DNA of 26,140 nt, taken from positions 1 through 26,140 of IMG/VR virus record IMGVR_UViG_3300030114_000040. One strand, written 5' to 3'. The DNA comes from a virus. Below the pieces are notes generated by a model. That model was not told where the DNA came from and made no database searches. It saw nothing but the letters and a program-made list of their open reading frames with translations. Of this stretch, positions 1 through 26,140 are shown piece after piece. How positions within the stretch are numbered: the stretch's first letter is position 1; every line of letters starts with the position of its first letter. The position numbers and the translations under genes were made by a program.

Positions 1-486
1 TTTTACGATCTTGCCTTGCGCTTTCTTGTACGCTACAAATGCACCGTCTGGGCACTGCGATAGTAAAAATCCGGTATTTTCATTGTGGTTGGCACTTCTC
101 AGGTTGGCACTTCTCAGGTTGGCACTTCTCAGGTCGGCACCGCTCAGGTCGGCACCGCTCAGGTCGGCACTTCTCAGGTCGGCACCGCTCAGGTCGGCAT
201 CGCTCAGGTTGGCACTTCTCAGGTTGGCACTTCTCAGGTCGGCACTGCTCAGGTTGGCACTTCTCAGGTTGGCACTTCTCAGGTCGGCACCGCTCAGGTC
301 GGCACCGCTCAGGTCGGCACTTCTCAGGTCGGCACCGCTCAGGTCGGCATCGCTCAGGTTGGCACCGCTTAGGTTGGCACTTCTATTATTTGCTTCTGCT
401 ATTGTATTTTTAATAGAATTATTTTCACATTCTAATTCAAAAAGTAATGATCCGAAAATTGATTTAATTTTAATTTTTGTTTCCAT
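1..486 (-). CDS. Pentapeptide-repeat protein (3' end beyond left edge)
   Basis: Reading the minus strand from the ATG at 486 gives 162 residues with no stop before the window edge, so the C-terminus is missing. Residues 1-36 form a short non-repeat head beginning METKIKIKSIFGSLLFELE. About 19 copies of A(N/D)L(S/R)(S/G/D) follow, the signature of pentapeptide-repeat right-handed beta-helices. From about residue 134 the repeats stop and a tail resembling the C-terminal domain of phage pentapeptide proteins begins (FLLSQCPDGAFVAYKK). Plus-strand reading frames over the same bases give only low-complexity Leu/Ala/Arg or Gly/Trp/His repeats and are antisense shadows. Its role is unknown: relatives include DNA-mimic gyrase inhibitors, but most phage examples are uncharacterised. 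It is the last gene of the leftward block seen here. Confidence 0.85.
   Translation of the reverse strand, partial: METKIKIKSIFGSLLFELECENNSIKNTIAEANNRSANLSGANLSDADLSGADLRSADLSGADLSGADLRSANLRSANLSSADLRSANLRSANLSDADLSGADLRSADLSGADLSGADLRSANLRSANLRSANHNENTGFLLSQCPDGAFVAYKKAQGKIVK
91..375. repeat. 15-bp tandem repeat array coding pentapeptides
   Basis: Nineteen uninterrupted 15-bp units run from 91 to 375 (for example GGCACTTCTCAGGTT and GGCACCGCTCAGGTC), with a partial unit after that. Units vary at only a few positions. Units 2-8 (106-210) are identical to units 12-18 (256-360), giving a 105-bp perfect direct repeat with a 150-bp period. Units are 53-73 percent G+C, far above the surrounding DNA. 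There are no spacers, so this is not a CRISPR array. The repeats are in phase with the minus-strand pentapeptide gene. Confidence 0.95.
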
Positions 487-512
487 TTTTGTTGGTTTAT
501 TGTTGGTTTGAT

Positions 513-803
513 TTACTTTTCGGATTTTACAAAAGTTCCATTTGCGTTTCGATTTCGGTGGAGTTTGGATTTCAAATTTACATTTGAATTTGAAAGAAGT
601 ACATTTAGATCTACATGATTTTTAATTTCGGATTTTAAGCCTTTAATCGTTAAATCCCTTGCAATAATCATTTGATCACGCAGGTTGATTTCTTTTTCAA
701 GTTTTACAATGCGGGCTTTTGACTCCCTGGATAACGATTTTTCAATGATTAAAAAACACACGACAAGTAAAACGGTAGCAATAACATAGATAGTTGATGT
801 CAT
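513..803 (-). CDS. Membrane-anchored coiled-coil protein, unknown
   Basis: This 96-aa protein is not recognised. Residues 4-20 form one hydrophobic segment (IYVIATVLLVVCFLII). It is followed by a charged, heptad-like helix rich in Lys/Glu/Leu to about residue 75, then a basic tail. The layout suggests an N-terminal membrane anchor with a coiled coil, possibly a small phage inner-membrane protein. It lies directly upstream of the pentapeptide gene (26 bp between its stop and that ATG) in the same leftward block, so the two are probably co-transcribed. Confidence 0.6.
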   Translation of the reverse strand: MTSTIYVIATVLLVVCFLIIEKSLSRESKARIVKLEKEINLRDQMIIARDLTIKGLKSEIKNHVDLNVLLSNSNVNLKSKLHRNRNANGTFVKSEK

Positions 804-833
804 AGGATTTGATTTTTTAATGATTAGTATTTG

Positions 834-917
834 TTAATTGATTTTAGAATCTGATTTAACGGCTATCACACAGAAGATTGTGAATAGTGAGTATGTGATT
901 ATCGATAACATTAACAT
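834..917 (-). CDS. Tiny membrane peptide (27 aa)
   Basis: A minus-strand ATG at 917 opens 27 codons ending in TAA at 834-836: MLMLSIITYSLFTIFCVIAV followed by KSDSKIN. It is almost wholly one hydrophobic segment with a polar tail. The start overlaps the last bases of the broken zinc-finger gene and is preceded by a purine-rich AAAGAGCAAGAACC stretch. It could be a genuine small phage membrane protein or a chance frame. No family assignment is possible at this length. Confidence 0.35.
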   Translation of the reverse strand: MLMLSIITYSLFTIFCVIAVKSDSKIN

Positions 918-1094
918 GGTTCTTGCTCTTTGTTGTAAAAGTCGTATTCTTCTTGTTCTCTAATTTTACAATCATCATGTATTTTATACTCTCCATCTAA
1001 TAATGGTTATTTACAATAGCTGCAACGATATTCATAAAAAATTCTTGAGTTGCGTTTAGCTTCTTTTTTTTTCTGACGCCGTTATTGAGTACAT
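911..1094 (-). pseudogene. Broken small zinc-finger-like gene
   Basis: From ATG 1094 the minus strand reads MYSITASEKK and hits a run of nine A (1064-1072). Moving one frame there gives KEAKRNSRIFYEYRCSYCK, an in-frame TAA at 1007-1009, then PLLDGEYKIHDDCK and a charged tail EYDFYNKEQEPC, ending at TAA 911-913. The joined product would carry CxxC and HxxC pairs, as in small treble-clef or zinc-ribbon proteins, and is charged and protein-like on both sides of the lesions. Two lesions (one indel in a homopolymer, one nonsense codon) suggest a decayed gene. Sequencing error in the A run is possible but would not explain the TAA. Confidence 0.45.
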
Positions 1095-1145
1095 AACTTT
1101 ATTTTTTTTAATCCCCGTGAAGCACGATAGGGCAGTTATTGAGAA

Positions 1146-1334
1146 TTAGATAAACTTTTCTAAATAAAAATCATTTTTGCGTAATCCGAAAGATAATAAT
1201 AAATCCATTACGATAGAAATACCATGGTTTACGATAATAACATTCTTTTCTTTATCATAAGAAAAAGATGTTTTAGAATTGATTAAAAACATACCAATGT
1301 TATTAATTTGAGTTGAAAAGACTAATGTGCTCAT
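1146..1334 (-). CDS. Hypothetical protein (62 aa)
   Basis: This small protein is not recognised. The open frame extends upstream to a TTG at 1388, but I prefer the ATG at 1334, giving a protein that begins MSTLVFSTQINNIGMFLI. It alternates hydrophobic and polar residues and ends FYLEKFI. No motif is visible. It sits alone between the broken zinc-finger gene and the HNH gene, with about 50 bp downstream and 128 bp upstream of the ATG, so it might have its own promoter. No exact TAnnTTTG was found there. Confidence 0.45.
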   Translation of the reverse strand: MSTLVFSTQINNIGMFLINSKTSFSYDKEKNVIIVNHGISIVMDLLLSFGLRKNDFYLEKFI

Positions 1335-1462
1335 AATACTATGTTTTAGTTGGTTTGTCTTATTGACCCTGTAAAAGTACAGTTTCAAAATGACATATGC
1401 AATTATTTAATGTTAAAAGATAAATATATTTTCAATAACATGAAAGATTTAACAAATTAAAG

Positions 1463-1873
1463 TTAGAATGGTGCTGAATTTACGACGTGGCGCAATTTTA
1501 AATTAGTTTCCGTGGTAAAAATTCTCTTTCCTTGTCTATTAACTTCTACGAACTTAATGTATTTCCTGACATTTTCAGTATTGGTAAGTAGCTGAATGTT
1601 TCCGATTTCGTAGCCCTTGCTTTCATCTATCCTGTCAATATGGAAACTATTCTTTTCAATACCCTTGCAATTTAAGTAGTTCGATTTAACACAAAATTCT
1701 TTGAATTGATCAATTGTTAAAGAAAATTCTTTTCCGCGTTCTTTTGCATGGTACTTTAGCGAAGTATAGGCGATGCGGATTGGGTTTGATTTCTTTTTCT
1801 GAATGTAATTACAGCGGGAGCATGTTTTACGATGCTTTTCTGACTCATTTTGATGGCACTTTATACACAACAT
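1463..1873 (-). CDS. HNH endonuclease with N-terminal zinc ribbon
   Basis: The 136-aa product begins with two CxxC pairs (C3/C6 and C18/C21), which would bind zinc. Residues 77-104 match the HNH/His-Me pattern common in phage nucleases: HIDRID at 78-83, then GYEIGNIQLLT and EN at about 100-101. H78 and D80 would form the metal site, with N92 and N101 as structural or catalytic asparagines. It would cut or nick DNA in the host cytoplasm. It is free-standing in the leftward block, so it may be a homing-type enzyme or a genuine phage nuclease. The start codon lies 8 bp after the upstream stop. Confidence 0.8.
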   Translation of the reverse strand: MLCIKCHQNESEKHRKTCSRCNYIQKKKSNPIRIAYTSLKYHAKERGKEFSLTIDQFKEFCVKSNYLNCKGIEKNSFHIDRIDESKGYEIGNIQLLTNTENVRKYIKFVEVNRQGKRIFTTETNLKLRHVVNSAPF

Positions 1874-1881
1874 AACTATAA

Positions 1882-2130
1882 TTATTTAGAAACATAAGGC
1901 CGTGACTTATCATTGCACCTGGTGCGTCGTATGTTGGTCACGTGGGTTGCTTCAACGCCTTTGTACTTTAAGACGATTAGTTTTGCGAGCTGCGAGTCGG
2001 TAAGTCGGATAGCAGGATAATCTTTATAGATTTCCTCTGCCACGGAAGTGTACCAGGTCAAAGTGTCTTGCTTGATACCTTTTATCGATTCCATTTCATC
2101 TATCGATAATATTTTTTTTTGATTTTTCAT
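1882..2130 (-). CDS. Hypothetical protein (82 aa)
   Basis: This product is not recognised. It starts MKNQKKILSIDEMESIKGIK and is predicted mainly helical. A central segment (IRLTDSQLAKLIVLKYKGVEATHVTNIRR) resembles a helix-turn-helix: DSQLAKLIVLKYKG could be the first helices and ATHVTNIRRTR a basic recognition helix. A small DNA-binding role is therefore conceivable but unproven. It lies between the DUF551-like gene (16-bp gap) and the HNH gene (8-bp gap), in one transcription unit. Confidence 0.6.
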   Translation of the reverse strand: MKNQKKILSIDEMESIKGIKQDTLTWYTSVAEEIYKDYPAIRLTDSQLAKLIVLKYKGVEATHVTNIRRTRCNDKSRPYVSK

Positions 2131-2146
2131 TTTGGTTAATTATTAT

Positions 2147-2461
2147 TTATTTTAGTTCTATTGGTCTCCATGAAATAACTTTTAGCCCACATTGTTGCTC
2201 AATTGAGAATAAAAACATCTCTTTTTCTTTTACAATCAACTTATCATGATCATAAAAAGTTTCTGATTTCGGGCTATCTTTCGTACCTGAAGCTAATACT
2301 TTTACCTGAACAATTTCATCGATTTCCGGAAGATCTTCATCAACCGGAATCCAACGTTGTGCAAGTGAAACACCGGCTTTAAATGAATTTAATTTACATC
2401 GACTTATTCCGCCATCTAGCGACATTGCATGAATACTTGCTGACTCTTTAATTGTTTTCAT
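2147..2461 (-). CDS. DUF551-like protein
   Basis: The 104-aa protein has a variable N-terminal 34 residues and then a segment opening RWIPVDEDLPE and closing VISWRPIELK. This matches the frame of the DUF551 family (WIPV..xLPE at the start, a Trp-containing strand at the end), common in phages and of unknown function. The start codon overlaps the upstream gene's stop in an ATGA arrangement (2458-2461), indicating coupled translation. It is likely a cytoplasmic accessory protein. Confidence 0.65.
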   Translation of the reverse strand: MKTIKESASIHAMSLDGGISRCKLNSFKAGVSLAQRWIPVDEDLPEIDEIVQVKVLASGTKDSPKSETFYDHDKLIVKEKEMFLFSIEQQCGLKVISWRPIELK

Positions 2462-2727
2462 TCTTTCACAAAATAAAGTGGTTTATTACTAAGATTCTCC
2501 GGATCATTACCAAAACAGCAAGGGCGTGTTGGTAGTTGTTTTGTGATTGTAAGTTTTAGCTTGTTATCTCTATGAGTTGCAAAGCAAAGTCCTGTACATT
2601 CAAATAAACACCTAACACACGGTCTTATGTCGTTTGGGTTATTTACGCCCACTTCTTTTGCCAACACCTTAACTCCTTCAATTCTCCCGGTACATCCCGG
2701 AGCAATGAAAATTCTTTTATCTTTCAT
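2458..2727 (-). CDS. Cysteine-rich hypothetical protein (89 aa)
   Basis: The open frame runs up to an ATG at 2787, but the first 20 codons there overlap a separate small membrane gene. The ATG at 2727 lies one base after that gene's TAG, so I take it as the start: MKDKRIFIAPGCTGRIEGVK. Cysteines cluster in CVRCLFECTGLC, with a further CC pair near residue 71, suggesting a metal-binding or redox fold. No family is recognised. Its stop overlaps the DUF551-like start (ATGA). Confidence 0.65.
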   Translation of the reverse strand: MKDKRIFIAPGCTGRIEGVKVLAKEVGVNNPNDIRPCVRCLFECTGLCFATHRDNKLKLTITKQLPTRPCCFGNDPENLSNKPLYFVKE

Positions 2728-2728
2728 T

Positions 2729-2842
2729 CTATTTTTTAATTCGTTTCTTACTTTGTTTTGAAAATTCGTTTTTGATGTAAAATGCAATTATCGCCAACAA
2801 TAGCAATGATGCAAAAATTAGAGGTGTGTAGTTTGTTCTCAT
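2729..2842 (-). CDS. Small membrane protein (37 aa)
   Basis: The minus-strand ATG at 2842 opens 37 codons ending in TAG at 2729-2731. The peptide is MRTNYTPLIFASLLLLAIIA followed by FYIKNEFSKQSKKRIKK: one clear transmembrane helix (residues 8-22) with a strongly basic C-terminus that should face the cytoplasm. It sits 5 bp downstream of the preceding gene and 1 bp upstream of the next ATG, exactly the spacing expected in this operon. Function is unknown. Confidence 0.6.
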   Translation of the reverse strand: MRTNYTPLIFASLLLLAIIAFYIKNEFSKQSKKRIKK

Positions 2843-2847
2843 GGTGT

Positions 2848-3045
2848 TTATTTATTACGTAATATCCAATTTTTACCGTTTAAATGACAACAATCTTTTG
2901 TCCTACAATAGGCTTTCCCGTTTTCTTCTAAATCCAAAGAAAAGTATAACCCGTTAATTTCTATTATTCTATATTTTTTACCAGGTGTTAAATAATTACA
3001 ACATCCTTTCGGTGGTATGGCGAACTTTGGATTTTTAGCATTCAT
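2848..3045 (-). CDS. Small phage protein with CxxxCCHLNG-type motif
   Basis: The 65-aa product contains two CC pairs (CCNYLTPGKKY near the start and RTKDCCHLNGKNWIL near the end) flanking beta-strand-like sequence (YRIIEINGLYFSLDL). The pattern of an NYLT.GK.Y strand, an acidic turn and a terminal C..HLNG.xW resembles a widespread class of small uncharacterised phage proteins, probably a small SH3-like barrel. It is the first gene behind the promoter at 3090-3121, so it is likely well expressed early. Confidence 0.65.
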   Translation of the reverse strand: MNAKNPKFAIPPKGCCNYLTPGKKYRIIEINGLYFSLDLEENGKAYCRTKDCCHLNGKNWILRNK

Positions 3046-3089
3046 AATTTATTAATTTTAATTGTTTGTGGTTTGATTAATTAGTGAGA

Positions 3090-3121
3090 CAAAAATATAT
3101 CTTTAAACTAACATTACCAAA
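3090..3121 (-). promoter_or_regulatory. Bacteroidota-type promoter
   Basis: On the minus strand a -33 TTTG (3118-3121) and a -7 TATTTTTG, matching TAnnTTTG (3090-3097), are separated by exactly 20 bp, the best-formed promoter in the window. It points left toward the 65-aa gene that starts at 3045, leaving about 35-40 nt of A/T-rich leader. It would drive the small-gene operon independently of the helicase transcript. Confidence 0.65.
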
Positions 3122-3157
3122 GAAGATATGTTAAAAGAATAATTTATTTTCAATTGA

Positions 3158-4609
3158 TTAAAACGGAAATAGATTTTTACTTTCAACTTCCGGAGCTTCT
3201 TCTCCTACAAGCTCACCAATGGAGGACGCCTTTTGCCTGCACATTGAAATTGAGTAGTACGCCTTATTGCTTTCAAGTCTGCAGCTTGAGAATAATTCTG
3301 TCATCGCTTCTCCAACCGATTTTTTTTGCTCCCGGGTTGGTTCGTTCTTGAATAGACTACTTGATACTTTTTTTACTGTCGTATACGTTCCCGATCCGAT
3401 CCCGAATAAGGAATCTGAATTAAGCAGTATTTCGTTCTTTATCTCATTGCAATCCTTGGTTGCTAATCCATCAACAAAATCAAAAGAATCGTACCACTTT
3501 TGCCAGTCACTTTCCGGGGTTGCGTTTGTGCAGAATTGCAACCATAAACTATAAATATCATCGAAACTTAATTGTTCCGGCTTTGCTTCTATATTAATGG
3601 CAAAAAATCTGCGCTCGCTATCATCCTGCACGAAATCAATTATATCATCATTGGAAGTGAAAAAATAAAAGCGTTTACACTTAATATTAATAACCTGTCT
3701 GAATTTTGGATTATAGTTACAGGAGCTTGAAGTTAATATCCTTTTTATTGCCCCATAAGATTTTTTAGTATCTTTCGGCATTGCTTCATCAAGTAGAACG
3801 GCATTGTACAGGGCTGCCAGGGGTAAATCGTGATCATTGTATGACATTTCAGTACTCAATGTACTTTCATATTTCCCGTAATAATCAAACTTATCCCCGT
3901 TCAGGATGGTAACTATTGCCCTGGCTATTGTAGTTTTACCCGTCTGTTTTGATTTGCTCCACAAATAAATGCATTTGTTCATCGATGGATTATGCCGATC
4001 ATGTCTTACCTGACAAACATAATAGCGAAGTGCGTCAACCTCTTTTTCAGTGAATCCCCAAATTTTACGAATTTTTGAGACTGCTTCTAAATATTTTTTG
4101 TGATCCGGCTTTTCCTTAAATATCTTTGCCACATTTTCAGCAAGGTTGCGCCGGCAGATTACACCGTTCCAGCTTATATCTGCTATTGATTCTGCTTCAC
4201 TTGCAATTTTTCCGGCCCGATCCAAGCGTTGACAATAATAAAAGAAGTTTGAGAGAACAGGAAAACTATCTATTTTCTTTTTGTCATAAAAAACCGGCTC
4301 GGATATACATTTGCGCATCGCTGTTACTATCGACTCATAAAGATACTCTTGTGAGCCCACATTTAAGCTCTCAGCCCATTTGTGAATCCCACCGATATAA
4401 ACTATATCTATAATCTCAGAGCTCGGCAAATCGTTTAGTCTATTGCCGTTTCGGATGAATACATCTTTGTGAGTTTCTTCGGGGTATGCATCCCAACACA
4501 TCAACTCATTTACTTTTGATAATATGGTATTTTCCTTTAAATTCTGTTTTTGTTTCTGTGGTGCCGAAAAATCAAATACTTCTACTTCTACTTCTACCTC
4601 ATCAATCAT
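3158..4609 (-). CDS. SF3-type replicative helicase (VirE/D5-like)
   Basis: The 483-aa protein carries a P-loop ATPase of the phage VirE/D5 helicase type. Walker A is at about residues 218-227 (SKSKQTGKTT), Walker B at 270-276 (AVLLDEA), a sensor-like strand at 315-320 (YFFTSN), and the DDSERRFFAINI element at about 329-340 that usually supplies arginine contacts. The N-terminal 200 residues are helical and lack an evident primase (AEP or Toprim) motif, so priming may come from another protein. It would unwind DNA during phage replication. The N-terminus has an EVEVEVEV stretch coded by hexanucleotide repeats. Its ATG overlaps the upstream stop (ATGA), so translation is coupled. Confidence 0.85.
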   Translation of the reverse strand: MIDEVEVEVEVFDFSAPQKQKQNLKENTILSKVNELMCWDAYPEETHKDVFIRNGNRLNDLPSSEIIDIVYIGGIHKWAESLNVGSQEYLYESIVTAMRKCISEPVFYDKKKIDSFPVLSNFFYYCQRLDRAGKIASEAESIADISWNGVICRRNLAENVAKIFKEKPDHKKYLEAVSKIRKIWGFTEKEVDALRYYVCQVRHDRHNPSMNKCIYLWSKSKQTGKTTIARAIVTILNGDKFDYYGKYESTLSTEMSYNDHDLPLAALYNAVLLDEAMPKDTKKSYGAIKRILTSSSCNYNPKFRQVINIKCKRFYFFTSNDDIIDFVQDDSERRFFAINIEAKPEQLSFDDIYSLWLQFCTNATPESDWQKWYDSFDFVDGLATKDCNEIKNEILLNSDSLFGIGSGTYTTVKKVSSSLFKNEPTREQKKSVGEAMTELFSSCRLESNKAYYSISMCRQKASSIGELVGEEAPEVESKNLFPF

Positions 4610-5016
4610 AAGTTTAAATTTAAAGGTTTAACTTTGACTCCGTTACCGTCCATATTATCGATGTATACTTCCATTGCTCCGAATGTTCCAAAGTTTTGAT
4701 TGGCTCTAAGGTTTGCAATTCCGACTATTGGACTATCGGTATAATTCTCATCTATAGGATAGTAAATCAGTATTCCATTTGCTTTAAATCCTATTGCTTT
4801 ATCATATTTAGATACTGCGTAATTTACAAAAGATTGATGTTGAATGCTCGTATTTTTGAGAAGTACGGGTAGAACATCATTTTTTAGAAAAAGTATTTCG
4901 TTTTGCATCATCTGAAAGGCATACTCTTTGTCCGGAGATATAGTTGATAAATACTTTTCTTTCCCGGCTATGAGTTTTTTCAACTTCATAACCTCTAAAC
5001 TGTCGTAGTTGCTCAT
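4606..5016 (-). CDS. Hypothetical protein coupled to helicase
   Basis: This 136-aa product is not recognised. The first 60 residues are helical and Lys/Glu/Leu-rich. The rest is predicted beta-rich with a distinctive segment VGIANLRANQNFGTFGAMEV. No catalytic motif is evident. Its stop overlaps the helicase start by 4 bp and the methyltransferase stop is 13 bp upstream, placing it in the replication operon. A helper role for the helicase is possible but only inferred from position. Confidence 0.6.
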   Translation of the reverse strand: MSNYDSLEVMKLKKLIAGKEKYLSTISPDKEYAFQMMQNEILFLKNDVLPVLLKNTSIQHQSFVNYAVSKYDKAIGFKANGILIYYPIDENYTDSPIVGIANLRANQNFGTFGAMEVYIDNMDGNGVKVKPLNLNL

Positions 5017-5029
5017 TATATGTTATATT

Positions 5030-5713
5030 TTAAAATAAGGTTAATTGACTTTCGTAAATTCTAAAGCGTTCTAAGGCACTTTTAAAGTAGTCTTGATCTA
5101 ACTCCAATATGGTTAAGTTTCTGCGCTCCATGTGGCAAGCTATGGCGTTGGACATACTTCCACCAAAACAATCGAGGATAGTATCTGTTGGTTTGGTGTA
5201 GTTTTGAATAATCCAACGGTATAGATCAATGGGCTTTTGGGTGACGTGTATTCTATCTAATTGATTTGGACTTAATTTATAAATTCCATTTTTCAAATTA
5301 GTAAAAGCAATTTCAGCCTCTGAAAAATCACGCCCTAAAAGAGTCTCGCCTTTATCCCATATTATACCATCGTATTTTTTAAAATCAACTACTCTTTTAA
5401 GTTTTGGATTATAAATAGTCGACCATTCAAAATAATTACCACCAAAAATAATGTAATTATCTGCAGTTAATTTACACAAATTAAACCAACTTAAATCAGG
5501 AGTCCAATTATCCCATGATTGTATTTTATTCGGTTTTATGGTTTTTCTTCCTCCCATATTCATTTTTGTAACTCCTATCCCGTACGGTGGGTCACTCAAA
5601 TTCAAATCAAACTCATTATCTTTCAATCCTGCCATAAACTCATTGCAGTCCCCTTGTAAGAATCGAATACTCCTATCGTTTGAAAAGTATTCTGTATCGC
5701 TAATTTTTATCAT
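5030..5713 (-). CDS. DNA methyltransferase, beta class (m6A or m4C)
   Basis: The 227-aa enzyme has motif IV DPPYG at residues 41-45 near the N-terminus. The motif X region TQKP is at 158-161 and the SAM-binding motif I as DCFGGS at 181-186, followed by ELDQDYF. The order IV, target region, X, I defines the beta class of amino-methyltransferases, which methylate adenine N6 or cytosine N4. I start it at the ATG at 5713. An upstream TTG at 5731 would overlap the preceding gene. No restriction enzyme lies beside it, so it is an orphan, plausibly protecting phage DNA from host restriction or marking replication. Confidence 0.9.
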   Translation of the reverse strand: MIKISDTEYFSNDRSIRFLQGDCNEFMAGLKDNEFDLNLSDPPYGIGVTKMNMGGRKTIKPNKIQSWDNWTPDLSWFNLCKLTADNYIIFGGNYFEWSTIYNPKLKRVVDFKKYDGIIWDKGETLLGRDFSEAEIAFTNLKNGIYKLSPNQLDRIHVTQKPIDLYRWIIQNYTKPTDTILDCFGGSMSNAIACHMERRNLTILELDQDYFKSALERFRIYESQLTLF

Positions 5714-5724
5714 GATATAATAAT

Positions 5725-6099
5725 TTAACAATATGCGAAACCTCTATCTTTTCTAAACCCTTGAAATAAATTAAACGAATAACTTACATATCTTAAATTA
5801 TCTTTCCTATTATTCGATCTATTGCCGTCAATATGATCTACGACCATGCGCTTTTTTAATTTTAGTCTTTTTATTTTTGTGTTAAGTACAAAATTTTCTG
5901 CAACTATTTGATGAATATATACTACTCTCAATGTTCCATGTTTACCAGTAAGTGTAGTTTTTGTATACCCTTCCAGATCAGAACTACAATTAAGTATTTT
6001 TTCATTTTTACACTTAAAACTTTTAATCCTTCCAAAATTACTAACCTGATAAATTCCCCTGTACCCGGGTGTATCTTTCCAAATCTCGTTTTCAATCAT
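5725..6099 (-). CDS. NUMOD4-HNH homing-type endonuclease
   Basis: Residues 5-28 (EIWKDTPGYRGIYQVSNFG onward) are a textbook NUMOD4 DNA-binding motif. The HNH nuclease follows, with HQIVAENF at 63-70, DHIDGNRSNN at 88-97 and DNLRYV at 100-105. H63, H89 and N101 are the likely catalytic/metal residues. At 124 aa it is shorter than most family members and lacks recognisable NUMOD1 repeats at the C-terminus. It would make site-specific cuts, typically to spread itself between phages. It lies 11 bp upstream of the methyltransferase start, as a free-standing gene rather than within an intron. Confidence 0.88.
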   Translation of the reverse strand: MIENEIWKDTPGYRGIYQVSNFGRIKSFKCKNEKILNCSSDLEGYTKTTLTGKHGTLRVVYIHQIVAENFVLNTKIKRLKLKKRMVVDHIDGNRSNNRKDNLRYVSYSFNLFQGFRKDRGFAYC

Positions 6100-6142
6100 A
6101 TCATTTTTTTAAAATTTTTATAATTAGTTTTGCCAAAAAATA

Positions 6143-6295
6143 CTACAGCTTTATAAACGTAGTATTTAATAGCTTTCTCGTTTCTACCTTACCATCTTTA
6201 ATCCAATTATAAACAGTTGCAACGGTTACATCACAATATTCCGCATAGTCGGGGATAGACAGATATACATTTCCAGATATATTAACTTTATTCAT
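6143..6295 (-). CDS. Small helix-turn-helix (MerR/excisionase-like) protein
   Basis: The 50-aa protein MNKVNISGNVYLSIPDYAEY... contains a winged-HTH of the excisionase/HTH_17 kind: YLSIPDYAEYCDVTVATVYNWIKDGKVE, with VTVATVYNWI as recognition helix and GKVETRK as wing. An alternative in-frame ATG at 6325 would add ten residues (MVIFYIKNLK). The shorter form has the usual family spacing and an A-rich leader. It is the first gene of the leftward block behind the control region, so it could regulate the divergent promoters or act as an excisionase. Confidence 0.7.
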   Translation of the reverse strand: MNKVNISGNVYLSIPDYAEYCDVTVATVYNWIKDGKVETRKLLNTTFIKL

Positions 6296-6387
6296 TTTCA
6301 AATTTTTAATGTAAAAAATTACCATCTATTCAAATGGCTAAACTATTCTATAACAATACTCCTTTTGGCTTAATCCTAAAGGCGATG

Positions 6388-6395
6388 CAAATATA
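6388..6395 (-). promoter_or_regulatory. Leftward promoter -7 box (TATATTTG)
   Basis: The minus strand reads TATATTTGCA here, an exact TAnnTTTG followed by the usual GC. It lies about 93 bp ahead of the HTH gene's ATG and would drive the leftward block. No TTTG is present at the expected -33 spacing, so it may need an activator or be weak. Confidence 0.5.
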
Positions 6396-6488
6396 AGACA
6401 ATTTTATAACATTAGTACTATTTCTCCGCTTATTTTTTAAAAATAGTTATGAACACCCCGAAAAATATTATTTTCTTCATAATAATAT

Positions 6489-6513
6489 GTTAATAATATT
6501 AGTTAATAATATT
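6489..6513. repeat. Direct repeat GTTAATAATATT, possible operator
   Basis: The 12-mer GTTAATAATATT occurs at 6489-6500 and again at 6502-6513, one base apart. A related GTTAATATTATT lies near 6543-6555. The words are partly palindromic (AATATT) and lie between the divergent promoters, where regulator sites would be expected. Given the extreme AT content, chance similarity is a real alternative. Confidence 0.35.
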
Positions 6514-6638
6514 GTAAAATGCTAATTATCAGATAAAATTTTAGTTAATATTATTTATTATTTGCATTATAAAAATAATATTCCGATCAAAACCCACATA
6601 CATTATTCATTTAAATTACCACTATTAAAATAATTTTG

Positions 6639-6646
6639 TACATTTG
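6639..6646 (+). promoter_or_regulatory. Late promoter -7 box (TACATTTG)
   Basis: TACATTTGCA is an exact TAnnTTTG, overlapped just upstream by a second match TAATTTTG at 6631-6638. It lies 21 bp before the terminase small-subunit ATG, giving a short A-rich leader. No clear -33 TTTG is visible at the expected spacing, so late activation by a phage factor is plausible. Confidence 0.55.
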
Positions 6647-6667
6647 CATTTAAATAAATCTACCTAA

Positions 6668-7090
6668 ATGGCTTATACAGTAAAGCAAAAGCAAAAGATA
6701 TTCAATGAAATATGTGATAAAGTTGTTAATAATAAAACATCTTTTAACAAAGCAATTGAAGAAAGCGAAATAAATCTAATGACTTTTTATAGATGGTTAA
6801 CGAAAAGTGACCCATTTAAAGAGCGTTATAAGTACGCACGTGACATTAGGGCTGATGTGTTATTCGAAGAAATTATAGATATTGCAGATACCACCGAAGA
6901 GGGTACAAAGACAAAAGATACCCCGAAAGGATTAATAACCGAAACCGGAGACATGACAGAACATAGGCGACTAAAAATAGATGCTCGTAAATGGGTTGCC
7001 TCAAGAATGAATCCGAAGAAATACGGAAATACCCCAATATCTGAAAATGACGGAACCGACAATGAAATTACTATTAAAATTGTCGAATAA
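6668..7090 (+). CDS. terS: Terminase small subunit
   Basis: The 140-aa protein has an N-terminal helix-turn-helix region (FNEICDKVVNNKTSFNKAIE, then NLMTFYRWL) for binding the packaging site. It has the characteristic family signature DMTEHRRLKIDARKWVASRM followed by NPKKYG at about 97-123. It recognises phage DNA and hands it to the large subunit for packaging. It is the first late gene behind the TACATTTG promoter. Its TAA shares one base with the terL ATG (TAATG), so the two subunits are translationally coupled. Confidence 0.9.
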   Translation: MAYTVKQKQKIFNEICDKVVNNKTSFNKAIEESEINLMTFYRWLTKSDPFKERYKYARDIRADVLFEEIIDIADTTEEGTKTKDTPKGLITETGDMTEHRRLKIDARKWVASRMNPKKYGNTPISENDGTDNEITIKIVE

Positions 7091-8277
7091 TGCAAATTAA
7101 TGTTATAAAAAAGTATAGAGATTTTTTTGAAGCAACAAAAAACGAACCCCTTGTCATAATCCAGGGGTCTAAACGATCCGGAAAAACATTCTCCATCCTC
7201 CAACATAACGGAATTGATTTCTTATCCACCAATTTTAAGAAGTTTCAAATGTTTTCAGAGTCCCCAAAGCAACAAAACTTTGGTTTAATGTCTGATTTTA
7301 AACAAATATTTAACCCAATTTTACATAAAATTAAGGTTAACGAGACGAGAAAAACTTTCCAATACAAAAATAACGAGCTCGCCTTTATAAATATCGCTGA
7401 TAATACCAACGCAAACAACATAGCCAACTCCCTGGGGGCGTGTGATATTCGCTATATTAACGAATGCAACACATTTTCAAAAGATACGGTTGAGAAATTA
7501 ATGATTAACAACCGGGGTCAAATGTTTTTTGACTACAACCCGTACCGTGAATTTTGGATTAACGACCTAATAACTGAAACAAACTTTCTGAAAACCACCT
7601 GGAAAGATAACCCCTTCCTAACCACTAATCAAATTAACTTATTCCTGGAGTGGACAAAGAAAGGACAAGCATCTGAAATAGGCTCCTATGATTATTGGCG
7701 ATGGCAGGTGATGTGTGAAGGCATATTTGCAGAGATAACCGGGGAGATATTCACAACGGAAAACATACACTTTACAAGCGTTAAGCCAATAGGTCTTCAT
7801 AACTACATTATCTTTGCTGACCCGTCTAATGCTAAGGGTGGTGATAATTTTGCGCTTACATTGACTGCTACCGATATGAGCGGTAACGTTTATTTAATTG
7901 ATAGTATATCGAGAAATAAAATTGAAAAGGTATTATTAGCCGAAAAAATTAAAGAGTGGCAAAGAGATTATCCGGTGATCAGAACATTTATCGAAACTAA
8001 TGGTCAAATTGGGTTAAAGTTCTATAATGACTGTGTATCATCTCAAATACCAGTAGATAGTTGGAACAGCCGGGCGGATAAATTTGAGCGAATCATGGCT
8101 AACTTTGATGTATTAACACAAAAATTATTCATAATTGATACCCCACAGAACCGAGAATACGCAAATCAGATCTATATATTTAAGATTGATTGTGAAAGGG
8201 ATGACAATATCGACTGTCTTAACAATGCGATCATGGCATATATTTTAGTTTTTGGTGAATTAAAAATACTTTTTTGA
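7090..8277 (+). CDS. terL: Terminase large subunit (packaging ATPase/nuclease)
   Basis: The 395-aa motor has Walker A at 26-33 (GSKRSGKT), Walker B at 119-125 (DIRYINE, with E125 as catalytic acid), and the coupling motif FFDYNP at about 146-151. The RNaseH-like nuclease domain follows, with its first acid in FADPSNAKGGDN (D244), a second in TFIETNG (E302) and likely a third near DCERDDNID at the C-terminus. It cuts concatemeric DNA and pumps it through the portal into the prohead. The length is normal for Bacteroidota phage terminases. The walker-type INECN rather than a DEA sequence is usual for this branch. Confidence 0.93.
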   Translation: MQINVIKKYRDFFEATKNEPLVIIQGSKRSGKTFSILQHNGIDFLSTNFKKFQMFSESPKQQNFGLMSDFKQIFNPILHKIKVNETRKTFQYKNNELAFINIADNTNANNIANSLGACDIRYINECNTFSKDTVEKLMINNRGQMFFDYNPYREFWINDLITETNFLKTTWKDNPFLTTNQINLFLEWTKKGQASEIGSYDYWRWQVMCEGIFAEITGEIFTTENIHFTSVKPIGLHNYIIFADPSNAKGGDNFALTLTATDMSGNVYLIDSISRNKIEKVLLAEKIKEWQRDYPVIRTFIETNGQIGLKFYNDCVSSQIPVDSWNSRADKFERIMANFDVLTQKLFIIDTPQNREYANQIYIFKIDCERDDNIDCLNNAIMAYILVFGELKILF

Positions 8278-8288
8278 TAAAATTATGA

Positions 8289-8314
8289 TTGTAATAAAAA
8301 TATAACTATATTTG
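8289..8314 (+). promoter_or_regulatory. Promoter upstream of portal gene
   Basis: TATATTTGCA (TAnnTTTG at 8307-8314) lies 21 bp upstream of the portal ATG, with a TTG at 8289-8291, 15 bp before it. The spacing is shorter than the usual 19-21, so strength is uncertain. A frame opened from the TTG at 8312 would start inside this box, which argues for the ATG at 8336 as the real portal start. Confidence 0.5.
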
Positions 8315-8335
8315 CAACGAAAACAATCTATAACA

Positions 8336-9490
8336 ATGGCAATATTTAACTTTTCATTCGGAAATAAAAGAACACCAAGCCAATTCGAGCTTGGTAGATC
8401 CGGAAATTTAGCTAATCATTTTTATGGAACTGGCATCGGATATGTTATAGATGAGTTCAATTTATACTCTCAAATCAAAGATTATCGAACCGATCTACTA
8501 AATGGTACTAATTGGAGATCAACAGACCTAATCAACGCTACCAACTTTCAATATATTCAATTCTTAAAAGTGTTATCAAAATATTCAAGCGCAGCCCTAA
8601 ACGATTATTTAAAGGTTGGACTTGCTGTGTTTGCAAGAATAGATGGGGTTATTTATTATGTATCGTATAGAAATTATACTAAGACAATTGATAAGATAAT
8701 AATTAATGGCTATCCAAATGCGGAAATATTCAGGTTTGACGAGCCTAATGTTTATTGCGGAGAAAATACTATCTATTGGAAGTGCGAGCCATACCAACGA
8801 CTCTATAACATAGCCCTGAGTTGCCAAAAAAACGGCATGAGTAAGAGCGGGTTTGTTAGCATAATATCTCCAAAAACGCCAAGTGGTTCTCCTGTTTTCT
8901 CAACACTGAAAAATGATGAAATCGAAGAAATGGAAAAGCGTTTATCCGAAAAACACGGGGTTTCGACAAACGAGCAAAGCAACATGCTTATATTTAAGAG
9001 AGAAGTAGATGTTAAAACAATAACATTTGACTCGACGAAGCTCGGAATACTTGACACTAAACGAATTTGTGAAGAATTTATGTGTTCAAAACTGGGTGTT
9101 CCGTTTGTTTTACTTCCATCTTCCGGGCAAACATTTGCAAATTATGAAGAAGCAAATAAAATACTGTATGAGAATCACTCGAAATATTGTGAAAGTTTTT
9201 GTAAGTTCGTTAAAAGTGAAATAGGTTTGGACATTGACTATAAAACAATTGCCGAAGAAGATAAAGGGATTGATCAATCGCAAAATATTTCGTTAAACGG
9301 TGCTCAAATATCTAGTCTACTTGAGATTTTGGCGAGCGTGTCAGGTGGATTAATAACCCCATCATCTGCAATTGAAATAATAATTAGCGCAATCCCTCAA
9401 ATATCGAAGGATCAGGCAAAATTAATATTACAAGGTGTTAATATTGGGGTTAGCGAGGCGGTAAACGCAACTCCAGAACAGCAAATTTAA
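8336..9490 (+). CDS. Portal protein (HK97-like)
   Basis: I start this 384-aa protein at ATG 8336 (MAIFNFSFGNKRTPSQ), because the longer frame begins at a TTG inside the promoter. The position after terL and before the protease, and the C-terminal segment LGVPFVLLPSSGQTFANYEEANKILYENH, match HK97-type portals, where the LGVPp...NyEEAnr motif precedes the clip/crown helices. It would form the dodecameric channel at one capsid vertex. The last 60 residues, with LEILASVSGGLITP and SAIEI, are the typical helical crown. Confidence 0.88.
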   Translation: MAIFNFSFGNKRTPSQFELGRSGNLANHFYGTGIGYVIDEFNLYSQIKDYRTDLLNGTNWRSTDLINATNFQYIQFLKVLSKYSSAALNDYLKVGLAVFARIDGVIYYVSYRNYTKTIDKIIINGYPNAEIFRFDEPNVYCGENTIYWKCEPYQRLYNIALSCQKNGMSKSGFVSIISPKTPSGSPVFSTLKNDEIEEMEKRLSEKHGVSTNEQSNMLIFKREVDVKTITFDSTKLGILDTKRICEEFMCSKLGVPFVLLPSSGQTFANYEEANKILYENHSKYCESFCKFVKSEIGLDIDYKTIAEEDKGIDQSQNISLNGAQISSLLEILASVSGGLITPSSAIEIIISAIPQISKDQAKLILQGVNIGVSEAVNATPEQQI

Positions 9491-9494
9491 AGAG

Positions 9495-10130
9495 ATGGTA
9501 AAAGAACTTAACATATTTGGTGATATTGTTTCTTGCATTGAGAATGTAGGTGAGGTTTCTCCGTCGCTTGTTAAAGATCAAATTGGTTCATTATCATCGG
9601 GTGATGAATTAATAGTTAATATTGATTGTTACGGAGGTGAGGTGTTCGCATCGGTGGCAATTCGGGCTATAATTAAAAACTCCCAGGCAACAAAAACATT
9701 TAACATACTTGGAATTTGTGCAAGTGCGGCCAATTTGTTGTTTGATGAAAATGATATTGTTAACATTTCAAAAGGCGCAATGGTAATGAACCATAAGCCG
9801 GCAGGCGGATTGAATGGAACGGCTACCGAAATGAGAAGTCAGGCGGATATGTTAGATAAGATCGAAAATGATATTCTACTTAAAAATTTAGTTGCCCGCT
9901 CCGGAAAGCCAATCGAGGAACTTAGAACTTTAATATCGAATGAGTGGTGGTTAACATCCGATGAAGCTATTTTTAATTTGGGATTTGTTGGGTTAAATTC
10001 TTTTGCAGTAATGAACCATGCAAAAACAAAACAGGAAAATATTTACAAAAATTACATAGAAAAGAAAAAAGCGTTGAACGTCAACGCATTTAAACAATTT
10101 ACTAATTTTAAAAAACAATTACACAAATGA
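9495..10130 (+). CDS. Prohead maturation protease, ClpP-like (S14)
   Basis: The 211-aa enzyme shows the ClpP fold signatures. NIDCYGGEV at 42-50 corresponds to the usual SPGG oxyanion loop, ICASAAN at 74-80 supplies the catalytic Ser77, and MNHKPAGG at 98-105 supplies His100. A WWLTSDEAIFNLGFVG segment near the C-terminal end of the domain matches the usual taeEAlelGLvD region. It would cleave the capsid N-terminal delta/scaffold segment during prohead maturation. It lies 4 bp after the portal stop, and its stop overlaps the capsid ATG (ATGA). Confidence 0.9.
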   Translation: MVKELNIFGDIVSCIENVGEVSPSLVKDQIGSLSSGDELIVNIDCYGGEVFASVAIRAIIKNSQATKTFNILGICASAANLLFDENDIVNISKGAMVMNHKPAGGLNGTATEMRSQADMLDKIENDILLKNLVARSGKPIEELRTLISNEWWLTSDEAIFNLGFVGLNSFAVMNHAKTKQENIYKNYIEKKKALNVNAFKQFTNFKKQLHK

Positions 10131-11365
10131 AAGAAATTCTTTTAAATTTGTTGGCGTTAACAATGACGGCTTTAACGCAGGGCGGAGGAGAAATCCCACC
10201 CGAATTACAATCTGAAATCGATGCTTTGACCGCATCAATCAACGCAATGGGCGAAGGTGCAAATCCTGATCAGGCAGGAGATCAAGCCGCAACAAACGAA
10301 CTGTTGCAGAAAATGACTGATCTTGCTGAAAAGATTAAGGACAATGCCGAAAAATCAAAGGTGAGTAATAAGATTACAGATGCAAAAGTTGCAGCCGTAA
10401 ATGTTGCCATCCGTAATTTTGAGACCAAACAAAAAAACTTAGGTTCCGGGGAAGCAAAAGCAAAGAATATGAATTTTGATGCCATGGTTAAAAACAATGG
10501 TAGACTTAGAGTTTTTAACGCAAACAACGGAACGTTCACAAAAACCATCGAGGAAGAGTTTAGCTTTTCTCAAAAGTTGCGTAACTCCGGTATGCTTGCT
10601 GGTCTGAAAGAAATGAATCAGGCAGAAGGTACAAATCAAATTATTTGGACGGAAGGCACAAGGGGTGCAAACGTCGCTGCCATCGTTGCCATTGGTGCTG
10701 ATAAACCTTTCAAAACAAACACTACTGCAAACAGTACGTTAGCATTGTCTACTTTAGCTCAGGGTGTAACTGTTCCGGTTCAACTTTTGAAAGCAATCAA
10801 TGGCGTTCAATCTCTTTACGAAGATGATTTGAAAGGAGATATTGAGGATAAAATATCTCTACAGGTTGCCGGGGTTTTAGCTACTGCAAACAATCCTATC
10901 GTTACAACTGCAAAAGTAAATGTTGGAACTCCAACGATTGCCGATGTAATTGAAGTTGCTTACTGGCAATTACGTCAATATGCACAGGGTAAAACTATCC
11001 ACATTGCAATTTCGAGTGAACAACAAAAGGCATTAAACCTTTTGAAAGATGCAAACGAAAATAAATTGGCTAAAATTTCTTATCCTGATTTGTTAATTGA
11101 AAACTTTATCGCTGATGCAACTTATACATCTGATAAGATTTTCGGATGGGTCGATGCTTTATCGGTTCGTTTTTATAACGATGGCTTATGGGTTGGATCA
11201 GATGAGTTAAACGGTCGTGGTGTTTCCGGTGATAACTTCAAGAAAAATCAAATCAGCATTTTGGCTGAATACCTGAATGAAGGTATTGTTATTCGTGGAA
11301 CAGACATTGTTACTACTATTTACGATTCGATAGCCGGGATTATTACAGACCTGACTCCAGCGTGA
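10127..11365 (+). CDS. Major capsid protein, HK97 fold
   Basis: The 412-aa protein starts at an ATG overlapping the protease stop. Residues 1-105 are helical and Gln/Ala/Lys-rich, like the cleavable scaffolding delta domain. From about 113 onward the sequence follows the HK97-like capsid pattern: an N-arm, an ADKPFKTNTTANSTLALSTLA segment, a long helix ending QSLYEDDLKGDIEDKISLQV, and a C-terminal strand EYLNEGIVIRGTDIVTT. It forms the icosahedral shell. Codon use appears less AT-biased than neighbours, consistent with high expression. The hairpins downstream may protect its mRNA. Confidence 0.88.
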   Translation: MKEILLNLLALTMTALTQGGGEIPPELQSEIDALTASINAMGEGANPDQAGDQAATNELLQKMTDLAEKIKDNAEKSKVSNKITDAKVAAVNVAIRNFETKQKNLGSGEAKAKNMNFDAMVKNNGRLRVFNANNGTFTKTIEEEFSFSQKLRNSGMLAGLKEMNQAEGTNQIIWTEGTRGANVAAIVAIGADKPFKTNTTANSTLALSTLAQGVTVPVQLLKAINGVQSLYEDDLKGDIEDKISLQVAGVLATANNPIVTTAKVNVGTPTIADVIEVAYWQLRQYAQGKTIHIAISSEQQKALNLLKDANENKLAKISYPDLLIENFIADATYTSDKIFGWVDALSVRFYNDGLWVGSDELNGRGVSGDNFKKNQISILAEYLNEGIVIRGTDIVTTIYDSIAGIITDLTPA

Positions 11366-11371
11366 TAAACT

Positions 11372-11397
11372 AACGGGAAGTGTAAAAGCTCCCCGTT
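11372..11397 (+). terminator. Hairpin after capsid gene
   Basis: AACGGG (11372-11377) pairs with CCCGTT (11392-11397), with an inner AG/CT pair after one mismatch, forming a hairpin 6 bp after the capsid stop. Only a short TTTAA follows, so it is more likely an mRNA-stabilising or attenuating stem than a full terminator. Confidence 0.4.
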
Positions 11398-11410
11398 TAA
11401 AAGTAAAATT

Positions 11411-11587
11411 ATGAAAATCGAAATAATTAAACCATTTAGACTCCTTGAATTTGGCAAACAACTTGACATAGATATGGAGTATTCCGCTATATTAATCAAA
11501 AAAGGCTTTGCAAAAAGTCTTGAAAGTGTTGAAGAAGTTGATAAAGAGGAAGAAAAACCTAAAAAGAAAAAAGAAGAATCTAAATAA
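11411..11587 (+). CDS. Small capsid-adjacent protein (58 aa)
   Basis: ATG 11411 opens a 58-aa frame ending in TAA at 11585-11587. It begins MKIEIIKPFRLLEFGKQLDI, continues with a KKGFAKSLESVEE helix, and ends in a highly charged KEEEKPKKKKEESK tail. Small proteins of this type (a short beta part, an I.KGFAk element, then a charged tail) are common between capsid and neck genes in phages, and some decorate or assist head assembly. Its location directly behind the capsid gene supports a head-accessory role, though the family name is not certain. Confidence 0.75.
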   Translation: MKIEIIKPFRLLEFGKQLDIDMEYSAILIKKGFAKSLESVEEVDKEEEKPKKKKEESK

Positions 11588-11638
11588 TTCTGTTTTGTTG
11601 TTGGTTTATTGATTTATTGATTTTGTTGTTTGGTTTCG

Positions 11639-11668
11639 GAAGGGTGGTTAATCGCCACCCTTCTTTTT
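11639..11668 (+). terminator. Strong intrinsic terminator in the head operon
   Basis: A perfect 9-bp stem, GAAGGGTGG (11639-11647) with CCACCCTTC (11655-11663), a 7-base loop, and a following TTTTT (11664-11668). It ends the capsid/58-aa transcript. The tRNA-like element begins 9 bases later and no TAnnTTTG box lies between them, so downstream genes seem to depend on readthrough, antitermination or a distant promoter. Confidence 0.85.
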
Positions 11669-11677
11669 AATAAATAT

Positions 11678-11747
11678 TGCGGGGTATTGTAAAGGTAACA
11701 TGCAAGTCTCATAAGCTTGCGTTTCAGTTCGAGTCTGGCGACCGCAA
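11678..11747 (+). tRNA. tRNA-Met(CAU)-like, degenerate
   Basis: The stretch folds as a cloverleaf. TGCGG (11678-11682) pairs with CCGCA (11742-11746). The D-arm has loop AAAGGTA and canonical T8, A9, A14, G18, G19 and A21 positions. The anticodon stem CAAGT/GCTTG carries loop CTCATAA with anticodon CAT at 11710-11712. The T-loop is TTCGAGT. Weak points are two mismatches at the inner end of the acceptor stem, a mismatched outer T-stem pair and a variable loop one base short. CCA is not encoded. It could serve elongator Met or Ile2 (lysidine), or be decaying. The frame of the next gene read upstream through it is not real. Confidence 0.6.
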
Positions 11748-11766
11748 CAAAACAAAATTTAAAATT

Positions 11767-12213
11767 ATGGCAATTCCAATCGTAACGGCTACATCTTTAA
11801 TCGCAAAAGGATATCCGGTATCAACTCTGAAAAGCGAAGGACAAATAACACTTGCAGATTCTGACATTAAAGATGCATACTTTCCATCTACCGAATTATT
11901 CGCAGACGAGAAAACAGTTGACTTGCTACATGCTCTTGTTTACTCTTTGCTGTTGCGTAGGAAAATAGTATTAACCCGTTACGGATCGGTCGAAAAAAAT
12001 CTCGCCTATTCAGTGCGGGCGGAGGAGGATGCAATCACGTCCGAAATACGTGGGTATTGTGCATCGAGGTTAGAAAAGTATTATTTAACAATTAATATTC
12101 CTAACCCTATAAAACCGTATTTTGATTACTATCTTAATTTAACTATCTATCCTCCATTGAATAAATTTGAATACGATGATATTTTGAAAATTTATGATAT
12201 ATTTTTAAGATGA
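11767..12213 (+). CDS. Putative neck/head-tail connector protein
   Basis: The start is taken at ATG 11767 (MAIPIVTATSLIAKGYPVST), since the longer frame would translate the tRNA. The 148-aa product is not recognised by motif. A helical middle (TVDLLHALVYSLLLRRK) and a later RYGSVEKNLAYSV stretch are visible. Its place after the capsid and small accessory genes is where gp6-type connector proteins usually lie. That role is inference from gene order alone. The stop overlaps the next ATG (ATGA). Confidence 0.6.
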   Translation: MAIPIVTATSLIAKGYPVSTLKSEGQITLADSDIKDAYFPSTELFADEKTVDLLHALVYSLLLRRKIVLTRYGSVEKNLAYSVRAEEDAITSEIRGYCASRLEKYYLTINIPNPIKPYFDYYLNLTIYPPLNKFEYDDILKIYDIFLR

Positions 12214-12785
12214 AGCTAAAAGCAAATGATAGCACAAAAAAACTTTTCCAGGCGCTCGGGCGTGGATTAATTAAACAAGAAGATATTATAAATCTTGTTG
12301 AATCCCGAAAAATTGAACTCGGAAAACATCTTTATTGGACACTCGATCAATTTGCAACGATTACACAATTAGCAAATGATATTGAAATTGTGCGTTATCT
12401 TTTGAAAATTGAAAAAGATAAATTATCTTTGCTAAACAAAATATTATTTAAAACTAATCCGCTAAAGATTAATGTTAAAAAGTATCTTGAAACTTTGAAA
12501 TTTGCGAAGGATGGAGTTAAAGATATTACTGATGCAATTTCAAATATTAAACAACCCGAACTTTCGGATGATCAAAAGAATGCAGGATTTGGAAAGCTAA
12601 ATTTCGGTGATTTAGGGATGGCAAGGACGGTGGGATCATTTGAAGGTATCGGAACGTTAAAAGCTTATGATTTACCGATGCACTTAGTAATTCAATCGAT
12701 CGACCAGAATGCAGCAATTAAACGTTGTGAAAAAGCACACCAAGACATAATGAAGGAAAATAGTAAGAAAAAAAATAACAAATGA
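12210..12785 (+). CDS. Hypothetical helical structural-block protein
   Basis: This 191-aa product is unrecognised. It is mostly alpha-helical, with Lys/Leu/Ile-rich stretches up to about residue 115. A less charged segment GFGKLNFGDLGMARTVGSFEGI follows at about 125-146, and the C-terminal tail is basic (KENSKKKNNK). It is coupled to the genes on both sides by ATGA overlaps, so it is made with the neck candidate and the collar protein. A connector or tail-assembly role is plausible from position only. Confidence 0.55.
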   Translation: MKLKANDSTKKLFQALGRGLIKQEDIINLVESRKIELGKHLYWTLDQFATITQLANDIEIVRYLLKIEKDKLSLLNKILFKTNPLKINVKKYLETLKFAKDGVKDITDAISNIKQPELSDDQKNAGFGKLNFGDLGMARTVGSFEGIGTLKAYDLPMHLVIQSIDQNAAIKRCEKAHQDIMKENSKKKNNK

Positions 12786-14215
12786 AAAAAGCAGTAACCA
12801 TTGTCAATTCCGAAATAGTTGTTTATTCTGCACTATCCGCCCCGCTTTCAATTGATCCTGCTTTAGATGGTGGTATAAAATTAGACATACTTGAAACACT
12901 TAATAATAAAGCCGGTAACATTCCGTATCTAAAACTCTCAATTGCTCCATCCGAAAATATGCCAGATTCGACTGTTGGTATGGATGGCGAATACTTCATA
13001 TTAATATCTGCTAATTGCAGCGTATTTGCTAAATTATCAGGAGCATGGAATGTTGTTGATAAGTCAAATGATATGTTTTTCTTTCACAATACAGATGATG
13101 GAAAGCGGAATTATTACGCACTGAGTGACGATTTAGTAAATACTACCCTTGTCCATACAATTGATTTTGGTAATCCAGGCGGTGAATCAATTAAATACAC
13201 ACTTCAAACTTTAACCACTCCACAAAAATCACAGGCTCGCATAAATATTGATGCAGCATCTCAATCATATATTGATAATGCTATTGCAGCTTTAAAAAAT
13301 AGCGGTGCAATCGGGGCATCTGTTGCCGGTTCAATTATGCCATGGATGGGATTAACAACTACAATTCCGCAAGATTGGGCTATTATACCATCTGTTCAGA
13401 CGTGGTACCTAAAATCGGCTTACAATCAATTATATGTCGCTTTAGGGTCTGAAGCCAATCCTTGGGGTATAACTGCAGATTCATTTTCAATTCCATATAT
13501 TGCACCAGGATCATCTATAATTCAGCAAGGAACTGGATTTATTAATAGGTCTATCGGGGGAACAAAAGATGAAACTTTAACGATTGAAAAAATACCGGCA
13601 CATAGTTTTAAAACAGTCGTAAATGCTCCACGGGGTGGAAACGGAACATTAGCAACATCTCCGATTGACAGATCAATCGCAACCGAAGCCACAGGAAATG
13701 TTCAGGACGATGACAATAACGCATATAAACTGTATGCTGCAAATTCGGGAGCCGTTCCAACGCTTGGAAAAACTGATAGTTTAGGTGGTGGGCAAGCTCA
13801 CAATAATATGCCCCCTTATATTGCTTCGTATTGGATTATTAAGTTAAAAAATACAGGTGGAAGCTTTACCGCTTTGATAAATGAAAATGGACACCTAATA
13901 TTAACTTTTGACGATGGAAGTACTCAAGATGCTGGATCTGTAGTTTCTGCAAATCCCACTTATATTTTATCGGTTACTGAAGCATCGGCAAGGGTAGACA
14001 TACCAATCCCTGCTAATACTTACATACGAGATATTAACGTTTTCAAAGTTTCAGGTAATCCAATAATAAACATCCCCGGAATAAATACAGGAGATATGAC
14101 CGGAGAAGATATTTACCCGTGTTCTGCTAATCTACATTTAACAAACGCAGGTAATTTACAGGTAAACGTATCTGGCGGAGTTGTTAAAATTCAAATCATA
14201 AAGTATAACATATGA
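12782..14215 (+). CDS. Tail-collar domain protein (adhesin/short fibre-like)
   Basis: The 477-aa protein has an N-terminal beta-rich segment with a carbohydrate-like DGEYFILISANCSVFAKLSGAW strand run. At about 183-222 it has a clear phage tail-collar signature (GSIMPWMGLTTTIPQDWAII, then YNQLYVALG), and GGGQAHNNMPPYIASYWIIKL near 335-355 closes the domain. Collar proteins sit at the tail tip or base of fibres and often contact the host surface. The C-terminal 120 residues are beta-rich and may be a receptor-binding or trimerisation module. It is coupled to its neighbours by ATGA overlaps at both ends. Confidence 0.8.
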   Translation: MKKAVTIVNSEIVVYSALSAPLSIDPALDGGIKLDILETLNNKAGNIPYLKLSIAPSENMPDSTVGMDGEYFILISANCSVFAKLSGAWNVVDKSNDMFFFHNTDDGKRNYYALSDDLVNTTLVHTIDFGNPGGESIKYTLQTLTTPQKSQARINIDAASQSYIDNAIAALKNSGAIGASVAGSIMPWMGLTTTIPQDWAIIPSVQTWYLKSAYNQLYVALGSEANPWGITADSFSIPYIAPGSSIIQQGTGFINRSIGGTKDETLTIEKIPAHSFKTVVNAPRGGNGTLATSPIDRSIATEATGNVQDDDNNAYKLYAANSGAVPTLGKTDSLGGGQAHNNMPPYIASYWIIKLKNTGGSFTALINENGHLILTFDDGSTQDAGSVVSANPTYILSVTEASARVDIPIPANTYIRDINVFKVSGNPIINIPGINTGDMTGEDIYPCSANLHLTNAGNLQVNVSGGVVKIQIIKYNI

Positions 14216-14349
14216 TTACGTTAATTTACCTTTATCAAAGGAAAATATATCTGATATTCAAATACTTATACATCACAATATTTTTAATGTCAACTTTTAC
14301 AGCACAAAAAGAAATGTTTAAAATAATCAAACAACTTATTAAATCATGA
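14212..14349 (+). CDS. Small membrane protein (45 aa), doubly coupled
   Basis: The ATG at 14212 overlaps the collar stop (ATGA), and the frame ends in TGA at 14347-14349, overlapping the fibre ATG (ATGA again). The 45-aa peptide begins MITLIYLYQRKIYLIFKYLY, is strongly hydrophobic and basic to about residue 26, and ends in a basic amphipathic tail (KEMFKIIKQLIKS). The perfect coupling on both sides supports a translated gene, or at least a spacer ribosomes traverse to reach the fibre start. Function is unknown. Confidence 0.55.
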   Translation: MITLIYLYQRKIYLIFKYLYITIFLMSTFTAQKEMFKIIKQLIKS

Positions 14350-16022
14350 AAAAAGCTATTTTATTTTTATTGGTATTTATTTCTATCTTGTCAATGGGGC
14401 AGGCTCCCCAACGATTCAATAAGGTAATCGTAACGGGTGATATTACATCTCCTAAATTTATTCGCACAGGATCTACGGTCGACAGCGTATTGCTTGGTAA
14501 TGGTTCTGCACGGGCGGTTGCATCTATTAAAACTGATACTGCAAGTTTGTCGAATCGAATAAACACCAAAGAACCTGCAAACTCAAACATACAGGCTCAC
14601 ATTTCAAGTACTTCAAATCCTCATTCTGTGACCAAATCGCAGGTTGGATTGGGAAGCGTGGACAATACATCCGATACAAACAAACCTATCAGTACGGCTA
14701 CTCAAACGGCTTTAAATGGGAAGCAGGCGGCAGGAACTTACTCTACGGACATCCATTCAAATATTACTGCTTTAAATGCAGTATCAGGAACAAATACTGG
14801 AGACGAAACATTAACATCTATTAAGACAAAATTAGGCGCTGCAAGTTCTTCAAATTCGGGCTACCTATTAAATACTGATTGGTCAACATTTAATGGAAAA
14901 CAAAACGCTTTGACTTTTGGAAATCTAACAAGTTCAGTGGCGAGTATGTCGGTAGCAGGTGGAACAGGGGCTGTTATTGGAAGTGGGGTACAATTAAGTA
15001 TTCCAAACGCAAGTACATCGACCGATGGTATATTAACGGCAGCGAATTTTAATGTATTTAACAATAAACAACCACCGGGAAGTTATTTAACATCTCTTAC
15101 GGGGGCTGTATTACTAAACCCATCATCCGCTCAAAGTGGTAGTATCAATTTAACAGGTTCAGCCACTTTTTCATCAGCTGTCCAAACAACAGGGATTACC
15201 CCAACAAACCTAACAACAAATTACATCCCTATGAAAAGTAGTGGGGTGTTGATTGATAGTCCATTGTCTATAGTAAGTGGAATTACAACTATTACAACAG
15301 GAAATCAAGCGTCTTCAAGGTTTAATATTATAAATACATCTGGTCATGGCTTTTCTTTAGTTGCTGGTCAAACAAATGAAAGTCAGGATGGATTTAGTAT
15401 ATATGATACAAGTTTAGGTACCACAAGACTTACAATTACAAGTGGTGGAAACGTTGGAATAGGCTACTCCTCAGGAACTGAAATAACTAATAATAAGTTG
15501 GCGGTGAATGGTAAATCCTACTTTAACGATATGGTAAACATCGGATATGCTTTTGATAATCCGGATTTAACAGGAAATCAATTAGCAGTAAACGGAAATA
15601 TATACTCATCTAACATAATTCATTCGGAAGGGCAAATGATAAGTGATGATTTAATTACAGGACTTGGAGATATTAAGGCTTATGGGAATTTTATAAAGAA
15701 TGGAGGTACATCATCCCAATTTTTAAAAGCCGATGGGAGTGTGGATTCAAATACTTACATTAATGTGAGTGACATATTGTCTGGTTTTTTTTCTGGAGTA
15801 GGAGTTACAGCTACAATATCTGGGGCAACTGTTACCGTGTACACAGTATCGATAGGAGGAACAATGCCGAACACGTCATATAAAGTAAGTGTAACCCCAA
15901 CATCAATTATCGGGGGGTCTGCTGCGCATTATGTTTCAAATAAAACGACTACCACGTTTGATTTCATTTTAGTAGGAGGGATATTCGGAAATATAACACT
16001 GGACTGGGTGGTATTTAAATAA
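14346..16022 (+). CDS. Tail fibre with N-terminal signal peptide
   Basis: The 558-aa protein opens with a Sec-type signal sequence MKKAILFLLVFISILSMGQA, with likely cleavage after the Gly or Ala near residue 18-20. Ser/Thr/Asn/Gly-rich fibre sequence follows, including the phage-fibre motif NPHSVTKSQVGLGSVDNTSD at about 92-111 and repeated TALNGKQ/TFNGKQ segments. Later beta-strand repeats (NKLAVNGKSYF, NQLAVNGNIYS) resemble triple-beta-helix or head-fibre repeats. No chaperone or intramolecular endosialidase-type tail is evident. It should form the host-recognition fibre. The signal peptide is unusual for a virion protein and is discussed as a finding. Confidence 0.85.
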   Translation: MKKAILFLLVFISILSMGQAPQRFNKVIVTGDITSPKFIRTGSTVDSVLLGNGSARAVASIKTDTASLSNRINTKEPANSNIQAHISSTSNPHSVTKSQVGLGSVDNTSDTNKPISTATQTALNGKQAAGTYSTDIHSNITALNAVSGTNTGDETLTSIKTKLGAASSSNSGYLLNTDWSTFNGKQNALTFGNLTSSVASMSVAGGTGAVIGSGVQLSIPNASTSTDGILTAANFNVFNNKQPPGSYLTSLTGAVLLNPSSAQSGSINLTGSATFSSAVQTTGITPTNLTTNYIPMKSSGVLIDSPLSIVSGITTITTGNQASSRFNIINTSGHGFSLVAGQTNESQDGFSIYDTSLGTTRLTITSGGNVGIGYSSGTEITNNKLAVNGKSYFNDMVNIGYAFDNPDLTGNQLAVNGNIYSSNIIHSEGQMISDDLITGLGDIKAYGNFIKNGGTSSQFLKADGSVDSNTYINVSDILSGFFSGVGVTATISGATVTVYTVSIGGTMPNTSYKVSVTPTSIIGGSAAHYVSNKTTTTFDFILVGGIFGNITLDWVVFK

Positions 16023-16063
16023 TTATTAAATTAATCAGCCGAAAGGCATAAAACAAAAACAAA

Positions 16064-16327
16064 ATGAAAACAGTAACAAGTACATTCCTTTCTTTAAATT
16101 TTAGAGATTTATTGAAAGCATTAATCATCGCAGTTTTAACACCTGTTATCCCAATTATTCAAAATAGTTTGAGTGCCGGGGTATTAACTTTTGATTGGAA
16201 AAATATTACAATAGCTGCAGTGGGTGGGGCTTTTGCGTATTTAGTTAAAAACTTTTTGACTCCATCGCAGATTATTATCACCGATGTCAATGCTGTAACT
16301 AAGGCGAAAGCTGAAGCTGCAAAATAA
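16064..16327 (+). CDS. Putative holin
   Basis: The 87-aa protein has two hydrophobic segments, about 17-37 (LKALIIAVLTPVIPIIQNSL) and 48-64 (ITIAAVGGAFAYLVKNF), joined by a short loop. The C-terminal tail is charged (KAKAEAAK). Size, two-TM topology and position just before endolysin genes match Bacteroidota phage holins. It would open the inner membrane to trigger lysis. It is followed at once by a terminator hairpin. The start codon follows a 41-bp A-rich leader. Confidence 0.7.
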   Translation: MKTVTSTFLSLNFRDLLKALIIAVLTPVIPIIQNSLSAGVLTFDWKNITIAAVGGAFAYLVKNFLTPSQIIITDVNAVTKAKAEAAK

Positions 16328-16334
16328 AATAAGT

Positions 16335-16363
16335 GCCCGCTTGAAATATAGCGGGCTATTTTT
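16335..16363 (+). terminator. Intrinsic terminator after holin
   Basis: GCCCGCT (16335-16341) pairs with AGCGGGC (16350-16356) across an 8-base loop, followed by TATTTTT. This standard stem and U-run sits 8 bases after the holin stop. As in the head operon, it falls within a run of same-strand genes, so it probably attenuates rather than fully stops transcription. Confidence 0.75.
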
Positions 16364-16383
16364 AATTTGTTAAATTAATTGTT

Positions 16384-16722
16384 ATGTTGGGGATAAACGA
16401 TTGGATTGCAATTTTAATAGCATTTTTTACGAACCTTGGCGCTGCCTATGCTTTTTTTGAAAATCAAAAACGAAAGCAGACTGAATTTGAACTAAACATG
16501 AATATTGAGATTGCAAAGCTAAATGAGAAGTACGTTGCACTAAACAAGGAAGTTTCAGAACATAAGGATGGCAATGAAAAATCATTTGATAAAATTGAAT
16601 CCCTGGTTATGGATAACACAAAAAACAACAGGGAGGACCATGGAAAGCTATTCGATAAACTTGAAAAAGTTTCAAGCGACTTTGTGATTGCAACAAGGGT
16701 TTTAATTGGTAATACAAAATAA
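16384..16722 (+). CDS. Membrane-anchored coiled-coil protein of lysis cassette
   Basis: The 112-aa protein has one N-terminal hydrophobic segment (INDWIAILIAFFTNLGAAYAFF, about 4-25). It is followed by a long charged helix with heptad spacing to the C-terminus, so it looks like a type II membrane protein with a coiled-coil domain. It lies between holin and endolysin genes. It may be an antiholin, a second holin or a regulator of lysis timing; there is no motif to choose among these. The endolysin ATG follows its stop by one base. Confidence 0.6.
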   Translation: MLGINDWIAILIAFFTNLGAAYAFFENQKRKQTEFELNMNIEIAKLNEKYVALNKEVSEHKDGNEKSFDKIESLVMDNTKNNREDHGKLFDKLEKVSSDFVIATRVLIGNTK

Positions 16723-16723
16723 A

Positions 16724-17194
16724 ATGACACGAGCCGAAAAATTTATACCGAAAATACTATTTAATGAGGGTGGCGATAAAGTGACCAACGATCCAAACGA
16801 TTCAGGAGGGTTGACAAAGTACGGAATTTCTCAAAAATCCTTTCCAAATGTCGACATAAAAAATCTAACTGAGGCAAAAGCTATTGAAATCTATAAATCA
16901 ATTTATTTCGATCCATGCAAAATAGATTTAATAGGCGATGAATTACTCGCACTTCATGTTTTTGATTTTGCTGTAAATTCAGGAAATAGTAGGTCCATAA
17001 AAATACTTCAAAAAGTAATAGGAGTTGAAGCCGATGGGGCGTTTGGAAAAGATACTTTATTGGCAGTAAATACGGGATCTCATGTAGAAGCATTTAAACA
17101 GGCTCGTATTGATTTTTATAAATTAATTGGAACAGGTAAAAATGCAAAGTTTTTAAAAGGATGGATTAACCGGGTAAACAATTTAAAATTATGA
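16724..17194 (+). CDS. GH108 endolysin (N-acetylmuramidase)
   Basis: I start at ATG 16724 (MTRAEKFIPKILFNEGG); an upstream TTG frame would overlap the previous gene. The 156-aa enzyme has the GH108 signature with catalytic Glu15 in FNEGG, followed by NDPNDSGGLTKYGIS at about 22-36. A peptidoglycan-binding half FDFAVNSGNSRSIKILQK at about 80-97 and GVEADGAFGKDTLLAV close it. It hydrolyses the glycan backbone of murein. No signal peptide is visible, so release depends on the holin. Its stop overlaps the spanin candidate start (ATGA). Confidence 0.88.
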   Translation: MTRAEKFIPKILFNEGGDKVTNDPNDSGGLTKYGISQKSFPNVDIKNLTEAKAIEIYKSIYFDPCKIDLIGDELLALHVFDFAVNSGNSRSIKILQKVIGVEADGAFGKDTLLAVNTGSHVEAFKQARIDFYKLIGTGKNAKFLKGWINRVNNLKL

Positions 17195-17691
17195 GAAATT
17201 TAATAAAACGTTGTTGGTGGATTTTGATTCCGATAACATTTGGATTTTTGCTGTTTACTTTTTCATGCAGGACGATCTATGTTGATCGTCCATATTACGT
17301 CACACAGAACGACTCTATTCAATTAATTGACACGGCAATACTAATTCACCACGATACTATAAAAAGTACCGTGGTAGTACCTATTAAGAATAAATTGGCT
17401 ATTATAGACACTAAGTTTCTATTTTCGAAAGCTTGGATTTTTAATGACAGCTTATTTTTATCGGCAAATCTTAAAAATAATGTCGATACAGTTAAAATAA
17501 AGAATACGATTAGGACTATAACCAATACCCCTGCACCAATAATCATCACTAAGACGGAAAAAGTTTATACGCATTCAGATCGATTCTTGGAAAATTGGAT
17601 GTATGGATCGGGGTGGGTGTTGTGGGGTATTATTTTGCTCGCTGCTATAACTTTTATTATAAAATTTTTGATTAAGATTAAAATTTTGTAA
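17191..17691 (+). CDS. Candidate unimolecular spanin (lipoprotein with C-terminal TM)
   Basis: The 166-aa protein begins with a basic, hydrophobic signal (MRNLIKRCWWILIPITFGFL) ending in a Cys at residue 26 (LFTFSC), an atypical lipobox. A central domain of about 110 residues is rich in beta-forming sequence and aspartates. The C-terminus (about 140-163) is a transmembrane helix WVLWGIILLAAITFIIKFLI with basic last residues. A lipid anchor at one end and a TM at the other is the topology of u-spanins such as phage T1 gp11, which fuse the inner and outer membranes. It lies directly after the endolysin. The family assignment is inference from topology and position. Confidence 0.6.
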   Translation: MRNLIKRCWWILIPITFGFLLFTFSCRTIYVDRPYYVTQNDSIQLIDTAILIHHDTIKSTVVVPIKNKLAIIDTKFLFSKAWIFNDSLFLSANLKNNVDTVKIKNTIRTITNTPAPIIITKTEKVYTHSDRFLENWMYGSGWVLWGIILLAAITFIIKFLIKIKIL

Positions 17692-17700
17692 ATTTGAACC

Positions 17701-18099
17701 ATGAACGCAAAAGAAGTCTACAATTTATTGGCAACCAAATACGATAACCATTACTTCGGAAGCTACGAGGAGTTGAATATTATTTTAGACTCGGCAACAT
17801 ATCCTTGCATTGTGGTAATTCCTGTTAGTAAGCAAATTTCATTCGTTGCGGACAGATTTAGAGTTGTCGAGACTATCGTAGTAGCTTCTTTATCTATAAT
17901 GGAGCTTGATTTTTCCACGTCAGCCATTTATGACACCGTTAAATCAATGGAAGTCGACCTAATGAAAAAGATTTATCCGTTTCAAAATCAAATTAAAAGT
18001 TACCAAGTGCTTTCGGAGTTAAATAAGTTCGATGCAAACGTGGCTTTCGCTGCTTTTGCTTTGGACATCGTAAACGATCCAATTTGTAGCAACACATGA
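17701..18099 (+). CDS. Hypothetical tail-block protein (132 aa)
   Basis: This product is not recognised. It is an alpha/beta protein with a hydrophobic mid-strand (PCIVVIPVSKQISFV) and a helical C-terminus. Its position at the start of the tail block and its coupling (ATGA, 18096-18099) to the next tail gene suggest a tail assembly or completion protein. A TAAATTTG sequence at 17689-17696 matches the -7 consensus but lies only 4 bp before the ATG and overlaps the previous stop, so it is probably coincidence. Confidence 0.55.
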   Translation: MNAKEVYNLLATKYDNHYFGSYEELNIILDSATYPCIVVIPVSKQISFVADRFRVVETIVVASLSIMELDFSTSAIYDTVKSMEVDLMKKIYPFQNQIKSYQVLSELNKFDANVAFAAFALDIVNDPICSNT

Positions 18100-19013
18100 G
18101 AACACTAACCAACCCCAACGGATTAAATATAATTGCATACGTTCCAGAACTAGTAGGTTCGATGTTCGATGAAGAATTATTTGTTGAAATAATTGACCCG
18201 TCAGGATTATACATCAATGGCTCGTACTTCAATGTAACGATAAACGACGTAATCATTCCGATTTTAATGTGGAACGGTAAAGGGCGTTATTATTTTGATG
18301 CGTTAACTTTTAATGACTTTACAAAAGCAGTTGTACATATCGAAATTACAGATCCGTTTTATTGGGCTTTCGATTTATTTCCTAAAAAATCAATAGGGGA
18401 TATTTTAACCATGCAAACATCACTACTCCCGTTTTGGAATGGTGATAATATTTTTTCTGCTACCTACGATGTTGACATATTTAAGCTTATCGATGGATCG
18501 GGCGTAAAAATAACACTTCCAAGGAACATGAAAAATACTGTTTCGGGTGTTGAAAAATATCTATCCGGCTCAAAAGGCGCTTACACCGAAGAATACACTG
18601 AGGAATACATGATACCATCATCCGGATATTACATCGAAAGTCGAAAGGTATGCCCGGATCATGTATTTTTTAGTTGGGTCGATGATGATGGGTATTGGCG
18701 TTCGTGGTATTTCAAGCTTGCAGAAACGAAAGTGAGCTCAAAAGGGGTAACCGTTGACTTGATTAAAAATTATTCTGCATCCGGCAATGAACGCATAAAC
18801 AAAATTGATCAAAAAAAGAATACTATATCAAGAATTTTCACATCAGGAAATGAAAATAAAGATGTTCTTTCAATTTTAAACAGCATAAAATCAAGCTCGT
18901 ACGTTTTTATGAACTCTGAACGTGTAAATGTTAAAAGCGAAGACACAACAGACTTCAAGGATATTGACGAATTTATTTTTACAGTTACAAACGAAACAAA
19001 AACAGCTATTTAA
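18096..19013 (+). CDS. Distal-tail/baseplate-like protein, unknown family
   Basis: The 305-aa protein is beta-rich. It has an early domain (residues 1-100, ending VHIEITDPFYWAF), an aromatic segment FFSWVDDDGYWRSWYFKL near 188-205, and a C-terminal part with LSILNSIKSSSYVFM and a closing FIFTVTN strand. The arrangement is reminiscent of tail proteins common in Bacteroidota siphophages, but no named family is certain. A small in-frame duplication (YTEEYTEEYM) is visible. It is coupled to the next gene by TAATG (19011-19015). Confidence 0.55.
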   Translation: MRTLTNPNGLNIIAYVPELVGSMFDEELFVEIIDPSGLYINGSYFNVTINDVIIPILMWNGKGRYYFDALTFNDFTKAVVHIEITDPFYWAFDLFPKKSIGDILTMQTSLLPFWNGDNIFSATYDVDIFKLIDGSGVKITLPRNMKNTVSGVEKYLSGSKGAYTEEYTEEYMIPSSGYYIESRKVCPDHVFFSWVDDDGYWRSWYFKLAETKVSSKGVTVDLIKNYSASGNERINKIDQKKNTISRIFTSGNENKDVLSILNSIKSSSYVFMNSERVNVKSEDTTDFKDIDEFIFTVTNETKTAI

Positions 19014-20632
19014 TGGTACGATTAAATTTAGAGGGTATTTGGATTGACTTGGACAATCAAGAATTTGAGTTGAAATGGAAACATCCTATTCAAAATTCTT
19101 TGAAAGGTGAATCATCTACATACTCGACTGATATAACCGCAGCATTAACAGAGAATAACCGTGAAGCTTCCGACTATAAGGTGTTTTCAGACTCCGCAAA
19201 GACAAATAAATACTTGTATGGAGCTTTATACGTAAATGGAACTTCAATGCGTGTGAGGGCTTATATTAAAGAGTTTTCCCCAACATCAATTAAGTTCTAC
19301 CTGGAGCAATTCAGGAGTGGTGGGGTATCAAATTTGTTGAAAGACACTACGAATATATGTGATATTTATTTACCAGAAATTCAGAATAAAACTAAGCAGG
19401 ATGTTTTGTTAAATGTTCAAGATGGATCGCTGTATAATTACTCTTTTGTTCCGGGTACCAATGCACCTAATATTTTTCATGGAGTTTTTGCTAATGGAAG
19501 ACCAAATATTTATGCAGAAAATTTAATTCAGCAACTCGCATTATTTTACGGTGTAACTTTGAATAATGCACCGGATAACTACTTAGTGTATTCAAATCAA
19601 TGGAAAAGACGCACTAACTCACTTGCTTATACCTCACCGGTAAGCAGGAATTACAACACGGGGGGCTCAAATCCGCGGAATCACGATATTGATTTAGGTG
19701 TATCAGTTCAAACGGAAGGAATTTTTATAAACGGGTTATCGATAACATCTACATCCCCGTTTAAACTTTTTATTAACGTAACTTCAAACAATTCCAGTCA
19801 GCCATATATCAGCTTTTATTCTAAGGATTCGCTTGGTGTTTATTCGATAATAGGAACTTCGCCACTAAGGGACGTTTCAGACCATTTTTTATTGGAATCT
19901 AAAATACTTCCTGCTGGTGTTTATTCAATCGGGGTGTTCGTGGAAGCATACGTACAATTCAGCATTTCAGTCGAAGCTATGGCTTGTTATACTGAACTTG
20001 AGAAAGAGACTGCAGGATTTAGTGATTATGCGGATTTCGGATTAACCGGGCTTTACCCTTGCTGGCAGAACCTACCGAAAGTTACCGCTAAAAGTATGAT
20101 CGAAACCATTGCGCTGTGTTCTGGGAAGATGGTTGAATACCTCGATAATGCAATAAATTTCATCGATTTTAAAGATATATTCGACTGGCATAATGCAATT
20201 GACGTATCAGATAAATTAATTGGATGGAAAACAAAATCTTTCCGATTCCTTGACTCAAATAATGCTACTGTTAGTTATGCAGATAGCAAGGTTATAGCCA
20301 CTGTCTTAATCAACGATGAAACATTACCCATTGGGACGAATAACGTAGCTACAATCGATGCTATTCGCATACAGGACGATAATGGATCTGAGAGAGTAAC
20401 AGATAAAATGGTGTTACAACAAACTCCGGACGGACATTTCGAAATAATAAATAAATTAGCCGATATTTATGCACCGGTAATTAATCCAAAATTATTTGAA
20501 GCTGATTTTATTTATTTCCCTGATAATAAAAAGCCTTTATTAATTCGTCAATTGGGTGGTATTTATATTGCACTTGAAAGCATAATGACAACAAAAAATA
20601 CTATTACCTTAAAATTGCTAAAATTAAGATGA
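19013..20632 (+). CDS. Large tail/baseplate protein, unknown family
   Basis: This 539-aa protein is predicted mostly beta. It opens MVRLNLEGIWIDLDNQEFEL and has HPIQNSLKGESSTYSTDITA near 24-43, the sort of N-terminus found in tail-tip proteins that build hub-like rings. A middle jelly-roll-like segment includes FKLFINVTSNNSSQPYISFY, consistent with carbohydrate binding. The C-terminal part has LPKVTAKSMIETIALCSG and ends DFIYFPDNKKPLLIRQLGGI. Position and fold type suggest a distal tail or baseplate component; exact function is unknown. It follows its neighbour by TAATG. Confidence 0.55.
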   Translation: MVRLNLEGIWIDLDNQEFELKWKHPIQNSLKGESSTYSTDITAALTENNREASDYKVFSDSAKTNKYLYGALYVNGTSMRVRAYIKEFSPTSIKFYLEQFRSGGVSNLLKDTTNICDIYLPEIQNKTKQDVLLNVQDGSLYNYSFVPGTNAPNIFHGVFANGRPNIYAENLIQQLALFYGVTLNNAPDNYLVYSNQWKRRTNSLAYTSPVSRNYNTGGSNPRNHDIDLGVSVQTEGIFINGLSITSTSPFKLFINVTSNNSSQPYISFYSKDSLGVYSIIGTSPLRDVSDHFLLESKILPAGVYSIGVFVEAYVQFSISVEAMACYTELEKETAGFSDYADFGLTGLYPCWQNLPKVTAKSMIETIALCSGKMVEYLDNAINFIDFKDIFDWHNAIDVSDKLIGWKTKSFRFLDSNNATVSYADSKVIATVLINDETLPIGTNNVATIDAIRIQDDNGSERVTDKMVLQQTPDGHFEIINKLADIYAPVINPKLFEADFIYFPDNKKPLLIRQLGGIYIALESIMTTKNTITLKLLKLR

Positions 20633-20633
20633 T

Positions 20634-21194
20634 ATGGCAAGCGATTTACAAATACGAACCAAATTAACAATTGAAAGCCGTTTTGATAAAAATAAAATAG
20701 ATGGACTCCCTCGTATCGGTCAGTATGCTGTTGAAAAAATTAGGGAACAAATCATCGCAAAGAAGATTACAGCGACCGGACGGACTCAACAGTCACTTAG
20801 GTATTCAGTCGACGGAGAAAAAGAGCTTAGAATTATAGCTGATGCAGGAAATCGGGCTCCAATTTCAACATTACAATACGGAAGAGAACCCGGAAAGATG
20901 CCACCTATCACAAGTATTAAAGAATGGATAGAAGCAAAGAGAATAGCTTATAAGTCAATAGCATATATTCGCCAACCATCTATTAATTGGAAGCCAAAAT
21001 ATACACCACAAGAAAGAGGGCTTAATTCCGTAGCATGGGCTATAGCATTTAAGATAAAGAAACTTGGCACAAATCGTCGTATCAACCCAGATACGACGGT
21101 ATATTCTCCGGTACTTAACGAAGTTATAGAACTTTTCACTACTTTTATAGCGAATAAAACACAAGATCAAATAATAAAAGCATTAATAAAATGA
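20634..21194 (+). CDS. HK97 gp10-like tail-completion protein
   Basis: The 186-aa protein has the gp10/minor tail pattern: an N-terminal helix (YAVEKIREQIIAKKI), a TGRTQQSLRYSV segment at about 47-58, a Gly-rich tyrosine loop TLQYGREPGKMPPI near 82-95, then SIKEWIEAKRI and an AWAIAFKIKKLGT helix. Homologues join or terminate the tail at the neck. The start codon follows the previous stop by 1 bp. Its stop overlaps the 46-aa gene's ATG (ATGA). Confidence 0.7.
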   Translation: MASDLQIRTKLTIESRFDKNKIDGLPRIGQYAVEKIREQIIAKKITATGRTQQSLRYSVDGEKELRIIADAGNRAPISTLQYGREPGKMPPITSIKEWIEAKRIAYKSIAYIRQPSINWKPKYTPQERGLNSVAWAIAFKIKKLGTNRRINPDTTVYSPVLNEVIELFTTFIANKTQDQIIKALIK

Positions 21195-21331
21195 AAATAA
21201 TCAATTATTTTAAACAGAAATACTCCGATGCAAAGGATATAGTACTACTTTTCCTTCTTACAAAGAAATTAAAGAGAGCTAAAAAAGAGCAAAATATAAT
21301 GATTGATAAAGTTAATTCGCTATGGCAGTAA
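21191..21331 (+). CDS. Small basic protein before tape measure (46 aa)
   Basis: ATG 21191 overlaps the gp10-like stop (ATGA). The frame runs 46 codons to TAA at 21329-21331, overlapping the tape measure start by 10 bp. It starts MKIINYFKQKYSDAKDIVLL, has a short hydrophobic stretch IVLLFLLTKKL and a basic end (KRAKKEQNIMIDK). Tail-assembly chaperones often sit here and are small, but no frameshift motif or homology proves it. It is a genuine candidate because of its tight coupling on both sides. Confidence 0.55.
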   Translation: MKIINYFKQKYSDAKDIVLLFLLTKKLKRAKKEQNIMIDKVNSLWQ

Positions 21332-23958
21332 ATGAGGAGGTATTACTCGATATTAAGGTTCAAAATCAGGATGCCTTAAACAATATAGAAAAGCTATCTG
21401 CTGCGAACGATAAGCTAAAAGGCACTCTTTTGGACATAAAAAAAGCGGTTGAGGCTGGACAAATAACAGATAAAGATGCTGCATCTACAAGGGCGGTACT
21501 AAATGCTCAAATCAAAGAAAATACATCCGGTATTCGTGAAAATTCGAAAGAGATAAAAACAAATGCTGCAAGCGTTGCATCTGCCGGGGACTCAATTAAT
21601 GGAATGAGGGTAAGGGTTACGGATTTACAAAAGTCTTATAATTCGTTATCTGCATCAGCTCGTGAGGGATCGGTTGGGAGGGCTATTTCTGCCGAAATGC
21701 TGCAATTAAATACAAATGTAAATAAAGCAAATTTATCGGTCGGAAATTTTAAAGATAATATCGGAAATTATGCCGGTACGCTTGGAATGCTTCCAAAACC
21801 CATACAAGATATTGCATCTTCGGCAGAACAAACATTAGGTATATTTTCAAAAGGCTTCGGAGGGTTAAAATCTGCTACCGATGAATATATTGCAAGCATC
21901 GCACTGCAAAAAGAAGCACAGGCGGCAGCAATAATAGCAGATGAAGCCGCAACCTCCGCAGAACTTGAATTGTCTATTGCTAAGGCTGCCGGAACTGCAA
22001 CATCCGAACAAGCTGCTGCTGCTGATAGTTTACGAGCTACGGCCACTGCTGCTGCAACCGTGGCAACTGAAACGGGAACAGGTGCAATGAAGCTATTCAA
22101 GGTTGCGCTTGCATCTACAGGGATCGGATTAATTGTAATTGCGCTCGGAGCTTTGGTATCTTATTTTACATCGACTAATGAGGGTGCTAAACAATTTCAA
22201 AGGGTTATGTCCGGGGTTAATGCCGTTATTCAGGAAGGTGTTAAATTTATGGGGTCACTCGGTAAGTTGATTGTTGATGTTTTAACAGGAAATGTAAAAG
22301 AACTTGGAAACGATGTAAAAAATATTGGCGACAATTGGAAAAATGCAAGCGGAAATATAGAAAAAAATTACGAATTAGGTAATAAGATTGCAGATCAGAG
22401 ACAAAAACTAACAAAGGCAGAAAGGGAGTTTTCAAATGAAAAAATAAGACAGCAAGGTATTATCGATGTGTTGGCTCTTAAAATTAGACAATCTGATTTA
22501 TCTCCTGCTGAACGAAAAAAAGCGGCCGATCAGACCTTAAAAATTGATAACGAGCTGCATCAAAAAGAAATGTATTTCGCAAATGAAAATTTAAGGATTG
22601 TTCAACTTGAACAGTCTGTTAAATCTAAAAAAGACCTTCAAGCCATTCAAGATGCAAAAAATCGTGTAACTCAGACCATTGCGGAAGATAACCGATTTGA
22701 ACAAAGTGTTAAAAACAGAGTTGGAAGGGTTAATAACACACTTGCAAAGGCTGCTGATACTAAAGAAGCAAGGGAAATAAAAAGCACTCAAACGATATTA
22801 AATGAACGGGGTAAGGTCTTAGATAATGAAAATAAAACAGAACTTATTTTAGAGGAAAACTATAATAAAAGAACTGAGAAGATCAAAAAACTTTATACAG
22901 ATGAAATTTCGTTGATTGATAAACAGTCTTCTTTTGAAAAATGGACTTCCGATAAGATAGAAGCTGCAAAAGCCGTAGTCTTTGATAAGGAACGTAAAAG
23001 ACTGGAAGATATTGCGACAATAAGAACTAATTTACTTATCGACCAAATGCAAAAAGAGCTAAAAATAATTCAATTGCAGGAGGATGAAAAAACGGTAATA
23101 GGTGGTAAAACATTTCAAATGCAAAAAGATGACTTGCAAAGAAATTATAACGCATCTGTCGAGCAAAATCGCTTAAAATTAGAGAACGATAAAAATTATG
23201 TTGATCAATCTGATTTAATTAATCAGCAATTTGCAACCGATTCAGCGAATTTGGATAACTCAATTTCTGAAAATAGAAAACAGTTATGGTCAAATGATAT
23301 TGAAAATCAATTAACTTTTGCCGCTTCCGGATTAGACAGAGAAACCGAGTTAAAAAAACAAGCACTTGATATTCAAAGAATAAATGAGCTTAAAAATGCA
23401 AATTTAACAGCTACCGAAAAAGAAAATATAAATAAAAAATATGCTAAGGCTGAACGTGATTTAGATAGGCTGTCTTTACAAACAAAATTATCTATTGCAT
23501 CATCTACCGCAAATTCGCTTGCTGAGATTTTCGGTAAAACTACTCAGGCGGGAAAGGTTGCAGCGTCTATAGGCATTACAATTGACTCTATTGCAGGATC
23601 TATTAAAGCGTTTAATTCTATGGCTGAAATACCTGTAGTTGGACCTGCTTTAGGTGTTATTGCAGCCGACGGTGTAATAGCAACAGGAGTACAAGCCGTA
23701 AAACAGGTGTGGGCTGTATCAGAATCCGGAACATCAACAGTCCCAAATACTTCATCCCCTGTAACTTCCGTAGCTACTCCCGGCAGCTCGACAATATATA
23801 CCAATTTGCCGACTATTAGTAGCATGTACGGATCAAATGCAAGCCAAAATGAGACAGCGCAAATCATTGCACAGTCAGTACCTAACCCTGTAGTATCCGT
23901 AACTGAAATAACTACAATGCAAAATGTTGTATCAGTAAAGGAAAATTCGAAACTTTAA
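21322..23958 (+). CDS. Tail tape measure protein
   Basis: The 878-aa protein is the longest in the window and overwhelmingly helical: coiled-coil N-terminus, an Ala/Thr-rich region (about 190-250), then a hydrophobic segment TGIGLIVIALGALVSYF near 265-281. A very long Lys/Glu/Gln-rich coiled coil (about 350-740) follows, and a small-residue hydrophobic C-terminal part (AGKVAASIGITIDSIAGSIK). These are hallmarks of tape measure proteins, which set tail length and help DNA entry. By the usual 1.5 A per residue rule the tail would be about 130 nm (inference). No lysozyme or peptidase motif was seen within it. Confidence 0.9.
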   Translation: MAVNEEVLLDIKVQNQDALNNIEKLSAANDKLKGTLLDIKKAVEAGQITDKDAASTRAVLNAQIKENTSGIRENSKEIKTNAASVASAGDSINGMRVRVTDLQKSYNSLSASAREGSVGRAISAEMLQLNTNVNKANLSVGNFKDNIGNYAGTLGMLPKPIQDIASSAEQTLGIFSKGFGGLKSATDEYIASIALQKEAQAAAIIADEAATSAELELSIAKAAGTATSEQAAAADSLRATATAAATVATETGTGAMKLFKVALASTGIGLIVIALGALVSYFTSTNEGAKQFQRVMSGVNAVIQEGVKFMGSLGKLIVDVLTGNVKELGNDVKNIGDNWKNASGNIEKNYELGNKIADQRQKLTKAEREFSNEKIRQQGIIDVLALKIRQSDLSPAERKKAADQTLKIDNELHQKEMYFANENLRIVQLEQSVKSKKDLQAIQDAKNRVTQTIAEDNRFEQSVKNRVGRVNNTLAKAADTKEAREIKSTQTILNERGKVLDNENKTELILEENYNKRTEKIKKLYTDEISLIDKQSSFEKWTSDKIEAAKAVVFDKERKRLEDIATIRTNLLIDQMQKELKIIQLQEDEKTVIGGKTFQMQKDDLQRNYNASVEQNRLKLENDKNYVDQSDLINQQFATDSANLDNSISENRKQLWSNDIENQLTFAASGLDRETELKKQALDIQRINELKNANLTATEKENINKKYAKAERDLDRLSLQTKLSIASSTANSLAEIFGKTTQAGKVAASIGITIDSIAGSIKAFNSMAEIPVVGPALGVIAADGVIATGVQAVKQVWAVSESGTSTVPNTSSPVTSVATPGSSTIYTNLPTISSMYGSNASQNETAQIIAQSVPNPVVSVTEITTMQNVVSVKENSKL

Positions 23959-23960
23959 TG

Positions 23961-23968
23961 TATATTTG
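23961..23968 (+). promoter_or_regulatory. Promoter box for tail tube gene (TATATTTG)
   Basis: TATATTTGCA, an exact TAnnTTTG, lies 3 bp after the tape measure stop and 51 bp before the next ATG. That ATG has an A-rich AATTAAAATT leader. No TTTG lies at the usual -33 distance. It would let the following abundant structural protein be expressed independently of the long late transcript. Confidence 0.55.
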
Positions 23969-24018
23969 CAATCTATAGAAAAAACTATTTATATTAACGT
24001 TAATTAAAAATTAAAATT

Positions 24019-24633
24019 ATGCCTGTAACAAGTTGTAACAAAAAATTAGCTGCTGATTTGGCTGCGAATTGCACCAACCCTGTAGTCGAAGGAAAGGAGT
24101 TAAACGGATATTTGTTGAATCGTAGCGATGTCGACATAGAAGCCACCATCGCCACCAAAATAGCCGGATCTAATAACCTTTATGCTTCTCTGATAAGAAA
24201 AACAGGGGCTAAAGGTTATCAAATGACGAACGTCAAAGACGAAGATGTCGAAAAGGTGGACGGTGCAAATGTCAATCGATGGAAACACGTTCTTTCTTTC
24301 GTATTGCTCGATGATGGTGATGTACCCGGTTCGGTAATTGAGTCGCTTGGTAGAAAAGATGGTGATGGATTTGTGGCTGTAACCGAAAATATTTACAAGG
24401 ATTTCGGACGTACCCTTTCCCCTGGTAGTTCTGCATTTCAAATTGACGGACTTGAAACTCCATTGCGCTCAACCGGACAGTCAATCAAGAATACAAAATC
24501 ATCTACCGATACTGCCGGCGGATGGGCTGCTGGTTTACAGTGCGAAGATAACCACCCACGTACAGGATGGTACTCTACCTCATACACCGCAACAAAGGCG
24601 TTATTTGATGCCCTTGGAACTGCTGCCGTGTAA
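24019..24633 (+). CDS. Putative major tail (tube) protein
   Basis: The 204-aa protein is a soluble alpha/beta polypeptide with SDVDIEATIATKIAGSNNLY early on and a Gly/Ser-rich end (TAGGWAAGLQCEDNHPRTGWYS). It has a dedicated promoter box, a medium size and a place in the tail cluster, which fit an abundant tail tube protein; the HVLSFVLLDDGDVPGSVIESLG middle fits a tube-like beta fold. I do not recognise a named family. Lambda-like genomes place the tube gene before the tape measure, so this order is atypical. It is coupled to the next gene by TAATG. Confidence 0.5.
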   Translation: MPVTSCNKKLAADLAANCTNPVVEGKELNGYLLNRSDVDIEATIATKIAGSNNLYASLIRKTGAKGYQMTNVKDEDVEKVDGANVNRWKHVLSFVLLDDGDVPGSVIESLGRKDGDGFVAVTENIYKDFGRTLSPGSSAFQIDGLETPLRSTGQSIKNTKSSTDTAGGWAAGLQCEDNHPRTGWYSTSYTATKALFDALGTAAV

Positions 24634-24974
24634 TGGATATGAATGAACAGATATTAGCAAGGGCGTACAATTCGGATATTGATTCCGGTGTACGCTCTTA
24701 TGTTTTGAGCTATTATGAATTTTTGTTTAACAAAACGGTTTCCGATCAACAATGTTCAAATTGCATACATGATGCAGCCGTTGAAATATTAGTTAAAATC
24801 ATGGACAAAAGAAAATATATTATTTTTGCACACATTCCAATTCTTCACAAAGGAAAGTGGTATACTCAACCGACTTTAACGGATGAAATTGCGGAGGAAT
24901 ATTTAAAAGAGAATCCAAAGGATATTGTAAAGTTTAAGAAGTTTCCAAAACAGTCACAAAAAAAAGCGGTATAA
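24633..24974 (+). CDS. Hypothetical protein with CxxC motif (113 aa)
   Basis: This product is unrecognised. It has QQCSNCIHDAAVEILVKIM at about 39-57, a CxxC followed by His-Asp, and a C-terminal segment PTLTDEIAEEYLKENPKDIV that looks like a small helical domain. It may bind a metal. The start overlaps the tail protein stop (TAATG), with an alternative ATG at 24639. Its TAA falls in the loop of the terminator hairpin that closes the late block. Confidence 0.6.
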   Translation: MDMNEQILARAYNSDIDSGVRSYVLSYYEFLFNKTVSDQQCSNCIHDAAVEILVKIMDKRKYIIFAHIPILHKGKWYTQPTLTDEIAEEYLKENPKDIVKFKKFPKQSQKKAV

Positions 24975-24987
24975 TTACCGCTTTTTT
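24960..24987. terminator. Bidirectional terminator between convergent genes
   Basis: An 11-bp stem, AAAAAAGCGGT (24960-24970) with ACCGCTTTTTT (24977-24987), around a 6-base loop ATAATT. The T-run on one side and A-run on the other make it work in both directions. It ends the rightward late block and, read left, the MazG-like transcript, which stops at 24990. Confidence 0.88.
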
Positions 24988-24989
24988 AA

Positions 24990-25406
24990 TTAATATCTTT
25001 TTCCGTGTCTATACTCTCGAGTAGCATTGAATTGTCTTTTTAACTCAATGTGTCTGTCAATATTTATATTTAAAGCACCGACTAAGTTGAAAAGGAGAAT
25101 AAAAGAATCAGCAATTTCATCTTCAAAAGTGTCTTTTACTTGCTCTTTGAAAAGATCAATAAACTTTTCGGTTTTACCTTGTTTTGTAAAGCCACTCAGA
25201 TTACCGCTAATAGTATAGTCATTTGTCAAATTCTTAGTGTCGTTTATATTTACTCTTTTATTCTTTCTGTCGGCTTCTAAAGCTTCTGATAGCTCAGAAA
25301 CTATAAGCATAAGCGTCTGTCCAATATTACACTCCTTTACGTCAAATCCTTTTAATTTATTTGCTTCGTAAATCTCTTCTGATATTTCGTTCAGTGTTTT
25401 ATTCAT
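24990..25406 (-). CDS. MazG-like nucleotide pyrophosphohydrolase
   Basis: The 138-aa protein has the all-alpha NTP-PPase signature: ExxE at 38-41 (SELSEALEAD) and ExxD at 97-100 (FEDEIADSF), spaced as in the family, which coordinates magnesium. The C-terminal NATREYRHGKRY segment is typical of phage MazG-like proteins. It would hydrolyse a nucleoside triphosphate or related nucleotide to the monophosphate. Roles in phage include lowering (p)ppGpp-type signalling or house-cleaning, but substrate cannot be read from the sequence. It is the last of three co-oriented genes. Confidence 0.85.
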   Translation of the reverse strand: MNKTLNEISEEIYEANKLKGFDVKECNIGQTLMLIVSELSEALEADRKNKRVNINDTKNLTNDYTISGNLSGFTKQGKTEKFIDLFKEQVKDTFEDEIADSFILLFNLVGALNINIDRHIELKRQFNATREYRHGKRY

Positions 25407-25408
25407 TT

Positions 25409-25591
25409 TTAAAATGGTTTACTAATTTGTAATACTCCTCCAATTAGTCTCTTACCTGTCGATTTTTCAAAACAGCGAGTTGAAACCTTATGTTTAGTTT
25501 CGTAGTCAGAAAGATGCTGAATTGCATCTTTCACGGTTTCCACTTCAAATTCAAATACTACTAAATTTGAATCACGGGCTTTAAATGTCAT
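25409..25591 (-). CDS. Hypothetical protein (60 aa)
   Basis: This product is unrecognised. It reads as a short beta strand LVVFEFEVETVKDAIQHLSD (residues 9-28), then helix, then a beta strand ending VLQISKPF. It lies 13 bp after the SSB-like gene and 2 bp before the MazG-like gene, so all three are probably one transcript. It may be a small nucleic-acid-related accessory, but that is only contextual. Confidence 0.55.
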   Translation of the reverse strand: MTFKARDSNLVVFEFEVETVKDAIQHLSDYETKHKVSTRCFEKSTGKRLIGGVLQISKPF

Positions 25592-25604
25592 AACTCATTG
25601 AATA

Positions 25605-26114
25605 TCAGAACGGTAGGTCATTTGGCTGTATATTCAACGAATTTGGATCGTATATTGGGGCTCCGAACGGTTCAATCGGATTGGGTTCTGCGTGACTTCC
25701 ATCTCCTATTGGTGGTTGTGGTTTTAGTTCGGGTGCTGGAGAAGCCCAACCAGTTACATCGCTTTCCGGAGCTTCATAGCCGTGAACTTGCTCAACTTTA
25801 TCAACGATCTGAATTTTAGCATTTACATATCCCTTATCATTTTTGATGTAAATAATCTCGGCATCAATAACTCCGAAACGTTCGACATGATCAAATGTAA
25901 AGTTTGAGCAATTCAAGCCAAATGCGTACGTTGTAACACCGTTATATTCTCCAGCCTTAATAAGTGTAGCTACCTGCTCTTTCGTCGCTCCTGCCCCCGC
26001 CGCTGCCATTGCTAAGACGTTTGCATCTTCTTTATTGTCAACAGAACAGAAAAGCGATTTAATGCAGTAATTATCGCCCTCTTTGATTGATTTTTTAATG
26101 ATTTTTACTTTCAT
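25605..26114 (-). CDS. Candidate phage single-stranded DNA-binding protein
   Basis: The 169-aa protein has an N-terminal domain with alternating beta strands (KVKIIKKSIKEGDNYCIKSL, DAEIIYIKNDKGYVNAKIQI) that could form an OB-fold, interrupted by a helical insert EDANVLAMAAAGAGATKEQV. From about 115 it becomes disordered and Pro/Glu-rich. It ends NSLNIQPNDLPF, which mirrors the DDIPF tail of bacterial SSB used to recruit replication partners. The operon context (nucleotide metabolism enzyme) supports replication. I do not recognise a specific SSB family, so this rests on layout and tail. Confidence 0.5.
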   Translation of the reverse strand: MKVKIIKKSIKEGDNYCIKSLFCSVDNKEDANVLAMAAAGAGATKEQVATLIKAGEYNGVTTYAFGLNCSNFTFDHVERFGVIDAEIIYIKNDKGYVNAKIQIVDKVEQVHGYEAPESDVTGWASPAPELKPQPPIGDGSHAEPNPIEPFGAPIYDPNSLNIQPNDLPF

Positions 26115-26140
26115 TTTTTTTGATTTGTTTTAAATTATTT

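Follow-up and report, generated by a model that had tools for sequence, protein, structure and literature searches.

The prototype of the unimolecular spanins (u-spanins) is gp11 of phage T1, an Rz-like spanin (phrog_1804) whose gene closes a cassette of overlapping genes in which gp13 is the holin (71 aa, one transmembrane (TM) segment), gp12 the endolysin and gp11 the spanin. Periplasmic cysteines are absent from all 58 u-spanins of the 2018 survey, where deviant lipoboxes are also reported among spanins, AWAC being functional in gp11 (PMC6139136). The disruption of the outer membrane once the peptidoglycan is gone, presumably also the job of the protein described here, is carried out in phage lambda by the products of two genes, Rz and Rz1, which are a coiled-coil i-spanin and an o-spanin lipoprotein; no such pair was found in the 26,140-base stretch of viral DNA analysed here (hereafter the window). 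As for the phages of Bacteroidota, a unimolecular spanin has been annotated for Ingeline, which infects Cellulophaga, and a potential one for a second Cellulophaga phage, Nekkels (PMC8776804, 2021), and a survey from 2025, which kept candidates only if they had a lipobox as well as a TM, states that Bacteroidetes phages use the unimolecular type exclusively (PMC12596118). The claim of the sequence-only reading that spanins of such phages are poorly described is therefore only partly true, since u-spanins have already been annotated and surveyed in them.

The window is a single IMG/VR virus record, which may be a fragment. It carries on its plus strand a lysis cassette in which the ORF at 17191..17691 is the final gene, after a GH108 endolysin and one or two small membrane proteins. 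The 87-aa protein coded at 16064..16327 is a holin candidate with two moderately hydrophobic segments (KD peaks at residues 7-25 and 48-66) and has no family match in Pfam, PHROG or NCBIfam. A terminator-like hairpin (16335..16356, plus strand; 7 pairs, 6 of them GC), which is a consensus match only, lies between this gene and the remaining cassette. The 112-aa protein at 16384..16722, sitting where T1 has gp13, is a holin or holin-associated candidate made of one N-terminal hydrophobic segment followed by a charged helical stretch, and has no confident match in the same three collections; the holin may be either of the two. The endolysin (16724..17194) has a PG_binding_3 domain and no signal sequence, and is matched by PF05838 (1.4e-19), PF09374 (2.4e-9) and the PHROG endolysin family phrog_315 (2.6e-41). 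Its stop shares 4 bp (ATGA) with the start of the ORF at 17191..17691, compared with overlaps of 1 bp in T1, which bears out the earlier placing of this gene directly after a GH108 endolysin. Just upstream of the cassette, a 558-aa tail-fibre-like ORF (14346-16022) begins like a signal peptide (MKKAILFLLVFISILSMGQAPQ), and this start would agree with the Bacteroidetes Q rule. In the contig L117, part of this ORF is 80-87% identical to the window and the downstream flank about 99.5% identical, a pattern as would be seen for a variable receptor-binding gene. At its left end (87-381) the window contains some 20 tandem copies of a 15-bp repeat, nested within a period of 45 bp, inside the ORF at 11-511.

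The ORF at 17191..17691 (plus strand, ATG start, 166 aa) is a real gene; an open frame of 166 codons has a probability of 3e-5 at the stop-codon frequency of the window. Residues 1-25 (17191..17265) comprise a basic n-region (MRNLIKR, with R2, K6 and R7) and 18 hydrophobic residues ending in T-F-S, and are followed by Cys26 (TGC, 17266..17268), the putative lipidation site. The only other cysteine is Cys8, so that the putative periplasmic domain (residues 27-141; 17269..17613) has none. A C-terminal TM helix covers about residues 142-161 (17614..17673) and is followed by a basic tail, the hydropathy peaking at residues 143-161 (mean KD 2.62) with K158, K162 and K164 at the end; the charges at both hydrophobic ends are of the positive-inside kind. 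The hydrophobic N-terminus with its cysteine and the C-terminal TM with its basic end, as first read from the letters, are hence visible by hydropathy. The AF2 model, computed from the single sequence without relatives (mean pLDDT 53.6), draws helices at 2-28 and 128-162, the latter with a pLDDT of 82-90 in its last three blocks, and six short strands between them in a middle part below 50. It supports a TM-beta-TM outline and nothing finer. The middle domain is probably beta-rich, as had been proposed: V, I and T make up 35% of residues 27-135, and the six predicted strands lie there at low pLDDT.

The assignment of the phage to a Bacteroidota host, already made in the sequence-only reading, is well supported by the relatives of its terminase and endolysin. 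The terminase matches phages of Flavobacterium, Bacteroides, Phocaeicola, Parabacteroides and Elizabethkingia, together with three records named otherwise, and no others, and the closest endolysin among sequenced genomes (54% identical) is found in a Bacteroidetes MAG. The ORF itself has no match in Pfam (E<=1), PHROG or NCBIfam, no homologue by tblastn in 50,697 phage records and none in GTDB contigs. Nor was any sequence or profile link to known spanins found in these collections or by BLASTP against T1 gp11 (best 13 bits, E 1.9); phrog_1804, which recovers the T1 gp11 control at 9.7e-45, is not matched either. Four IMG/VR contigs code for the identical protein and none for a diverged copy; their flanks differ, but over the ORF they are identical in DNA and therefore uninformative about selection on Cys26. 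Using the downstream tail protein as bait recovered the same virus, and the terminase recovered 19 relatives, of which those other than near-copies of the window virus stop short of the cassette. Matches with E values of 0.002-0.008, from 395 genomes drawn via the Bacteroidetes MAG locus, were rejected as chance, since they lie within unrelated frames that are longer or interrupted by stops. By these searches, the protein belongs to a new, near-orphan sequence family of a kind which is already known.

Whether the N-terminus is a lipoprotein signal or a plain anchor depends on the motif preceding Cys26. By a PROSITE-type prokaryotic lipoprotein rule, applied here as a cysteine at position 15-35 and K or R in the first seven residues, TFSC passes, with S at -1, while its residues at -3 and -2 depart from the strict consensus [LVI][ASTVI][GAS]C; the earlier description of the lipobox as non-classical thus holds against the latter and not under the former. 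The rule was calibrated on 800 kb of DNA (40 stretches of 20 kb) from genomes sampled as belonging to the phylum of the Bacteroidetes MAG. It was passed by 22 of the 197 proteins whose N-terminal region is hydrophobic, about 4.6-fold over the 4.7 expected by chance from the rate of cysteines after internal hydrophobic segments. With S at -1, the motif occurs in 13 of 92 N-terminal contexts versus 5 of 209 internal ones in this Bacteroidota DNA, which means that roughly 80% (about four in five) of such matches are beyond chance. Among the 22 rule-passing proteins Ser is the commonest residue at -1 (13/22), Thr stands at -3 twice and Phe at -2 once. As judged from these counts, TFSC is unusual, yet within the usage of the sampled Bacteroidota genomes. 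A scan of all ORFs of at least 35 aa on either strand gave no other lipoprotein signal in the window, and processing by SPII at Cys26 is likely in view of the motif.

The main rival to the u-spanin reading is a protein with a plain N-terminal anchor, that is, a two-TM inner-membrane protein with a large periplasmic loop whose beta domain acts on the outer membrane or on a partner from the host, and in which Cys26, located on the periplasmic face, perhaps forms a disulfide-linked dimer. Residues 8-25 are hydrophobic over a length sufficient for a plain TM, AF2 draws a continuous helix there, and the lipobox is non-classical. Against this stand the enrichment of the motif, a cysteine at 15-35 with S at -1 and K/R in the first seven residues being a lipobox far above chance at Bacteroidota N-termini, and the consideration that a two-TM protein confined to the inner membrane would not on its own bridge to the outer one. 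We consider this rival unlikely.

We regard it as probable that the ORF codes for a unimolecular spanin of the T1 type in a Bacteroidota phage. This reading is based on the position after the endolysin, the plan shared with T1 gp11, the sole lipoprotein signal of the window and the lack of an overlapping o-spanin frame, further on the motif enrichment, the lack of periplasmic cysteines and the tolerance for unusual lipoboxes among spanins, and lastly on the fact that the same slot (the position after the endolysin) in related cassettes holds other periplasm-facing membrane proteins. It is weakened by TFSC being off the strict consensus, by an N-terminus as long as a TM, by the missing link to known spanins and by a record that is possibly fragmentary. 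We infer lipidation, outer-membrane sorting and a fusion step for the protein. It would tie the inner membrane to the outer one; after the holin has fired and the GH108 endolysin has stripped the peptidoglycan, the tethers would be free to cluster and collapse, and the collapsed tethers would fuse or tear the outer membrane, leading to lysis. The fusion step is a proposed model for T1 gp11 as well.

No second spanin gene was found in the record, and no overlapping plus-strand frame of at least 40 aa lies inside the ORF. Together with the scan for lipoboxes, this rules out a two-component spanin within the window. As the record is possibly incomplete, and separated two-component spanins do exist (PMC6139136), the protein might still be an i-spanin with its o-spanin partner coded elsewhere, but i-spanins have an N-terminal TM and are rich in coiled coil, whereas this product, probably beta-rich, carries a strong TM at its C-terminus; we give this reading a very slim chance. 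Another lysis-associated membrane protein that takes no part in disrupting the outer membrane, such as an antiholin, a holin partner or a superinfection-exclusion protein, could be considered given that the family is without a match and that superinfection-exclusion genes, too, can encode small membrane proteins. Two candidate holin genes are however already present upstream, the record holds no other spanin candidate, and two hydrophobic ends flanking a periplasmic domain of some 110 aa, coded right after the endolysin, are the plan of a spanin, which makes this alternative quite improbable.

The gene following related endolysins varies between cassettes, the slot thus not being conserved. 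In an environmental contig (L010) whose GH108 endolysin is 68% identical to that of the window, it is a DUF6549 gene (3.4e-29; L010:3476-4102), to which family the window ORF does not belong (no PF20186 match in Pfam, E<=1). DUF6549 (PF20186, phrog_14010) also overlaps the end of the endolysin in Bacteroides phage BU1-1, Phocaeicola phage BM127P1 and Parabacteroides phage PM93P1 (all GH108), and of the Amidase_2 endolysin in Bacteroides phage SJC10 (L180:3992-4558); DUF6549 genes in this position lie at L184:3009-3587, L185:3009-3578 and L186:3006-3578. In phage B124-14, listed as spanin-less in 2018 (PMC6139136), it overlaps the M15 peptidase endolysin (8.6e-29; L192:6765-7370, minus strand). 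The family is found directly 3' of the endolysin gene, usually overlapping it, whatever the endolysin type (GH108, Amidase_2 or Peptidase_M15_3), and has relatives in 126 phage records. Its members begin with a plain TM, continue as a helical stalk and end in a conserved C-terminal part, with neither a lipobox nor a C-terminal TM, and they are a candidate spanin family of Bacteroides phages. As the 2025 survey required both a lipobox and a TM, DUF6549 would not count there as a unimolecular spanin, and its presence in the slot, including that of the 'spanin-less' B124-14, makes it a candidate family missed by the statement that only u-spanins are used (PMC12596118). A search for DUF6549 or spanin in the literature gave no paper with DUF6549 among the matches listed.

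Other types of protein occupy the slot as well. In L011 and L086 (Bacteroidetes MAG locus) it holds a helical protein whose N-terminal hydrophobic stretch ends in a cysteine and which has another hydrophobic segment at its C-terminus; in L086, a 75-aa ORF lies between this protein and the endolysin. The N-terminus of the L011 protein (MKNFLIRTWWVIIPILLIVVIISVPRC) resembles that of the window protein, with an Arg at -1 which does not make a lipobox; homology between the two was not accepted, the match being limited to 10 N-terminal residues (E 0.079). Proteins adjoining GH108 at L013:2342-2998, L100:2108-2824 and L109:2453-3076 have an N-terminal TM and outer-membrane-like C-terminal beta strands (an example of such an end is YVGGGLFGSQLVGLSGGFVAGIY...FAISAGYNTNGITYGLSTYWKV), and could possibly link the two membranes, held in the outer one by a beta anchor. 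A 196-aa LSGC lipoprotein with a C-terminal TM is coded at L096:2055-2645, in the GH108 locus of a genome from the phylum of the MAG; it is a u-spanin candidate with a classical lipobox by its motif and TM, and no relatives of it were found in phage records. A cysteine that closes the hydrophobic N-terminal stretch, as at 17266 in the window, is frequent in slot proteins other than DUF6549 (Cys27 in L011, Cys37 in L013, Cys30 in L086), even with R or T at -1, and where that residue is unfavourable it may perhaps form a disulfide. For the plain-anchor reading of the window protein, the cysteines in L011 (VPRC), L013 (LQRC) and L086 (VATC), whose -1 residues disfavour lipidation, are favourable, as is the plain N-terminal TM of the DUF6549 proteins. 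Taken further, a single slot in Bacteroidota phages could hold several unrelated periplasm-facing types (lipoprotein with C-terminal TM, helical with N-terminal and C-terminal TM, DUF6549, and N-terminal TM with beta strands), at least one of the non-lipidated ones breaking the outer membrane in the manner of neither Rz/Rz1 nor T1, in which case the window ORF could be a non-lipidated two-TM spanin with Cys26 in a disulfide; we hold this broader scheme to be doubtful.

Bacteroidota are a major gut and aquatic group, and no experimentally tested spanin of one of their phages was found in the literature searched. The ORF at 17191..17691 offers a small, clean test of the T1 plan in Bacteroidota and of how loose a lipobox can be. 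The by-product concerning DUF6549 weighs more: with the family in the slot of Bacteroides, Phocaeicola and Parabacteroides phages, and its relatives in 126 phage records, the question of how Bacteroides phages open the outer membrane becomes directly testable.

Compared with known systems, the protein matches T1 gp11 feature by feature, in agreement with the u-spanin plan first proposed for this lysis cassette. Both have a lipobox-like N-terminal cysteine (LSGC at 22 in T1 gp11, the non-classical TFSC at 26 here), no periplasmic cysteine, a C-terminal TM and a basic end, and both close their cassettes. They differ in size (133 versus 166 aa, with ectodomains of about 82 and about 110 residues), in the accompanying endolysin, which is a SAR endolysin in T1 and a soluble GH108 one here, and in sequence, between which there is no similarity. 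DUF6549 shares with the protein the slot after the endolysin and differs from it in architecture. The spanins of Ingeline and Nekkels (PMC8776804) and the Bacteroidetes 'USP' (PMC12596118), likened here by their description, are the same kind of prediction, in the same host phylum and the same lysis context.
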